NCBI RefSeq assembly: GCF_005144585.1
Contig: NZ_SSMQ01000069.1
Location: 1-64,000, forward strand
Origin: Polyangium fumosum
GTDB lineage: Bacteria; Myxococcota_A; Polyangia; Polyangiales; Polyangiaceae
Direction of reading: 5' to 3'
Length of the DNA: 64,000 nucleotides
A program made the translations under genes and the position numbers. The notes below the pieces were generated by a model. That model was given only the letters and a program-made list of their open reading frames with translations. It was not told where the DNA came from and made no database searches. Positions 1 through 64,000 of this stretch are shown piece after piece (the stretch's first letter is position 1; each line of letters opens with the position of its first letter).

Positions 1-83
1 CTTCCCCAAATGGTCCAGGGCTGGCCCTGGTTCGGGTCGAGGGGCGAACAGCCCCCGCGGGGCCCGGGGCAGCGCCCCGGCGC
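1..83. repeat. Right end of a dispersed palindromic element, cut by the window edge
   Basis: From about position 11 the sequence matches the outer right arm of the four elements described below: a CTGG/CCAG hairpin, then GTCGAGGGG, ACAGCCCCC and a final CCGGGGCAGCGCCCCGG hairpin. The rest of this copy lies left of the window. It is separated by only about 27 bases from the next copy, so two elements sit in tandem here. Confidence 0.7.
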
Positions 84-110
84 GGCGGCTTGCGATGAGA
101 CCAATGCTCA

Positions 111-367
111 GGCCAGGGGCTGGACCCAGGCTCGATGAACTGCGCCATGCGCAGTTCATCGAACAGGCCCGGTCAAGACCGGCAACGACGTTGCCCACCA
201 CGACAGACAGCCGCGGGCGCGGTTCGGCTGGCAACCCGGGTTCTTCGTCGGCCTGTTTGAAAAACTGCGCACCGCGCAGTTTTTCAACCCTGGGTCCAGC
301 GCCTCGCTGGTCCGGGGTCGAGGGGGCGGACAGCCCCCTCGCGGGGTCCGGGGCAGCGCCCCGGCGC
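111..367 (+). repeat. Dispersed palindromic element, copy A
   Basis: This copy holds two perfect hairpins with 3-nt loops. One is at 132-162 (arm TCGATGAACTGCGC, loop CAT) and one at 257-287 (arm TTGAAAAACTGCGC, loop ACC). A centre of about 94 bp lies between them, and a G+C-rich outer right arm ends in CCGGGGCAGCGCCCCGG. Most of the outer left arm is missing compared with copies B-D. The centre begins like copy C (acaggc..ggtcaaga..ggc), which sets its orientation. It abuts the 3' end of the response regulator gene. No transposase is encoded. The spurious reading frames through it are not counted as genes. Confidence 0.85.
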
Positions 368-391
368 GACGCTTCCCGACGAAACCCGCGC

Positions 392-1027
392 TCAAATATC
401 GATCAGACCGGCCCGGACGGCGAGGCGGGTCAGGTCGGCGACGCTGTGGGTCGCGACCTTCGCGCAGAGGCGTGCGCGGTGGGTCTCGACGGTCTTCACG
501 CTGATGGCGAGGTGCGCGGCGACCTCCTTCGCGCTGCTGCCCATCGCGAGCAGCCGCAGGACCTGACGCTCGCGCTCGGAGAGCGATGCGAGCACGTCGC
601 CGCGGGCGGCGTCGCGCCGCTGGAGCGCGCGCACCATGGCTGCGCTCACGTCGGGCGAGACCGCGGTGCGGCCCTTGGCCACGGTGCGTATCGCGTCGAT
701 GAGCTCCTTCATGCGGCAGCGCTTCGACAGATACCCGTCCGCGCCCGCGCGCATCGCCTCGCCGACGCGGAACTCGTCCCGGAAGGTGGAGAGCACGAGC
801 ACGCGCGTCTCGCCGAACGACTTGAGCTGCCGAATGAGCTCGGTCCCGCAACGGTCCGCGAGCGACAGCTCGATCACGACGACGTCGAAGGGCTGCCGGT
901 TCTTCTGCGAGAGCGCATCACGTGCGCTCTCCGCCTCCACGACGAGCGTGACATCGGGCTCGTCCCGCAGGGCCTTGGCCAGCGATTCCCGTACGACATT
1001 CTGATCATCGACCAGCAAGAGCTTCAT
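392..1027 (-). CDS. NarL/FixJ-type response regulator with Glu in place of the phospho-acceptor Asp
   Basis: This is a 211-residue protein with a receiver domain (about 1-120) and a C-terminal LuxR-type helix-turn-helix (about 145-205, LSERERQVLRLLA ... KTVETHRARL). It should be a DNA-binding transcription regulator. The acidic pair (LLLVDD, D7/D8), the switch Ser (VLVLS) and the conserved Lys (GYLSK) are present. The phospho-acceptor position, normally Asp at the end of beta-3, is Glu53 in VVVIELSL. Glu at this site often mimics phosphorylation, so the regulator may be constitutively active; that is inference. The ATG is chosen because AGGGGG lies about 7 nt upstream and homology begins at MKLLLVDD. 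No sensor kinase is adjacent. It is divergent from the acyltransferase gene. Confidence 0.9.
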   Translation of the reverse strand: MKLLLVDDQNVVRESLAKALRDEPDVTLVVEAESARDALSQKNRQPFDVVVIELSLADRCGTELIRQLKSFGETRVLVLSTFRDEFRVGEAMRAGADGYLSKRCRMKELIDAIRTVAKGRTAVSPDVSAAMVRALQRRDAARGDVLASLSERERQVLRLLAMGSSAKEVAAHLAISVKTVETHRARLCAKVATHSVADLTRLAVRAGLIDI

Positions 1028-1170
1028 GGTTTTCCCCCTCGCCCCACCATTACCGTGAGAACCCCCTCGAAACGAACCCGCTTTTGGGGTCGGGTTTGCC
1101 CCGTCAGGAGGGAAAAAACCCATCCGGACGTGACGAAACGCCCGGACGAACCACCGGGCAAACCCTCTTC

Positions 1171-1239
1171 CTGTACACATGCGCCGGCCGCACCTGTACA
1201 CATGCGCCGGTTTCACCTGTACACATGCGCCGGACCGCG
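1171..1239. promoter_or_regulatory. Three tandem 23-bp direct repeats (likely operator array)
   Basis: The 17-base core CTGTACACATGCGCCGG occurs perfectly at 1171, 1194 and 1217, giving an exact 23-bp period. The 6-base spacers vary. The core contains the palindrome TGTACA. The array is in the 340-bp gap between the divergent response regulator and acyltransferase genes, about 130-210 bp from both starts. Exact repetition near two helical turns suggests cooperative binding of a regulator, possibly the adjacent response regulator. The binding protein is not known. Nothing else was recognised in this gap. Confidence 0.7.
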
Positions 1240-1367
1240 CCCCCCGGCCGACATCGTCTTGCACCTCCGCGACCGCGCACGCCCCTGCGTCCGCTCCCGC
1301 TGCGGCCCGCGCCTCCGTTCCCCCTGACATCTTCCAGCGAGCTGCTACTCCAGGGAGCGAGCGCCCC

Positions 1368-2261
1368 ATGCAGAGCGGCATCCGGCACATCGCGGAGGAG
1401 CTCCGCTCCGACTCCGCGTTCCTCCGTCGGCTGATGGTCAAGGTGGTGACGAGCGGCCCCGAAGCGCTGCTCCGCTACGGCCCGCTGCTCTTCGGCCCCG
1501 CCTTCGCCACCGGCCTGCACGAAAAACGCAAAAACGTGCGCAGGAACCTGCGCCGCATCCTCGGCCCACGCCCCCCTCTCGACGAGCTCGTCGACATCGC
1601 CGCCGTCTTCACGAACTACGCGAGCTGCATGACCGAAGCGATGCTGCTCGGGACCCCACGCGGCCGAGCCATGGGGCTGCTCTCGAACGCGATCGGCGTC
1701 GACAATTACGAGGCCTGCGCCGCCGTAGGAAAGGGCATCGTCATCGCCACAGCACACCTCGGCGGCTGGGAGGTGGCAGGCCCGATGCTGCACAAGGTGC
1801 GCGCAAAAAACGTGGTCGTCGTGATGGCCCGCGAGCGCGACGAGCGAGCCCGCGCGATGCAAGACGAGCTCCGCGAGCGCTCAGGCGTCAAGGTCGTGCA
1901 CATCGGCGAGACGGCCTTCGACGCGCTGCCGCTGCTCCGCCACCTGCAACAAGACGACGTCGTAGCGATGCAGATCGATCGCGCGCCGCCCGGAATGCGC
2001 ACGCGCACAGTCACCCTCTGCGGCGCGCCCTTCCAGGTGCCCGAGGGCCCCTTGATGATCGCCGCCCTGAGCGGCGCCCCCCTCATGCCAGTCTTCACGC
2101 GCCGCCTCGGCTTCATGCACTACGAGGCCAAAGTCCACGCCCCGATCCACGTCCCCCGCCGGCCCACCCCAAACGACCTCGACGCAGCCGCGCAGCGCCT
2201 GATGGACGATCTCGGCGCATTCCTACGGGACAACCCCACGCAGTGGTTTCATTTCGTTTGA
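1368..2261 (+). CDS. Lysophospholipid/lipid A-type acyltransferase (LpxL/HtrB family)
   Basis: This 297-residue protein of the LpxL/HtrB superfamily transfers an acyl chain to a membrane lipid at the inner membrane. The catalytic H-x4-E motif is visible as TAHLGGWE, followed by a second block with an acidic/Arg pair (MQIDRAPPGM) and a typical EGPLMIAALSGAPLMPVF segment. The closing NPTQWFHF matches the family C terminus. The ATG is preceded by GGAGCGAG about 8 nt upstream. The length fits the family (about 290-310). The substrate (lipid A or another glycolipid) cannot be told from sequence. It is convergent with the ABC ATPase gene across element copy B. Confidence 0.85.
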   Translation: MQSGIRHIAEELRSDSAFLRRLMVKVVTSGPEALLRYGPLLFGPAFATGLHEKRKNVRRNLRRILGPRPPLDELVDIAAVFTNYASCMTEAMLLGTPRGRAMGLLSNAIGVDNYEACAAVGKGIVIATAHLGGWEVAGPMLHKVRAKNVVVVMARERDERARAMQDELRERSGVKVVHIGETAFDALPLLRHLQQDDVVAMQIDRAPPGMRTRTVTLCGAPFQVPEGPLMIAALSGAPLMPVFTRRLGFMHYEAKVHAPIHVPRRPTPNDLDAAAQRLMDDLGAFLRDNPTQWFHFV

Positions 2262-2268
2262 GGGCGTA

Positions 2269-2607
2269 GCGCCGGGGTTTCACCCCGGGCCCCGACCAGG
2301 GGTTGTCCACCCCTGGACCCGGACCAGGCACGGCCTGGACCGAAGGTGGAAGAACTGCGCGATGCGCAGTTCTTCCAACGGGCCGGTGGCAAGACCACGG
2401 ACGTGCGTTTCAAGCTGGCGACGGGCACGTTGCCAGTCGAGCCGTCAGCGCTGCGGCCTTGGCTGGCAGGCCCGTCGCCGGTCTTGACCCTGGCTGTTCG
2501 ATGAACTGCGCATCGCGCAGTTCATCGACCCTGGGTCCAGCGCCTCGCTGGTCCGGGGTGGAGGGGGCGGACAGCCCCCTCCTGGGGCCTGGGGCAACGC
2601 CCCAGCT
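2269..2607 (-). repeat. Dispersed palindromic element, copy B
   Basis: This is a full-length copy, inverted relative to copy C. Its reverse complement matches the centre of C closely (gtcaaga..ggcgacg, gcagcgctgacgg, cgtcgccagcttgaaa). Its hairpins are at 2347-2377 (arm TGGAAGAACTGCGC, loop GAT) and 2498-2528 (arm TCGATGAACTGCGC, loop ATC). The outer arms are GCCGGGGTTTCACCCCGG on one side and CTGGGGCAACGCCCCAG on the other. It fills nearly all of the gap between two convergent genes. Confidence 0.88.
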
Positions 2608-2647
2608 CCGCGCCCCCAAGCAGAAACCTACGCTCAGCAAAACCTGC

Positions 2648-3397
2648 TCACAGGGGACCCTCGGTCAACCCGTGGACGAACTGCCGGACGTAGGGGTCTT
2701 CGCTCGTCTTGGCTTCCTCGGTCGTGCCGTCGAAGACGAGTCGACCGCGGTAGAGCATGCCGACGCGATCGGTCACGGTGAGGAGCCGATCGAGATCACT
2801 CGACACCATCACGACGGTGGCTCCTGCGGCGCGTTGCTCGTCGCGGAGCAGCTCGAAGATTCGCTGGGACGTCACGGGATCGAGGCCTGCTGCGGGCTCA
2901 TCGTAGAGCACGATCTCTGCTTTCGTGATCGTCGCTCGCGCCACGCCCACGCGTTTCTTTTGGCCGCCCGAGAGACCTGCGGGCAAACGATCCTCGAAGC
3001 CGGGGAGGGACACCACGCGCAGCCTCTCGGCGACGCGCTCGACGACCTCCTCGTCGCGGAGGTTGAAGAGCCGGCGCAGCGGGAACGCGATGTTCTCGCC
3101 CACCGTCATGTAGTCGAAGAGCGCGTTGTTCTGGAACAACATCCCGAACCGCAGACGGAACTTCTGCAGCTCGAGATCGCTCATCTGGTGCACGTCCTCT
3201 CCCTCGACGAGGATGCGCCCTGCGTCGGGCCGGTAGAGCCCTGTGATGAGCTTGAGCAACACGCTCTTGCCCGAGGCGCCGGGGCCGATGAGCCCGTACA
3301 GACAGCCACGTGGGATGGAGAGGTTCACGCCGCGGAGCACGGTCCGCGCGCCGAAGCGCTTCGTGATGTCTTCGATGCGGATGAGCGGCTCGGTCAT
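2648..3397 (-). CDS. ABC transporter ATPase, Mla/Mce (MlaF-like) type
   Basis: This 249-residue ATP-binding subunit has a Walker A (GPGASGKSVL), Q-loop (LFQNNALFDYMTV), signature (LSGGQKKR), Walker B (IVLYDEPAAGLDP) and a late switch region (VVMVSSDL, where the usual His is Ser-Asp). The FQNNALFDYMTVGENIAFPL region is typical of MlaF/Ttg2A ATPases that power retrograde phospholipid or Mce-type transport. No permease (MlaE) or Mce protein is nearby, so its partner must be elsewhere. The missing switch His is worth noting, although some Mla ATPases vary there. The start is ATG, 17 bp after the stop of the upstream pseudokinase gene, so both are probably co-transcribed. Confidence 0.88.
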   Translation of the reverse strand: MTEPLIRIEDITKRFGARTVLRGVNLSIPRGCLYGLIGPGASGKSVLLKLITGLYRPDAGRILVEGEDVHQMSDLELQKFRLRFGMLFQNNALFDYMTVGENIAFPLRRLFNLRDEEVVERVAERLRVVSLPGFEDRLPAGLSGGQKKRVGVARATITKAEIVLYDEPAAGLDPVTSQRIFELLRDEQRAAGATVVMVSSDLDRLLTVTDRVGMLYRGRLVFDGTTEEAKTSEDPYVRQFVHGLTEGPL

Positions 3398-3414
3398 GGG
3401 ACGGCCGCGCGGGG

Positions 3415-4980
3415 CTAGTTTGCGGCGAACGTCGTGTGCGTCACGTCGAGACGCGGGTGCGCCGGGAAGGAGAGTGCGCGCACCTGACCGGCGACACACG
3501 AGTTGATGCCCGGGTTCGAGGGCTTCGACGTCACGGTCACGCCGACGGCGCGGCCGTTCTGGACCGCCGCGCAGATGCTCACCTCGGTCGAGGGGGGCAC
3601 GCTGCATGAGTTGAGGTAGTTGCCGCGGTTCAGCACGTTGCCGAACGAGCCTGCGCTGAGATCGGGCGGCGCGTCCTTGCTGTAGTCCTCGATGTACTTC
3701 GAGCGCGCGCCCTCGCAGCTCATGCCGCCGCCGAGCACGGGGTACTTGCCGCCGCCGCCTCCGCCCACGGCGCCGCCGCCTGCGGGGCCGCCTTTGCCCT
3801 TGCCGAGCCCGGCGTCGACCTCCACGGCGACGACGCTGTCGCCTTGGACCTCTTTCGTCTCGTTCTTGCTGCCGCGCACGCTGAGCAGCCATCCGGCGAA
3901 ACCTGCGCCGAGCACGCCGATCACGGCGAGGCCGATGAGCGCCTTGTACTGCGTGCCCTTGCGCTCGGCGACGACGACGGCTTCGAGGTTCTTCTTCTCC
4001 TGCTTGATGTCGCGGTTCAGCTTCGCCTGCTCGGCGTACGGGGCAAACTGCTCCCAGTCCTTGATGAACCGCTCCTCGTTCAGGATCGAGTCGCGCAGCG
4101 GGTTCTCGCCGAGGAAGTTGCCCGTGGCGATCTGCTGCAGCACCTCGACGGCGCTGAACGGCCCGTGATCCATGCCGTCCTTGATGACCACGTAACGCGG
4201 GCGTGGATCGGACTCGAGCGCGGCCTTGAGATCGGCGAGGCGCTGGGTGGGATCGTTCGCGTTGCGCACCTCGGGCGCCTTCACGACGGCGATGGGAAAG
4301 GGACCATCGTTCACCGGCGCGGCGGGACGTGCTTGGACGGCGGGCGCGCCGGGGATGTTGGGGGCTCTCGGCGCGGCGGGGATGGCGACGCCGCCGGTCG
4401 TCGTGGCGGGCGGGATGAGGGACATCGCGACGTCGACCTCGACGCCGTCGTCGAGGCCTGCGTCCGTGGGCGGCGGCGCGATGGAGGCGCCGGGCGCGAC
4501 GTTGTGCAGGGCCTGCGCGAGTGCGCCGAGATCGGCGGGGCGGTGCTTTGCGTCGGCGACGAGGGCCTTGCCGAGGATCATCTCGAGCGAGGCGGGCAGG
4601 TCGGGCACGACGTCCGTGGGCCGCTTCATGCCCGGACCAACGCTGCCGCCGGTGAGCATCTCGTAGAGGATGGATCCGATGCTGAAGACGCTCGCGCGCG
4701 CGTCGCCGGGCGTGCCCTTGCGAGACTCGGGCGCGATGCAGGCGCGATCGGACGGGAGCACGGGGAGTCCCTCGGCCTTGTCCTCGAGCAGGCTGACGGC
4801 GGAGCCTGTGTAGAGGATGGCGGAGGGGTGAACGAAGAGCGCTTTGCCCTCGCGATGTAGCTCCTGGATTTCTGTGCAGAGCGGCACGAGGACGGAGAGC
4901 GACTCTCTCAGATCGAAGGTGCGTCCGGAGGCTCGACGCGCCTCCAACTCGGCTCGGAGTGTACCGGGCGTGATGGACAT
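3415..4980 (-). CDS. Membrane-anchored pseudokinase with GYF_2-like domain
   Basis: This 521-residue protein has an N-terminal region (about 20-170) that resembles the C-lobe of a Ser/Thr kinase (VFSIGSILYEMLTGGSVGP ... KALVADAKHRPADLGAL). It has no VAIK Lys, HRD or DFG motif, so it should be catalytically dead. A Pro/Ala linker follows, then a GYF_2-like module (YVVIKDGMDHGPFSAVEVLQ, about 275-320), one transmembrane helix (IGLAVIGVLGAGFAGWLL, about 370), a Gly-rich stretch and a periplasmic domain with conserved Cys. This layout recalls myxobacterial AgmX/gliding-type adaptor proteins; that is inference. The ATG was chosen because AAGGTGG precedes it, rather than the ATG 11 codons upstream. 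Confidence 0.75.
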   Translation of the reverse strand: MSITPGTLRAELEARRASGRTFDLRESLSVLVPLCTEIQELHREGKALFVHPSAILYTGSAVSLLEDKAEGLPVLPSDRACIAPESRKGTPGDARASVFSIGSILYEMLTGGSVGPGMKRPTDVVPDLPASLEMILGKALVADAKHRPADLGALAQALHNVAPGASIAPPPTDAGLDDGVEVDVAMSLIPPATTTGGVAIPAAPRAPNIPGAPAVQARPAAPVNDGPFPIAVVKAPEVRNANDPTQRLADLKAALESDPRPRYVVIKDGMDHGPFSAVEVLQQIATGNFLGENPLRDSILNEERFIKDWEQFAPYAEQAKLNRDIKQEKKNLEAVVVAERKGTQYKALIGLAVIGVLGAGFAGWLLSVRGSKNETKEVQGDSVVAVEVDAGLGKGKGGPAGGGAVGGGGGGKYPVLGGGMSCEGARSKYIEDYSKDAPPDLSAGSFGNVLNRGNYLNSCSVPPSTEVSICAAVQNGRAVGVTVTSKPSNPGINSCVAGQVRALSFPAHPRLDVTHTTFAAN

Positions 4981-5107
4981 CGGCGCCACCTTAACGCCGA
5001 AGGCCAGCGGCACTCAACATGAGCCGGGGGTGGTCGTTACGGTGGGGGCGATCCGAGGGCGGATCGTGCGGGTGGCGGGAGGGTGGTCTTTGGAGTTGCC
5101 AGGCGGC

Positions 5108-5332
5108 TCAGGAGAGCTGGGTGGGGGGCGGCTTGTTGGAGCGCTCTTCTTCGACGAGGATCGTGAAGACGAGCCCGGCGCCGAGGATGGGCAGGAGCCA
5201 GATGAGCTGGGCCTGGAGGATCTTCTGCTTGCGCTCGAAGAGACGGCTCTTGAACACCCGGATCGTGAGCCAGGTCTGGAAAGCCACGAGAGCCAGGAGA
5301 AGGGCGCCGAGGATGCCGTCGAAGAGGTCCAT
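5108..5332 (-). CDS. Small two-helix membrane protein, unknown function
   Basis: This 74-residue protein has two hydrophobic segments: residues 7-24 (LGALLLALVAFQTWLTI) and about 43-60 (LIWLLPILGAGLVFTIL). A basic loop lies between them (KSRLFERKQK), and the C-terminal tail is polar. The pattern is that of a small inner-membrane protein similar in size to phospholipase D-nuclease N-terminal-like proteins, but no family motif is seen. A TAGGTT hexamer lies 12 nt upstream of the ATG. It stands upstream of, and in the same direction as, the pseudokinase gene. Confidence 0.6.
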   Translation of the reverse strand: MDLFDGILGALLLALVAFQTWLTIRVFKSRLFERKQKILQAQLIWLLPILGAGLVFTILVEEERSNKPPPTQLS

Positions 5333-5478
5333 GAGGGTCGAGGGAACCTAGCCAGTCAGCCTGTGCTTTCAAGGTGGGAGGTGGGCGATTTCGCGATCGA
5401 GGGTGCGGAGGGTGGGGGGGCGGCGGCGGTGGGGCGTTGTCTCTTGACCCAGCCTCCGGCCATTGCTGAGCTTCCCTC

Positions 5479-6783
5479 GTGACTCCCCGCACCACGCCAT
5501 CGCTCCGCATCTCCCGGCTGGTCGTGCAGAACTTCCGCACGTTCCAGGGTCCGACCGAGATCCCGCTCGCGTCCGCGGGAGGCGTGGCGGACGAGGTCGC
5601 GGTGTTCCACGGGGGGAACGGGAGCGGGAAGTCGAACGCGCTGGCGGCGCTGGAGTTGTTCTTTCGGGCGGCGATCCTCTGGTTGCGCACGCGCACGACG
5701 TTGGGCTCCGACGACTGCGTCATGAACTGGTGGAGCGCTACAGCAACCACCCAAGGCTTCCCGTCGGCGCGCGACTGGCCGCCGAGCGTACGCGAGCCGC
5801 AGCGGATCGACGTCCTGTTTGCGGGCGCAAAGACGCCATTCTCGGTGGTCCTCACCCCGAGTGGTAACAACTGCATCCTGCGGATGGAGGGCGTGTGGGG
5901 CCCGGGGATCGCGCCCCCTGCGAGGATGTCATCAGGTGGAGGCGACTATCTATCGTCGATCCGCAACCAGCTAGAGGCTCCCCTCGGCCCAGACACGCAG
6001 CCTCTCTTTCGGTTGGATGCGCGTCGACGAGAGTCGCAATTCACGGGTGACAAGCAGCGCTCGGATGCACCCGAGAGCCCCCTCTCCGTCAAGCTCGCGC
6101 ACCGACTCCTCGATCTCGCGACCTCCCTCGAGCCGCTCGACACGGAGCGCTGGCGCGCATTCACGCAGCTCCTGTCACGCTTCAAGACCCTCGCGGGTCG
6201 TGAGGTCAACGTTCTGCGCCTTCCTGACGGAAGCGCCGATCTCCGCTTTGAAATCCGCGGCAAACAGATCCTCCGCGTCTCCGAGCTGAGCTCGGGCGAG
6301 CAGCAGGTCGTGGCCCTCTGCGCCGCCGTGCTGACATCCCGCGCGGCCATCGTGGCCATCGAGGAGCCGGAGATCAGCTTGGATTCGAGCTACCAGGAGC
6401 TTCTCCGCGACGTGCTGCGCGAGCAGGTGCGGAGCGGGCTCGTGGATCAGATCATCCTGGAGAGCCACGTCCCGATCTTCGATGGGCCCGAGGTCGTTCG
6501 CTTCAGTCGATCATCCGAGGGTGCAACCTCGGTCGAGAGACAGCCGTCCGACCTCGTCGGCGCCGATCTCCGCGAGCGTGCACGTGCGCGTGGCGCGGAG
6601 GAGCAGTGGGTCACGCCGGAGGGCTACACGAAGCTGCCCAAAATCATGCTCGACAACCTCAGGCTGCAGGCAGGTGGTCACCTCTGGTTCCTGCGCTCGG
6701 AGGAAAAGGGGCGCTGGGAAGCGTGGACCGCTCCAGAGCTCGACCAGATGTTCGGGTTCCCCGGCACGGACGAGACGAAGTAG
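5479..6783 (+). CDS. AAA/ABC-type ATPase of the RecF/OLD class, first gene of an ATPase-PIN pair
   Basis: This 434-residue protein starts with a RecF/OLD-like N terminus (ISRLVVQNFRTFQGPTEIPL). It has Walker A GGNGSGKSN (about 45-53), an ABC-like signature LSSGEQQVVALCAAVL (about 269-284) and Walker B AAIVAIEEPEISLD (about 287-300), followed by the ESHVPIF segment that holds the family switch His. OLD nucleases carry a C-terminal TOPRIM domain. Here only about 110 residues follow and no TOPRIM acidic motifs are seen, so nuclease activity must come from elsewhere, probably the next gene. The GTG start has no strong Shine-Dalgarno. Such stand-alone SMC-like ATPases paired with a small nuclease are frequent in defence systems; that role is inferred. 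Confidence 0.85.
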   Translation: MTPRTTPSLRISRLVVQNFRTFQGPTEIPLASAGGVADEVAVFHGGNGSGKSNALAALELFFRAAILWLRTRTTLGSDDCVMNWWSATATTQGFPSARDWPPSVREPQRIDVLFAGAKTPFSVVLTPSGNNCILRMEGVWGPGIAPPARMSSGGGDYLSSIRNQLEAPLGPDTQPLFRLDARRRESQFTGDKQRSDAPESPLSVKLAHRLLDLATSLEPLDTERWRAFTQLLSRFKTLAGREVNVLRLPDGSADLRFEIRGKQILRVSELSSGEQQVVALCAAVLTSRAAIVAIEEPEISLDSSYQELLRDVLREQVRSGLVDQIILESHVPIFDGPEVVRFSRSSEGATSVERQPSDLVGADLRERARARGAEEQWVTPEGYTKLPKIMLDNLRLQAGGHLWFLRSEEKGRWEAWTAPELDQMFGFPGTDETK

Positions 6784-6786
6784 CCG

Positions 6787-7305
6787 ATGCAGCTCTGGAT
6801 CGACACGAACTGCGCACGCGGCGTCGCCGACCTGAAGGAAATCGCCGGTCTCGCCCGAGGGAAGGGCGTCACCGTCGTGATCCATCCGCAGGTCTACCTG
6901 GAGCGACGCCGGCAGATGCGCGTGGAGAAGGGCTCACAGTTCAAGGCCGCCCTCTTCGACAGGTTCCTGGATACGGAAAAGATCCACGTGCCCTCTTTCG
7001 TGCTCGATCAGCCTCTCGCCGCCACGTGGGCTGACGCGCTTTACGAGCGGTACCCGACAGCCGAAGCGTGGGAAGGGGCCAAGCAGAAGACGCTCGGCGG
7101 TGTGCTCCGGGGAGGGTTCGCCGTCCTCCCCGGCGACATGCCCATGACAACGGACTGGCTCATCTCCCTCCTCGTGGCGAGTGATCCCTCCGCGCGGGTC
7201 GTTACACACGACGAAGGCGAAGAGTGGCGCGCGCTTCGGGAAGCCAAGCGCGTCCTTTCCTGGAGCGAGGCGATCGCATGGCTTGAAAGCCTGCCCTCCG
7301 TCTGA
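6787..7305 (+). CDS. PIN-domain-like nuclease, partner of the ATPase
   Basis: This 172-residue protein begins 3 nt after the ATPase stop codon, so the two genes are translationally linked. PIN-fold acidic positions are visible: Asp6 in LWIDTN at the end of strand 1, Asp123 in TTDWLISLLVA (compare the family DxxIxA helix) and Asp142 in VVTHDEGEEW (family TxD). Glu residues in the first helices could supply the fourth ligand. This pattern fits a metal-dependent RNase/DNase. The size is slightly above the usual 130-150 residues, with an insertion before the third motif. No VapB-type antitoxin is adjacent, so it is not a standard toxin-antitoxin pair. Confidence 0.72.
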   Translation: MQLWIDTNCARGVADLKEIAGLARGKGVTVVIHPQVYLERRRQMRVEKGSQFKAALFDRFLDTEKIHVPSFVLDQPLAATWADALYERYPTAEAWEGAKQKTLGGVLRGGFAVLPGDMPMTTDWLISLLVASDPSARVVTHDEGEEWRALREAKRVLSWSEAIAWLESLPSV

Positions 7306-7339
7306 ACCTGCCTCCCCGACGTGGGAACGCGCCCCACCT

Positions 7340-7660
7340 CGTCGCAACGCGCGTTCCCCTTTCTCGCAACGCTCGTGGAGTCCAAGGCGGGGCGCGTCCC
7401 TCCTCTTCGCAACGCTCGCGGATCCGCAGCGGAGAGCCTTCCCCTTTTTCTCAACGTGCTCACCTCCGAAGGAAGGAGCGTTGCAAAATCTCGCAACGCT
7501 CTCGGATGCCGATCCCGAAGCATTCCCACATCTCGCAACCGCTTCCGCGTCCGATGCGACGACGATTCCTCCGCGTCGCAACGCTGCCGGCTCTGGATCC
7601 CGGCACGTTCCCCTTGTTCGGAACGCGCGTTGCTCCGTTTCGCGGTGCGTTGACGCTTCG
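7340..7660. repeat. Degenerate 41-44-bp tandem repeat, no gene
   Basis: The core TCGCAACGC or a near variant recurs at about 7342, 7364, 7407, 7450, 7491, 7532, 7576 and 7618. After the first short interval of 22 bp, the spacing is 43, 43, 41, 41, 44 and 42. Between cores the sequence is divergent but keeps short shared words (ggatcc, cggatgccgatcccg, pyrimidine tracts before the core). All frames give low-complexity translations, so I see no gene. The repeat lies directly downstream of the ATPase-PIN pair and ends just before the promoter of the next gene. Confidence 0.6.
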
Positions 7661-7691
7661 CGAAGCGCGCTTCTTGGCTAGAGTGTCGCCC

Positions 7692-8795
7692 GTGCGGCTC
7701 CGGATTTTCGCCTGCGCGCTCGCTCTCGCCGCGCCGCTCGCTCTCGTATCACTCGTCGGCGCGGGGTGCTCGCTTCCTTCCTCCGATGTAGACGGCGGAG
7801 ATCTGCACGGCGTCTTCGATCGCGACGCGGGAGCCGCCGACGCCACGGCGAGCGACGCGAGCGCCAAAGATGGAGGGCGCAAGGACGGCGGGGCTGCGCC
7901 CTTGCCCTCCATGACGGCGTCGGCCGCGGCCAAGCCCGTGACGCGCCCGCCCACCGAAGGGAGCTGCGTCGCGGTCGACGGGCTGCCCGATCGCGACATC
8001 AAGCGCACGCTCGGGAGGCCGCCCTGTCCCGGCGCCGAGGTGCTGGAGTGGAAGGACGCCGCTGGCGCGCCGCGCTACGCGTGCGTCATCACGCCCAAGG
8101 GCATCGAGACGCGCGCGCCCTTGCCGCTCCTCGTCTTCTTCCACGATGCCGGCGACAACCCGCGCAGCGTCGACAAGGAGACCTCCCTGCGCAAGCTCGC
8201 CGCCCGCTTCGATCTGACGGGCGACCCGGCGCACGCGGGCTTCATCGTGCTCTCCCCGCAAGGCCGCGCCCTGCACGGCAACCGCGAGGGAGCGATGTTC
8301 GACGTCGACTACACCGGCGAGGACAACGTCGACGTCGCGACCACGGACCACTTCGTGTCGGTGCTCGCGGCGCGTGGACACGTCGATCGGCGCAGGCTCT
8401 ACGCCGTCGGCGCCGGGCACGGGGGGCACATGGCCGCGACGTACGCGATGATGCGCGCCGATCGGGTCGCGGCGTTCGCCACGTACGGCAGTGACGCGCC
8501 GCGCGCCGCGTGGTCGTGCCCGGGTCCGCCGCCGCCCGCGTTCGTGATGTACCGGGCGTGTGATCAGATCGCGCCTTGCGCCTCGGTCGAGCGCTGGCTG
8601 CGGGCGCGCGACGCGATCGCGGCCGAGACGACCGGGCTCCGCCTCGGCGCGGCGAACGCCGAGGAGCCGTCGTGCGCGATCGACAAGAAGTGCACGAAGA
8701 TCGTCGGGACCGCGCTCCACCGGCGCTGGCCCAAGGGGCGCGAGGAGGACCTGCTCCGGTTCCTGTCGCGACGCACGCTCTCCGTCGCGCCCTGA
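7692..8795 (+). CDS. Secreted alpha/beta-hydrolase of the PHB depolymerase/esterase type, nucleophile Ser not seen
   Basis: This 367-residue protein starts with a signal peptide (VRLRIFACALALAAPLALV) ending in a Cys-containing, lipobox-like GAGC. The body has the Esterase_PHB pattern: LLVFFHDAGDNP (oxyanion region), IVLSPQGRALHG and a nucleophile-elbow region YAVGAGHGGHMAATYAMM. At the elbow, G-x-S-x-G is replaced by GAGHGG, so no Ser stands at the nucleophile position. It may be a non-catalytic binding protein, or the elbow His may have another role. GTG at 7692 is chosen because the hydrophobic core follows directly; an in-frame GTG three codons earlier is possible. A TAGAGT hexamer lies 7 nt upstream. 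Confidence 0.68.
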   Translation: MRLRIFACALALAAPLALVSLVGAGCSLPSSDVDGGDLHGVFDRDAGAADATASDASAKDGGRKDGGAAPLPSMTASAAAKPVTRPPTEGSCVAVDGLPDRDIKRTLGRPPCPGAEVLEWKDAAGAPRYACVITPKGIETRAPLPLLVFFHDAGDNPRSVDKETSLRKLAARFDLTGDPAHAGFIVLSPQGRALHGNREGAMFDVDYTGEDNVDVATTDHFVSVLAARGHVDRRRLYAVGAGHGGHMAATYAMMRADRVAAFATYGSDAPRAAWSCPGPPPPAFVMYRACDQIAPCASVERWLRARDAIAAETTGLRLGAANAEEPSCAIDKKCTKIVGTALHRRWPKGREEDLLRFLSRRTLSVAP

Positions 8796-8811
8796 TCCCA
8801 GAGCCTCGAAG

Positions 8812-8842
8812 TTGCGCCGGACCGAGCTCCGGGTGGTACCTT
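8812..8842 (+). promoter_or_regulatory. Putative promoter with very short leader (GGDEF-like gene)
   Basis: TTGCGC (8812-8817), a 19-bp spacer and TACCTT (8837-8842) end 9 nt before the ATG. If used, the transcript would be almost or fully leaderless, which fits the lack of a Shine-Dalgarno sequence. Confidence 0.35.
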
Positions 8843-8851
8843 TCGAACGCG

Positions 8852-9814
8852 ATGTCGTTGCGATCGACGAACCCCCTGGACCTCGCGCTCGAAACGCTGC
8901 TCGACGTCCTCGACGAGGCGGTGCTCGTGTTCGACGAAGGGCTCGTGTGCCGCGCCGCCGGGCGCCGCGCCGCCGCGCTGCTCGGGCTCGATCCGGGATC
9001 GTGCGTGGGGCAGGGACGCGCGCGTTTGCTCGCGCGGATCCGGCAGGACGCGCCCGAGCTCGCAGAGCCGCTCTCGGTGCTCGAAGGCAGCGCGCTCTCG
9101 CCGGAGCGCGTGGAGATCGATCCGCTGGAAATCACGGGGCCGCCGTCGCGCACGTTCGTGTGGACGAGCGCGCCCGTCGTGAAGGACGGCGTGGTGGTGG
9201 GGCGGATCGACGTCGTGCGTGATCAGAGCGCGTCGGCGGCGATGGCGCGCAAGCTCGACGAGGTGTCGCGGGTCGACACGCTGACGGGGCTTTCGAACCG
9301 GCGTCGCTTCGAGGAGGAGTGCGAGCGCGAGCATCGACGCGCGCAACGCGTGTGGGACTCGTACGCCGTCGCGCGTGTGGACGTCGATGGCATGGGCGTG
9401 GTGAACGAGGCGCACGGCAGGGAGAAGGGCGACGCGCTCCTCCGGCTGCTCGGCGAGGCGATGCGCGCGTCGCGGCGGCAGTACGACGTGGTCGCGCGGT
9501 GGGGCGAAGACGACTTCGTGTTGCTCTTGCCCTGCGTGGACCACGCCGCCGTGAAGAGCGTGCTCACGCGGGCCGCGGCGCACATGGCCGCCGCCGCGAA
9601 GGACGCGGGGTACGGGATCACGCTGAGCGTCGGCGTGGCCGTGTGGAGGCCACCTTCGGCCGACAGCGCCGCGGACGTACTCGGCCGCGCCACGGCTGCC
9701 CTCGACGCAGCCAAGCGCCGCGGGCCCGGGGCGATCCTCGTGGATCTTGGCGGGACAAACGTGAAGAGCGACCTCGAGAGCGTCGCCGTCGAACCTCCGG
9801 AGCGCGTCGAATGA
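8852..9814 (+). CDS. PAS-like/GGDEF-domain protein with degenerate active site and intact I-site
   Basis: This 320-residue protein has an N-terminal PAS-like sensor region (about 10-125) and a GGDEF domain (about 140-305; VDTLTGLSNRRRFEEE). The catalytic loop reads GEDDF (218-222) in place of GG(D/E)EF, so the second Gly and the Glu are lost. The allosteric c-di-GMP-binding I-site RxxD is intact as RQYD (209-212), five residues before the loop as in active cyclases. The likely role is c-di-GMP receptor rather than synthase; this follows from known degenerate receptors with kept I-sites and is inference here. It has no transmembrane segment, so it should be cytoplasmic. Confidence 0.82.
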   Translation: MSLRSTNPLDLALETLLDVLDEAVLVFDEGLVCRAAGRRAAALLGLDPGSCVGQGRARLLARIRQDAPELAEPLSVLEGSALSPERVEIDPLEITGPPSRTFVWTSAPVVKDGVVVGRIDVVRDQSASAAMARKLDEVSRVDTLTGLSNRRRFEEECEREHRRAQRVWDSYAVARVDVDGMGVVNEAHGREKGDALLRLLGEAMRASRRQYDVVARWGEDDFVLLLPCVDHAAVKSVLTRAAAHMAAAAKDAGYGITLSVGVAVWRPPSADSAADVLGRATAALDAAKRRGPGAILVDLGGTNVKSDLESVAVEPPERVE

Positions 9815-9874
9815 GCCCGTAGCGCCCCGCGCCTGCCGCGAAGCTGTGGTACGAACTGCGGCGGGGGTGGGGGC

Positions 9875-11236
9875 ATGGGTGGAGCGTCGTACGACGAGCT
9901 CTTGGGGGAGCTCGAAGGACGGGGGGTTCGACGTGCGAAGATCGGCGGGTTCGACGTCGATGGCGTGCTTCGCGGGAAGTACGTGTCGATGGAGAAGCTG
10001 CGCTCGGCGCTGTCGTGCGGGTTCGGGTTCTGTGACGTCATCTTCGGTTGGGACATCGGCGACGTCCTCTACGACAACGCGCGGGTGACCGGCTGGCACA
10101 CGGGCTACCCCGACGCGCACGCCGTGCTGGATCCCTCCACGAGGCGGCTCGTGCCGTGGGAGCCCGGCACCGTGGCGATGCTCGCGGACTTCCGCGACGC
10201 GGAGGGCGGCGCGCACCCGGCGTGTCCACGCTCGGCGCTCAAGCGCGTGATCACGCACGCGGCGTCGCTCGGCTACCAGGCGAAGCTCTCGGCCGAGTAC
10301 GAGTTCTTTCTGTTCAAGGAGACGCCCGCGTCGCTCCACGAAAAGCGGTTCCAGAAGCTCGAATCGCTCTCGCCGGGGATGTTCGGCTACTCGTGGGTGC
10401 GCGAGGGCCAGCACAAGGATCTGATGGCCGCGATCTACGACGGCATGCGCGCCTTCGACATCGAGCTCGAAGGGCTGCACACGGAGACGGGGCCGGGCGT
10501 GTACGAGGCGGCGATCCGGTACGACGATGCCCTGCGCGCGGCGGACAAGGCGGCGCTGTTCAAGGTCGCGATGAAGCAGATCGCCTACGAGCACGGGCTC
10601 AGCGTGACGTTCATGGCGAAGTGGAGCGCGAGCCTGCCGGGTTCGTCCGGCCACCTGCACCAGAGCCTCTGGAAGGACGGGGAGAACGTGTTCCAGGGGC
10701 CGCCGTCCGAGGGCGGGATCTCGAGGTCGATGCGGCACTACATCGGCGGGCAGCTCGCGTGCATGCGGGAGATGACGGCGCTCGTGTCGCCGACGATCAA
10801 CGCATACAAGCGCTACGTGCCCGGCGTGTGGGCGCCGCTCACGGCGACGTGGGGCTTCGAGAACCGCACGACGGCGCTGCGGATCGTGGGCGCCGGGACG
10901 AAGGCCGCGCGGGTCGAGGTGCGGCAAGGGGCGGCCGACATCAACCCGTACATCGCGATGGCGGCGACGCTCGGCGCCGGGATCCACGGCATCGAGAACA
11001 CGATCGAGCCCGACGCGCCGATCACGGGCAACGCGGGGGAGGGCGGCGAGGGGCGCGATCGGCTGCCGCGTACGCTGGCCGAGGCCACGGCGCTGCTCGC
11101 GGAGAGCCAGCGCATGCGGAGGATCCTCGGCGACGGGTTCGTCGATCACTACGTGCGCACCCGGCAGTGGGAGGTGCGTCAGTACGAGCGCGCGGTCACG
11201 GACTGGGAGCTCGCGCGGTATTTCGAGGCCATCTGA
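9875..11236 (+). CDS. Glutamine synthetase-like gamma-glutamyl ligase
   Basis: This 453-residue GS-fold ligase has the metal-binding AEYEFFLF, the ELEGLHTETGPGVYEAAI block, the ATP/glutamate-binding MAKWSASLPGSSGHLHQSLW and a C-terminal GFENRTTALRI ... RVEVRQGAADINPYIAMAA. It lacks the Tyr adenylylation region of GlnA-I and resembles GlnA3/GlnA4/PuuA-type enzymes that glutamylate polyamines or ethanolamine. It is followed 21 bp later by an iron alcohol dehydrogenase, a pairing that fits catabolism of an amino alcohol or amine through a gamma-glutamyl intermediate. The substrate is not determined. The ATG is preceded by a purine-rich GGGGGTGGGGG. Confidence 0.85.
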   Translation: MGGASYDELLGELEGRGVRRAKIGGFDVDGVLRGKYVSMEKLRSALSCGFGFCDVIFGWDIGDVLYDNARVTGWHTGYPDAHAVLDPSTRRLVPWEPGTVAMLADFRDAEGGAHPACPRSALKRVITHAASLGYQAKLSAEYEFFLFKETPASLHEKRFQKLESLSPGMFGYSWVREGQHKDLMAAIYDGMRAFDIELEGLHTETGPGVYEAAIRYDDALRAADKAALFKVAMKQIAYEHGLSVTFMAKWSASLPGSSGHLHQSLWKDGENVFQGPPSEGGISRSMRHYIGGQLACMREMTALVSPTINAYKRYVPGVWAPLTATWGFENRTTALRIVGAGTKAARVEVRQGAADINPYIAMAATLGAGIHGIENTIEPDAPITGNAGEGGEGRDRLPRTLAEATALLAESQRMRRILGDGFVDHYVRTRQWEVRQYERAVTDWELARYFEAI

Positions 11237-11257
11237 CAGGACGAAGGCGGCAAACGC

Positions 11258-12454
11258 ATGGGACAACTGTCGATCTGGAGTTTTCCGACGCGCATCGTGT
11301 TCGGAGCTGGAGCCGCGAAGCAGGCGGGCGCCGAGGCCAAGCGGCTCGGCAGCAAGCACGCGCTCGTCGTGACGGACAGGGGGGTCGTCGGCGCGGGGCT
11401 GCTCGCGCCGATCGAGGCGTCGCTGCGCGAGGCGGGGATCAAGTGGACGGTCTTCGACGGCGTGCTCGGCAATCCGATCGAGGCGAACGTGCACGAGGGC
11501 GTGCGCGCGTTCCGGTCGTCGGGTGCGGATCTCGTGATCGCGGTCGGCGGCGGCTCGCCGCTCGACGTGGGCAAGCTCGTGCGCCTCGGCATCCACCACC
11601 ACCGGCCGCTCGCCGAGTACGACGACGCGATCGGCGGCGACCAGCACATCACGGCGAACGTGCCGCCGATGCTCGCGCTGCCCACGACGGCGGGCACGGG
11701 CAGCGAGGTCGGGCGCTCGGGCGTGGTGACGCTCGACGCAAGCCTGTCGACGCTTGGGGGCTCCGCTCCGACAAGCGGAGCTACGCCCCCAAACCCCCGG
11801 CGGAAGACCGTGATCTTCTCGCCGCACCTGCTCGCGAACGTGGCGATCCTCGATCCCGAGCTCACGCGCTCGATGCCAGCGTTCCTGACGGCCGCGACGG
11901 GCATCGACGCGCTCACGCACTGCCTGGAGGCGTACGTGGCGAAGGGGGATCACCCGATGGCGGACGGCATCGCGCTCGAAGGGATCCGGCACGTCGGGCG
12001 GTACCTGGAGCGGGCCGTGAAGCACGGCGGCGACCTCGAAGCGCGCGGCGGGATGATGAAGGCCGCGATGATGGGCGCGGTCGCGTTCCAGAAGGGGCTC
12101 GGCGCGTGCCACTCGCTCGCGCATCCGCTGTCGAGCGAGCACGGGACGCACCACGGGCTCGCGAACGCGCTCTGCCTCCCGGCGGTCTGCGCGTTCAACG
12201 CGGAGGTGGCGGGGACACGCCTCGCGGAGGTCTCGGTCCTGCTCGGCGGCGAGGCGAGCCCGGCCGGCTGCGTCGAGGCCGTGCGCCGGCTGCGTGATCG
12301 GCTCGGCTTGCCGGGGACCCTCTCGCAGGCGGGCGTGCCCCGCGAGAACCTCGACCGCCTCGCCGATCTCGCCTTCCAGGACGCCTGCCACACGTCGAAC
12401 CCGCGGCCCTGCACCCGGGACGACCTCCGCGCGCTCTACGAGGCCTCTTTCTGA
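11258..12454 (+). CDS. Iron-containing alcohol dehydrogenase
   Basis: This 398-residue group III (Fe-dependent) NAD(P) alcohol dehydrogenase has the nucleotide-binding VIAVGGGSPLDVGK, the ALPTTAGTGSEV signature, and metal ligands in TGIDALTHCLEAYV and ACHSLAHPLSSEHGTHHG. It probably oxidises the alcohol group of the product made by the upstream ligase. It is odd in one place: between VVTLD and RKTVIFSP there are about 17 residues (rich in Gly/Ser/Pro) that most family members lack, and the DNA encoding them is a palindrome (see the repeat feature inside this gene). The loop probably lies at the edge of the active-site domain and may be tolerated. The frame is intact. Confidence 0.87.
   Translation: MGQLSIWSFPTRIVFGAGAAKQAGAEAKRLGSKHALVVTDRGVVGAGLLAPIEASLREAGIKWTVFDGVLGNPIEANVHEGVRAFRSSGADLVIAVGGGSPLDVGKLVRLGIHHHRPLAEYDDAIGGDQHITANVPPMLALPTTAGTGSEVGRSGVVTLDASLSTLGGSAPTSGATPPNPRRKTVIFSPHLLANVAILDPELTRSMPAFLTAATGIDALTHCLEAYVAKGDHPMADGIALEGIRHVGRYLERAVKHGGDLEARGGMMKAAMMGAVAFQKGLGACHSLAHPLSSEHGTHHGLANALCLPAVCAFNAEVAGTRLAEVSVLLGGEASPAGCVEAVRRLRDRLGLPGTLSQAGVPRENLDRLADLAFQDACHTSNPRPCTRDDLRALYEASF
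11754..11798 (+). repeat. Palindromic insert inside the alcohol dehydrogenase gene
   Basis: TTGGGGG (11754-11760) pairs with CCCCCAA (11786-11792), and CTCCGC (11761-11766) with GCGGAG (11775-11780). A second ACCCCC follows. The block encodes the extra GGSAPTSGATPPNP loop in frame. The G/C-run plus hairpin make-up resembles the outer arms of the dispersed elements, but the sequence is not the same. Confidence 0.6.
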
Positions 12455-12474
12455 AGCTTTGCCCCGCGCCCCTC

Positions 12475-12524
12475 AGGTGCGACGTGAAGGATGTTTCGGG
12501 GTCCGCATCCCTCGCGTCGCACCT
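12475..12524 (+). terminator. Long inverted repeat after the alcohol dehydrogenase gene
   Basis: AGGTGCGACG (12475-12484) pairs with CGTCGCACCT (12515-12524), with an inner GGATG/CATCC stem. It starts about 20 bp after the stop codon. There is no T-run, so it is either a strong hairpin or a factor-assisted terminator. The rest of the 254-bp gap to the next gene shows nothing I recognise except a TTAGGT hexamer just before the start codon. Confidence 0.5.
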
Positions 12525-12708
12525 CGACTCCGCAGTACAAGCTCTCGAAATCGTTTCTTGATTCGCCGCCGCATCGTCCGCGCGCCTCGAACCTCGCCGC
12601 GCCCTGGCTCGGCGGCGTTGGAAACGTGGTCCAGGTCTCGATTCGCCAGGGTTTGCGTCCCTTGCGTACTCTGGCGGTTCTTTCCGGAATGCGTTAGGTG
12701 TCGGGTCG

Positions 12709-13335
12709 ATGGTAGCCACGGCCCCGGATCGCATCGGATCGTCGAAACCGGCCACCTGCCGGATGTTCGAAACCCCTCTCATCGAGCGGTTTTCCCGCAT
12801 CCACCCGGCGACGCCGTTCCTGTTCTGGCTCCCGGTCTACGGTTACCTCGCGTTCCGTGCCTACGAGAACGGCGTTGGGCTCGTCAGCGGTTTGTCGCTC
12901 GGCTTCCTCGGCCTGTTCGTGTGGACGCTCGCCGAGTACGTGCTGCACCGCTGGGTCTTCCACTACGTGGGGCCACGGCTCTGGCAACGGCGCGTGCATT
13001 TCGTCCTGCACGGCGTGCACCACGACTTTCCGCAGGACGCGGACCGGCTCGTGTTCCCGCTCGGGGCGAGCATCCCGTTCGGCCTGGTGTTTTACGTGCT
13101 CTTCCGCGCGATCGTGGGACCTGCGCTCGTGGATCCGCTCTTCGTGGGCTTCGGGCTCGGCTACCTCGCGTACGACGGGACGCACTACGCGATCCACCAC
13201 TTCCGGATGAGCTCGCGCTGGGGCAAGTGGATCAAGCGCCACCACATGATCCACCACCACACCGGCGCCCACGCGCGCTGGGGCGTGTCGTCGCCGCTCT
13301 GGGACTACGTGTTCGGGACGATGAAATCCCCCTGA
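12709..13335 (+). CDS. Membrane fatty acid hydroxylase (sterol desaturase superfamily)
   Basis: This 208-residue integral membrane di-iron enzyme has the His-box set HRWVFH, HFVLHGVHHDFP, HYAIHHF and HHMIHHHTGAH, with hydrophobic helices between them. This matches the FA2H/Scs7 branch, which 2-hydroxylates fatty acyl chains, for example of sphingolipids or other membrane lipids; myxobacteria make such lipids. Length is normal for the stand-alone domain (no cytochrome b5 domain). The first ATG (8 nt after TTAGGT) is used; an internal Met at codon 19 (MFETPL) could also be the start. It overlaps no neighbour and is followed 44 bp later by a small TPR-like gene. Confidence 0.88.
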   Translation: MVATAPDRIGSSKPATCRMFETPLIERFSRIHPATPFLFWLPVYGYLAFRAYENGVGLVSGLSLGFLGLFVWTLAEYVLHRWVFHYVGPRLWQRRVHFVLHGVHHDFPQDADRLVFPLGASIPFGLVFYVLFRAIVGPALVDPLFVGFGLGYLAYDGTHYAIHHFRMSSRWGKWIKRHHMIHHHTGAHARWGVSSPLWDYVFGTMKSP

Positions 13336-13379
13336 ACGGCCACGCCGGCGGCTGGAACGGGCCCTGCTGGAGGGCCGCC

Positions 13380-13736
13380 ATGAGCCGGAGAGGTGGTCGC
13401 AGCGCGCGCGCACGCGCGGGCGTTCGCGAAGGCCGGACGGAGCATCGACCGGACGGGGCGCTCGATGCGGTCGAGGGGTTGATCGACCGGGCGCGGAAGT
13501 CACGTCGGCGCGGCGATATGCGCGGCGCGATCGTGCTCCTGCGGCAGGCGTGCTCGCAGGACGAGTGGCGCGCGCGAACGTTCACGCTGCTCGGCGCGCT
13601 CCTGTCGGCGGAAGGTCACCACGGCGAAGCGGCCAAGGCGCTCACGCACGCGCGCTGGCTGCGGCAGCGGGCCGGGGAGGCGCCGCGCGCGGAGGTGACG
13701 GCGCGGCTGCTCGAAGCGGAGCTTTCAGCGCGTTAA
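13380..13736 (+). CDS. Small TPR-like protein, unknown function
   Basis: This 118-residue protein has a very basic N terminus (RRGGRSARARAGVREGR), then about 80 residues with a helical repeat-like pattern (AIVLLRQACSQDEWRARTFTLLGALLSAEGHHGEAAKALTHARWL is split over two helices pairs). The pattern resembles one to two TPR units. It starts 44 bp after the hydroxylase stop, in the same direction. Its stop codon overlaps that of the convergent zinc-binding gene (shared TTAA), so there is no room for a terminator between them. Confidence 0.6.
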   Translation: MSRRGGRSARARAGVREGRTEHRPDGALDAVEGLIDRARKSRRRGDMRGAIVLLRQACSQDEWRARTFTLLGALLSAEGHHGEAAKALTHARWLRQRAGEAPRAEVTARLLEAELSAR

Positions 13737-13978
13737 GACGCAGCGCGGACGGGGCGCAAGGCGCCCACGTGGAACGAGCGGAGGGTGTTGCGGCCGCAGA
13801 AGGGGCAGGCCCACCCGATGTCGAAGCGCTCACCCGAGGCCCCGATGCTGTGGGCCGGCGCGACCTCCCGCGCTCGCCCGCGCGACGCGGTGCCGGCGAC
13901 GACGTGATGTTTCTCGTCGAGCGTCGCAAGAAGGATCGCCTGGCACTCGCATCGGCTCTGCACGCTGAACTGGCTCAT
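13733..13978 (-). CDS. Small Cys-containing (possible zinc-binding) protein
   Basis: This 81-residue protein has Cys pairs CEC near the N terminus and CPFC (ACPFCGRNTL) near the C terminus, enough for one zinc site. A good Shine-Dalgarno (AGGAG, 5 nt before the ATG) supports the call despite its size. The function is unknown. The stop codon overlaps the opposing gene by 4 nt. Confidence 0.6.
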   Translation of the reverse strand: MSQFSVQSRCECQAILLATLDEKHHVVAGTASRGRAREVAPAHSIGASGERFDIGWACPFCGRNTLRSFHVGALRPVRAAS

Positions 13979-14180
13979 GGATCTCCTGCGTCGGTGAGCC
14001 GCCCCGGACGTGAGGGACCTCGGCTCGGCCGGTGATTCGCCCGGGGCGCTTATAAGGCCTGACGAAAAATGGCTCAAGGGGGTTCGGGGGCGGCGCGGGG
14101 CGCATCGGGCGTAGCCCGCGGGTGTCGAAGGAGGGTAGGCTCGGCCCTGAAGTCGGTCGCTTCTCGGGAGGGGTGGGAAT

Positions 14181-14687
14181 ATGGGGGCACTTGAGGGGTT
14201 CCGAGCGACGATGATCGATGCACGAACCGACGTCGCGCCGCGGAGCCGCAGGATCCTGGTGGCGAGAGATCCGCGGCTCTCGACGTGTGACGCGCTGGTC
14301 CAGGGGCTCGAGCCGCTGATCGAGGATGTGGAGCTGGTCGAGGCGTACTCCGTGGAGGCGGCGCGCTCGTGGGCGAAGGGCGGGCCCTTCGATCTCTGCC
14401 TCGTTTGTCTGGATCTGCCGCCGGCGCCGCGCGGCGGAGCGAGGCTCGCCAAGGAGCTCATGCGGCGCGGTCAGCAGGTCGTCTTGATCACGCGGAGCCT
14501 GCGGTGGCTGCCGGCGGAGGACCTGGAGCTGCGCAGTTTGCCCTGGATCGTGCCCGAGGCAGATCCGACGAGCGTGCTCGTGTTCCTCAAAAAGGAAGCG
14601 GCGCCCGTGGCCTCCCCGAGCCGCACGCGCGCCAAGACGCTCCCGCCGATGACGGAGCGCGAGCGGCCCGCGGCGAACGAGACCTAA
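14181..14687 (+). CDS. Receiver-like domain protein, unknown function
   Basis: This 168-residue protein has residues about 24-135 that follow a receiver-like alternating pattern (RRILVARDPRLSTCDAL, FDLCLVCLDLPPAPRGG, QQVVLITRS, SLPWIVPEA). The Asp in LVCLDLPP sits where a phospho-acceptor would be. The N-terminal acidic pair is only one Asp (ARDP), and the final Lys is not clear, so phosphorylation is uncertain. The C-terminal tail is basic and Pro-rich. The ATG follows a GGAGGGGTGGG tract. Its stop overlaps the stop of the convergent lipoprotein gene (CTAA). Confidence 0.6.
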   Translation: MGALEGFRATMIDARTDVAPRSRRILVARDPRLSTCDALVQGLEPLIEDVELVEAYSVEAARSWAKGGPFDLCLVCLDLPPAPRGGARLAKELMRRGQQVVLITRSLRWLPAEDLELRSLPWIVPEADPTSVLVFLKKEAAPVASPSRTRAKTLPPMTERERPAANET

Positions 14688-16024
14688 TCCCCGCCGACCG
14701 GCAGGAGCTCGATGGACTGGATCGTGGTCGAGCCCGGTCCATCGAGCCCGATGACGAGCTCGGTGTCTTCCTTCCCATTCAGGTCGAGGCTGCGGCCACC
14801 TTCGAGCGAGAGGGTGCGGATCCTGGCGCGTTCGCCCGCGGGCGTCTTGAGCGCGAGGTAGAGGTGGCCCTTGGGCTGGCCGAGGACGAGTTTGTCCCCG
14901 TCGCCCGACTCGCAGAGGAACGAGGCCTTGCCGGTGAGCGGCTTCTTCTTGTTCGTGCTGCAGCTCGACACGAGGTGCGGCTCGCTCGCCGACTCGGCGC
15001 GGGCCGCGGCGATGACGGCGCTCTGGCGCACGAGCTCGACGTCGTCGAACTCGACGTTGCCCGCGCCGCGCGCGCCGATGCCCACGTAAAACCCGCTCGA
15101 TCCGGGCGCGGCGGTGAGCGTCGTGCTCTCGGTGCCCGTGCCGGCGGCGACGCGGAAGACGATCGTGCTCTCGACGGCGTCGGGGTCTTCGAGGGAGCGG
15201 AGCGCGACGTGGAGCTCGCCCGCCTGCGTCGCGCGGTACTTGAAGCGGATCGCGAGCTCGTCGCCGGCCGCGATGAGCGGCGCCGCCGAGGGCGTGTACG
15301 AGCCGAAGATACGCACGCGCATCCGACCGCCGCCGCCGCGCAACTCCTCGGCGGCGGCGCGCAGCGCGTCGTGCGTGCCCGCGGCCGTGGAGGTGATCGT
15401 GACGTTGCCATCGGACGCGGCGAACTTGAGCCCCGCGCCCTCGATCCGCGCGAGCGCCTCGCCGCGCACGGTCTTCTTCGCAGGTTTGACCACGATCGGC
15501 GCGCCGCCGTCCGCGCTCGGGACCGCGGTCGTCCCGTCGAGCTTGCCCGCGATCTTCGTGACGCCCGCGCGGAAGCGGACGACGTCATCCGCGTTCAGGA
15601 ACTTGCGCGCGTCCCAGAGATCGATGAGCTCCTTCATGAGGCCCGCGAGGCGTTGATCCTCGGCCGCGTGCTCGGCGGGTTTCGTCTTGCACGTGTTGTA
15701 CGACTCGCAGAGGGCGACGCGGCGCTCCTTGAGCTTGGCCGCCAGATCGGCGGCGGCGCGGATCGCCTCGATACGGACCTCGGCGCCGCGGCTCGCGCCG
15801 GCGAGCTTGAGGGAGCTCGAGACGTCGAAGGAGCCGAAGTCGTCGGCGATCTCGGCGCAGCTCTCCCGCGGGATCGTTCCGATCGGATCCGGGCACTCGA
15901 CGTCGGCGCTCAGCGCAGGCGTGCCGCCAGGCGGAACCTGGGGACCGCCGCAGCTCGCGGTCGCGAGGGCGAGGGAGGGGACGAACAGCGCTGCCGCGAG
16001 AAAACGGAGACGAGCGGGAGGCAC
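14684..16024 (-). CDS. Predicted secreted lipoprotein, unknown function
   Basis: This 446-residue protein has an N-terminal export signal (LRFLAAALFVPSLALA) followed by TASCGG, with the Cys as probable lipidation site. An alpha-helical Cys-containing region follows (about 30-130; LCESYNTCK), then a Ser/Ala-rich segment and a beta-rich C-terminal half with carbohydrate-binding-like spacing (FYVGIGARGAGNVEFDDVELV resembles CBM-like jelly-roll ends). I do not recognise a catalytic domain. GTG is chosen because the signal peptide starts there and TACCTT lies 6 nt upstream. The likely location is the outer membrane or periplasm. Confidence 0.65.
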   Translation of the reverse strand: MPPARLRFLAAALFVPSLALATASCGGPQVPPGGTPALSADVECPDPIGTIPRESCAEIADDFGSFDVSSSLKLAGASRGAEVRIEAIRAAADLAAKLKERRVALCESYNTCKTKPAEHAAEDQRLAGLMKELIDLWDARKFLNADDVVRFRAGVTKIAGKLDGTTAVPSADGGAPIVVKPAKKTVRGEALARIEGAGLKFAASDGNVTITSTAAGTHDALRAAAEELRGGGGRMRVRIFGSYTPSAAPLIAAGDELAIRFKYRATQAGELHVALRSLEDPDAVESTIVFRVAAGTGTESTTLTAAPGSSGFYVGIGARGAGNVEFDDVELVRQSAVIAAARAESASEPHLVSSCSTNKKKPLTGKASFLCESGDGDKLVLGQPKGHLYLALKTPAGERARIRTLSLEGGRSLDLNGKEDTELVIGLDGPGSTTIQSIELLPVGGD

Positions 16025-16139
16025 GGAGCGAAGGTAATACAGGTCGGAACGGCGCGGGGGGCTCGGGCGCGTGGGATCGAGGAGGTGACCGGGCATCCGG
16101 TCATCGGCCGGGGCGGAAACGTTGCGAGCGCGCAGGGTC

Positions 16140-16168
16140 TTGCCAAGCGCCGCGGGATTGGCTAGACA
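16140..16168 (+). promoter_or_regulatory. Promoter of tRNA-Gly
   Basis: TTGCCA (-35, 16140-16145), a 17-bp spacer and TAGACA (-10, 16163-16168) precede the mature tRNA 5' end by 14 nt. This is a near-consensus housekeeping sigma promoter and provides a local reference for -10 hexamers elsewhere in the window. Confidence 0.75.
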
Positions 16169-16182
16169 TGCGTTCGCAGTTC

Positions 16183-16255
16183 GCGGGACTAGCTCAGTTG
16201 GTAGAGCATCAGCTTCCCAAGCTGAGGGTCGCGAGTTCGAGCCTCGTGTCCCGCT
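16183..16255 (+). tRNA. tRNA-Gly (anticodon CCC)
   Basis: This is a 73-nt cloverleaf. The acceptor arm is GCGGGAC with GTCCCGC and discriminator U. The D-arm is AGCTCAGTTGGTAGAGC. The anticodon stem-loop CAGCTTCCCAAGCTG has loop TTCCCAA, giving anticodon CCC (reads GGG, Gly). The T-arm contains GTTCGAGC. The 3' CCA is not encoded, as is usual here. It is monocistronic, with its own promoter and terminator. Confidence 0.95.
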
Positions 16256-16295
16256 CCGAAGCAAAAGTCGTGGTGTCCTGGGAAGACAACACGCA

Positions 16296-16335
16296 AGCAG
16301 CAAACGTGGCGGCTCCGGCCGCCACGCTGCTTTTG
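16296..16335 (+). terminator. Rho-independent terminator after tRNA-Gly
   Basis: GCAGC and CGTGGCGG pair with CCGCCACG and GCTGC around a CTCCGG loop, followed by TTTT. The stem is strong, and it begins 41 nt after the tRNA. The remaining 150 bp before the flippase gene shows no gene. Confidence 0.85.
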
Positions 16336-16485
16336 TGGTCCTGAGAGGGCGTTGCCCACGCGTCGCGAGCGGAGCCGCGCAGCAGCCCGCGGAGCCCGCT
16401 CGGACAAGCCCGAGCGCTCGCACGACGCGCGAGGACCTCGAGCATCGAAGCGTCAGTCCGCTGTCGCGGAGCGGGGGCGCGCAGG

Positions 16486-17934
16486 ATGCACCAGGGACAA
16501 AGGGTGGCGTGGAACGCCGCCTTGATGATCGCAAAGCAGGCCATCATGGCCGTCCTGAGCATCGTCTACGTGGGCTACCTGGCGCGAAGGCTGGGCGTGG
16601 CCGCGTGGGGGGAGCTGCAGGCGTCGCTGGCGATCACGTCGATGGCCGCCGTGGTCGCCGGCCTGGGGGTGCGCGGGTATCTCGCGCGCGAGATCGCGGT
16701 GACGCCGGAGCTCGGGCCGAGGCACCTCGGCGCGGCGCTCGTCGTGCGCGGCGCGATGGGCACGACGACGCTGCTCTGCGCGACGTGGTTCACGCTGGCG
16801 ACACGAGCGGGGGAGGGCGCGACGCTCGTGGTGATCGCGGCCGCGTCGCAGCTCGCCACGATCCTCTACACGACGATGTGGCTGAGCTTCGAAGCGCACG
16901 AGCGCTTCCAGTACATCCTGTACGTCGAGCTCGGCGCGCGGCTCTTCGTGATCGGGCTCTCGGTGGCGCTCGTCGCGTCGGGCTTCGGCGTGCTCGCGGC
17001 GGCAGGCGCGCTCGCGCTCGGCAACGCGATCGAGCTCGTGCTGACGTACCACTTCCTGCGCAAGCGGCTCTATCAGCCGAGGCTCGAAGTGGGCCTCGGC
17101 GAGCTCGTGGCCATCGCGAAGAAGAGCATCCCGCTCGGGCTCATCGGCGCGCTGCTCGGCGTGATCCGGCAGGCCGATCGCGTGATCCTGCGCTGGCTCG
17201 ACGGCGAGGCGGCGGTCGGCGTGTTCAGCGCGGCGTGGGTGCTCATCGAGCAGCTCGAGCTGATCTCCGATCTCGTGCTCGGCGCCGCGTTCGCGGCCGG
17301 GATGCGGCTCTACGCGCACGATCAGGCAGGCTTCGTGAAGCTCTTTCGAACGGCGCTCGTGGTGGCGACGGCGCTCGGGCTCCCGCTCGCCACGGGCGTG
17401 AGCCTCGTGGCGCCGGACGTGGTCGCGCTCGTGTACGAGGGGCGCGACTTCGCAGGGACGTCGGACGTGCTCCGGGTGCTCGCATGGCACGTGCCGGCGA
17501 CGTTCGCGTTCCAGGTCGCGGCGCTGCCGCTGCTCGCGTCGAAGCGCGAACGACATCTCGGCGCGGTGCTCGGTCCGGCGCTCGTGGCGAACGTCGTGCT
17601 CGACATGTGGCTCGTGCCGCGGCACGGCGCGCTCGGAGCGGCATTCGCGGCGCTCGTGACGTCCGTGGGCACGCTCTTCGCGACGGGGATCCTCGTGCTG
17701 CGGTACGTGCGCGAAGCGCCGATCGGGCGGCTCGGCGGCGCCACGCTCGCGACGGTGGTCATGAGTTTCGTCGCGCTCGTCGCGCTGAAGACGCTGGGGC
17801 TCTGGGCCGCGGTGATCGCAGGCGCGATCACGCACGCGGGGCTGCTCCTCGCGCTCCGCGTGGTGACGATCGCAGAGGTCCGCGCGCTCGCGCGGCGCAA
17901 ACCGGAGAAGAACCGAGAAGCCGCAGCGACGTGA
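16486..17934 (+). CDS. Polysaccharide flippase (Wzx/MVF/MATE-like)
   Basis: This 482-residue inner-membrane protein has about 12-14 hydrophobic segments from residue 10 to 465. The pattern matches the polysaccharide biosynthesis/MurJ-like flippase superfamily: an N-terminal NAALMIAKQAIMAVLSIVYV helix pair, basic cytoplasmic loops (FLRKRLYQPRLEV) and a central GVIRQADRVILRWLDGEAAV typical of Wzx. It should move lipid-linked oligosaccharide across the inner membrane. No glycosyltransferase genes are adjacent, so it is an isolated locus. The start is the first ATG, with no strong ribosome-binding site. The basic C-terminal tail (ARRKPEKNREAAAT) is short. Confidence 0.8.
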   Translation: MHQGQRVAWNAALMIAKQAIMAVLSIVYVGYLARRLGVAAWGELQASLAITSMAAVVAGLGVRGYLAREIAVTPELGPRHLGAALVVRGAMGTTTLLCATWFTLATRAGEGATLVVIAAASQLATILYTTMWLSFEAHERFQYILYVELGARLFVIGLSVALVASGFGVLAAAGALALGNAIELVLTYHFLRKRLYQPRLEVGLGELVAIAKKSIPLGLIGALLGVIRQADRVILRWLDGEAAVGVFSAAWVLIEQLELISDLVLGAAFAAGMRLYAHDQAGFVKLFRTALVVATALGLPLATGVSLVAPDVVALVYEGRDFAGTSDVLRVLAWHVPATFAFQVAALPLLASKRERHLGAVLGPALVANVVLDMWLVPRHGALGAAFAALVTSVGTLFATGILVLRYVREAPIGRLGGATLATVVMSFVALVALKTLGLWAAVIAGAITHAGLLLALRVVTIAEVRALARRKPEKNREAAAT

Positions 17935-18294
17935 GGCGCGGAGGCGCGGACGGACTTCGTTCGCGTGAAACGCGCGTGCTCTTCGCGCGAGATGCGCCCC
18001 GCGGACGGCGCGCGCAGCACCCCGAACATCGCGCGCCGTCCCGCCTCGTTCTCACGTTTGGATCGAGCAAGCGAGCCTACGAATGACGCTGGCGAGCGAG
18101 GGAGCTTGCGCCATGATGCTCTCGTGGCGGAGGGGGGGGAGTTCAAGGTGCGACCAAGGCGGAGGCGCGATCGCGGTCCGAGCCGAGCACGCACGATGGA
18201 CAGGCGATCGCGCACGGCGGCGCCGCTCTCGGCGAGGTGGCCCTTCCCCGCGTCGAGGGCGGGTTCACGCGGGAGCTTGCCGGAGCGGCTGCCG

Positions 18295-19671
18295 ATGGGC
18301 GCCGGGGGCTACGAGCTCGTCGCGCAGCTCGGCAGCGGCGGGATGGCGGAGGTCTTCCTCGCGCGGCGGCGAGGGCTCTACGCCACCGAGCACACGGTGG
18401 TCGTGAAGCGGCTGCGCGACGAGTTTCGCGCGGCGCCGGCGGTGGTGAAGATGTTCGCGTGGGAGGCGTGGATCTCGGCGCGTCTCCGCCATCCGAACAT
18501 CGTGCGGTTCTACGATTTCGTGTCGCACCGCGGACGGGATCACCTCGTGCTCGAGCACGTGCGTGGCCCCGATCTCGCGACGCTCGGGCGCACGCTGCAA
18601 GCGACCGGTCGATCGTTCCCGTTCGGCGTTGTGATCGAGGTGGGCGCCGCGGCCGCACGCGCGCTCGCGCACGCCCACGCGCTGGAGGACGACGACGGCG
18701 TGCCGATCGGGCTCGTCCATCGCGACGTGAGCCCGCAGAACATCCTCGTGTCCGTCGACGGCGAGATCAAGCTGATCGATTTCGGCGTGGCGAAGACGAC
18801 GAGCGCGCACGTGCCACGCGACACGGCGCCCGGTCTGGTGAAGGGGAAAATGGGGTACATCGCGCCGGAACATCTGCGCGGGCAGCCGCTCGACGCGCGC
18901 GGCGACGTGTACGCGCTCGGCGTGGTGCTCTTCGAGATGCTGACGGGGCGCCCGCTCTTCCGGCGCGGCGCGGACGTGGAGATGATCCGGCAAGCGCTCG
19001 ACGCCGAGATCCCGCCGCTCGCGGCGCTGCGATGGGACTGCCCACCCGCGCTCGAAGCAGTGGTGCAGCGCGCGCTCGCGCAGGATCCGCGCGACCGGTT
19101 CGAGAGCGCGGCGGCGATGGAGCAGGCGCTCCGCGCAGCGGGGTCCGCGCTCTCGGTCGAAGGCGGTCCGGCAGCGCTGGCGGAGCTCGCCGAGCTCGCG
19201 CGCGAGGTGTACGAGGGCGAACAAGTGAGCGCGCCGGATACATGGCGGGAGCCGATGTCGCCTCCGTTGGTGACGTCGCCCGCGAGGTCGGCGCCGATCG
19301 AGGATCCTCCCGCGGAGGACACGCGGCCCGAAGGGGTGCGGCGCGCACGGATCGTGACATGCGAGCCGGGCGAGATCGTCGCCGCGACGAGCGCGCGGTG
19401 CGACGCGACACGGCCCGAGGTGCCTTTGCAGGTCGACGAGGCCGCGACGATCATCGCGGCCCCGCCGCTGCTCCGGCACCGCGCGTTCTCGTCGCGCATC
19501 GTGCCGCTCGTGGTCGCGTTCGTGATGGGCCTGCTCGTCGCGGCGGCCGCGCGCGGCAGCACGCTGCCCGAGGGCGTGGATCGGGCGCGCGACGCGGCCC
19601 CGGGATCGAGGACGATGCATCGGACGTCGCAGATCGATCTCGACGGGAACGCTTCGTGCACAAACGAATGA
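18295..19671 (+). CDS. Receptor-type Ser/Thr protein kinase
   Basis: This 458-residue protein has an N-terminal kinase domain (about 5-275) with all catalytic motifs: G-loop LGSGGMAEVF, the Lys in VVVKRL, HRDVSPQN, DFG and an APE-like IAPEHL. One transmembrane helix near the C terminus (PLVVAFVMGLLVAAAA, about 407-425) leaves only a short tail outside. This places the kinase in the cytoplasm, anchored by its C-terminal part. An intrinsically disordered juxtamembrane linker (about 300-400) holds many Asp/Glu and Ser/Thr. The ATG with GGAG 9 nt upstream is used; an in-frame ATG at 18196 would add 33 basic residues. The 360-bp stretch before this start shows no other gene. Confidence 0.85.
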   Translation: MGAGGYELVAQLGSGGMAEVFLARRRGLYATEHTVVVKRLRDEFRAAPAVVKMFAWEAWISARLRHPNIVRFYDFVSHRGRDHLVLEHVRGPDLATLGRTLQATGRSFPFGVVIEVGAAAARALAHAHALEDDDGVPIGLVHRDVSPQNILVSVDGEIKLIDFGVAKTTSAHVPRDTAPGLVKGKMGYIAPEHLRGQPLDARGDVYALGVVLFEMLTGRPLFRRGADVEMIRQALDAEIPPLAALRWDCPPALEAVVQRALAQDPRDRFESAAAMEQALRAAGSALSVEGGPAALAELAELAREVYEGEQVSAPDTWREPMSPPLVTSPARSAPIEDPPAEDTRPEGVRRARIVTCEPGEIVAATSARCDATRPEVPLQVDEAATIIAAPPLLRHRAFSSRIVPLVVAFVMGLLVAAAARGSTLPEGVDRARDAAPGSRTMHRTSQIDLDGNASCTNE

Positions 19672-19741
19672 AACGCGCCCCGCGCAGGACTCCTCCCGCG
19701 GCGGGGCGCGCCTCCGATCCACGTACGCTGGCGACGCGGAT

Positions 19742-19999
19742 CTAGGCGGTACGACGGCTCGTGGCGATGTTGTAGATCGCGAGAAGCAGGATCGCGCCGA
19801 TGATCGACATGATGAAGCCACCGGTCGACTGGTACGACGCGTAGATCCCGAGCGCGCGTCCGAGGAAGCCGCCCAGGAGCGCGCCGCCGATGCCGAGCAA
19901 CACCGTGATGATGAACCCCCCGGGCTCGCGACCCGGCGTCAGGAGCTTCGCGATGACGCCTACGACGAGGCCAAACAGAATCCAGAGCAGAATCGACAT
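19742..19999 (-). CDS. GlsB/YeaQ/YmgE-type small membrane protein
   Basis: This 85-residue protein has three hydrophobic helices. It carries the family signature of the transglycosylase-associated (GlsB/YeaQ) group: FGLVVGVIAKLLTPGREPGG, then a Gly-rich helix (GIGGALLGGFLG) and a C-terminal helix (IIGAILLLAIY). Function is poorly known; members are often stress-induced envelope proteins. A Shine-Dalgarno AGGAG precedes the ATG by 4-5 nt. It is convergent with the kinase gene, with 70 bp between them. Confidence 0.85.
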   Translation of the reverse strand: MSILLWILFGLVVGVIAKLLTPGREPGGFIITVLLGIGGALLGGFLGRALGIYASYQSTGGFIMSIIGAILLLAIYNIATSRRTA

Positions 20000-20147
20000 G
20001 CTCTCCTAACCTTCCTCTCGCGCGGCACGCGCGGCGCACACGTCGTGCCGCGCAGGCGGGGTAACGCCGCGAGGACGTCCGCCCGCATTCCCCCTATGCA
20101 GCCTGCGTGCCGGGCAGAGCGTGCACGCCGTCGCGGCAATACGAATC

Positions 20148-20657
20148 TCAGGGTTTTTCCGGATCCACCCTGCTTTCCACAGGCGCCGCATCACAAGGGG
20201 GCGTGTTCTCTGTCCCGCACGCAGGTGCGTCCCCCGGGCTCGTGGGCCCACCATGCCCAGGGCCGTAGCCGTGCGAGGAGCCGTAGCCTTGATCGATCGC
20301 ATCGCCACGCGTGCGCGCGCGGCGCGACGTGCTTCGTCGCTTGGCATGCGCGCGCATCTGGATCTCGTGCGCGCCCGCCGGCAACGTACTGGTGACGAGC
20401 TCGGCGCCGCACGCGCATCGCGGCGCGGCCGTCGCGCCGTCCGCGGCCACGACGAGGAAGACGCGGCTGCACTGGGGGCAACGGAACACGTGCCCCACCG
20501 AGGGGATCACCTGGCCCTCCACGGGGGATCGTGTCGCGCCGGTTCGCCCGGGGTCCTTGCCCTCCGAGCCGGAATTCGATGATGTGTGTGTTGTGCTGGA
20601 CATGAGATCCGAGGGTTCAGCACGTCCGGTGCCATCCGCCTCGTGCGTCCCGATCAC
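20148..20657 (-). CDS. Zinc-ribbon protein, unknown function
   Basis: This 169-residue protein has a polar Ser/Thr-rich N terminus, a central zinc ribbon (CPQCSRVF ... RCACGAEL, about 60-87) and a low-complexity Gly/His/Pro-rich tail. No enzyme motif is seen. GTG is used because GGAG lies 6 nt upstream; the internal ATG at codon 19 (MSSTTHT) is an alternative. It follows otsA in the same direction by 39 bp, so the two may share a transcript. The 148 bp between it and the GlsB-like gene hold G+C-rich inverted repeats but no gene. Confidence 0.55.
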   Translation of the reverse strand: MIGTHEADGTGRAEPSDLMSSTTHTSSNSGSEGKDPGRTGATRSPVEGQVIPSVGHVFRCPQCSRVFLVVAADGATAAPRCACGAELVTSTLPAGAHEIQMRAHAKRRSTSRRARTRGDAIDQGYGSSHGYGPGHGGPTSPGDAPACGTENTPPCDAAPVESRVDPEKP

Positions 20658-20696
20658 GGCGGCTCCGTCTGCGCACGATGCGCACGAGGGACCTCG

Positions 20697-22148
20697 TCAG
20701 CGCGCGCGTGTGACACGCACGGACGCAGCAAGGCGAGTCTCCCGTGCCTGCGCAGGTGCGTGCTCCTGCGTGACCTGTTCGAGCCGCGCGAGGAAGCCCG
20801 AGGCCCACGTTTCGACGGAGAGTCGGGAGACCCTGGCCTTCAACGCGGCCATCCGCGTGCTGTCGTTCGCCGTCTCCGGCGCGAGGGCCACGTGCCCGAT
20901 CGCCGAGCCGAGTCCCTCTTCGTCGTAGGGGTTGACGAGGTGCGCCTCGGGGAGCACGTCGGCCGCGCCCGCGGTCATGCTCAGCAAGAGCCGGCCGTTC
21001 GGCCTCGGCCGCGTGGCGATGTACTCGAAGGCAACGAGGTTCATGCCGTCGCGCTTCGGCGTGACGATCGCGGCGTCGGCCGCGAGGTAATACGCGGCGA
21101 GCTCGTGCGCGTCCAAGGTCCGCGCGAAGAGGTGCACGGGCTTTCTCCGAGGCCCGCCGAAGCGGCCCTGGATGCGGCCGACCGTGGCCTCGATCCGCTG
21201 CCGGAGGTCACGATACGCCGCCACCGTCTCGCGGCTCGGCACGCCGATCTGCACGAGCGTGACGCGCTCACGGACCTCGGAGCTCTGCTCGAGCAGCCGC
21301 TCGAAGGCTTCGAGCCGCTCGACGATGCCCTTCGCGTAGTCCATGCGATCGACCGAGAGCAGCACGCGGCCGCCGCCGAGCTCCGAGGTGATGTGCACGG
21401 CCTCCGCGGCCACGCTCTCGTCGCGCCCGAGCGAGGCCCAACCCTCGACGTCGATGCCGATCGGCCACGCTTCGATCCGCGCGTGACGCGCGCCTCGCGG
21501 GACGACGATGCCTTCCTCTTCGTTCACGTGCGCGACGCCGAGCTCGTCGAGCGTGTCGCGGAAGGCGCGCACGTACCGCGGCACGTGCAGGCCCACGAGA
21601 TCCGCGCCGAGCAGCCCCTCGACGAGCTCGGAGGCCCAGGGCAGCACACGCAGGTTCTCGGCGACGGGCCAGGGGATGTGCCAGAAGAAGCCGATCGTGA
21701 GGTCAGGCCTGCGCGCCCGGAGCAGGGCAGGGACGAGCGCGAGCTGGTAGTCGTGGATCCACACGACAGCGCCCGGAGGCGCGTGCTCGGCCGCGACCTC
21801 CGCGGCCGCGCGGCACACCTCGAAGTAAGCGCGTGCCTGCTCGGCGCGGAAACGACACACCTCGACGAAGCCGTGCGAGAGCGGCCAGAGCGCGCCGTTC
21901 GAGGCGCCTGCATACCAGGCCGCGCGAGTCTCCGAAGAGAGGGAGAGGGCACGAACGCGGAAGGGTAGCTCGCTCGCTTCGCAAGCGTCCCGGTCGGCGC
22001 CCGCCGCGATCCAGGTGCCGCGTGACCTGCGCATGAGCGGCAGGAGCGCGGAGATCAAGCCGCCTGGCGCGCGGACGATGCCGTTCGGCGTACGCACGAA
22101 CGGCGCCCGCGCGCTCACGATGACCAGGCGGGGGGAGCGGGTTTTCAT
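20697..22148 (-). CDS. otsA: Trehalose-6-phosphate synthase (GT20)
   Basis: This 483-residue GT20 retaining glycosyltransferase joins UDP- or other NDP-glucose and glucose-6-phosphate, the first step of trehalose synthesis. It shows [10 protein letters not shown] near the N terminus, [34 protein letters not shown] and the nucleotide-binding [16 protein letters not shown]. The length is typical of OtsA without a fused phosphatase. No otsB is adjacent. A glucosylglycerol-phosphate synthase is possible, since the two families share these motifs. Trehalose fits desiccation- and spore-forming life in soil bacteria. It starts at ATG, divergent from the signal-peptide protein gene at 22274. Confidence 0.88.
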
Positions 22149-22273
22149 GAGATCTGCCCATGCGAAAGCAATGCCGTCGTGGGCGGTCTCGCGGTCGAAG
22201 CGCCGCGCGGCGCGGGATTTGCTCGATGCGCCTGCTCGTGTGGTAGGGTCGGAGTTCGAGGAGATTACGTCCC

Positions 22274-23311
22274 GTGCGCCTCCATCGTCTCGCTCCGCTC
22301 GCCGCCGCCGCCACCGTCGCGCTCGCGCTCCTTTCGCCGAGGACTGCTTCCTCGCAGACGGCCGAGGAGAAGGCGGCCGCGCGCTCCCTGGCGCAACAAG
22401 GCGCCGAGGCCCTGCAAAAGAAGGACTACGCCGAGGCGATCGATCTCCTCGGTCGCGCCGAGGCGATCATCCACGCGCCGCCGCACCTGCTCCTCATCGG
22501 GCGCGGGCAGGTGGGTCTCGGCAAGCTGGTCGCCGCGCGCGAGTCGTTCCTCAAGATCATCCGCGAGGAGCTGCCCGCGAGCGCGCCCGCCGCGTTCAAG
22601 CGAGCCCAGGAGGACGCGAGGACCGAGCTCGCTGCGATCGAGCCCCGCATCGGCTCGCTGCGCATCGTGCTCACCGGTCCAGGCGCGGCCGATCCGTCGA
22701 AGGTAACGGTCAAGCTCGACGAGCAGGGCGTCACGTCCGCGCTCATCGGTGTGCACCGGCCGATCGATCCGGGCAAACACGTGGTGACCGCGACCGCGGC
22801 CGGACGAAGCCCCGTCACGCAAGAGGTCTCGCTCGGCGACGGCGAGAAGAAAGAAGTGTCGCTCGAAGTGGAGGCGCCGACGGCGGGCGCAGCGTCGCCG
22901 GACGGCAGCGGACAAACCGACGTGGGCAGCGGGCCGACGGGCCCGGAGAAGCCGCAAGGCACGAGCCCGCTGAAGTACGTGGGCATCGCGGGCATGGGCC
23001 TCGGCGGCGCGGGGATCATCGCCGGGACGATCTTCACGGTGATGTTCGTGAGCAAGTCGGGCGATGCGGACGCGGCGTTCAAAGCCTGTCCGAAGCCGTG
23101 TCCCACGGACCAACAGGCGAACATCACGGCGCTGGACGAGGCGGCAGCCTCGCGCGGGACGGGCGCGATCGTGGGCTTCGCGGCAGGCGCGGCGCTGGCC
23201 GGCGCCGGCGTCGCGTTGTTCCTGATCGGGGGCAAGCAGGACAAACCCGCAGGCGCGAGCGTCGTGCCGTACGTCGCGCCGAACGGCGCTGGGCTCGTCG
23301 GTCGGTTCTGA
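22274..23311 (+). CDS. Exported TPR/PEGA-like protein with two membrane helices
   Basis: This 345-residue protein has a signal peptide (LAPLAAAATVALALLSPRTASS) followed by a TPR-like helical region (about 30-115; GAEALQKKDYAEAIDLLGRA), then a PEGA-like beta domain (about 120-200; GSLRIVLTGPG ... IDPGKHVVTATAAGRSP). A Gly/Pro linker and two hydrophobic helices (about 238-258 and 295-320) flank a Cys pair (CPKPCP). This architecture is common among myxobacterial envelope proteins; the role is unknown. The GTG start lies 10 nt after GAGGAG. A palindromic terminator-like repeat follows its stop. Confidence 0.7.
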   Translation: MRLHRLAPLAAAATVALALLSPRTASSQTAEEKAAARSLAQQGAEALQKKDYAEAIDLLGRAEAIIHAPPHLLLIGRGQVGLGKLVAARESFLKIIREELPASAPAAFKRAQEDARTELAAIEPRIGSLRIVLTGPGAADPSKVTVKLDEQGVTSALIGVHRPIDPGKHVVTATAAGRSPVTQEVSLGDGEKKEVSLEVEAPTAGAASPDGSGQTDVGSGPTGPEKPQGTSPLKYVGIAGMGLGGAGIIAGTIFTVMFVSKSGDADAAFKACPKPCPTDQQANITALDEAAASRGTGAIVGFAAGAALAGAGVALFLIGGKQDKPAGASVVPYVAPNGAGLVGRF

Positions 23312-23315
23312 TCGA

Positions 23316-23356
23316 CCTCACCCCCGGCCCCTCTCCCAGCGGAGAGGGGTGAGGGG
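23316..23356. terminator. Palindromic repeat between convergent genes
   Basis: CCTCACCCC and CCCCTCTCC pair with GGAGAGGGG and TGAGG around a short AGC loop. It lies 4 bp after one stop and 19 bp before the opposite stop, so it can end transcription in both directions. Sequences of the form CTCACCCC...GGGTGAGG occur as repeats in many bacterial genomes. Confidence 0.65.
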
Positions 23357-23375
23357 CGCTGGTTTTCCGAGTCGT

Positions 23376-24860
23376 TCAGTACCCGAAGTCGCCGCCCGTC
23401 GTTCCGCCCTTGTTCGGCTTGTTCGTCGACGTCGCGGAGGGCTTGGGGAGAGGGCCGCCGAGCTTCGTGGATGGGGTCCCGAGCGGCGCAGTCGAGGTGG
23501 TCGTGGTCGGCGCCGCGCTCGCGGCGGGCTCCGCTGTCTTTGCGTCCGGCGGCGTGGGGTCGACGTCCGCGGCGCTCGTCGTCGGCGGCGGGGCCGGTGT
23601 GGCCGCGGTCGTCGGGACAGGCGGGGCGACGCTCGCCGACGGGATCGAGCCTCCGGCTTGCGTCGAGTCTTTCTTGCCGAGCATCAGGTACCCGGCGACG
23701 CCGAGGCCCGAGAGCAAGACCAGCCCGACGAGCCCGCCCACGACCGCGCCCGCGCGGGAAGGCTTCGGCGTGGCCGCGCCCGAGGTGTGGCCCCACGCGT
23801 TCGCCGTGCCTTGCGAGCCGTCGAGCGAGGCGCCGGTTTGTCCAGTCGTGCCCATGCCGGGCACGCCGGGCGGCTGCGTTGTCATCCCGACGCCCGGGAT
23901 CACGCCGGGCAGCGGCGTCGCCGTCAGCGGGCCCGGGGCGACGAGCGCGCCAGGCGGTTGCGTCGCCAAACGCGCGCCGGGGGGGATGCTTTGTCCACCA
24001 CGCGCGGCTTGCCAGGCGAGGAGCGTCTCCTTGAACTCGGCGCACGACTGGAAGCGGTGCACCTGCTCGCGGGCCATGGCGCGCTGGATGATCAGGGAGA
24101 ACTCGGGATCGAGGTCCGGGACGAACTGCTGCGGCGGAGGCGGGAGTTCGAGCGCGATCTTGAAAAGCAGCTCGTTGAAGGTCTCGGCGCGGAAGGGGAC
24201 CTGTCCCGTCGTCGCCTGGTAGAGCACGACGCCGAGCGCATAGATGTCGCTGCGCGCATCGACGACGGCCATACCGCGCGCTTGCTCGGGCGACATGTAG
24301 TACGGCGTGCCGACGACGGAGCCGGCCCGCGTCACGTTCATCTCTTCGCCGCCGATCTGCGAGAACTTCGAGACGCCGAAGTCGAGGATCTTGATGAAGT
24401 CGGCGCGGCCCGCCTTGTTCGGCAGGATGAAGATGTTGTCGGGCTTGAGATCCCGATGGATGATCCCCGCGGCGTGCGCAGCGCCGAGCGCGTCGAGGAC
24501 CTGCGACATGAGCGGGATGCTCTGCGCCGGCGCGAGGCGGCCGGAGCGCTTGATCCGCGCGCTCAAGGTCTCGCCGTCGAGGTACTCCATGACCATGTAG
24601 CGCGACTGGTCGGGGAGAACGCCGAGGTCGAGCACCTCGCAGATGTGCTCCGAGCCGATGCGCCCCGCGGCCTGCGCTTCGCGCTCGAACCGCGCGACGG
24701 TCTCGCCCGAGCCGGAGACGCTCGCGTGCAGGACCTTGATGGCGACGCGGCGCTTGATCCGCGTGTTCTCGCCCTCGAAGACCGCGCCCATCCCTCCCGT
24801 GCCGAGGAGACGGACGATGCGGTACTTGTCGTCGATGACTTGGCCGGGGGTGAGCGTCAT
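23376..24860 (-). CDS. PknB-type transmembrane Ser/Thr protein kinase
   Basis: This 494-residue protein has a full kinase domain (about 1-285): LGTGGMGAVFEG, VAIKVLH, HRDLKPDNIF, ILDFGVSK and SPEQARG. It is followed by a Pro/Gly-rich linker with repeated QPPG motifs (about 300-380), one transmembrane helix (GGLVGLVLLSGLGVAGYLML, about 395) and a disordered Pro/Thr/Ala-rich external tail ending in Gly-Asp-Phe-Gly-Tyr. No PASTA or sensor domain is seen, so the signal input is unknown. ATG is used (MTLTPGQVIDDKYRIV is the usual start context). It is divergent from the Hsp70-like gene. Confidence 0.88.
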   Translation of the reverse strand: MTLTPGQVIDDKYRIVRLLGTGGMGAVFEGENTRIKRRVAIKVLHASVSGSGETVARFEREAQAAGRIGSEHICEVLDLGVLPDQSRYMVMEYLDGETLSARIKRSGRLAPAQSIPLMSQVLDALGAAHAAGIIHRDLKPDNIFILPNKAGRADFIKILDFGVSKFSQIGGEEMNVTRAGSVVGTPYYMSPEQARGMAVVDARSDIYALGVVLYQATTGQVPFRAETFNELLFKIALELPPPPQQFVPDLDPEFSLIIQRAMAREQVHRFQSCAEFKETLLAWQAARGGQSIPPGARLATQPPGALVAPGPLTATPLPGVIPGVGMTTQPPGVPGMGTTGQTGASLDGSQGTANAWGHTSGAATPKPSRAGAVVGGLVGLVLLSGLGVAGYLMLGKKDSTQAGGSIPSASVAPPVPTTAATPAPPPTTSAADVDPTPPDAKTAEPAASAAPTTTTSTAPLGTPSTKLGGPLPKPSATSTNKPNKGGTTGGDFGY

Positions 24861-25014
24861 CGGATCATCGCTCGCGAGAAGCGGAAGGAATCCAACACGT
24901 CTCGAGCTTACCACGGGTGCCGGGCGCGAGCCCAGGAGGCGGGTGGGAGAAAAGGCGAGGGCGCCGGCAGGCCGCGGGCGTCGCCGCAGGGGTCGCGGAT
25001 GCCCGAAAGGGCCT

Positions 25015-25045
25015 TTGCCGACCGCCAGCGTGTTCGTGTTAAGGT
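25015..25045 (+). promoter_or_regulatory. Putative promoter with very short leader (Hsp70-like gene)
   Basis: TTGCCG (25015-25020), a 19-bp spacer and TAAGGT (25040-25045) end 9 nt before the ATG. No Shine-Dalgarno is seen between them. Confidence 0.35.
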
Positions 25046-25054
25046 CGCCCCCGT

Positions 25055-27580
25055 ATGTCGCTCTACGAGCTGTCGATCGACGACGCCCACCTTCGCGAGG
25101 CCGAGAGGCTCACTTCGCTCGAGGGGAGAGGCTTTCCGACGCTGGTGACAAGGTGGGAGTCGCGCCTGTTCGATCAGCCTTGGTCCACCACGCTGGTGCT
25201 CGATTACACGATCCCGCTGCCTCCACTTCCAGCCTCGCAGTCGTTCATCGAGGTGCGGATCGCGGCGTATGTGGGCGGCGCGCCGACGAAGTTCCTCTAC
25301 TTCGGCACCGAGATGAACGCGAGCGTGCCCCGCATCGGCCCCGAGATGGAAAACCAGATCGGATGGACGAAGCAGTACCAGGAGTACAGGCTCGACGAAC
25401 ACACCTCGCCCGTCCCGTACCTCAAGCTGATCCAGACGACGCCGCGCATCTACGGCGCAGGCGCGCAGGACTACTACAGCCCCGCGATCAAGGTGGAGCG
25501 GTACGACGGCGCCGCGTCGAGTGATCACCTCGCCGATCTGTTCCCGACGGTGGTGGCGAACCTGCCCTGCGTGAAAGGGCACCTGCTCACGGATCCCTCG
25601 GCCGGGCTCTGGAACGGCGCGCGGTACGTGGGGCAGACGGCGATCGCGATCCTGCGCCAGGGCAAGGTCGTCGGCATCCACAAGCGGATCGGGCGCACGG
25701 ACAAGGACGCGGTGCCGCCCGAGGTGAAGCGGCGCGATCCGAAGCACGACGTACTCAAGGAGTGGGTGTCGATCGATCTCGGATCGAGCACGACAGTCGT
25801 CGCACTGCGCGGCGATCGGAGCGCGCCAGAGCTCGTGCGCATCGGCGCGACGAGCGCGCCCGTGGTGTCGGCCGACTACGAGAACCCGAGCGAGATCTCG
25901 TTCGAGCAGCTCGGGCGGACGCTGAAGGCGTGGCGCGATCGCGTGATCCTGCCAATGACACGCTGGGGCGAGGTGACGATCGGGCACGCAGCACGCACCG
26001 CGCGCAAGCGAGGCGGCGAGGAGTCGATCTCGCTCGGCGCCTCGACGCTGACGCACCTGCCGATGCTGCGCGAGCGCGTGGACCGCAAGGAGAAGATCTC
26101 GCTGCGCGGGCGCGGGGATCCGGAGACGCAAGAGACGCTCAAGAAGCCGGCGCCGCCCATCATCGACGAGGACGGGATCGGCGCACACGATCCCTTCGAT
26201 CCGATCGAGCTCTACGCCTACTACATCGGCCTGCACGTCAACCACAGGACGCGCGGGATCCACACGCGTTACCTCGTGGCGATGCCGTCGGGCTGGAACG
26301 AGGATCGGCGCAAGAGCGCGCTCGTCGCCGTGCGTCGCGGCCTCTTCCGCAGCCTGCCCGCCGGGATGATGGAGTTCCACGACATGGACATGCTGAACGT
26401 GGTGGACGCGGGCCCCGCGGCGATCCCGTTCGCAGCCTTCGCGTTCCGCGCATTCGCCGTGCAGCCGAAGCCCGATCCGGTGCCCTTCGTGGCGATCGAC
26501 GCGGGCGCGAGCGAGACGGGCGTGGTCTTCGGTCTGTTCCGCAACGCCAAACCCGACGAGCAGATGGAGGGCGGCCACGAGCGGATGATCGAGTACCTGG
26601 AGCCGACGAGCATCCCGTGGTTCGGCGGCGAGCGGCTCCTGCACAGGCTCGCCTACCGGATCTACGTCGCCGCCGAGGCGAGCGTGGGCGCGGCACGCGT
26701 GCCCTTCGATCGGCCGAGCGAGGAGACGCCCGTGGGCGCGCTCGAGCACCTGCTCGTCGCGAGCCCGGAAGGACGCGCGAACGCCGAGGTGCTGAAGGAC
26801 GCGATCCGGCCGCTGCTCGAAGGCGGCGACGCGCGTCTGCCGAAGTCGATCAAGCTCGCCACGCTCGACGGTCCGTTCTTCGATCTCCCGCTCGAGGTGG
26901 ATCGGCAAGCCATCGCGGCGGAGATCGACGGCTGGTTCTCGGAGGCGGTGGAGGAGGTGCGCGTGGGCCTGGAGAAGGCGCTCGAGAAGATCGGGCGTGA
27001 TCCGGATCCCTACGACGGCCTGCGCGTGATGCTCGGCGGTCGCATGAGCATGCACCCGGCGCTGCTCGACAAACTCACGGCGACGCTGCCGAAGAACGTG
27101 AAGATCCACCGGTTCATCGAGCCCGATCGCCTGAACCTCGGCGCGCCGACCGTGAAGACGGCATGCGCGCTCGGCGCCCTCGCGATGCGCTTCGAACGCA
27201 TCGGCGCGAGCGTGCGCGCCGAGAAGCGCGACGCCTTCAAGTACCGCGTAGGCCGCAACCGACACGGCCAGCTCGCCGACGTGCTCGATCCGTCGGTCGA
27301 GTACGACGTGTGGCGCGAGGTCGGCGCATGCACGAAGCCAAACGTCGAGGTGCTGTACATGCGCGCCGAGGACGACGGCGAGGTCGCCGCCGACGATCCG
27401 CGCGTGGAGATCGCGATCTGCAAGCTCGGCGCGACAGCCGTCGGGCAGCGCATCTACATGCGCGCGGTAGGTCCGATCCGCGTCGAGGTGAGCGTCGGGC
27501 CGCCCGGCGGCGAACCCGCGGCAGGCGCGCCAGTGTGGTGGATCGATCTGAAGGAAAACCTCGCGCGGCCGAAGGCGTAG
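25055..27580 (+). CDS. Hsp70-like ATPase with a novel 235-residue N-terminal region
   Basis: This 841-residue protein has, from about residue 236, actin/Hsp70-fold phosphate-binding motifs: WVSIDLGSSTTVVALRG (phosphate 1), FVAIDAGASETGVVFGLF (phosphate 2) and the adenosine-type motif VMLGGRMSMHPALLDKL. The usual C-terminal DnaK substrate-binding beta domain is not evident; instead about 120 residues end in a beta-rich block. The first 235 residues (LYELSIDDAHLREAERL ... YSPAIKVERYDG) match no domain I know. They may bind a partner or substrate. No DnaJ or GrpE gene is adjacent. It is probably a specialised chaperone or an assembly ATPase; that is inference. It starts at ATG. Confidence 0.75.
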   Translation: MSLYELSIDDAHLREAERLTSLEGRGFPTLVTRWESRLFDQPWSTTLVLDYTIPLPPLPASQSFIEVRIAAYVGGAPTKFLYFGTEMNASVPRIGPEMENQIGWTKQYQEYRLDEHTSPVPYLKLIQTTPRIYGAGAQDYYSPAIKVERYDGAASSDHLADLFPTVVANLPCVKGHLLTDPSAGLWNGARYVGQTAIAILRQGKVVGIHKRIGRTDKDAVPPEVKRRDPKHDVLKEWVSIDLGSSTTVVALRGDRSAPELVRIGATSAPVVSADYENPSEISFEQLGRTLKAWRDRVILPMTRWGEVTIGHAARTARKRGGEESISLGASTLTHLPMLRERVDRKEKISLRGRGDPETQETLKKPAPPIIDEDGIGAHDPFDPIELYAYYIGLHVNHRTRGIHTRYLVAMPSGWNEDRRKSALVAVRRGLFRSLPAGMMEFHDMDMLNVVDAGPAAIPFAAFAFRAFAVQPKPDPVPFVAIDAGASETGVVFGLFRNAKPDEQMEGGHERMIEYLEPTSIPWFGGERLLHRLAYRIYVAAEASVGAARVPFDRPSEETPVGALEHLLVASPEGRANAEVLKDAIRPLLEGGDARLPKSIKLATLDGPFFDLPLEVDRQAIAAEIDGWFSEAVEEVRVGLEKALEKIGRDPDPYDGLRVMLGGRMSMHPALLDKLTATLPKNVKIHRFIEPDRLNLGAPTVKTACALGALAMRFERIGASVRAEKRDAFKYRVGRNRHGQLADVLDPSVEYDVWREVGACTKPNVEVLYMRAEDDGEVAADDPRVEIAICKLGATAVGQRIYMRAVGPIRVEVSVGPPGGEPAAGAPVWWIDLKENLARPKA

Positions 27581-27593
27581 GCTTCAGGCGCGG

Positions 27594-27930
27594 AGCTGGG
27601 GCTTTGCCCCAGGCCCCAGCAGGGGCTATCCGCCCCTGCACCCGGACCAGCCAGGGGCTGGACCCGGGGTCGATGAACTGCGCGATGCGCAGTTCATCGA
27701 ACAGGCAGGGTCAAGACTGGCGACGACTCTGCCCACCAAGACAGCAGCGCTGACGGTTCGACTGGCGACGTACCCGTCGCCAGCTTGAAACCAACCTCGA
27801 TGGTCTTGCCACCGGCCCGTTGGAAGAACTGCGCTCCGCGCAGTTCTTCCACCCGCGGTCCAGGCCGTGCCTGGTCCGGGGTCGAGGGGGCGGACAGCCC
27901 CCCGCGGGGTCCGGGGCAGCGCCCCGGCGC
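27594..27930 (+). repeat. Dispersed palindromic element, copy C (reference copy)
   Basis: This is a complete copy. The outer left arm is CTGGGGCTTTGCCCCAG, then AGGGGCTATCCGCCCCT. Hairpin 1 is at 27670-27700 (arm TCGATGAACTGCGC, loop GAT). A centre of about 120 bp follows (gtcaagactggcgacg ... cgtcgccagcttgaaa). Hairpin 2 is at 27821-27851 (arm TGGAAGAACTGCGC, loop TCC). The outer right arm ends in CCGGGGCAGCGCCCCGG. Left and right arms are reverse complements in plan, but the centre is asymmetric and gives the element a direction. It fills the gap between two convergent genes. Confidence 0.88.
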
Positions 27931-27942
27931 AACGGACAAACC

Positions 27943-29169
27943 TTACTGGCTGCGGCGCGTGACGTAGAAGAAGTCGCGCGGGGATGGGTCCTTCACGTAG
28001 TCGTGGGCGCGGTAGTCGACGTGCGGCACGAGCGATGAGGCGACGCGGCGTTCTGCGGCGGGCGGGTGTTCGAAGAGCAGGAAGCGCGGATAGGCGTAGT
28101 TCACGTCGAGTTGCGCGGCGTCGCGCGCGCCTGCGGCTTTCATCGCGCGCGCCAGGGATTGCGCCGTCACGGCCTCGCCGAGCGCGTAGAAGAGCGTGCG
28201 CCCTGCGGCGTCGATGCCGATCGCGGACCTGCGGATCACCGTCTCGCCGCTGACCGTCGCGCCCCAGTTCTTGTTGTACTCGGTGAGCTTCGTGTTGAGC
28301 TCGCCGCCTTCGACGAGACATGCGGGCGCTTGCCGGTAGGCCGCCATCTGTGCCTCGGTCGGCGCGAGCTTGGGCCAGGTGCCGATGCGGATTGCGCCGT
28401 CGCGGTAGAGCCCCACGGTGCAAGCGATGTCGCGGGGGGGCAGGAACGTCTTGCCCCCGATCATCATCCCGTACTGCCCGTGCAGCGCCTTGAAGCCGCC
28501 GTTGAAGGCTGCGATGAGGTCCGGGTGCTCCGTGGCCGGGACGAGGCCGGGGCGCTCGGAGAGCGGCACGTTCTGCGAGACGGGCTCGGTCGTGCCTGCG
28601 ACGAGGCGGATGGCGACGCGCGTCAGGTCCATGGCGACGACGGCCACCGCGGCGAAGCCACGTTTCGGATCGGGGTGGACCACGCCCTTGACCATCACGG
28701 GCGGCTCGCCTGCGCGGCTGCCCTCCTGCATCACGAGCCATGTCCCGTCGCCCGTCGCTGCGACGCTCGTGAAGGGCGGCTCGAAGCGTGGCGGGGGGAA
28801 GCTCGGGATCTCGGGCGCGGAGGCGTCGGCGACGTCGGCCTTCGCGGGCACGACCTCGGGTGCGGGTGCGGCTGGCAGGGCGGCTGAGGCCGAGGCTGGC
28901 GTCTCCCAGAACGTCGTGGGGGCCTCGTCGCCGTGGCGCCAGACGTTGACGCGGTCGGCGATGCCGTAGGCCGTGTCCTCGATCCATGCGACCACGGAGG
29001 GGCCGAGCACCGCGCGCACGCCGTCTGCGAGCGCGGGGCCGAAGCCTGGCACGTTGTGGATCGCCCACCACGTCGCGCCCCCCGCGACGAGCGTCACGCC
29101 GAGGCCTATCCCCACACGCCGTCGCCAGCGCCGCGGCTTCTTCTTTTTTTCTGTCTCGGGGGCGGTCAC
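27943..29169 (-). CDS. Membrane-anchored NAGPA-domain (phosphodiester glycosidase-like) protein
   Basis: This 408-residue protein has a basic N terminus (EKKKKPRRWRRR) followed by one transmembrane helix (VGIGLGVTLVAGGATWWAI), an Ala/Pro linker and a periplasmic NAGPA-like domain (about 145-400). Recognisable blocks are VAMDLTRVAIRLVAGTTEP, LIAAFNGGFKALHGQYGMMI (family FNGGF motif), TCxVGLYRDGAIRIG-type strand and LDVNYAYPRFLLFEH. Family members cleave or bind phosphodiester-linked sugars of envelope polymers. GTG at 29169 is used because the basic/hydrophobic N terminus follows; a TTG further upstream is less likely. It lies 61 bp after the zinc-ribbon/Tudor gene. Confidence 0.72.
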   Translation of the reverse strand: MTAPETEKKKKPRRWRRRVGIGLGVTLVAGGATWWAIHNVPGFGPALADGVRAVLGPSVVAWIEDTAYGIADRVNVWRHGDEAPTTFWETPASASAALPAAPAPEVVPAKADVADASAPEIPSFPPPRFEPPFTSVAATGDGTWLVMQEGSRAGEPPVMVKGVVHPDPKRGFAAVAVVAMDLTRVAIRLVAGTTEPVSQNVPLSERPGLVPATEHPDLIAAFNGGFKALHGQYGMMIGGKTFLPPRDIACTVGLYRDGAIRIGTWPKLAPTEAQMAAYRQAPACLVEGGELNTKLTEYNKNWGATVSGETVIRRSAIGIDAAGRTLFYALGEAVTAQSLARAMKAAGARDAAQLDVNYAYPRFLLFEHPPAAERRVASSLVPHVDYRAHDYVKDPSPRDFFYVTRRSQ

Positions 29170-29230
29170 GGGGCCGGGAGGGTAGCCCAGGACGAGCCGA
29201 GGACCCAAGCGGAGGCGTGTGTGTCGCGCT

Positions 29231-29719
29231 TCAGACGACCTGACCGTGGGCCATCGTTTTGGGGCCGTCCTTGAACAGGATCTCGACCTTGCCGCGATCG
29301 ATCACGCGGGCGACGACGCCGTCGCCGAACTTCGGGTGACGGACGAGCTCGCCTGGGCCGAGCGTGAGCGTGACGCGGTAGGGCTTGAAGGCGCCCATCG
29401 GCTGGCCGGCGATCGCGTGCTCCCACTGGACCGTCTGGTCACGCTCGCGTTGCGCGGCGGCGCTCGCGCGACCACCCGAGGTCTTGCGCTCCTCGCCGCC
29501 TTCGCGCTTCGTTGCGCCGGCGGCCTTCGTCTTTGGCGCCAGCGGCGCGAGCTTCTCGCTCTTCGGGCGGCGGTAGAGGTGATGGGAGCCGCACGTCTTG
29601 CACTCGACCTTCTTCACCTCGTCGCCGACCATGGCGATGATGCGGTGAGTCAGGTCGAGCTTGCATTTCGTGCAATAAGAATCGATCTCGCCACCGGTCT
29701 TCGGCTTCTTCGTGATCAC
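29231..29719 (-). CDS. Zinc-ribbon protein with PcrA/UvrD-type Tudor-like C terminus
   Basis: This 162-residue protein has an N-terminal zinc ribbon (SYCTKCKLDLTHRI ... KKVECKTCGSHHLYR, about 14-50) and a Lys/Ala/Thr-rich linker. Its C-terminal module (about 125-160; GELVRHPKFGDGVVARVIDR then VEILFKDGPKTM) closely resembles the Tudor-like domain at the end of PcrA/UvrD helicases, which binds RNA polymerase. A transcription- or repair-linked role is a reasonable inference. Its start overlaps the stop of the preceding gene by 4 nt (ATGA type), so the two are translationally coupled. Confidence 0.75.
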   Translation of the reverse strand: MITKKPKTGGEIDSYCTKCKLDLTHRIIAMVGDEVKKVECKTCGSHHLYRRPKSEKLAPLAPKTKAAGATKREGGEERKTSGGRASAAAQRERDQTVQWEHAIAGQPMGAFKPYRVTLTLGPGELVRHPKFGDGVVARVIDRGKVEILFKDGPKTMAHGQVV

Positions 29720-30276
29720 GTACCCTCGCGTCTTCTGCGCTCGCGCCGCGTCTCTTTTCCTCGATCCTTGACCGTCACCTGCGCGGAGACGCTCGGCTTC
29801 GGCAAGCCCTTCTGCCCCTCCGCTGCTCCTGCCTCGTCCTCCTCTGCCTCGCCTTCATCCCCCTCCTCGGCCGGAGGTTTTTCGGCGGGACGCGCGTCGT
29901 TCGGGACGAAGCGGATCTCCGTCTTGATCTCGAACGAGAGCTTCGTGAGCACCTTCGTCAGCTCGTCGGCGAACTGCGTGTGCTCGAGGACGTCGCGGAT
30001 TTCCTTCGCGACGACGCGGTACAGACCGGTCTTCGTGTCGTCGATCTGATGGTAGAGGTAGTTTAAGACCTCCTTCGGCAGCTTCATGTCCCCCACGAAT
30101 TGCCGAAGGGTGTCGGGGCCTTCACTCAGCTTGCCGACGCCGGTCTCGACGGCGCGCTCGACAGCGCGCTTGAGCAGCTCCGGAATGGCACGGTCGAACG
30201 TGCGCCGCCGCTCCGTCTCCGGCTTCTCCCCCTCGGGCGGCTCTTCACGGCTCGGAAGATCGTCGATGTCGCCCAT
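29716..30276 (-). CDS. Conserved helical protein coupled to the zinc-ribbon/Tudor gene
   Basis: This 186-residue soluble protein has a helical core (about 25-120; FDRAIPELLKRAVERAVETG, TLRQFVGDMKLPKEVLNYLY, TKTGLYRVVAKEIRDVLEHT) followed by a highly acidic segment and a basic C-terminal tail (KDRGKETRRERRRREGT). No catalytic motif is visible. It resembles short phasin-like or polar-helix proteins, but I cannot assign a family. ATG is used; an in-frame GTG four codons upstream is possible. The coupling with the Tudor-domain gene suggests they act together. Confidence 0.65.
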   Translation of the reverse strand: MGDIDDLPSREEPPEGEKPETERRRTFDRAIPELLKRAVERAVETGVGKLSEGPDTLRQFVGDMKLPKEVLNYLYHQIDDTKTGLYRVVAKEIRDVLEHTQFADELTKVLTKLSFEIKTEIRFVPNDARPAEKPPAEEGDEGEAEEDEAGAAEGQKGLPKPSVSAQVTVKDRGKETRRERRRREGT

Positions 30277-30309
30277 CCGCCGGCTCACTAGTCAGGAAGG
30301 GAGCCTTCG

Positions 30310-31044
30310 TCAATCGGACATCGACACGCGGAGCGCCCAAACCTCCGCGACGACCTTTCCTTTTCCGCGCCGGGCGGCAAGCTCCACCGTCAGGGTATCG
30401 TCTTCCAGAGGACAAAACGGACGATCCGGCTGGACGATGGGCCACCGATCCTCGCCGTGATCCGCGGCGATCGACGTGCCTCGGCTCGATCGCACCACGA
30501 CGTCGAGGTCGGCCACGCTCGGCTCGGCGACGGCAAAGATCCGATAACACTCGCCTTTTTTCGCTTCGAGCGGAAACGGCACGGGCGCGCCCCCCTCGGC
30601 GACCTCCCCCTCGACCGGCTCCTTCGTGAGCCGTCGCATCCCGTTTTCCGGGCCACAAAGCATCGTCAGGCGCGTGAGATCCTTCCTTGGATCCCCTTCG
30701 AGCCGAAAGTTGCCGTAACAGCGAATCCAGGGTCCTCCCACACGCACAGGCGAGGCGATGGGATCCTCGTTCCGCGCGGCCAGGCCTGCTTCGGCGGCGC
30801 CGCCGTCGGGATCGGCCGGGGCCTCGCCGAGCATCGAGGGCGGGAGCTTGGGCAAGGGCGGGGTCGGAGGTGGGGCGTCGGGCGCGGAGGCGGCGCCGCC
30901 GGCCTGCTCCCAGGGGCGCGGGCGCTCACGACAGCCGGCGAGGAGGGGGAGGCACGCGAGCGCGGCGAGGGTGAGGAGGAGGCGGCGCGCGCGGGCACGT
31001 CGCGGGTTTGGCCGGCCAAGGTTCTGCGCTAGAGTCTCGGCCCG

Positions 31045-31074
<30 letters not shown>
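30310..31074 (-). CDS. Predicted lipoprotein; start codon uncertain
   Basis: The reading frame encodes a clear lipoprotein signal (RRLLLTLAALACLPLLAGC) followed by a Pro-rich linker and a beta-rich domain with Cys pairs (WIRCYGNFRLEG, LTMLCGPENG, ECYRIFAVAEPS, RPFCPLEDD). No ATG, GTG or TTG lies within about 27 codons before the lipobox region. The nearest in-frame start is a TTG at 31074, which would overlap the first 30 bp of the divergent pepP gene. Either that TTG is used, or a non-canonical start, or the sequence has a local error. The function is unknown. It starts back-to-back with pepP and ends 33 bp before the next gene. Confidence 0.55.
31008..31035 (+). promoter_or_regulatory. Putative promoter with very short leader (pepP-mutY)
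   Basis: TTGGCC (31008-31013), a 16-bp spacer and TAGAGT (31030-31035) end 9 nt before the pepP ATG. The same region encodes the N terminus of the divergent lipoprotein. Confidence 0.4.
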
Positions 31075-32346
<1,272 letters not shown>

Positions 32347-32375
32347 AGCAAACAACGAAGGGCCGCGCGGCGGAC

Positions 32376-33479
32376 GTGGCGGCGCGCGAGGCGACGCTCG
32401 CCGTCGAGCTCAAGGGCTGGTTCCGCAAGAGCGCGCGGGATCTGCCGTGGCGCAGGACGCGGGATCCGTACGCGATCTGGCTGTCCGAGGTGATGCTGCA
32501 GCAGACGCGCGTGGAGACGGTGATCCCGTACTACGAGCGGTTCTTGCAGCGGTTTCCGGACGTGCGAGCGCTCGCGTCCGCCGAGATCGACGAGGTGCTC
32601 TCGCTCTGGAGCGGCCTCGGCTACTACCGGCGCGCGCGGGAGCTGCATCGCTGCGCGCAGGAGGTCGCTTCGATGCACGGCGGCGTGTTCCCCGCGGAGG
32701 CCGCGGAGCTGCGGAAGCTGCGCGGGATCGGTCCGTACACCGCGGGCGCCGTGTCGAGCATCGCGTTCGATAGGCCCGCGGCGCTCGTGGACGGCAACGT
32801 CGCGCGGGTGCTCGCGCGCCTCGAAGCGATCGAGGACGACGTGAAGAGCACGGCGGGCCTGAAGCGGATCTGGAGCGTGGCGGAGCGGCTCGTCCCGCGG
32901 GAGGAGCCCGGCGCGTGGAACCAGGCGCTGATGGAGCTCGGTGCGACGATCTGCACGCCGCAAAACCCGGCATGCCTGATCTGCCCGGTGCGCGACGCGT
33001 GCGCGGCGCGTGCGCAGGGTAGGGAGCGCGAGCTGCCGATCGTGGGGGAGAAACGAGCGTCACCGCGCGTGGCGATGGTCGCGGCCGTGGTGGAACACGA
33101 GGGGCGCTTCTTGTTCGCGCGGCGCAAGGAGGGAGGGCTGTTCGGCGGGTTGTGGGAGCCGCCGATGGTCGAGGCGCAGACGGCCGAAGACGCGAAGCCT
33201 TCCCTCCGCGGCGCGGGCGTCGCGGTGGAGGCGAAGCTCACGGAGGTGGGACGTGTCGAGCACGTGCTCACGCACCGCGAGCTCGACGTGCTCGTGCTTC
33301 GCGCGCGCGCGGACCGACTCTGGCCCCTCGAAGCGCCGACGACGGCGCCGTACGAGCGGCTCGCATGGATGGAGCGAGGCGCCGAGGGCGTGGGCGTCTC
33401 GACGCTGGCGCGCAAGATCCTCGCGGCGGCAAAGCCGGAGAAGAAGGGCGCGACGCGCAAGAAGAAGGCCCGCGCGTAA
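32376..33479 (+). CDS. mutY: A/G-specific adenine DNA glycosylase
   Basis: This 367-residue base-excision repair enzyme removes A opposite 8-oxoG. It has an N-terminal HhH-GPD domain (LPWRRTRDPYAIWLSEVMLQ, the catalytic Glu in QQTRVETV, LRGIGPYTAGAV). It carries a [4Fe-4S] loop with C-x6-C-x2-C-x5-C (in CTPQNPACLICPVRDAC) and a C-terminal NUDIX-like domain (about 225-345) that reads 8-oxoG. It ends in a Lys/Arg tail (KPEKKGATRKKKARA), like the basic tail of nth in this window. GTG at 32376 places 13 residues before the GWF motif, as in known MutY; a TTG at 32343 that overlaps the pepP stop is the alternative. Confidence 0.92.
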   Translation: MAAREATLAVELKGWFRKSARDLPWRRTRDPYAIWLSEVMLQQTRVETVIPYYERFLQRFPDVRALASAEIDEVLSLWSGLGYYRRARELHRCAQEVASMHGGVFPAEAAELRKLRGIGPYTAGAVSSIAFDRPAALVDGNVARVLARLEAIEDDVKSTAGLKRIWSVAERLVPREEPGAWNQALMELGATICTPQNPACLICPVRDACAARAQGRERELPIVGEKRASPRVAMVAAVVEHEGRFLFARRKEGGLFGGLWEPPMVEAQTAEDAKPSLRGAGVAVEAKLTEVGRVEHVLTHRELDVLVLRARADRLWPLEAPTTAPYERLAWMERGAEGVGVSTLARKILAAAKPEKKGATRKKKARA

Positions 33480-33489
33480 CGCCCTTGGC

Positions 33490-34080
33490 TCACTCCGTGG
33501 GGCCTGCGCGCTTGCGCGAGGCGGGTTTGTCCCGTTCGCGCGGATCTTCCATCCTCGTACGATCGTCCTCCGAGAAGTACACGTCCTCGGCCTCGGCGCC
33601 GATCTCCTCGACGAGGAACGGCGTCTCGAGATCCTGGCCCTCGTCCGACAAGATCACGTCGCTCATGTCGCGGCCGCGCGTCGCGCCTTCGAGGAACTCG
33701 GCCCCGAGATCGCCGGCGAGATCGGCTGCCGCGTCGGCATTGTCGGGATCGAACGAGAAGCCCTCGCTCACCTGATCGTTCGGGTGATGTCGAAAAACGC
33801 GATCGCTGTCGTCGAGCGTGTGCACGGGCTCGTCCATCGCGTTGGCCGGGTGCACCTTGCCCGGCAGAGGCGGCGCGGCGAACTCGTCGAGGTCTTCGAG
33901 CACGGGACGCGGAGCCCTCTCGTCGAACGACATCCCCGCGCGCCGCGAGGGGGTGTCGCCGTGGCGGTGTTCGCTGCTGCGTACGCTCGATGCGGGGGGC
34001 GGAGCCTGGGTGGACGGGGCGGCCGCCCGCGCGTGTTTCGCCCCGGATCGGGCCGGCTTGAGGGGTTTATTGCTGCTCAC
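33490..34080 (-). CDS. Acidic, largely disordered protein, unknown function
   Basis: This 196-residue protein has a basic Pro/Ala/Ser-rich N terminus (about 1-45) and then an acidic, low-complexity body with many Asp/Glu (LEDLDEFAAPPLP, FDPDNADAAADLAGD, LVEEIGAEAEDVYF). No hydrophobic segment or domain is recognised. It may be a flexible linker or regulatory protein. The GTG start has GGAG very close upstream. It is convergent with mutY (10 bp between stops) and divergent from the beta-barrel-like gene. Confidence 0.55.
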   Translation of the reverse strand: MSSNKPLKPARSGAKHARAAAPSTQAPPPASSVRSSEHRHGDTPSRRAGMSFDERAPRPVLEDLDEFAAPPLPGKVHPANAMDEPVHTLDDSDRVFRHHPNDQVSEGFSFDPDNADAAADLAGDLGAEFLEGATRGRDMSDVILSDEGQDLETPFLVEEIGAEAEDVYFSEDDRTRMEDPRERDKPASRKRAGPTE

Positions 34081-34162
34081 GCTCCGGCCGAATGCAAGAG
34101 TCGCGCGCGTGATTTGACGTGCGAAGAACGCACGTTACGCGGTAAGACCCAAGGGCCCCTAC

Positions 34163-34837
34163 ATGCGCGAAAAACGCCCGCGCCCCCGACGTTCGACGAC
34201 CCTCGTGACGACGTTCGCGACCGGGTGTGCCCTCGCCTGGGCCGGGACCGCGATCGCCGCCGAAGACGCGCCCGCCGCGCGGGAAGAAGACGGGGCCGAA
34301 GCGAGGCGCGCGCTCTACGAGGCCCTGTCGGCGCCCCCCAAGGGGTACCTGCGTACGCTCGCCGGGCTCTCGTTCGGCGGCGGGCTTCGCTTCAACAACC
34401 CGTATCGGCTGGCCACGCAGCTCGGCGCATCGGCGGAGTCGCCGAGCGCGACGGCGCCGTACACGACGCTCATGGGCGCGCTTGCGTTCGGTCCGCCCGA
34501 CGGCTTGCAGCATGGAGGGATGCTGGGGCTCTCGTTTGCGCTCCGCGGAGTCGGGCAAACCGTGCTCACCCCCGGGTACGTCCTGATGTACCGCGGGTCA
34601 GGCCGGCTGCTCGCGTATGGACGAGCGGGCCCGGAGATCCTGCTCTCGCCGGATCTGAACGTGGGCCTCACGGTCGCGGGGGGCGGCGCGTTCTTCGTGA
34701 CGGGCGGGCTCGGGCTCGTCCTCGACGTGGCGGGCAGCCTGTTCTACGGGGCGAGCACGTGGGAGAAGAAATATCCGGCGTATCCCGTGCTCTCGGCGTC
34801 GCTCGGCCTGATCCTCGACGTGGAGTTCTTGCCATGA
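34163..34837 (+). CDS. Exported beta-rich (outer-membrane-like) protein, first gene of a three-gene operon
   Basis: This 224-residue protein has a signal peptide (TTLVTTFATGCALAWAGTAIA) cleaved near AEDAP. The mature part alternates aromatic/hydrophobic and polar residues with many Gly (LAGLSFGGGLRFNNPYRL, GLTVAGGGAFFVTGGLGLVL, YPVLSASLGLILDVEFLP). This pattern fits a small outer-membrane beta-barrel. The final Phe is not last, which is a mild departure from Omp85-type signals. Its stop overlaps the next start by 4 nt (ATGA), so translation is coupled. Confidence 0.65.
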   Translation: MREKRPRPRRSTTLVTTFATGCALAWAGTAIAAEDAPAAREEDGAEARRALYEALSAPPKGYLRTLAGLSFGGGLRFNNPYRLATQLGASAESPSATAPYTTLMGALAFGPPDGLQHGGMLGLSFALRGVGQTVLTPGYVLMYRGSGRLLAYGRAGPEILLSPDLNVGLTVAGGGAFFVTGGLGLVLDVAGSLFYGASTWEKKYPAYPVLSASLGLILDVEFLP

Positions 34838-35229
34838 CGCAGGCTCGCGGGATCGGCCGCGCCGAGATCCTCCGCCTCGCCGCGATGCTCGTCCTCGTCG
34901 TCGCCGCGCCGACCGTGGGTGACATCGGGAGCTGCGGCGAAGCGCCCGCCGATCTCGACGCCGCCGCGTTCTTCCGCGAGAAGGCCGCGGTCGACTGCGC
35001 GCGTTGCGAGGAGTGTGGTTTTTCCACGGCGGCGTGCGCGCGCGCCTGTGATCCGATGCAGCCTGCGCAATCGTTCCCCGAGGGCTGTTATCCCATCGTG
35101 CACGACGGCGACGTTTGTCTGCGCGCGCTCGAAGCGGCCTCGTGTGACACGTATGCGAGCTTCGTCGCGGATCAGGGATCGACGATCTCGACCGAGTGCA
35201 ACTTCTGTCCGCCGGAGGCGAAGCCGTGA
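34834..35229 (+). CDS. Small exported Cys-rich protein
   Basis: This 131-residue protein has an N-terminal hydrophobic signal (EILRLAAMLVLVVAAPTVG) and then at least nine Cys (GSCGEA, DCARCEECGF, AACARACDP, GCYP, VCLRA, SCDTY, CNFCPP), suggesting disulfide bonding outside the cytoplasm. No known family is recognised. It overlaps both neighbours by 4 nt and is the middle gene of the three-gene operon. Confidence 0.65.
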   Translation: MTQARGIGRAEILRLAAMLVLVVAAPTVGDIGSCGEAPADLDAAAFFREKAAVDCARCEECGFSTAACARACDPMQPAQSFPEGCYPIVHDGDVCLRALEAASCDTYASFVADQGSTISTECNFCPPEAKP

Positions 35230-36236
35230 CGCCTGCGGGGCGCGCCTTCGTTCGATGGATCGTCCTCGCGGCGGCGCTCGTCGCGCTCGCCTCGGGCTGC
35301 GCCGCGCTCCGCCCCGTCACGACGTCCACGGCCGAGTACGGCGCGTTCCGCAAGGCGCGCATCTCGCCGACGCTCGAAGGGCGCATCGTCGCGGCGGCGC
35401 GTTACCTCGCGCAGTACCCCGACGGCACGTTCGCGACGGAGGTGCGCGCGTTCTACACGATGGCTGAGCCGCTCTACTTCGAGGAGCACCGGGGCACTGC
35501 TGCAGGCCTGCACGTCTACCTCGCGGCGCTCCCACGCGGCCCGCACGCCGCCGAGGCGCGGCAACGGCTCGAACGACTCGCCGAGAAGGGGCCGAGCGCG
35601 GAAGGCGGCTTCGATCGTGCCGTCATGGGCACGAACGCTCGCCTCGCGAGGCTCGCCGGCATGCGGAGCGCCGCGCGCGAGCAGATGATGACGTCGCTCC
35701 GCGTGTGGCTCGACCCGGACGCCTTCGCGCGCCCGATGGTAGAAGCGAAAGCGGAGCTCCTCGTTCCATGGAGCCTCTCGCTCCCGTGGCCCAGGTGCAC
35801 GTGGAACGACGAAGCCCGCGGCGGAGAGATGCGCTGTGAAAAGCTCTTCGAGTTGCCGTACGAGGTGACGAAGGGGGAGGGCACGGAGGAGCGTCAAGCC
35901 ACCGTCGAAGTCGTGATCGTCGAGGATGCGCGGGGCAGGCCGCGGCGTGTCACGATCGGCGGGCCGGATCTCTTCGTGCGCCTCGAAGAGACGTTCACCG
36001 GTCGGGCGATCGATCTCGGAGATCCGAGCGGTCGAGCGGCCGGCGTGTCCCGCGCGACGGAGCTCGTACGGCGCGAGTTTTCGGCGCGGATCTCGGACGA
36101 TCCCGCGTGCCGGAAGCGCACGCGCGCGCCGAAGGTCCTCGAGCTCGCCTGCGGCGGCGTCCGTGTCGTCGTGGAGGCCGCCCTCGACAGCACCGAGGAC
36201 GATCGCATCGTGATCACCCCGATGACCTCGGACTGA
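35226..36236 (+). CDS. Predicted lipoprotein, third gene of the operon
   Basis: This 336-residue protein has a lipoprotein signal with lipobox ALASGC (about residue 27). A helical, TPR-like region (about 45-125; RIVAAARYLAQYPDGTFATE and AAEARQRLERLAEK) is followed by a beta-rich half with Cys in a WPRCTWNDEARGGEMRCE loop and near the C terminus (PACRKR, ELACGG). The function is unknown. GTG is used: it overlaps the preceding stop (GTGA), and the signal peptide follows. The three overlapping genes probably make an envelope complex. Confidence 0.7.
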   Translation: MTPAGRAFVRWIVLAAALVALASGCAALRPVTTSTAEYGAFRKARISPTLEGRIVAAARYLAQYPDGTFATEVRAFYTMAEPLYFEEHRGTAAGLHVYLAALPRGPHAAEARQRLERLAEKGPSAEGGFDRAVMGTNARLARLAGMRSAAREQMMTSLRVWLDPDAFARPMVEAKAELLVPWSLSLPWPRCTWNDEARGGEMRCEKLFELPYEVTKGEGTEERQATVEVVIVEDARGRPRRVTIGGPDLFVRLEETFTGRAIDLGDPSGRAAGVSRATELVRREFSARISDDPACRKRTRAPKVLELACGGVRVVVEAALDSTEDDRIVITPMTSD

Positions 36237-36287
36237 TCCCGAAGCGCGATCCGGGAGAGTGCGTATCTCCCCGGAAACGAGGCGCGT

Positions 36288-37646
36288 GTGATACTCCTTC
36301 GGGGAGTGGAGATCGGCCGCGTCCTCGCCGAGCGTTACGCGCTGGTCCGCCCCCTCGCGGAGGGAGCGATGGCGACCGTGTGGGTCGCGGAGGATCGCGT
36401 CTCCGGCGGCGAGGTCGCGATCAAGGCGATCTCGCTCGACGCGGCCGGATGGCGCACCGAGGTGCGGGATCGCTTCATGAAAGAGGCGCGCCTGCTCGCG
36501 ATCGCCCAGCACGAGCACCTCGTCGGCGTGCGTGACGTGGGCGAGACCGAAGACGGCTTCCTCTACCTCGTCCTCGATCTGCTCGACGGCGAGACGCTCG
36601 CCGATCGCATCGCCCGCGATCCGCCCCTCGGCTGGAAAGAAGCCGGCGCGATCTCGCTCGCGATCACGCGCGGTGTCGCGGCCCTGCATCGCGCAGGGAT
36701 CGTCCATCGTGACCTCAAGCCCGCGAACATCGTCCTGCATCGTGACGGTGGCGGCACGGTGCCGAAGATCATCGATCTCGGCATCAGCAAGGTGCGCGCC
36801 GCGGCCGCGGATCCCGAGCTCTGCGCGACGCTCACGGCGACGGGGCAGGTGCTCGGCACGCCGCAGTACATGAGCTACGAGCAAGCGCTCGGCGATCCGG
36901 ACGTGGACGCGCGCAGCGACGTGTGGGCGCTCGGCGTGATCCTCTACGAGATGCTCGCGCGAAGGCGACCGTTCGAAGCGCCGAACGCGAACGCGGTGCT
37001 CGCCGCCATCCGCCGCAAGGACGCGCCCGGGCTCGCCGAGGTGGCGAGCGACGTGCCCGCCGCGCTCGCGAAGCTCGTCGATCGCTGCCTACGCACCGAT
37101 CGCGCCGAGCGCTTCAAGGACGCCGGCGAGATGGCCGAAGCGCTCCCGACGGCGCTCTGCTCGGCCGCCGCGGATCCGACGCCCGCCGAACCGCCGCCCC
37201 CCGAGGCAAAGAAACCCGCGAGCGCGACGGCGCCAAAGCCTTCGCCCGCGCCGATGCCCACGACGATCCCGGCCGAGAACCCCGCGCCGCAGCCGCAGCG
37301 ATCCCGCGCCGTCGCAGGCGCCTTCCTCATCGCAGGCGCGGCCGTCCTCGGCGCGACGGCCGCTACGTTCTGGACGCGGGCTCCTGCCCCGACCACGCAG
37401 ATCGCCCCCCCGAAGCCCACGACCAGCGGCGCCGCACGGACCCCGCAAGAGCCCGCTCCTGGAACGAAGGCCCCGCCGAGCCCCACGCAAACACCGGCGA
37501 CCACGTCCACCACGAGCGAAGTACGCCCCGTGGTGCAAGCAACCAGCACAGCCGCCTCTTCGGCTTCGGTTCCCCCGACACGTCCAGCGGTCACGACGCG
37601 AGGCGGGACCAAGCCCCTCACGCAGGTGAACGAAGCGGGTTTCTAG
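36288..37646 (+). CDS. Transmembrane Ser/Thr protein kinase with DLG motif
   Basis: This 452-residue protein has a kinase domain (about 10-275): LAEGAMATVWVAED, VAIKAI, HRDLKPANIV and SYEQALG. The metal-binding DFG reads DLG (IIDLGISK), a variant found in active kinases. It is followed by a Pro/Ala linker, one transmembrane helix (AVAGAFLIAGAAVLGATAA, about 345) and a low-complexity Thr/Pro/Ser tail. The tail should lie outside the cytoplasm and has no known sensor domain. GTG is used. It is upstream of the FHA/sigma-54 activator in the same direction (41 bp), so the kinase may phosphorylate a partner read by that FHA domain. Confidence 0.87.
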   Translation: MILLRGVEIGRVLAERYALVRPLAEGAMATVWVAEDRVSGGEVAIKAISLDAAGWRTEVRDRFMKEARLLAIAQHEHLVGVRDVGETEDGFLYLVLDLLDGETLADRIARDPPLGWKEAGAISLAITRGVAALHRAGIVHRDLKPANIVLHRDGGGTVPKIIDLGISKVRAAAADPELCATLTATGQVLGTPQYMSYEQALGDPDVDARSDVWALGVILYEMLARRRPFEAPNANAVLAAIRRKDAPGLAEVASDVPAALAKLVDRCLRTDRAERFKDAGEMAEALPTALCSAAADPTPAEPPPPEAKKPASATAPKPSPAPMPTTIPAENPAPQPQRSRAVAGAFLIAGAAVLGATAATFWTRAPAPTTQIAPPKPTTSGAARTPQEPAPGTKAPPSPTQTPATTSTTSEVRPVVQATSTAASSASVPPTRPAVTTRGGTKPLTQVNEAGF

Positions 37647-37687
37647 AGTACGCGGCGCCCCGTTCATGATACCCCTCCGAGCGGACC

Positions 37688-39055
<1,368 letters not shown>

Positions 39056-39072
39056 TCGTCCAGCGAAGCGTG

Positions 39073-39341
39073 GCGCCGGGGTTTCACCCCGGGCCCGACC
39101 AGGGGCTGTCCGCCCCTGGACCCGGACCAGCGCCAGCGCTGGACCTTGGGTGGAAGAACTGCGCGATGCGCAGTTCTTCCAACAGCCCGGAGGATGCCCT
39201 CGGGCAGGGTCGCTGCGGGTCTTGAATCGGCCTGTGCGATGAACTGCGCACCGCGCAGTTCATCGTCCTGGGTCCAGCGCCTCGCTGGTCCGGGTCCAGG
39301 GGCGGACAGCCCCGGTGGGGTCTGGGGCAAAGCCCCAGCGC
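39073..39341 (-). repeat. Dispersed palindromic element, copy D
   Basis: This copy is inverted like copy B and has a shorter centre: about 55 bp remain between the hairpins instead of about 120. Hairpins are at 39151-39181 (arm TGGAAGAACTGCGC, loop GAT) and 39237-39265 (arm CGATGAACTGCGC, loop ACC). Outer arms are GCCGGGGTTTCACCCCGG and CTGGGGCAAAGCCCCAG. It lies between the FHA activator and the mutase remnant, whose 3' ends face each other. Confidence 0.87.
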
Positions 39342-39353
39342 AACGACAGCCCG

Positions 39354-40213
39354 TCAGATGGTGAGGATCTCGGTGTGCTCGGCGCGCCACGCGCGCGTCC
39401 GCTCGGCCTGTTCGCGCTCGATGCGCGGATCGATCTTCATCACCGTCACGGGCGGGCTCTCCGAGGTGACCGAGATCGTCGACCCTGCGGATGTACTCGC
39501 GCGCCGCCTGTTCGAGCCGCGTCGTCAGCGCCTCGACCACGTAACTTCCACCGAGCGGATCCACGAAGTCCGTCACGCTTTGGCAACCGCCGAGCACCGC
39601 GGCGAGCGCCTGCATCGCCACGCGCACCACGTTCACCATCGGCTGCTGCGCGAGCAGCGTCATCCCCGCGGTCTGGCAATGGAACTTGAGCGCACGCGCC
39701 CGGTCCGTCTTCGCGCCGAACCGCTCCTCCATGATCGATGACCAGATCCTCCGCGCAGCTCGGAGCTTCGCGATCTCCTCGAGCAGGTTGTTGTGCCCGT
39801 TGAAGAAAAACGAGAGCTGCCCGCCGAAGTCGTCGACGTCGAGCCCGGCCTCGACGGCGGCCTTCACGTACGCCATCCCGTCGGCCAGCGTGAACGCGAT
39901 CTCCTGGGCCACGTCGCAGCCGGCCTCGCGCATGTGGTAGCCGCTGATCGAGATCGTGTTCCAGTACGGCACGTCCTTCGAGCAGAACGCGAAGATGTCG
40001 CTGATGAGCCGGATCGAAGGACGCGGCGGGTAGACGTACGTCCCGCGCGCCACGTACTCCTTCAAGATGTCGTTCTGGATCGTGCCGCGCAGTTTGTCCC
40101 TCGGGACCCCGGCCTCGTCCGCGACCGCGATGTAGAGCGAGAGCAGGATGGCCGCCGTCGTGTTGATCGTCATCGACGTCGAGATCGCCTTCGCGTGACC
40201 TTCCGCTCGGCCG
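39354..40213 (-). pseudogene. Methylmalonyl-CoA mutase-type large subunit, decayed remnant
   Basis: The central part is a very clear B12-dependent acyl-CoA mutase: [79 protein letters not shown] and [13 protein letters not shown]. The gene is broken. The N-terminal third is missing before ISTSMTIN. About 35 residues are deleted between GGCQS and VDPLGG. A second deletion with a frame change precedes the true C terminus ([18 protein letters not shown] ... HTEILTI, stop TGA at 39354-39356). No B12-binding small domain is present. It should be non-functional. Confidence 0.85.
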
Positions 40214-40247
40214 TCGCTCTTCGTCGTTCGTCGTCCTCGACGTTCGT

Positions 40248-41906
40248 CTACCCGCGCGCCGACAGGAGCCGCGCGAGCGCCTCGCCCACGGCGCGAGCGA
40301 GCTCGTCCATCCTGCGCGTGCCGGTCAGCGTGTCGCCGAGATCATCGACCATGAGCACCGCCGCCGGCCGCCCCGCGACGCGCACCGCCACAACGGCCAC
40401 GTCCGGACTCGCGCGCTCCATCACCGCGAGCAGCCCCTCGTGCGCCGCCGTCTCGGGCACGGGCCCGAGGTAGATCGACGTCGCCGTCGCCGTCGCGAAC
40501 ACGCTCGGCACGTCGAGCGGGATCGAGAGCGCCCGCAGCGCCTCTTCGTCCCCGAACTCGTCGTTGCAGGTCCAACCGTGGAACCCGTCGCGCTTGACCG
40601 CGAAGAGCGCCACGCGACGCGCGAAGAGCGCCGCGCCGCCGAGCGCGAGCGAGACGATCTCGTCCCGCGTCGCCGCGCGCGCGAGCGCCCCGAGGATCGC
40701 GCTCGGATCCGGGAAGGGCAGGGGAGGCGGACCCACGAAGGTCTGGCGTTGCGGCTCCTCGTCGTGATCCGAGACGGTCACCGGCGCAGGTGCCGTTACC
40801 TGGGCCTTCGCAGGCACCGGGAGCGACATCGCAGGCGGCGGCACCGATACCCCCCCACGACGCGCCGACGGCGCAGGCGCGAACGAGTTCGGCCCCGCAG
40901 ACGGCTCCGGGATCGGGCCCCCGAGCGCCGGCGCGAGCGGTTGCGAGACGGGCGCGTCGTGCGTCGTCCACATCGCCGCGGCTCGCTCGGCCTTCTCCGC
41001 GTTCGCCGCGTCGCCCACGACGCGCGGCGCCGTGCCCCCGTTGCTCGAAGGCACACGCGAGAAGACCGATGGATCCAGGGTCGGACGTGTCGCGCCGCGC
41101 CACGCCGTGAGCTCGGGCGGCGCCACGGCGAGGGGCGACGGCACCGAGGCGGGGCCCGGCGGCGGCGTCGAGGGAAACGACACGCGCGGCGGATCGTCCG
41201 AGCTCGCCGGTGATGCCGCCGCGGCCTTCGTCGCCGGCAGCGCCGAACGAACGACACGCTCCACCGGCACCGCGCCGCGCAGCGTCCCCGGCGCTCCGCG
41301 TCGTGTCGCCGGCGCTGCGGGTGTTTGCGACCCGTCGGTGTCGCTTCCTTCGGGCACGCGTTTCACCAGCGGGATCGGCGTGCTGATCGTGGGCGGCGGC
41401 GGGATCGACGACTGCGGCGCGCCGTAGGGCGAGGCCGGCGTGATGCGGCGGCCTCGTGGCTTCTTCGGGGCCTCGGGCTGCGCCGCCGTGAGCTCGATCC
41501 GCCGGATCGCCTCTTCCACCGCGCCGATCGGCGCGCGCAGCACGCGCACCGGCGCGCCGAGGTGGAACGACATCTCCGACTCGATGTGCGTGTCCAGCGG
41601 ATCGGCCGCGGCCACGTCCACGGTCCCCGTGAACGGATCGAGCCGCGTCGGCAGCGCACAGAGCTTCCGGCACATCGCGCGCGGCAGCTTCGCCACGAGC
41701 TCCGGCGCGCCTTGCACGTGACGCAGCCCCGGCCCTGCGTAGCGCGCGATCTCCTCGTCGAGCTCGGCCTCCGTGATCGCCCCGCGATCCACGAGCGCGC
41801 GCGTGAATGGGATTCCCCGCACGACCGACAGGAGCAGCGCCGCCTGCACCTTCTCCCGCGTCACCAGGTTCGCCGCGATCAGGCGTCGCCCCAACTCGAC
41901 CGACAC
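40248..41906 (-). CDS. MshEN (GspE N-terminal)-type domain protein with GAF-like C terminus
   Basis: This 552-residue protein has residues 1-75 that match the MshEN/T2SSE-N pattern, including [20 protein letters not shown] and [15 protein letters not shown]. This domain binds c-di-GMP in some ATPases and can also be a plain adaptor. A second related block follows (about 75-150), then about 250 residues of Pro/Ala/Ser-rich linker, and a C-terminal GAF-like domain (about 400-550; [40 protein letters not shown]). No ATPase motif is seen, so it is not a GspE. It may be a signalling adaptor that senses c-di-GMP. GTG start. Confidence 0.7.
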
Positions 41907-41954
41907 GGCGCGAACGATATCACTCTTTATGTTGGCGAGGGGCCCCTTGGACCC

Positions 41955-42254
41955 TCAGCGCGACGCGGGAAACTGGAAGACGACCTCGGTCTGTCGCACG
42001 AGCCCGAGGTTGTCCCGCGCAATGCGCTCGACCGCCGTCGGATCGTCCCGCAGCCGCTCGACCCGGCCCCGCAGCGCGTCGATCTCGCGGTGCATCTCCG
42101 CGCTCTCCTCTTCCACCTGCTCGAGCTCCCGTTCGAGCCCCCGCAGCCGCGGCAGCCCCTCCGGCGATAGGATCATCACCGGGACCCCGATGACCGCCAC
42201 GACGAGGATCCCGACCGGCAGAACCCGCTCGATCGCCAAGGTGAGTCGACGCAC
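41955..42254 (-). CDS. ftsB: Septum formation initiator (FtsB/DivIC family)
   Basis: This 99-residue bitopic inner-membrane protein has a short cytoplasmic tail, one transmembrane helix (VLPVGILVVAVIGVPVMIL), then a coiled coil (LRGLERELEQVEEESAEMHR, REIDALRGRVERLRDD). It ends in the family signature ERIARDNLGLVRQTEVVF. FtsB acts with FtsL and FtsQ in the divisome. A strong GGGAGGGAGAC precedes the GTG. It lies 48 bp upstream of the MshEN gene in the same direction. It is divergent from the giant pseudokinase gene. Confidence 0.9.
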   Translation of the reverse strand: MRRLTLAIERVLPVGILVVAVIGVPVMILSPEGLPRLRGLERELEQVEEESAEMHREIDALRGRVERLRDDPTAVERIARDNLGLVRQTEVVFQFPASR

Positions 42255-42330
42255 GTCTCCCTCCCTGCCATGGCCGGGGGCACCTGGTCAACTTTCCGGG
42301 CTCGCGCACTTCGTAAAGGTCGCGCGCTTT

Positions 42331-42424
42331 TGGTCGGTTGTTCTTCGCGAACGCCCTGACCTTTGGCTAGCATACGCCCGGCCGCGGGCGCCCTGGTCGG
42401 TTCTTCTGGACCGAACGCTGACCA
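42331..42424. promoter_or_regulatory. Pair of imperfect 30-bp direct repeats around a TAGCAT hexamer
   Basis: TGGTCGGTT-g-TTCTTC..GAACGCCCTGACC begins at 42331 and TGGTCGGTT-CTTCT..CCGAACGCTGACC at 42394. The starts are 63 bp apart, close to six helical turns. Each has internal dyad symmetry (GGTC..GTTC/GAAC..GACC). A TAGCAT hexamer at 42368-42373 lies between them, about 90 bp before the giant gene's ATG. This looks like an operator pair on a promoter. Confidence 0.55.
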
Positions 42425-42462
42425 GACGAGGCCGCCCCCGCGAAGGATCCCGAGGAGATTTC

Positions 42463-45400
42463 ATGTCGATCGATATCGTCCGAGGTGAGCTCGAGCGCCT
42501 CTTCTCGCTCGATGAAATGACCGCGCTGTCGAGCGAGCTGCTCGGGCTCGATCCGGCCCAGGTGGGAGGCGCCGTCTCGAAGGCATCCTTCGCTCGCGCG
42601 CTCACGGATCGTTGCTTCGAGAACGACGCCGAAGGCGCGCTGCTCGACGCGATCTTCGCTGCGAGGCCCGAGGCTGACGCGAAGCTGCGCGAGCTCGTGA
42701 AGAAGGGCACCGGAGCTGACGCCGAGATCAAGGCCGGCGAGGCGTTCGGCGCGTTCACGGTGACGCGCAAGATCGGCGAAGGCCCGCGCGCCGTCGTCTA
42801 CGCCGCGACACGAAAGGTCGAAGGCGAGGAGAAGCCCCAGGAGCGGATCCTCAAGGTCTTTCGCAAGGACGCCGCGTCCGGTCCGCGTGCTCTCCAGCGT
42901 TTCCTCACGGCCGTCCGGCTCGCCGCGAAGGTGCAGCACGAAGGCCTGCCCGTGTCGCTCGAAGCCGGCGTCGCCTCGGGACACGCGTACATCGCGTACG
43001 CGCCCGTCGATGCCCAGCCGCTCGCCGCGCGCGTGACGCGCACGGGCGCGCTTCACATCAACGAGGCGCGTGAGATCGTCCGCTCCGTCCTCTCGGCCCT
43101 CGCCGCGCTGCACGAGGCGCGCGTCGTGCACGGCAACATCAAGCTGGAGAACGTGCTCGTCGGCCGCGGCGAAGGCGGCAAGGTCCGCGCGTACCTCGTC
43201 GACGCTGGCTGCGATCGCCTCGACGCCATCGTGGGCGGGCCGTTCGGCGTCCCTGCGCTCGCGCGCGCCCTCTCGCCCGAGCAGATCCGCGGCGGCGCGA
43301 TCGACACGCAGAGCGACATCTACGCGTTCGGCGCCCTCCTCTTCGAGCTGCTCGCGGCCAAGCCTCCGTTCGGCGGCGAGACCGGCGCCGACGTCGCGGC
43401 CGCGCACCTCGTCCGCGAGGCGCCGGCTGCGTCCACGGTCGCGCCGAAGGGCTGGGTCAACAAGGAGCTCGACGAGATCATCGCGCGCCTGCTCGACAAG
43501 AACCCGGGCACGCGCCCCAAGGGCGTGAGCGGCGCGCTCGACCTCGTCGATCCCAAGGCCAAGACCGCCGAGGAGGCGCCCAAGGGCAAGACCTACACGG
43601 ACGAGGAGATCAACGACCTCGCCGATCTGCTCCTCGCCGATCCCACGGACCACGACTCCGCTCTCGCGCTGGAGAGCGCCTCGCGTGACGGCGCCGATCC
43701 GCACAAGGTCGCCGAGGCCTTCGTCATCGCGGCCTCCGAGGTCGACGAGGGCGAGAGCGCGGGCGAGAAGATCAAGGCCGCGGAGACGAAGAAGCAGCTC
43801 CTCTTCCGCGCCGCCCGTACCTTCGAGAACGTCGCGAAGGATCTGGAGAAGGCCGAGGGCGTGCTCGAGCAGATCGTCGAGCTCGACGCGGATGACGACG
43901 TCGCGTTCGGCGCGCTCGAAGACGTGCGCCGGCAGCTCGGCAAGCACGAGGAGGTCGTCGAGATGCTCCTCGAGCGCAGCGAGAAGGCGCAGGATCCGCC
44001 GGCGCGAGCGCGCGCGCTGAACGAGATCGGCCGCCTCTACGTGCGCGAGCTCGAGGACATCGAGCAGGGCGTCTTCGCCTTCGCGCAGGCGCTCTCCATC
44101 CTCCCCGAGAACCAGGACTACGCGAAGGATCTCGAGCGCTCGGCCGGCAGCGACATGAAGGTCTGGGCCGAGGCGCTCCAGATCCTCAGCACTGCGACGA
44201 CCAGCGCGGAGATGTCGACCGAGTCCAAGATCGCGCTCTTCAACCTGCTCGGACGCTGGTACTCCGAGAAGATCGCGCGGCCCGACATGGGCTTGCCTTG
44301 CTTCCAGGCCGTGCTCTCGGCCGAGCCTGGGCACGACGGCGCGCTCGACGGCATGGCGCAGCTCTACCGCCGCGCGCAGCAGTGGCAGGAGCTCTGCCAG
44401 ATCCTCCAGACCCGCGCCGATCGCGCCGCGACGCCGGAGCGATCCCGCGAGATCCGCGCCGAGGCTGCCGACGTCCTGGAGACGCGTCTCAACGACGCCT
44501 CGCGCGCCCGTGACCTCTTCGAGCACATCTTCCAGGAAGATCCGAGCAACGACAAAGCCGCCGAGGCGCTCGGCCGCATCTACCACCGCCAGGAGGACTG
44601 GGCCGGCTACGCGAAGATCCTCGAGCGCCGCGCCGACGCGCTCCGCGGCGAGGCCCGCGTCGAGGCGATCTGCAAGGTCGCCGAGCTCTACGAGGATCAA
44701 CTGAACGACCTCAACGAGGCCACGCGCCGCTACGAGGCCGCGCTCGACGTCGATCCGCACGGCCTCACCGCGCTGCGCGGCCTGGATCGCATCTACAACC
44801 GCACGGGCCGCTACAAGGAGCTCGTCGGCAACCTGGAGAAGCAGATCGCGATCAGCGCGACGCCGCGCCAGAAGATCAACCTCTACGAGCGGCTCGCCGG
44901 CATCCACGACGAGCAGTTCCTCGATCACGGCAAGGCCGCCGAGGCGTACGAAGCGATCCTCCAGATCGATCCGGCGCACGAAGGCACGCTCACTGCGCTC
45001 ATGCGGCACTACCGCGCGCTCGAGCGCTGGGAGGACGTCGTCTCGCTCTACGAGCGCCTCCTGCGCATCGTCACCGAGGACAAGCGCCGCATCGACCTGC
45101 TCCTCGCGATGGGCCGTGTCCTCGTCGAGCAAGTCGGCTCGCCCGAGCGCGCCTCCAAGACGTACGAGAAGGTCATCGAGATCGACCCGCAGCACGGCGG
45201 CGCGCTTGAATCGCTCGCGAACGTCCGCGCCGCGAGCGGCGACGCGCTCGCCGCGCTCTCCGCGATCGAGTCGCTCGCCGTCAAGGCCACGACCCCCGAG
45301 ACGCGCGCCGATCTCTGGATCCGCGCCGCCAAGCTGCTCGACGACAAGGGCGATCGCGACGGCGCGATCGAGCGTTACAAGAAGGCCCTCGACGCCCAGC

Positions 45401-47799
45401 CTGGCAACGTCGCGGCCTCCACCGCGCTCCGCACCGCCTACCTCGCGCGCGGCGACGCGACCAGCGCCGTCGAGCTCCTCGGCCGCGAGATCGACGCCGC
45501 CGAGGGCAACCTCGCGAAGGCGCGCCTCTACGGCGAGATGGCCTTCCTCCTGCACGAGAAGCTCAAGGACGCCGATCGCGCGCAGGCCGCCGCGACGAAG
45601 GCGATCGATCTCGATCCGACGAGCATGAAGGCGCTCTACGTCTCGGGCGAGATCGCATTCACCGCGTCTCGCTTCGTCGAGGCGTCCAAGCACTTCGAGT
45701 CGCTGGCGAACCGCTCCGACGCGATGCCGAAGGACCTCGCGCTCGACGTGCTCAGCCACTACATCGACGCGCTCAGCAAGATCGGATCGACCGAGAAAGC
45801 CGTCTCCGTCCTGCCCACGCTCCTCGCGCTCGCGCCCGACGTCCCGCAGGCGATCCGCCGCGCGGCGAAGGTCCGCTACGACGCCAAGCAGTACAAGGAG
45901 AGCGCCGCGCTCTACGTCGATCTCACGAACCGCTTCGGCGAGAAGCTCGACCCGATCGATCGCGCCGAGGCGATGCTCTACCTCGGCCAGGCGCGGCTCT
46001 CGCTCGGCGAGGTCGAGGAGGCGGTCCTGCCGCTGCTCGACGCGGCCGACCTCATGCCCGAGGCACCCGAGCCGATCGCGGCGCTCGTGCGCCTCTACGA
46101 GGCGAAGAAGGACTGGGAGGAGGTCATCCGCCTCAAGATGCGCCGCATCGACGTCGTCAGCGGCGACGAGCGCGTCGCGCTGCTCCTCGACGTCGGCGAC
46201 ATCATGGCCGCGCAGCTCGGCGATCGCACCCGCGCCGCGAAGAGCTACGTCGCCGCGCTCGACGAGCGCCCGGACGATCGGAAGATCCTGACCAAGCTGA
46301 TGCAGCTCTACAGCGAGGAAAAGGACTGGTCGAAGCTCATCGAGGTCGTTCTCAAGCTCGCCGGCAAGATCGACGACAAGCGGCAAAAGGCGAAGTACAT
46401 GCACACCGCCGCGATCGTGAGCTGGCGTCAGCTCGGCGACGCGGACAAGGCGATCGAGTACTACGACCAGGTCCTCGAGCTCGATCCCTCGCTCGACAAA
46501 GCACTCGCCGAGGCGATCGAGGTCCGCGAGCAGAAGAGCGACTGGGAGGGCGTCGAGCGCCTCGTCCGCGTCGATCTCGAGCGAGCGACCGAGCGCAACG
46601 AGACGGCGAAGGTGCTCTCCACGATGGAGAAGCTCGGCGCGCTCTACAAGGACAAGCTCGGCGCCATCGCGGACGCGATCGACGCCTACGAGGCCGCGCA
46701 GTCGCTCGATCCCGAGAACCACGAGCGCGAAGAGCTGCTCGCCAAGCTCTACGCGAGCGACCCCGCGCAGTACCTCGACAAGGCCGTGACCTCGCAGTCG
46801 ATCCTGCTCCGCAGGAACCCCTACCGCCCCGAGCCCTACAAGCTCCTGCGCAAGCTCTACACCGAGTCGAAGCGCGCCGACTCCGCGTACTGCCTCTGCC
46901 AGGCGCTCACGCTGATGAGCTTCGCCGAGCCCGACGAGGAGCGCTTCTTCAAGCGCATGCGCTCGGATACGGCGGCCGCGGCGCAGGTCCCGCTCGGCGA
47001 GGAGGACTGGTTCGCGAACCTCACGCACCCCGACGCCGACCCGCTCCTCACGAACGTCTTCGCCGTCATCCAGCCGGCGGTGATCATGAAGAACGGCCAG
47101 CCGCTCGAGGCGCTCGGCTACCAGATGGCCTACGCCATCGACCTCATGCGGCACCCGTACCCGCTCTCGCAGACGATCGTCTTCTCGGCCGGCGTGCTGG
47201 GCCTCGACTTGCCCCTCTGCTTCCAGAATCCCATGGATCCTGGAGGGCTCTCGTTCCTCCACGCCCACAATCCCGCGATCGTGCTCGGCGCTGCCGCGCT
47301 CGCCACGGAGGTCCCCCCGCAGATGGGCGCGTTCATCGCGAGCCGCCACCTCACGTACTACCGGCCCGGCATGTACCTCCGGTACCTCGTCCCCACGGGC
47401 ACGGGGCTCCGGGCGTGGCTCTTCGCCGCGATCAAGCTCATTTCCCCGAACTTCCCGATCTCCAAGGACATCGAGGGTCCGGTGAAGGAGAACCTCGCGG
47501 TCATCGAGGCGGTGATCACGGGCGCCCGCCGCGACGAGCTCGCGAGCGCCGTCACGAAGCTCCTCCAGGCCGGCGCGATCGACCTGAAGAAGTGGGTCGC
47601 CGGCGTCGACCTCACGGCCGACCGCGCGGGCTTCATCGTGGCGAACGACCTCGAGATTTCCCAGGAAATCATCAAGGCCGCCGACGACGCCGCGAGCGCC
47701 GTGCCGCAAAAAGAGCGCCTCAAGGAGCTCGTCCTGTTCGCGGTCAGCGAGGACTATTTCGCCATTCGTCGTAAGCTTGGCATCAACATCGACGCCTGA
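42463..47799 (+). CDS. Giant pseudokinase-TPR protein (1778 residues)
   Basis: After a 90-residue helical N-terminal region there is a kinase-like domain (about 93-365): IGEGPRAVVYAA, the Lys in RILKVFRK, then HGNIKLEN in place of HRDLKPEN (catalytic Asp is Asn) and DAGCDRL in place of DFG. It should therefore be inactive or nearly so. From about residue 430 to 1500 it is a long array of TPR/HAT-like helical repeats (AAEAYEAILQIDPAHEGTL, AIEYYDQVLELDPSLDKAL, AIDAYEAAQSLDPENHEREE). The last about 270 residues are a conserved non-TPR domain with little charge bias (NPMDPGGLSFLHAHNPAIVL). It is probably a cytoplasmic scaffold. The ATG follows GAGGAG. Confidence 0.85.
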   Translation: MSIDIVRGELERLFSLDEMTALSSELLGLDPAQVGGAVSKASFARALTDRCFENDAEGALLDAIFAARPEADAKLRELVKKGTGADAEIKAGEAFGAFTVTRKIGEGPRAVVYAATRKVEGEEKPQERILKVFRKDAASGPRALQRFLTAVRLAAKVQHEGLPVSLEAGVASGHAYIAYAPVDAQPLAARVTRTGALHINEAREIVRSVLSALAALHEARVVHGNIKLENVLVGRGEGGKVRAYLVDAGCDRLDAIVGGPFGVPALARALSPEQIRGGAIDTQSDIYAFGALLFELLAAKPPFGGETGADVAAAHLVREAPAASTVAPKGWVNKELDEIIARLLDKNPGTRPKGVSGALDLVDPKAKTAEEAPKGKTYTDEEINDLADLLLADPTDHDSALALESASRDGADPHKVAEAFVIAASEVDEGESAGEKIKAAETKKQLLFRAARTFENVAKDLEKAEGVLEQIVELDADDDVAFGALEDVRRQLGKHEEVVEMLLERSEKAQDPPARARALNEIGRLYVRELEDIEQGVFAFAQALSILPENQDYAKDLERSAGSDMKVWAEALQILSTATTSAEMSTESKIALFNLLGRWYSEKIARPDMGLPCFQAVLSAEPGHDGALDGMAQLYRRAQQWQELCQILQTRADRAATPERSREIRAEAADVLETRLNDASRARDLFEHIFQEDPSNDKAAEALGRIYHRQEDWAGYAKILERRADALRGEARVEAICKVAELYEDQLNDLNEATRRYEAALDVDPHGLTALRGLDRIYNRTGRYKELVGNLEKQIAISATPRQKINLYERLAGIHDEQFLDHGKAAEAYEAILQIDPAHEGTLTALMRHYRALERWEDVVSLYERLLRIVTEDKRRIDLLLAMGRVLVEQVGSPERASKTYEKVIEIDPQHGGALESLANVRAASGDALAALSAIESLAVKATTPETRADLWIRAAKLLDDKGDRDGAIERYKKALDAQPGNVAASTALRTAYLARGDATSAVELLGREIDAAEGNLAKARLYGEMAFLLHEKLKDADRAQAAATKAIDLDPTSMKALYVSGEIAFTASRFVEASKHFESLANRSDAMPKDLALDVLSHYIDALSKIGSTEKAVSVLPTLLALAPDVPQAIRRAAKVRYDAKQYKESAALYVDLTNRFGEKLDPIDRAEAMLYLGQARLSLGEVEEAVLPLLDAADLMPEAPEPIAALVRLYEAKKDWEEVIRLKMRRIDVVSGDERVALLLDVGDIMAAQLGDRTRAAKSYVAALDERPDDRKILTKLMQLYSEEKDWSKLIEVVLKLAGKIDDKRQKAKYMHTAAIVSWRQLGDADKAIEYYDQVLELDPSLDKALAEAIEVREQKSDWEGVERLVRVDLERATERNETAKVLSTMEKLGALYKDKLGAIADAIDAYEAAQSLDPENHEREELLAKLYASDPAQYLDKAVTSQSILLRRNPYRPEPYKLLRKLYTESKRADSAYCLCQALTLMSFAEPDEERFFKRMRSDTAAAAQVPLGEEDWFANLTHPDADPLLTNVFAVIQPAVIMKNGQPLEALGYQMAYAIDLMRHPYPLSQTIVFSAGVLGLDLPLCFQNPMDPGGLSFLHAHNPAIVLGAAALATEVPPQMGAFIASRHLTYYRPGMYLRYLVPTGTGLRAWLFAAIKLISPNFPISKDIEGPVKENLAVIEAVITGARRDELASAVTKLLQAGAIDLKKWVAGVDLTADRAGFIVANDLEISQEIIKAADDAASAVPQKERLKELVLFAVSEDYFAIRRKLGINIDA

Positions 47800-47843
47800 G
47801 CGCGTCGTTCGACCCCGCGCGAACGGGGGCCGGATCTCGGGGT

Positions 47844-47882
47844 TTGGGGTGACGGGCGCCGCCAGGCGACCCGGCGCCCCAA
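47844..47882 (+). terminator. Hairpin after the giant gene
   Basis: TTGGGG (47844-47849) pairs with CCCCAA (47877-47882), and GGGCGCC (47854-47860) with GGCGCCC (47873-47879). It starts 45 bp after the stop codon and has no T-run. The rest of the 304-bp gap contains no recognisable gene; a TACCCT hexamer lies at 48003-48008. Confidence 0.5.
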
Positions 47883-48103
47883 GCGTCGCGTGGAGGATCC
47901 GAGCGGCTTTTTCGCGTGTTGTCGGGCCGGGGGGTACGAATTGAGGCGACGCGGCCGCGGCGTTCGTGCAAGAACAGCGGTTGACGGGCAAAATCCTTGG
48001 TTGCTACCCTCACGCCCCGTCGCAGGGGCCCGAGGGGCCCGACAGACTCATCGTGCCGTGTCGCCGCGGGGGGTTCTCCGAGCGACCGCTGGAATCACGC
48101 TCC

Positions 48104-49951
48104 ATGGCGGCTAAAAAGACCCGTAAATTGGCCAAAAACACCAAGAAGAAGGCAGCTCCCCGAGCCAAGGCGAGTCGGCGCGCGGCCCCGCCCCGAAAAA
48201 CGGCGGCGGCGAAGCTCAAAAAGAAGCCGCGCGCGCAGGCCACGAAGCGAGCGAAGCCAGCCGCGAAGAAGGCCGTCCGCAAGGCCGCCGCCGCGCGCGC
48301 GACGAAACGCGCAACGGTGGTGAAAAAGCGCGTGGCTGCCAAGAAGGCCAAGGCGACGGCAAAGCCGAAGAAAAAAACGGTCGTCCGCGCCAAACGCGCG
48401 CCGGTCCGGAAGGCGCAAAGCCCTGCGAAGAAGAGGGTCAAGCGCGCGATCGCGAAGAAGAAGTCGAAGAAGGTCGCGCGCAAACCCGCCCGCGCCGCCG
48501 AGCGTCGCCAAGCCCGCGCGATCCCGCGCAAGAAGAAGGCGGCGCTCCCGAAGGTCAAACGCGCGGCGCGCCCGGCCGCGAAGGCTCGCCCGGCGAAGCG
48601 CGTCGCCAAGCCGGCCCGCCCGAAGCGCCCGGCGCGGCCCGCCCCGAAGGCCCGCGCCGTCGAGAAGGCCCGCAAGAAGGCCGAGCTCCGGGAGGCGCGC
48701 GAGGCGAGGGAGGCCAAGGAGGCCAAGAAGTCCGAGGCCGCCGCCAAGGCCCGCGCCGCGCGTGAGGCGGAGGAGGCCGAGCGGCTCGCCGCCAAGGCCG
48801 AGCGGCTCGCCGCCAAGGAAGCTCTCCGAAAGGGGAAAGCGGCGAAGAAGGACAAGGCGGCCCGCAAGGAGAAGGAGGCCGAGCAGGCCCCGGCGCCGAA
48901 GGAGAAGGCCAAGGCCCTCCCGCTCAAGGAGAAGGGCAAGGCCGCCAAGGAGAGGCCGGCCGAGGAGCGCGAGCCGGCCGCCAAGGAGAAGGGCGCCAAG
49001 GAAAAGGGCGCCAAGGAAAAGGGCGCCAAGGAGAAGGGCGCCAAGGAGAAGGGCGCCAAGGAAAAGAAGAAGGGCAAGGAGGGCAAGCTCCTCAAGGCCG
49101 ACAAGCCGCGCGAGGGTCGCCTCATCGCGGTGCGCGAGCCTGCGCCCCGGGTCGTGGCACTCCCGCTGCCGCTCCTTCCCCCGCAGCGCCGCGCGACCAT
49201 CGAGGAGCGCTCGGAGGTCATCGAGAAGCGCCTGACCTCGCAGAGCGAGGAATTCCAGAAGAACTACACGGACCGCTTCGACATGTCGTGGATCTTCCAC
49301 GACAGCGCGCTCGAGGGCGTCGTGTACACGTTCGAGGAGCTACGGACGGCGCTCTCCGGGTATGCCCCGCCGGTCTCGGACACGAACCTTCAGCCGACCT
49401 ACGACGACATTCGCCGCCACAAAGAGGCGATCGAGTTCGTCCGCGATTACGGCAAGAAGAAGCTGCCCATTACGATCGACGTGATCAAGAAGATCTACCT
49501 CATCCTCCATCCGGAAGAGGGAGACATCAAGACCGTCAAGTATCGCAAGGACATCCCGCAGCACCGGCTGTATTTCCACGAGTATGCGCCGCCGGACAAG
49601 ATCGCCTACAAGGTGCGGCAAATCGTGGATTGGCTGAACGATCCCGAGACGCGCAAGACCCGCAATGGCCTGCGCATCGCCGCCCGCGCCCACTACGACC
49701 TCCTGCGCGTCTATCCCTTCCAGTCGGATAGCGGCAAGGTCGCGCGGCTGTTCATGAACCTCCTGCTCATCCGCTCGGGCCTGCCGCCGTCGATCATCCA
49801 CTCGACCGAGCGCCAGCGTTACTACGAGGCGCTCAAGGGCTCGGCCACGACCGTGCTCCAGATGGTGCAGGAGGCGGTCGAGAACGCGCTCTCCAGCGTG
49901 GAGAAGCTCCTCGACGAGTACGAGACGCGAAAGCGTGCGTTCGTGAGCTGA
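48104..49951 (+). CDS. Histone H1-like / degenerate Fic-domain fusion protein
   Basis: This 615-residue protein has residues 1 to about 330 rich in Lys/Ala/Arg/Pro (AAKKTRKLAKNTKKKAA, AAKKAVRKAAAARATKRA), as in bacterial H1-like DNA-binding tails. The end of this region is a 15-bp repeat giving AKEKG units. From about 360 a Fic-like fold begins: FDMSWIFHDSALEGVVYTFE, KKIYLILHPEEGD, LRIAARAHYDLLRVYPF. The catalytic Fic motif HPFxDGNGR reads YPFQSDSGK (about 536-544), so the His, Asn and Arg needed for AMP transfer are changed. It is probably non-catalytic or has a different reaction. The ATG is chosen because the basic domain begins there. Confidence 0.78.
   Translation: MAAKKTRKLAKNTKKKAAPRAKASRRAAPPRKTAAAKLKKKPRAQATKRAKPAAKKAVRKAAAARATKRATVVKKRVAAKKAKATAKPKKKTVVRAKRAPVRKAQSPAKKRVKRAIAKKKSKKVARKPARAAERRQARAIPRKKKAALPKVKRAARPAAKARPAKRVAKPARPKRPARPAPKARAVEKARKKAELREAREAREAKEAKKSEAAAKARAAREAEEAERLAAKAERLAAKEALRKGKAAKKDKAARKEKEAEQAPAPKEKAKALPLKEKGKAAKERPAEEREPAAKEKGAKEKGAKEKGAKEKGAKEKGAKEKKKGKEGKLLKADKPREGRLIAVREPAPRVVALPLPLLPPQRRATIEERSEVIEKRLTSQSEEFQKNYTDRFDMSWIFHDSALEGVVYTFEELRTALSGYAPPVSDTNLQPTYDDIRRHKEAIEFVRDYGKKKLPITIDVIKKIYLILHPEEGDIKTVKYRKDIPQHRLYFHEYAPPDKIAYKVRQIVDWLNDPETRKTRNGLRIAARAHYDLLRVYPFQSDSGKVARLFMNLLLIRSGLPPSIIHSTERQRYYEALKGSATTVLQMVQEAVENALSSVEKLLDEYETRKRAFVS
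48980..49069 (+). repeat. 15-bp in-frame tandem repeat in the H1/Fic gene
   Basis: Five full units of gccaaggaRaagggc and a sixth partial unit encode AKEKG. The units differ only by A/G changes at one position, so the array is recent and may vary in copy number. Confidence 0.85.
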
Positions 49952-49980
49952 TCCCGAGACAAACCCGGGCCCCACGCTTG

Positions 49981-50100
49981 GGGCTCCGGATCGCCTGACG
50001 GAGCCCGAAGTTGCAACCCCTGTTTGCACGAGGGGTTCCAGAAGGTAAAACCATCGCCCCGTCGATGACGCTCATACCGAGCGAGATCGCGGGGCGATGG
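49981..50100. other. Three consecutive hairpins between the H1/Fic gene and nth
   Basis: GGGCTCCG/CGGAGCCC (49981-50006), AACCCCT/AGGGGTT (50015-50037) and CCATCGCCCCG/CGGGGCGATGG (50051-50100, 28-nt loop) follow each other in a 171-bp gap. The first probably ends the upstream transcript. The last ends 23 bp before the nth ATG and could affect nth expression. A small structured RNA is possible but not shown. Confidence 0.45.
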
Positions 50101-50122
50101 CCATTTCTACCCGGAACTCAGC

Positions 50123-50977
50123 ATGACCGTGACGAACCAGCCGCGCGCGCTCGCCCAGGAGACCTTCAGGCGCCTCCGCGTGATCCACCCGGACGCGCAC
50201 TGCGAGCTCGACCATGTGAACCCGTTCCAGCTCCTCGTCGCCACGGTGCTGAGCGCCCAGACGACGGACGTGCTCGTCAATCAGATCACGCCGAAGCTGT
50301 TCGCCCGCTGGCCCGACGCGCCCTCGCTCGCGAAAGCCCCGATCCCCGAGGTCGCGGCGCTCCTGCGCGAGCGGCTCGGGATGTTCAACCAGAAAGGGAA
50401 GAACATCGTCGGGCTCGCGAAAAAGCTCGTGGAGAAGCACGGCGGCGAAGTGCCACGGACGCTCGCCGCGCTCGTGGAGCTGCCCGGCGTCGGGCGAAAG
50501 ACGGCGAACGTGGTGCTCGGCGTCGCGTTTGGCCGGCCCGAGGGCGTCGTGGTGGATACGCACGTGCAGCGGTTGTCCCAGCGGCTCGGCTGGACCACGG
50601 AGCAGAAGCCCGAGACGATCGAGAAGGCGCTCTGCGCGCTGTTCCCGCCCGAAGACTGGAACATGGTGTCGCTCGTTTTGATCTTCCACGGGCGGCGGGT
50701 CTGCTTCGCGAGAAAGCCCGCGTGCGCCGCGTGCGGGGTGAACGACGCGTGCCCGAGCGCATTCGCTGCGGAGAACGTGGGGCGCAAGCCGCCGAGGAAG
50801 CGGCCGACCGTGGTCATCGAGGCAGCGCCGAAGAAGAAGGCCGCGACGACGAAGGGCGCCACGAAGAAGGCCGCGGCGACGAAAGCGGCCGCGAAGGTCG
50901 CCGTGAAGAAGGGCAGCGCGACGCGGATCGCGCCGAAAAAAGCGGCCGCGAAAGGGAAGGGGAGCGGGCGGGCTTAA
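50123..50977 (+). CDS. nth: Endonuclease III with histone-like C-terminal tail
   Basis: This 284-residue DNA glycosylase/AP lyase excises oxidised pyrimidines. It has the HhH motif LVELPGVGRKTANVVLG with the catalytic Lys, the catalytic Asp in VVVDTHVQRL, and a [4Fe-4S] loop C-x6-C-x2-C-x5-C (CFARKPACAACGVNDAC). The catalytic core ends near residue 215, as in E. coli Nth. An extra tail of about 60 residues follows, almost all Lys/Ala/Thr (EAAPKKKAATTKGATKKA), like the H1-like half of the adjacent protein. It may raise DNA affinity. ATG start. Confidence 0.92.
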   Translation: MTVTNQPRALAQETFRRLRVIHPDAHCELDHVNPFQLLVATVLSAQTTDVLVNQITPKLFARWPDAPSLAKAPIPEVAALLRERLGMFNQKGKNIVGLAKKLVEKHGGEVPRTLAALVELPGVGRKTANVVLGVAFGRPEGVVVDTHVQRLSQRLGWTTEQKPETIEKALCALFPPEDWNMVSLVLIFHGRRVCFARKPACAACGVNDACPSAFAAENVGRKPPRKRPTVVIEAAPKKKAATTKGATKKAAATKAAAKVAVKKGSATRIAPKKAAAKGKGSGRA

Positions 50978-50999
50978 CCTGCTTCTGGATGTCGAGCGT

Positions 51000-51465
51000 G
51001 CCCGCCGCGTGCCTCGGCTGTGCACGCCCGCCTTCACGACCTCGCCGACGAGCGCGGTCATGAGCTCGAGGTCCCGCACCGCCGCGTCCGCGCCCTCGCG
51101 ATCCGCCTTGTTCACGGCGAACACGTCTGCGCATTCGAGCAGGCCCGCCTTGATCGCCTGCACGTCGTCGCCGAGCCCCGGCGCCATCACCACGAGCGTC
51201 GTGTCCGCCGTGCGCGTGATCTCGAGCTCGTCCTGACCGACCCCGACCGTCTCCACGAGGATCACATCCGCGCCCCACGCGTCGAGCACGCGGATCACGT
51301 CCGCCGCCGGGCGTGACAAACCACCGAGCGCGCCGCGCGTCGCGAGCGATCGGATGAACACCTCGGGATCGCTAGGTAGTCCACGGTGCGATCGTCCGCC
51401 AGAAGGCAGGCCCGGGCCGTGCCACGCATGTCCCGGGCGAGCACCTTCTCGGCGAGCGGGTGCAC
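51000..51465 (-). pseudogene. meaB: meaB/ArgK-type GTPase remnant
   Basis: Two parts of a methylmalonyl-CoA mutase-associated GTPase are joined. Part one (51465-51376) reads HPLAEKVLARDMRGTARACL, the family N terminus. Part two (about 51370-51030) reads FIRSLATRGALGGLSR, DVILVETVGVGQDELEI, TTLVVMAPGLGDDVQAIKAG and ADVFAVNKADREGADA. The stretch between them, which in MeaB holds the Walker A P-loop, is deleted with a frame change at the junction near 51374. The C-terminal third is also gone. It cannot bind GTP normally. Confidence 0.82.
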
Positions 51466-51478
51466 GGCGCGCGCGCCC

Positions 51479-54400
51479 CTAGATACGCCTGTGATCTGGC
51501 TTTTTCGCGAGGATCCGATCCAGCCACATGTTCGTGAGCTTCTCCTGCGCGCTGTTCGCGCGGAGGCGCGCCGTCAGGTTCTTGAAGTCCACGCGATCGA
51601 TGGGTTGGTCCTGGTTGTAGCAGGTGAAGACGAACTGCTCCTTGCCCGTCTCCGGATCCACCCAGCGCTGCAGGCACTGCGCGCAGACCTCTTTCATCAT
51701 GCACTGCATCGGCGAGTTGATGCTCACGATGCCCACGTGCTTCGGGTTCAGGTGCGGCGCGAGCACGCCGTGCCGCGCCTCGCGCACCGCGTTCATCATG
51801 CGATCGGATCCGATCGCGATGATGCGGTTCACCTGCGAGAGCTTGAACATCTCGCCGCCGAGCGCGCCCTCCGCGTAGGCCTTCATCGCCTGCACGATGT
51901 TGCCGCGGAAGTGACGATCCTCGGCCCTGCGCGGGGCGATCTCCGCGCCGGCGTCCGTGCACCACACGACCTGATCCGTCGCGGCCTCGATCTCCTCCTG
52001 CTTGAAGAGATCCTGGCCCATCTTGTAGCCCGCGAAGTACACGACGTTCGCGCCGCTCGCCTTGAGCGCCTTCGCGATCGAGAAGAGCACCGCATTGCCG
52101 AGGCCGCCGCCCGCGAGCAGCACAGTCTCGCCCGTGGGGATCTCGGTCGGCGTGCCGGTCGGGCCCATGACCACGACCTCCTCGCCCACGCGGAGCGCGG
52201 CGAGCAGGCGCGTCGACGTGCCCATCTCCAGCGCGATGAGCGAGAGCAGGCCCTTCTCCTTGTCGACCCACGCGCCCGTGAGCGCGATGCCCTCCATCGC
52301 GAGGCGCGTGTCGTCGACGACCTTGGAGAACACCTCGTAGTTCTGCAGCCGGTAGAACTGGCCGGGCTCGAACTTCCGCGCCGCGGCGGGCGCGCGCACG
52401 ACCACGTCGATGATCGTCGGCGTCAGGCGCTCGACCTTCACCACGACGGCCTTGAAGTCGTCGTCGAGCCTCGTGTAGAGCGCGCGCCGCCGCTCGTCCC
52501 GCGCGGCCTGCGGCTCCTCGCCGAGGCGCTCGATGTCCTTCGCGAAGAGCGAGACCACGTGCGGGTATGCGTCCTTCGCGCTCGCCATCGCCTTAACCAC
52601 GCTGCCGGCGTAGTACGGGTGGTTGTCGCCGTAGAAGCTCACCGCATGCGCGCCGTCGCTGTAGCTCGTGAAGAACCCTTCGCGCGCATCCGCGACGGCC
52701 TCGACCTGGAGCTTGCCCGCCTCGTCGACGAACGCCTTGTGCGGCTGGAAGTACTGCTTCCTCTTGTCGAAGGCGAACGTGCCGGGTTTTTCCTTCTCGT
52801 ACATCACGTTCGGGCTCGTGCCCGCCGCGACGCACACGCTGCGCGCCGCGAGCTCCACGATCTCGCCGCTCGCGGTCCACTTGCCGGCCTCGTCGACCTT
52901 CTGGCGCTCGAAGGTCATGGCGCGCACGTGCCCGCGCTCGTCGAGCACCGCCTCGACCGGCGCCATGTTCTCGATGTAACGAACGCCCTCTTCAAGCGAC
53001 TTCGCGACCTCTTCGTGGTTCAGGCGATACGCCGGCGAGTCGATCACGCGCTTGCGGTAGACGAGCGAGACGCCGCCCCACGCGTCGAGCAGCTTCTGCA
53101 GGTTCGGCGTGCGGCCCTCGCGTTGCGCCTTCTCGCGCTCCTCGCGGATCTGCGCGGCGTGCGCGCGTTGCTCCAGGATGAACTCGCGCTCCTCCTCGTC
53201 GAAGGACGCCATCGCGGCGGCCTCGCCGCGCTCGGCGATGATCTTCGCCACGCGCGTGTCCGTCTTCTCCGCCTGGATCATGTAGTAGGCGATGAGCTCG
53301 GTCGCGGTGTCGATCGCCGTGAGGCCACCGCCGATCACGATCGCGGGCAGCCGCACCTGCAGGTTCGCGAGCGACGAGCGCTTGTAGGCGCCCGTGAGCT
53401 GCAGGGCCATGAGGAAGTCGCTCGCCTTGCGGATGCCGCGCGCGACGTTGTTCTTGAGCGGGATGATCGTCGGGCGGCCAGCGCCCGCGGCGATCGCGAC
53501 GTGGTCGAAGCCGAGCTTCCACGCGTCGTCGAGATCGAGCGTTCCGCCGAAGCGCACGCCGCCGTAGGCGCGGAAGTTCTGGTGACGCGCGAGCGTGATG
53601 TAGAGGACCGTCAGGAAGTTCTTGTCCCAACGAACCGTGATGCCGTACTCGCTCACGCCGCCGAACCCGAGCAGGATGCGCTCGTCGAGCTCGGTATAAA
53701 GCTTCTTGTAGTCACGCACCGGCCGCGGCGCGCGCGTCGCATCGCCCGTCAGCTCGACGGGGAGCGGCTCGATCTTGAGACCATCGACGGCGGCGACGGC
53801 AAACCCTTCGAGCGCGAGGTGGTGCGAGAGCGTGTAGCCCGCGGGCCCGAGGCCCACGACGAGCACGTTCTTGCCGATGTACGGGCGCGGGTGCGGCCGC
53901 TTCACGTTGAGCGGGTTCCAGCGCGAGAGCAGGCCGTAGATCTCGAAGCCCCAGGGCAATCCGAGCACGTCCGTGAGCACGCTCGTCTCGATCTGCGGGA
54001 TGTTGACCGGCTCCTGCTTCTGGAAGACGCACGCCTTCATGCAGTCGTTGCAGATGCGGTGACCGGTGCCGGGGAGCATCGGGTTGTCGATGCAGACGAG
54101 CGCGAGCGACGCGATGGAGTCGCCGCTCCGGCGCATCACGTGCATCTCGCTGATCTTCTCGTGCAGCGGGCAGCCGTTCAGCGTCACGCCGAGCGGGTTC
54201 GGCTTGATCGCGCCGGTCTTGTTGTCGCGCAGCCCCTTCGAGCACGAGTCCTTGTCGCGGTCGTGGCAGTAGAGGCAGTAGTCGACCTCGCTCTCGACCT
54301 CACGGGCGCTGCCGCGCCGATCGGTGAGCACGAAGCCGTCGCGGTGCCGCCGCTCGTGCTCGGGGCCGACGAAGAGCTCGGGCAGTTTGTCGTCGGCGCG

Positions 54401-55261
54401 GCGGAGCTGGACGAGCTGGTTGTGATCGAGCGTCGCCGGGGCCTTGAGCGAGCCCCACCGGCGCGCCGGATCGTGATGATCGGCGCGCCGCGCCGCGAGC
54501 CACGCCTCCACCGCGTCGAGCGCGAACGCGACGACCGCGCCGTCCTCCGCGTCCGTGGGCGCATCCCCTGCGACGGCCACGGCGCCCGCGGCGACCTGCG
54601 CCAGCATCGGATCCGCCGCGATCGCGGCCCGCACCTTCGCCGCCTGCTCGTGCAGCTCGGGCGTCCACGAGGCGCCGCCCGCCTTCGCGGCCTTGCGCGC
54701 GACCTCGTCGATCGCGACGAGCACGAGCGTCGCCGACGCGACCGCGAGCTCCTCCACCTCGGAGCCGCACTCGAGCCGGCTCGACTCGGCGCCGACCGCC
54801 GTGAGCGCGCGTCGCGCCGTGTGCGCGGCCTCGACGGCCGTGCCTTTCCAGGCCTTGCCTGCGCTCGGCTTGAAGAGGCGCTTCTTCGCGAAATCCTTCT
54901 TGAACGCCCAGAGCGGCGAGCGCTCCTCGGCGCCCGCGGCGAGCGCTTCCACTTCACGCTCCACGCCGAAGAGGCGCGCGACGAAGCGGGACAGGTGCGG
55001 CGCGCCGACGAGCAAGGACTCCGAGATCTCCTCGGCGCTCATGCCGCTCCCCTGGCACGCGCGGTACTTCGAGAACCGCTCGTACCCCGTGGGATCCGCG
55101 GCCTCGAAGTACGCGTAAAACCTCCCCGTGAGCTCGGCCAGACGAGCAGCGTCGAAGAGATCGGCGTACACGAACCCTGGCTCGCCGAGGACGAGCTCGG
55201 AAGGCTCGGAGGTGGCGTTCACCCAGGAGGAGAAGTCGACTTGCAGACCGTCTTGCATCAC
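51479..55261 (-). CDS. Large fused FAD/NAD(P) and Fe-S oxidoreductase
   Basis: This 1260-residue protein has about 325 N-terminal residues of unknown fold, then a Cys-rich Fe-S segment (CLYCHDRDKDSCSKG, NGCPLH, RICNDCMKACVFQ, about 328-420). A GltD-like pyridine-nucleotide oxidoreductase follows (dinucleotide motifs VLVVGLGPAGYTL near 467 and AIVIGGGLTAIDTATE near 642). A ferredoxin-reductase/PyrK-like module comes next (about 960-1185; FEPGQFYRLQNYE, LLAGGGLGNAVLF), and a C-terminal [2Fe-2S]-type Cys cluster (CMMKEVCAQC, about 1187). The order resembles a fused NfnAB or GltD-PyrK electron-transfer protein. The electron partners are unknown. The start is GTG (AGGGA about 6 nt upstream) or the next codon, ATG. 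Confidence 0.82.
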   Translation of the reverse strand: MMQDGLQVDFSSWVNATSEPSELVLGEPGFVYADLFDAARLAELTGRFYAYFEAADPTGYERFSKYRACQGSGMSAEEISESLLVGAPHLSRFVARLFGVEREVEALAAGAEERSPLWAFKKDFAKKRLFKPSAGKAWKGTAVEAAHTARRALTAVGAESSRLECGSEVEELAVASATLVLVAIDEVARKAAKAGGASWTPELHEQAAKVRAAIAADPMLAQVAAGAVAVAGDAPTDAEDGAVVAFALDAVEAWLAARRADHHDPARRWGSLKAPATLDHNQLVQLRRADDKLPELFVGPEHERRHRDGFVLTDRRGSAREVESEVDYCLYCHDRDKDSCSKGLRDNKTGAIKPNPLGVTLNGCPLHEKISEMHVMRRSGDSIASLALVCIDNPMLPGTGHRICNDCMKACVFQKQEPVNIPQIETSVLTDVLGLPWGFEIYGLLSRWNPLNVKRPHPRPYIGKNVLVVGLGPAGYTLSHHLALEGFAVAAVDGLKIEPLPVELTGDATRAPRPVRDYKKLYTELDERILLGFGGVSEYGITVRWDKNFLTVLYITLARHQNFRAYGGVRFGGTLDLDDAWKLGFDHVAIAAGAGRPTIIPLKNNVARGIRKASDFLMALQLTGAYKRSSLANLQVRLPAIVIGGGLTAIDTATELIAYYMIQAEKTDTRVAKIIAERGEAAAMASFDEEEREFILEQRAHAAQIREEREKAQREGRTPNLQKLLDAWGGVSLVYRKRVIDSPAYRLNHEEVAKSLEEGVRYIENMAPVEAVLDERGHVRAMTFERQKVDEAGKWTASGEIVELAARSVCVAAGTSPNVMYEKEKPGTFAFDKRKQYFQPHKAFVDEAGKLQVEAVADAREGFFTSYSDGAHAVSFYGDNHPYYAGSVVKAMASAKDAYPHVVSLFAKDIERLGEEPQAARDERRRALYTRLDDDFKAVVVKVERLTPTIIDVVVRAPAAARKFEPGQFYRLQNYEVFSKVVDDTRLAMEGIALTGAWVDKEKGLLSLIALEMGTSTRLLAALRVGEEVVVMGPTGTPTEIPTGETVLLAGGGLGNAVLFSIAKALKASGANVVYFAGYKMGQDLFKQEEIEAATDQVVWCTDAGAEIAPRRAEDRHFRGNIVQAMKAYAEGALGGEMFKLSQVNRIIAIGSDRMMNAVREARHGVLAPHLNPKHVGIVSINSPMQCMMKEVCAQCLQRWVDPETGKEQFVFTCYNQDQPIDRVDFKNLTARLRANSAQEKLTNMWLDRILAKKPDHRRI

Positions 55262-55376
55262 CCGCGTCCCTGTCGTGACTGCTGTCTTTAGCGATGAAAT
55301 ATGGGGAAGCCACCCCGACGATAGAAGGGGACTCGTCGAGATTCGCTCACGCCTGTCCGGCTCGTTCGTGCTTTCC

Positions 55377-56714
55377 CTAGAATCGTAGTCGCTCGATCGT
55401 GCGTGTAGACATCTTGCCGGCGACCACGTCCGGATCCCGCAGGAGAGCCTGGTGGAGCGGGATGTTCGTGCGGATACCGCCGATCACGAACTCGTCGAGC
55501 GCGCAGCGCATGCGGGCGATCGCTTCCGCGCGGGTGGCGCCGTGCGTGATCACCTTGGCGAGCATGGGATCGTAGTTGTTCGGCACGCGGAAGCCGCCGT
55601 AGACGCCCGAGTCGACCCGCACACCGCCGCCGCCCGGCGGCAAGTACTCGGTGATGAGGCCCGGCCAGGGGACGAACGTGCGCGGATCTTCCGCGTTGAT
55701 CCGGCACTCCAGCGCATGCCCGCGGAGACCGAGGGCGCGGCCGCTCGGCAGGGAGAGGGCTTGCCCCGCGGCAGCGCGGATCTGGTTCTCCACGAGGTCG
55801 ATGCCCGTCACCAGCTCGGTGACCGGATGCTCGACCTGCACGCGGGTGTTCATCTCCATGAAGTAGAGATTCCCACGCTCATCCATCAAGAATTCGAGCG
55901 TCCCGAGCGAGGTGTAGCCAGTCTCCACGAGCGCGTGGGTGCACACTTCGGAGAGCTCGGCGCGTTTCTCCGGCGTCATGACCGGGCTCGGCGCCTCCTC
56001 GATGATCTTCTGGTGTCGGCGCTGCAAGGAGCACTCGCGCTCGCCGAACGTGAAGATGTGACCATGGCCGTCGCCAAGCACCTGCAGCTCGATGTGCCGC
56101 GGCTCCTCGACGAACTTCTCCAGGTAGACGTCCGGGTTCTTGAAGCCCGCCTGCGCCTCGCTCGTCGCCGTCTCGAAGGCGCGGCGGATCTCGCTGTCGT
56201 CGCGCACGACACGCATGCCACGACCGCCGCCGCCGCCCGCGGCCTTGAGGATGACGGGGTAACCGATGCGCGCGGCCTGCTCCGCGGCGTCCTCGCCGTC
56301 CCGCAGGACGGTCGTGCCGGGGAGGAGCGGCAGCCCGAACCTCTTCGCGGCTTCCCGCGCGCGGACCTTGTCGCCCCAGAGGCGCATCGCCTCGGGCGTG
56401 GGGCCGATGAACGTCAGGCCACAACGACGGCAAAGCTCGGCGAACTCGGCGTTCTCCGAGAGGAATCCGTAGCCCGGGTGCACCGCGTCGGCGCCGGTGA
56501 TCTCGGCCGCTGCGATGATCTGCGGGATGTTGAGGTAACTACGTCGCGGATCCGCGGGGCCCACGCACACGGCCTCGTCAGCGAACCGCACGTGGGGCGC
56601 GGCCGCATCGACGTCCGAATGAATGGCGACCGTGCGGATGCCGAGCGTGCGGCACGCCCGGACGACGCGCATCGCGATCTCGCCGCGGTTGGCGATGAGG
56701 ATCTTGCCGAACAA
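55377..56714 (-). CDS. accC: Biotin carboxylase of acetyl-CoA carboxylase
   Basis: This 445-residue enzyme carboxylates biotin on AccB using ATP and bicarbonate, the first half-reaction of fatty acid synthesis. It has ANRGEIAMRVVRACR, the ATP-grasp glycine loop KAAGGGGGRGMR, FMEMNTRVQVEHPVTE and EYLPPGGGGVRVDSGVY. Length matches E. coli AccC. The start is TTG (LFGKILIANRGE) with GGTAGGAG 2-6 nt upstream; upstream in-frame starts would extend past the conserved N terminus. It is the last gene of the operon, 28 bp after accB. Confidence 0.95.
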   Translation of the reverse strand: MFGKILIANRGEIAMRVVRACRTLGIRTVAIHSDVDAAAPHVRFADEAVCVGPADPRRSYLNIPQIIAAAEITGADAVHPGYGFLSENAEFAELCRRCGLTFIGPTPEAMRLWGDKVRAREAAKRFGLPLLPGTTVLRDGEDAAEQAARIGYPVILKAAGGGGGRGMRVVRDDSEIRRAFETATSEAQAGFKNPDVYLEKFVEEPRHIELQVLGDGHGHIFTFGERECSLQRRHQKIIEEAPSPVMTPEKRAELSEVCTHALVETGYTSLGTLEFLMDERGNLYFMEMNTRVQVEHPVTELVTGIDLVENQIRAAAGQALSLPSGRALGLRGHALECRINAEDPRTFVPWPGLITEYLPPGGGGVRVDSGVYGGFRVPNNYDPMLAKVITHGATRAEAIARMRCALDEFVIGGIRTNIPLHQALLRDPDVVAGKMSTRTIERLRF

Positions 56715-56742
56715 GGCTCCTACCTCTCTGCCGCAGCGGCGC

Positions 56743-57186
<444 letters not shown>

Positions 57187-57315
57187 GCCGATCCGTTCCC
57201 GCGTGGTGGCGGCCGCTCTACCTTGGAAGCGACCCGCCAGCGTCGGGGTGCTTTCTAGCGGAAGGACGGCAAAAAGGAAGGGGATTCGGGGGCGACACGG
57301 GCGTGACGCTGGCCG

Positions 57316-57777
57316 TCAACTTTCACGCTGCTGCAGGTGGTAGACGAGCCCCAGCAAGCCGAGCACGTACGACGCGGGACCGAAGCCGGCGACGGTGCCG
57401 AGACACGCGCCGGCCGTGATCGAGTGGTGACGGAAAGGCTCGCGCGCCGCGGTGTTCGTGATGTGCACCTCGACCACGGGCAGGCCACTCGCGCGGATGG
57501 CGTCGTGCAGGACGACCGAGGTGTGGGTGAGTCCGGCGCCGTTCATGACGATGCCGTGAAAGCCTCCGTCCGCGGCGCGCCCGATAGCCGTCACGAGCTC
57601 GCCCTCGTGGTTCGATTGCAGGAACGAGACCTCGACGCCCTCTCTCCGCGCGACCTCCTCGACGGCCTTGTGGATGTCGTCGAGGGTGGTCGTGCCGTAG
57701 ATGGAAGGTTCGCGCTTGCCGAGCCTGTCGAGGTTCGGCCCCGAGATCACGAGGACGCGCTTCGGCGAGGTGCTCAC
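57316..57777 (-). CDS. aroQ: Type II 3-dehydroquinate dehydratase
   Basis: This 153-residue dodecamer-forming enzyme works in the shikimate pathway. It has ISGPNLDRLGKREPSIYGTT with the catalytic Arg and Tyr, QSNHEGELV, the MNGAGLTHTSVVLHDA loop and PVVEVHITN with the catalytic His; it ends in GPASYVLGLLGLVY. The frequent NxN pair of motif 1 and the REPF-type segment (AAREPFRHHS) are present. GTG start, overlapping the stop of the roadblock gene by 4 nt. The aroQ-accB-accC order is found in many bacteria. Confidence 0.95.
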   Translation of the reverse strand: MSTSPKRVLVISGPNLDRLGKREPSIYGTTTLDDIHKAVEEVARREGVEVSFLQSNHEGELVTAIGRAADGGFHGIVMNGAGLTHTSVVLHDAIRASGLPVVEVHITNTAAREPFRHHSITAGACLGTVAGFGPASYVLGLLGLVYHLQQRES

Positions 57778-58130
57778 ATGTCCTTGAGCAGCACCGGCGC
57801 CTTGACGCGCAGCATGTACCGGGCCTTGCCGACGTTACCGTCTGGCCGCACGGAGACCGCGACGAAGTGCCGCTCGTTCAGCACACGGATGACCGTCGTC
57901 ACCTTCGCCGCTTCGATGGCGATCTCGGCGGTATCACCGGCCTCGAGCATCTGGGCCGCGCGCTGGATCGACTTGATGACGACGCTGAACTCCGCGCCGA
58001 TCGTGTTGATGTCGAAGGGGGCATCGGGCTTCGAGTAGCTGTCGACCGGGATGCCCTCGAAATCCATGAGGAGGCTGGCGATGCCACCCTCGGTGCCTTC
58101 GACGACCTCCTTGAGGACGCTCTGGAACAT
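57774..58130 (-). CDS. Roadblock/LC7-domain protein (MglB-like)
   Basis: This 118-residue protein is a single roadblock/LC7 domain (LKEVVEGTEGGIASLLMDFE, GIPVDSYSK, INTIGAEFSVVIKSIQRAAQ, VIRVLNERHFVAVSVRP). Such proteins dimerise and act as GAPs or scaffolds for Ras-like GTPases; MglB in Myxococcus is the known example for polarity. No MglA-like GTPase is adjacent, so its partner is elsewhere. It is the first gene of the operon with aroQ-accB-accC and overlaps aroQ by 4 nt. ATG start, AAGG about 11 nt upstream. The 370-bp gap to the divergent gene shows no other feature I can support. Confidence 0.85.
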   Translation of the reverse strand: MFQSVLKEVVEGTEGGIASLLMDFEGIPVDSYSKPDAPFDINTIGAEFSVVIKSIQRAAQMLEAGDTAEIAIEAAKVTTVIRVLNERHFVAVSVRPDGNVGKARYMLRVKAPVLLKDM

Positions 58131-58500
58131 GGGCTGAAACCTTAGCGAAACCCGAGGCGGACGGGAAAAAGAAAGGGGAGGTTCGTTCAAAGAGCCTCGG
58201 ATTTGAGGCCTGGCACCCCAGGACGCCCGTCCGTCCGGCCGCTCTTTCCGTCCTCCGATCGTCCCGGCAGTCTCGGGGGAGCCTCTTTTGCCTCTTGCAT
58301 CCCGATGCCAACCGGTCCATTCCCGCACCTACGGGCCCGCCCTCACCGGCGCTTGACCCTCGTCCCGCCAAGCGGCTAACGTGCGTCGCGGCTACGTGCC
58401 CACCGACCCATCGCGGTGGCACCTGGTTTGTCCCCACGTATCCGAACGAGAAGGACGGCCCAAAGAAATGCGCGCACGAGCCGGGGATCCCCCCCGCACG

Positions 58501-60327
58501 ATGCCCCAGAAGATCCTCGCGGGACGCGCCGCCGATCCGCAGCTCCGAGGAGATCTGGTCCAGGTCAAGGTCGATCAGATCATCCTCTCGCGATCGCCCA
58601 ACCGGGCCCTCGGCGAGGCGCTCTCGGCCGGGATGAAGAAGACCCCGGTCGAGATGGCCGTGGCCTACGACGGTACGTGCGTGACCGACGCGCGCGCGCT
58701 CGCCGACGTGGCCGCCGGCGCGCCGCAGGCCGTCTCGCCGGAGCTGCCTGCGTACAACGTGCCCATCGCCCGCGGCGGCATCGGCTTCCCCGCGCCCGTG
58801 CACCTCGAGCGCTTCGCCGCGCCGGCGAGGCTCGCGCTCACGGACGACGCGCGCCTCGCCCCCGTCGGCGGGGTCGGGATGTTGACCCTCGTGGTCTCGC
58901 CGAGCCAGCTCGGCCAGGCCCTCGCGACGGGCTCGACCTGGGTGCGCCCGCCACGCAGCGTGCAGATCCACCTCTCGGGCCGCGTGCGCCCGTTCGTGTG
59001 CGCACGCGACGTGGCGCTCGAGCTCCTGCGCCGGGGCATCGACGAGATCGTGCGGCGCATCGAGGCCGAGCACCACGCGCCCGTCGTGCTGGAGTTCGCG
59101 GGCCCGAGCGCGCGCCTGCTCTCGGTCGCGGAGCGCGCGGTGCTCTGCGGCATCGCGCCGCAGGTCGGCGCCGCCGCGGCCCTGTTCGTGAGCGACGAGA
59201 AGACGGAAGTGTTCCTCCGGGATCAGCGCCGCTCCAAAGCGCACCGCGCCCTCGTCCCCGACCCGGGCGCGCCGTGCGAAGAGGTCGTCTCGCTCGATCT
59301 CAGCACGGTGGATCCGCTCCTCATGGACGAGGCGGGCGTCGTTCGGCCCGTCCGGGATCTCGCGGGCAAGCCCGTGGGTCAGGTCGTGCTCGGCGGCGAC
59401 TCGGGGGTGACCCTCCGCGACATGCTCGCGGCCGCGCTCCTGCTCAAGTCGAAGCGTGTTCCTTCCCGGCTCGATCTGCTCGTGGCGCCGCCGTCGCGCC
59501 AGGTGCTCGAGGTCCTCGCGCAGTCGGGCGCGCTCGTGGATCTCGTGGCGACGGGCGCGCGCATCATCGAGCCCGATCGGCGCGTCGTGACGGGCGAGTT
59601 GTATCCGCCGCCGGCGGGGACGCTCTCGCTGCGCACGGCGGAACCCGCCCCGCGCGTGCCGGGCGTGCCGTCATTCGTCGTGGCCTCGGCCGAGACGCTC
59701 GCGTACGCGGTGGCCACGGGGACCGTCGGCGATCCGCGCTCGTTCAAGCGCCCCGTGCGCGTGACCGTGCCGCGCGCGCTGCCCACCGACGACGTGCTCG
59801 TGCTGCGCGACAAGAAGGGCGAGGGCGCGGCCGCGGGCAAGTCGCCCGCCTTGCCGCCGCCGGCGTCGTGGAAGGGGCCGCTCGTGCTCGACCTCATCGA
59901 AGGCGCGTCTCGACCGAGCGCGAACGGCAAGCCCGCGGAGGTGCCGCCGACGCCCGGAGGTCCGCCCCTCGCGGGCGGCGTCGTGGTCGTGCTGCGCTCG
60001 CTCGACGAGGTCCGCGCCGTCGTGGAAAAGACGATCGATCTGCCCGCGCTCCGCGCCGTCGTCGCGCCCTTTGTCCCCAGCACGGCCGTGGCCGCGCTGG
60101 CGAGCGAAGGCATCGCGACGTTCGAGGTGCCGCCCGCGTCGCTCGACGGGTTGAAGGGGCAAAAGAGCCTCTCCTTGCCCGAGCCCGCCGCGTGGGGGGA
60201 CAAGGTCGGCGCTGTCGTTGGAGAGCAAACGATCCAGATGACCTGGCTCGCGCTCGGTGCGGAGCGGACGTGGACGCACGCGGGGACGTCGCGTTCGCCG
60301 GGTTCGTCGAAGGCCTCGAAGGCCTGA
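58501..60327 (+). CDS. Aconitase-superfamily protein lacking Fe-S cluster ligands
   Basis: This 608-residue protein follows aconitase/LeuC: QKILAGRAADPQLRGDLVQV (family N terminus), the block APVVLEFAGPSARLLSVAER with VLCGIAPQVGAAAALFVSDE (family [25 protein letters not shown]-type), and a late block (SRLDLLVAPPSRQVLEVLAQ). At the position of the first cluster cysteine (family G-x-C-T-N-x-R) the sequence is GGDSGVTLRD (about 297). The CGPC-type pair further on is also absent. With no ligands for [4Fe-4S], normal dehydratase chemistry is not expected. The last about 150 residues (a swivel-like region) are divergent. The ATG at MPQKIL is chosen by homology; an upstream start is possible. Confidence 0.72.
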   Translation: MPQKILAGRAADPQLRGDLVQVKVDQIILSRSPNRALGEALSAGMKKTPVEMAVAYDGTCVTDARALADVAAGAPQAVSPELPAYNVPIARGGIGFPAPVHLERFAAPARLALTDDARLAPVGGVGMLTLVVSPSQLGQALATGSTWVRPPRSVQIHLSGRVRPFVCARDVALELLRRGIDEIVRRIEAEHHAPVVLEFAGPSARLLSVAERAVLCGIAPQVGAAAALFVSDEKTEVFLRDQRRSKAHRALVPDPGAPCEEVVSLDLSTVDPLLMDEAGVVRPVRDLAGKPVGQVVLGGDSGVTLRDMLAAALLLKSKRVPSRLDLLVAPPSRQVLEVLAQSGALVDLVATGARIIEPDRRVVTGELYPPPAGTLSLRTAEPAPRVPGVPSFVVASAETLAYAVATGTVGDPRSFKRPVRVTVPRALPTDDVLVLRDKKGEGAAAGKSPALPPPASWKGPLVLDLIEGASRPSANGKPAEVPPTPGGPPLAGGVVVVLRSLDEVRAVVEKTIDLPALRAVVAPFVPSTAVAALASEGIATFEVPPASLDGLKGQKSLSLPEPAAWGDKVGAVVGEQTIQMTWLALGAERTWTHAGTSRSPGSSKASKA

Positions 60328-60336
60328 AAGAGGGGA

Positions 60337-60373
60337 GGGGGGCCCTCGCGGCGTCGGCCGCGCGGCGCCCCCC
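60337..60373. terminator. G/C-run inverted repeat between convergent genes
   Basis: GGGGGGC (60337-60343) pairs with GCCCCCC (60367-60373) around a G+C-rich loop that holds a further GCGG/CCGC stem. It lies between the stops of the aconitase-like gene and the DUF4139-type gene. Confidence 0.45.
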
Positions 60374-60387
60374 CGCTCACGCGCGCG

Positions 60388-62523
60388 TCACGGGGTCGGC
60401 AGCGCCTTCTCCAGCTTGATCGAGGCGAGCAGATCCCGCAGCCGCACCGACTGCTCGTTCACCTCGATCTCGAGGATCGTCAGGCGCTTCGTGAGCTCGC
60501 CGAGGCGCGTCGAGGCCTTGCCGAGCCGATCCGTGAAGTCCTGCCGCATCTTCTCGGTGTTCTGGCGCGACACGGTATCCCGCGGGTCGTCCTTGATCTT
60601 CTCGATCGCCTTGAGGTTGCGCCGGAGCTGCTCGCTCTCGCGCTCCAGCGTGTTCTGCTCCGACTGGAGCTTGTTCCGCTCGTCGAGCGCCGTGCGCAGC
60701 TTGCCGCGCGCCTCCCACGTCTTCTTCAGGTCCGCCACCACGGCCTTGTCGGCGCGCGCGTCGTTCATGTAGGCCTTCACCGCGTCGTCGGCGAGCTGCG
60801 ACAGCACGTCGACCTGGCGCGTGAAGCTGCGACGCTCCTCCACGTCGAGCACGTTCGTCCCGCGCTTCGGCGTCGCCTGCGGGACGAGCGCGCTGCCCGT
60901 GCCGACGTTGTCCTCCGTGCCCTTGGGCGGGTTTTCGAGCCGCGTGCCGGGCATCCGCGCGTGCTTCACGAGCGTCTTCGCGTCGAGGTCCGTGCCGTTC
61001 TTGATCGTGTACTTCGTGTGGTAGACCCAGTCGCGCTCGATGAAGAGCTGCCCCGCCTCGATCTTCGCGAGACGCGCGCTGAGCTCGTCCTCCGTGCGAT
61101 CCGTGGTCACGGCGAGGCCACGTTCGAGGGCGAACGGCACCGTGGCGACGGCCCCGGGCGGCAGCGGATCGACCATGCCTTGCCCGAGGAACGCGCCACC
61201 ATCGAACACCGCGATCGGCCCCTTTTCGAGGATGCCCTTCGTGTTGTTCGTGAAGCGCGCGACGCGGAACGGATGCGCGAACGAGTCACGCACGCCGCCG
61301 TCGGGGGAGAAGAGGAAGATCGCCTCGCCGGGCACGCTCTGCGCCAGCAAGAGGACCATCGTCGCGCTCTTGTTCGGGATGTCGACGGGGAAGGGGAGAT
61401 CGTAGCGCGTCGTGCCGCCCTCCATCGCGACGGCCGCCAGCGCGTTCACGTTGCGCGGGTTCGACGGCGTCACCGGGCGCGGCATCTCCGTCGGATACGG
61501 CATTTGCGAGGCCGCACTGCCAGTGCCGGGATATCCGCCGCCGTAGTTCGCCGCCACGCGACCCTTCTTCGCGGGCGCCGCTCGCGTCGTCGACGAGGTC
61601 GGCCCCCCCAATCGACCCCGACCCGCGGCAAAATCGCCGTCTTCCGCCTCATCCTTCGCGGCCTCGGCCTCTGCGAGCAGACCGTCGAGGCTCTCACCTT
61701 CCTCGGTGCCCGACGCGTCCATCGGCATGGGCGGCGGCGGCGGAGACGCCGGCGGCGCAAACGTGGGCAGGCTCGTCTCGCCCACGGGCACCGACGCGAT
61801 CACCTCGCCTTCATCCGTCACCACGGGGCGCGGCGGCACCACGGGTTTGTCGAGGGTCGCCTGGAACGCGAGCGGCGCGCCCGCGACGAGCGAAAGCCGC
61901 ACGCCCTTCCAGTCCTCGCCCGACTGGTTCTGCACGATGCCCCAGGCCTGCAGATCCGCCTTCCCCGAGCCGGTGCTCTCGCCCTTGCCGATCACCAGGC
62001 GATACGAGGGCCGCCAGACCGGCGTCTCCGCGACGTACCCGACCACGAGATCGTGCTCCTCGCCGTCGAGCGAAAGCCGCACCGTCTCGCGCCCATCACC
62101 CTTCTTCTTTTTCTTCGGCGGCTTCGGCGGCTGCGGCGGCATCGGCACGCCGTAACGCGGCTCGGGGGCCGGCTCGGCCTCGGCGTCCTCGTCCTCCTCT
62201 TCGCCGTCGTCGGCTTCCTTGTCCTTGTCGAGCTCGACCGGGAACGACGCGCTGCGCACGCTGCTCCCTCCCTGCTCCATCACGGCGAGCGTGGCGAGGA
62301 AGTCGCCGATGCGCTCGGTGCGGACCTTGAACGCGACCTCGGGCTCTTCCACGTGCCCGGCACGCTCGTAGTACCCGACGCCGTTGCGGTAGATGACCAC
62401 GCGCCGCAGCGCGAGACCGCTCTGTACGTCGGGCCCGCGCGCGCATCCCGCGAGGGGGACCGCGGAGGCCAGAAGGAGGAATCCACCAACAGTGCCCAGT
62501 CGAAAGCGAGAAAAACGGCTCAT
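60388..62523 (-). CDS. DUF4139-type secreted lipoprotein
   Basis: This 711-residue protein has a lipoprotein signal with lipobox VPLAGC (about residue 26), then the DUF4139/mucoidy-inhibitor-like opening (LRRVVIYRNGVGYYERAG) and an acidic linker with a Pro/Lys-rich patch. A beta domain follows (DLVVGYVAETPVWRPSYRLV, LQAWGIVQNQSGEDWKGVRL is the family signature). After a long Pro/Gly-rich insert come a second beta region (ARFTNNTKGILEKGPIAVFDG) and a C-terminal coiled coil (about 600-710; KLQSEQNTLERESEQLRRNL). The function of the family is unknown; it is probably anchored in the envelope. It is divergent from the sulfatase-like gene. Confidence 0.8.
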   Translation of the reverse strand: MSRFSRFRLGTVGGFLLLASAVPLAGCARGPDVQSGLALRRVVIYRNGVGYYERAGHVEEPEVAFKVRTERIGDFLATLAVMEQGGSSVRSASFPVELDKDKEADDGEEEDEDAEAEPAPEPRYGVPMPPQPPKPPKKKKKGDGRETVRLSLDGEEHDLVVGYVAETPVWRPSYRLVIGKGESTGSGKADLQAWGIVQNQSGEDWKGVRLSLVAGAPLAFQATLDKPVVPPRPVVTDEGEVIASVPVGETSLPTFAPPASPPPPPMPMDASGTEEGESLDGLLAEAEAAKDEAEDGDFAAGRGRLGGPTSSTTRAAPAKKGRVAANYGGGYPGTGSAASQMPYPTEMPRPVTPSNPRNVNALAAVAMEGGTTRYDLPFPVDIPNKSATMVLLLAQSVPGEAIFLFSPDGGVRDSFAHPFRVARFTNNTKGILEKGPIAVFDGGAFLGQGMVDPLPPGAVATVPFALERGLAVTTDRTEDELSARLAKIEAGQLFIERDWVYHTKYTIKNGTDLDAKTLVKHARMPGTRLENPPKGTEDNVGTGSALVPQATPKRGTNVLDVEERRSFTRQVDVLSQLADDAVKAYMNDARADKAVVADLKKTWEARGKLRTALDERNKLQSEQNTLERESEQLRRNLKAIEKIKDDPRDTVSRQNTEKMRQDFTDRLGKASTRLGELTKRLTILEIEVNEQSVRLRDLLASIKLEKALPTP

Positions 62524-62617
62524 GCGTTGCCTCGAACGCGCGAGGATACGCGCCCTTACAGCAAAATGTGCGGTTTTCGCGGCCGTCCGGCACGAACGGG
62601 GGTAGATAGCCGGCGCC

Positions 62618-64000
62618 ATGCCCTCTGCTCTGCGCTGTACCGCGTTCCTGGCCCTCCTCGGGGCCTCCGCTGCCTGCACCCAGAACGGCGAATCCCAGCC
62701 CCCGAAGCCTGCTGCGACGCCTGCCGCGGAGGCCACGAGCGCCGCAGCTCCGGTCGTCTCGATCGCACCTGCCGCGAGCGCGGCGCCGGCCGCCCCGACC
62801 GCCGAAGCCCCGAAGGCCGCGCCCGCCGATGCGACGGGCCTCCCGAAGGACCTCAACGTCCTCGTGGTCACGGTCGACAGCTTGCGGGCTGACATGCCCT
62901 GGCTCGGCTACCCCCGCGACATCGCGCCGGTGCTCACGAAGTTCGCGAAGAGCGCGGTCTCGTACTCGCGCTTCTACGCCATCTCCTCGTACACGGCGAT
63001 GAGCCTCGGCGGCTTCCTCGCCGGCCGGTACCCGAGCGAGCTCGAGCGCAGCGGCTACTTCTTCGGCAACTACCCCGACAGCGTGCTCATGTTCCCCGAG
63101 CTCTTGCAGAAGGCCGGCGTCCGCACGTTGACCGCGCACGCGCACTTCTACTTCGATCAGAAGGCCGGCTTCCGGCAGGGGTTCGACGTCTACGAGATCA
63201 TCCCGGGCCTCTCGGTGGACAACACCACGGACAAGAACGTCACGAGCCCGCAGCACTTCGATCTCGCGAAGAAGATCCTCTCGGAGAAGGCGAACACGGG
63301 CGGCCGCTTCTTCGCCTGGTTCCACTTCCTCGACCCGCACGATCAGTACATGCCGCACGACGGCATCGGCCCGTACGGCAAGTCGACGCGCGACAAGTAC
63401 GACGCCGAGGTCACGTTCACCGATCAGCACCTCGGCAAGCTCTTCGAGTTCGTCGATTCCCAGGAGTGGGGCAAGCGCACGGCGATCCTCATCTCGAGCG
63501 ACCACGGCGACGCGTTCGGCGAGCACGGCATGTACCGCCACGGCTTCGAGCTCTGGGACGTGCTCACGCACGTGCCGCTCATCATCCGCGCCCCGGGCGT
63601 CGTGCCTCGCCAGATCGACGAGCCGCGCAGCGGCGTCGATCTCGCGCCCACGATCCTCGAGATGTTCGGCCAGCCCAAGGATCCGGCCATGCAGGGCACG
63701 AGCCTCGTACCGGAGCTCTACGGCAAGGATCCCGAGAAGCGCGACGTGATCATGGACCTGCCGCGCACGAGCGACAACGACCGCCGCCGGGCCTTCGTCC
63801 GCGGCGACTACAAGCTCATCGCCGAGGGCGACGACGCGGGCTACCGCTTCTTCAACGTGAAGGACGATCCGGCCGAGAAGGTGGATCTCAAGAAGAAGAA
63901 CGCGGACGAGTTCGAGAAGATCAAGGCCGCCTACAAGGAGAAGAGCGGCACGATCAAGGACGTCTGCCCGAAGATGCGCGAGAAGCTGAAGGGCAAGAAC
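62618..64000 (+). CDS. Sulfatase-fold lipoprotein, cut by the window edge
   Basis: The visible 461 residues start with a signal peptide ending ASAAC (probable lipidation), then an Ala/Pro linker and a sulfatase/alkaline-phosphatase-type domain from about residue 78. Visible motifs are VLVVTVDSLRADMP (metal Asp), WFHFLDPHDQYMPH, ILISSDHGDAFGEHGMYRHG (metal Asp/His) and SGVDLAPTILEMFG. The formylglycine motif (C/S)xPxR is not present; the matching stretch is SSYTAMSLGGFLAGRYP, so a Thr or Ser would be the nucleophile. This suits a phosphoesterase or phosphotransferase rather than a true sulfatase. TAGATA lies 9 nt before the ATG. The 3' end is beyond the window. Confidence 0.8.
   Translation, partial: MPSALRCTAFLALLGASAACTQNGESQPPKPAATPAAEATSAAAPVVSIAPAASAAPAAPTAEAPKAAPADATGLPKDLNVLVVTVDSLRADMPWLGYPRDIAPVLTKFAKSAVSYSRFYAISSYTAMSLGGFLAGRYPSELERSGYFFGNYPDSVLMFPELLQKAGVRTLTAHAHFYFDQKAGFRQGFDVYEIIPGLSVDNTTDKNVTSPQHFDLAKKILSEKANTGGRFFAWFHFLDPHDQYMPHDGIGPYGKSTRDKYDAEVTFTDQHLGKLFEFVDSQEWGKRTAILISSDHGDAFGEHGMYRHGFELWDVLTHVPLIIRAPGVVPRQIDEPRSGVDLAPTILEMFGQPKDPAMQGTSLVPELYGKDPEKRDVIMDLPRTSDNDRRRAFVRGDYKLIAEGDDAGYRFFNVKDDPAEKVDLKKKNADEFEKIKAAYKEKSGTIKDVCPKMREKLKGKN

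What the first reader, a model, noticed from the sequence alone, without database searches (positions are those of the whole stretch)
27594..27930. A family of oriented, long palindromic intergenic elements (four copies plus one partial)
Copies at 111-367, 2269-2607, 27594-27930 and 39073-39341 (plus an end at 1-83) share outer G+C-rich arms, two hairpins with core ACTGCGC-NNN-GCGCAGT and, in A, B and C, an asymmetric centre; that of D is shortened. The centre shows that A and C point one way and B and D the other. Hairpin 1 is always the TCGATGAA type and hairpin 2 the TGGAAGAA type (or a variant). They encode no protein and lie only between genes. They resemble a REP/BIME or MITE family, but I do not recognise this form.
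Basis: seen in the sequence. Interest (0 to 1): 0.88.

Follow-up and report, generated by a model that had tools for sequence, protein, structure and literature searches.

The report
Hairpin repeats behind Polyangium stop codons
The repeated palindromes are real: they belong to a large family of hairpin-rich, non-coding DNA elements of the myxobacterial genus Polyangium that sit just after the stop codons of genes, are partly spread by a cut-and-paste jumping gene, and appear to keep swapping hairpins with one another.

Summary
The four elements are real and belong to a Polyangium-wide family. The core hairpin has 347 hits in the 13-Mb genome, reversed control 0; an arm model hits 6 of 6 Polyangium genomes and 0 of 33 other genomes of the family and order. 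The unit is an arm of four perfect hairpins, found alone or as an inverted pair (mostly 300-350 bp). Arms start right behind stop codons: 86 of 136 within 30 nt (random positions 7.6%). The two core hairpins differ in type in 122 of 122 parsed pairs.

Some copies carry an outer repeat, CTGAGCAYKGGTCTCATC, 9-10-bp target duplications and empty sites in a sister species; an intact 1504-bp IS with these ends encodes a Tn5-like IS4 transposase. The 'fifth copy' at 1-83 is an arm of such an element, abutting copy A. Most full copies (110 of 139) lack the outer repeat; how they move is open. REP-type (Y1) transposases were not found in three of six genomes.

At nine shared sites hairpin alleles have often changed to other alleles of the pool; the loop triplet is unchanged in 2 of 16, and one centre is inverted in place. 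I read this as a terminator-like 3'-end repeat, partly a Tn5-type MITE, under concerted evolution.

The parts
1..88 (-). Arm (right end) of another element; its remainder lies beyond the contig start
   Evidence: Arm model 59.5 bits, cut off at the 3' side; profile positions 260-343
94..111 (-). Outer inverted repeat of the Tn5-like IS/MITE (GATGAGACCAATGCTCAG), abutting copy A inside its third hairpin
   Evidence: Exact match
112..372 (+). Copy A without its left outer arm; core hairpins at 132-162 and 257-287; right arm faces the stop of the minus-strand gene 392-1027
2264..2613 (-). Copy B, full dimer between convergent genes (2 nt and 35 nt from the stops); core hairpins at 2347-2377 and 2498-2528; empty slot in G003 and G001
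27588..27935 (+). Copy C, full dimer between convergent genes (8 nt and 8 nt from the stops)
27596..27612 (+). h1 of copy C, left arm (CTGGGGCTTTGCCCCAG)
   Evidence: Sequence; family alignment
27619..27639 (+). h2 of copy C, left arm (GCAGGGGCTATCCGCCCCTGC)
   Evidence: Sequence
27647..27661 (+). h3 of copy C, left arm (CCAGCCAGGGGCTGG); the IS inserts into this hairpin in other copies
   Evidence: Sequence
27670..27700 (+). H4 of the left arm of copy C (TCGATGAACTGCGC-GAT-GCGCAGTTCATCGA)
27821..27851 (+). H4 of the right arm of copy C (TGGAAGAACTGCGC-TCC-GCGCAGTTCTTCCA)
39068..39346 (-). Copy D, dimer with short centre; begins 12 nt behind the stop of the plus-strand gene 37688-39055

Best explanation
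A genus-specific family of non-coding repeats at gene 3' ends. SHOWN: the unit is an arm of four paired hairpins (h1-h2-h3-H4) whose outer end usually lies just behind a stop codon; it occurs alone or as two inverted arms around an asymmetric centre, often one arm per gene between convergent genes. SHOWN: a subset also carries the ends of a Tn5-like IS4-family insertion sequence, is flanked by 9-10-bp duplications and is missing from the same place in a sister species, so this subset moves, or recently moved, as a MITE. SHOWN: that IS sits in the third hairpin of other copies, and about half of the target sites read are hairpin apices. SHOWN: at shared sites whole hairpin alleles and loop triplets differ between sister species more than neutral neighbours do, mostly for alleles present elsewhere in the pool, while stems stay paired; at one site the centre is inverted between unchanged outer arms. 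INFERRED: the transposase favours hairpin apices such as terminators; once behind a gene, the arm serves as its terminator or mRNA 3' structure; copies exchange hairpins by short-tract conversion, and recombination between inverted arms flips the centre; two different H4 types avoid one long perfect palindrome. NOT SHOWN: how the majority without IS ends arrived.
For: Copies and ends. Hairpins: 99.6% of stem cells paired in 241 distinct arms, with two-sided changes. Place: 110 of 136 arms face a stop, 86 within 30 nt, 24 face a start, 2 lie in a called gene. IS/MITE: outer repeat at >=13 of 18 positions at 71 of 398 ends, 62 of them 22-23 bp from h1, controls 3 and 0; 8 distinct insertions with identical 9-bp flanks, 3 with one mismatch, 2 with identical 10-bp flanks; transposase matches NF033590 (254.6 bits, cut-off 160) and Tn5 structures (E 2e-36); two repeat-bearing copies absent from G004. 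Turnover: loop same in 2 of 16; 38 of 45 differing hairpins or loops have both alleles elsewhere in the pool; third codon positions differ by 9.0% and aligned intergenic DNA by 6.4%. Inversion.
Against: No RNA or activity data. The IS was not found in G003 at E 1e-20 although G003 has 183 core hits. 110 of 139 dimers lack the outer repeat on both sides and no duplication was seen beside TIR-less copies. By folding energy only 5 of 15 target rows are among the most stable (at most 4 of 34 control stretches as stable). Identical h1 in 9 of 15 and h2, h3 in 6 of 18 shared-site comparisons is near what plain divergence would leave; the case for exchange rests on the loops, on many changes at once and on pool alleles. 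Some same-slot copies may be independent insertions. 24 arms face starts, and three units lie in divergent gaps. Gene calls are my own.
Confidence: 0.58

Rival explanations
1. All copies are MITEs of the Tn5-like IS; those without the outer repeat are old copies that lost it by mutation or deletion.
For: Copies with one end only exist (16 of 139). The repeat looks eroded at A in G004 and at the right end of A (14 of 18). Both testable copies with two good repeats are absent from G004, whereas 17 repeat-poor sites are occupied there. Terminal branches are shorter for repeat-bearing copies (0.049 v 0.075).
Against: Repeat-less ends share a sharp boundary about 4 bp outside h1 with no trace of the repeat on average. 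In 78 of 100 stop-facing repeat-less arms the stop is within 22 nt, leaving no non-coding room for the repeat. Five repeat-poor insertions, three of them solo arms, are absent from G004 without a visible duplication.
Confidence: 0.3
2. REP/REPIN family mobilised by a RAYT (Y1) transposase.
For: Solo units and inverted pairs, position behind genes, many copies.
Against: No Y1_Tnp at E 0.001 in G002, G003 and the 2-contig G004, two in the genome with fewest cores; the single one here is 152 aa and shows no such hairpin array around it; no GTAG or CGTC within 12 nt of 276 core hairpins.
Confidence: 0.05
3. Selfish clutter: the copies do nothing and lie behind stop codons only because insertion elsewhere is harmful.
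For: Coding fraction is 0.83-0.90 in the sampled stretches of this genome; divergent gaps hold few units (3 of 38).
Against: In long tandem gaps the copy still hugs the stop (11 v 467 nt, 450 v 28, 315 v 4); h1 points to the stop; stems stay 99.6% paired.
Confidence: 0.3
4. The apparent hairpin exchange at shared sites is repeated independent insertion into the same intergenic slots, or quasi-palindrome correction inside single copies, not conversion between copies.
For: At slot C the elements of G003 and G002 start at other positions behind the stop, that of G003 in the other orientation; at C22:107501 the centre has another length and type in G004.
Against: Most w/G004 pairs keep the orientation and share more alleles of h1, h2, h3 and H4 stem than non-orthologous pairs (60, 33, 33, 75% v 15, 4, 16, 31%); in C22:52932 outer arms agree while the centre is inverted.
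Confidence: 0.25

Closest known systems
REP / BIME / REPIN repeats
   Same: High copy number, palindromic, intergenic, between convergent or tandem genes, as single units and inverted pairs (PMC3733652: abstract and passages)
   Different: Unit is ~100 bp with four hairpins rather than 20-40 bp; no GTAG or CGTC tag near H4; no RAYT in half of the genomes; a subset has DDE-transposon ends
IS50/Tn5 group of the IS4 family and its MITEs
   Same: DNA-binding, DDE and dimerisation domains, Tn5 similarity over the catalytic part, 18-bp ends, 9-bp duplications
   Different: The non-autonomous copies carry hairpin arrays with no relation to the IS interior seen (no core hairpins inside the IS); most family members lack the ends
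REP-targeting insertion sequences, e.g. ISRm22 (IS4 family) in Sinorhizobium meliloti
   Same: An IS4-family element inserted into repeated palindromes (PMC1525189: passages)
   Different: Here the IS ends also flank the palindrome repeats themselves and mobilise them
Modular intergenic repeats such as BOX, ERIC, NEMIS (recalled, not compared)
   Same: Structured intergenic repeats, partly built of modules
   Different: No relation tested; Rfam gave no match at threshold for copy C

Membership tests
MITE of an IS4-family (Tn5-like) IS | Ends shared with an autonomous IS | tested here: met
   For a subset: both ends in 13, one end in 16, none in 110 of 139 full dimers; the set was enriched for such copies. 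IS found intact in G004
MITE of an IS4-family (Tn5-like) IS | Target-site duplication of the family's size and empty sites | tested here: met
   For the subset with ends; not seen for copies without ends
MITE of an IS4-family (Tn5-like) IS | Transposition by that transposase | not testable with these tools
   Needs an assay
REP / REPIN | Extragenic palindromes in high copy, single or as inverted pairs | tested here: met
REP / REPIN | GTAG or CGTC tag at the hairpin foot | tested here: not met
   0 of 276 core hairpins within 12 nt
REP / REPIN | RAYT (Y1) transposase in the genome | tested here: not met
   None at E 0.001 in 3 of 6 genomes; the one in this genome is IS200-sized
Intrinsic terminator / 3'-end RNA element | Hairpin directly behind the stop codon, read in a fixed sense | tested here: met
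   86 of 136 arms within 30 nt of a stop they face
Intrinsic terminator / 3'-end RNA element | Ends or stabilises transcripts | not testable with these tools
   No RNA data; the family alignment shows no T run behind the hairpins (by eye)

The most novel reading that the evidence does not exclude
In one bacterial genus many native terminators have been replaced by a single transposable, self-homogenising set of hairpin cassettes: arms lock on behind stop codons with fixed polarity, serve as (often bidirectional) 3' ends, and trade whole hairpins and loop triplets among hundreds of sites by conversion and inversion, with a mode of movement that needs no transposon ends besides the Tn5-like one.
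Probability: 0.28. Interest if true: 0.82.

Novelty: new variant of a known kind. Interest (0 to 1): 0.6.

Why it matters
It joins in one family two classes usually kept apart, REP-like repeats and MITEs of a DDE transposon, and offers a countable system for hairpin evolution: paired stems whose loop triplets and alleles turn over faster than the DNA around them. If the arms end transcripts, a mobile element has been rewriting gene ends across a genus of myxobacteria, a group known (recalled) for large genomes and natural products. It also accounts for assembly breaks: many contigs of this genome, the window's included, begin near the outer repeat.

Tried and rejected
RAYT as mobiliser: disfavoured. 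Autonomous element hidden between distant arms: the 1.8-kb gap in L130 encloses what reads as an ordinary duplicated gene by its ORFs, and the ~440-bp 'long centre', found in five further places by BLAST, is not obviously coding (no domain search was made on these). Duplications beside TIR-less copies: none seen. A single origin of TIR copies: 20 changes on the tree, at least 8 forced, fewer than in shuffles (26.7, 0 of 500 as low), so clustered but not one clade; recombination makes the tree unreliable. Rfam on copy C: one sub-threshold hit. First thought that every allele difference at shared sites was excess: recheck showed that single changes in h1-h3 are near plain divergence.

Papers: eight searches listed nothing on such repeats in Polyangium or Sorangium; listings only. 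PMC12306157 (passages) has no Polyangi-, Myxococc- or Sorangium in its main text. PMC3696898, a Sorangium genome paper that holds the words palindromic and intergenic, was seen in the listing only and is not excluded as a prior report.

Caveats on counts: genes come from my own codon-usage script. Sampled contigs were chosen, not random. One search scored at most 98 candidates per genome and one search scored 40 of 341, so their counts are lower bounds. include loci fetched by the outer repeat itself. In one search, two rows (L266, L284) are one insertion, as are two rows each of L282 and L287; one search holds 14 distinct sites, one (L268) weak. One w element counts as two rows (C167:180825 and 181150).

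Full report
What was claimed and what is there. The four copies exist as described, with profile boundaries A to 372, B 2264-2613, C 27588-27935 and D 39068-39346. A and C run plus, B and D minus, D least clearly. The window is the first 64 kb of contig C166 of a 12.98-Mb, 201-contig genome. Equal contig lengths tie G003 to y55x31 and G005 to 15x6, so the genus of the window is Polyangium by kinship; its species is not known to me.

Census. The 17-base core has 347 forward hits in the whole genome, reversed control 0. With GA/TC flanks it has 248 hits here, 37, 431, 183, 177 and 480 in the five other genomes of the genus, and 1 hit in one of the 33 remaining genomes. The arm covariance model matches 6 of 6 genomes of the genus (79 to 98 arms, 98 being the scoring cap) and none of 33 others. 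In 884,627 bp of this genome I found 35 element clusters; plain scaling would give about 500, but the contigs were chosen.

Anatomy. Each arm reads from outside in: GGCGNNGC, h1, h2, h3, H4. In 241 distinct arms 99.6% of stem cells are paired, with many two-sided changes and a handful of common alleles per hairpin. Full dimers peak in the 310s and 340s (50 and 41 of 139). Left and right H4 differ in type in 122 of 122 parsed dimers, while both sides share the loop triplets GAT, TCC and GGT. Solo arms often carry another H4 such as GCATCGACCGC-NNN-GCGGTCGATGC.

Place. With my gene calls, arms in six genomes face a stop codon in 110 of 136 cases, 24 face a start and 2 lie in a called gene; 86 of 136 lie within 30 nt of the stop, against 7.6% of random intergenic positions and senses. 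In this genome, of 38 units found with the arm profile, 19 lie between convergent genes, 13 in tandem gaps, 3 in divergent gaps, 1 in a called gene and 2 at the contig edge, against 108 convergent, 418 tandem and 108 divergent gaps. The empty slots at C in G001 and at C22:147268 in G004 hold plain terminator-like hairpins.

A mobiliser for some copies. Several copies carry CTGAGCAYKGGTCTCATC outside h1. At 13 or more of 18 positions it is found at 71 of 398 distinct ends, 62 of them 22-23 bp from h1, against 3 and 0 in two control strips; the set includes loci fetched by that repeat. This genome holds 64 such repeats at up to one mismatch, reversed control 0, many near contig starts. G004 (2 contigs) has four full copies of a 1504-bp IS with these ends. 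Its transposase matches Tnp_DNA_bind, DDE_Tnp_1 and Dimer_Tnp_Tn5, NCBIfam IS4 (254.6 bits, cut-off 160) and Tn5 structures; the aligned D, D and E fit the Tn5 catalytic residues as I recall them. G002 has one at 84% identity, G005, G001 and G000 have pieces, and none was found in G003 at E 1e-20. Of 23 repeat pairs listed, 9 rows (8 distinct insertions) have identical 9-bp flanks and 3 differ by one base; cross-pair controls reach 8 or 9 in 18 of 506 comparisons, as several IS copies sit in the same h3 sequence GGCACGGCC; the other 11 rows match poorly at 9 bp, two of them having identical 10-bp flanks. Two copies with both ends are absent from G004 with the target present once, one of them inside CTCTCCCGCGCGGGAGAGG. 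By eye 7 of 14 distinct sites are hairpin apices, three of them h3 of other elements; by folding energy five sites have at most 4 of 34 control stretches as stable, and one of these five is not among my seven.

The fifth copy. Window 94-111 is an exact outer repeat following an arm and abutting A's h3. This looks like an element inserted into A and cut by the contig end.

The majority. 110 of 139 full dimers lack the outer repeat on both sides, share a boundary about 4 bp outside h1, and 78 of 100 stop-facing repeat-less arms are within 22 nt of the stop. Repeat-bearing copies are scattered on a tree of the copies. Of 35 rows compared with G004, by my reading 17 repeat-poor sites are occupied there (some by a solo arm only; one site makes two rows; C22:133669 has one good end), 5 repeat-poor sites are empty, 1 is unclear, 2 repeat-bearing sites are empty, and 9 rows could not be placed. 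I could not decide between loss of the ends and a second mode of movement.

Turnover. Nine sites shared with G004, with flanks 91-97% identical, hold elements 84-93% identical; 105 pairs of paralogues within the genome average 83.8%. Third codon positions differ by 9.0% and aligned intergenic DNA outside elements by 6.4%. Alleles are the same in 9 of 15 h1, 6 of 18 h2, 6 of 18 h3, 12 of 16 H4 stems and 2 of 16 loops; non-orthologous pairs give 15, 4, 16, 31 and 20%. So only the loops are as different as unrelated copies. The differences come in bursts: h1 differs by 0 (9), 1 (3) or 5 (4) bases, h2 by 0 (6), 1 (4) or 3-6 (8), loops by all three bases in 7 of 16, and in 38 of 45 differing comparisons both alleles occur elsewhere in the pool. 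Centres that could be compared are 71-89% identical in the same sense. At C22:52932 the outer 45 nt agree in the same sense (0.935 and 0.913, reversed 0.627 and 0.660), while the inner part agrees better reversed (0.875 against 0.745). At C (G003), B (G002) and C22:107501 (G003) the orthologous slot holds an element of opposite orientation, at C not at the same base.

Reading. Position, polarity and paired stems point to a 3'-end function; this is inference. The Tn5-like MITE step and the empty sites are shown by sequence. Allele turnover is shown; conversion and arm recombination are the simplest mechanisms but are inferred, and some same-slot copies may be separate insertions. It works like REPs but fails the REP tag and RAYT tests; the repeat-bearing subset passes the MITE tests that could be run.

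Noticed in passing
L187:251-690, L196:8056-8522, L206:17640-18028, L012:1677-2086, L044:1861-2236: A second, ~440-bp non-coding repeat (70-75% identical) lies inside or beside hairpin elements in these loci, as a long centre in L012.
   Followed up: partly
L175:9550-9640, L176 and L177 (G002, window-syntenic region): In G002, ~87-bp tandem units with the hairpin GCATCGACTGCGC-NNN-GCGCAGTCGATGC have grown inside or beside h3 of several elements.
   Followed up: no
L248:1940-2140 (G004): The ~1-kb centre of one element with both outer repeats is filled with tandem copies of a unit like GGCACGGCCTCGTACCTCC.
   Followed up: no
L046:1470-1900 (G000:C165:65272): The only Y1 transposase found in this genome: a 152-aa IS200-like gene between small hairpins unrelated to the family.
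   Followed up: partly
1180-1235: Three near copies of CACCTGTACACATGCGCCGG in a row in the intergenic space after the response-regulator-like gene at 392-1027.
   Followed up: no
48970-49080 and 50820-50950: Lysine/alanine-rich 15-bp in-frame tandem repeats inside two predicted genes.
   Followed up: no
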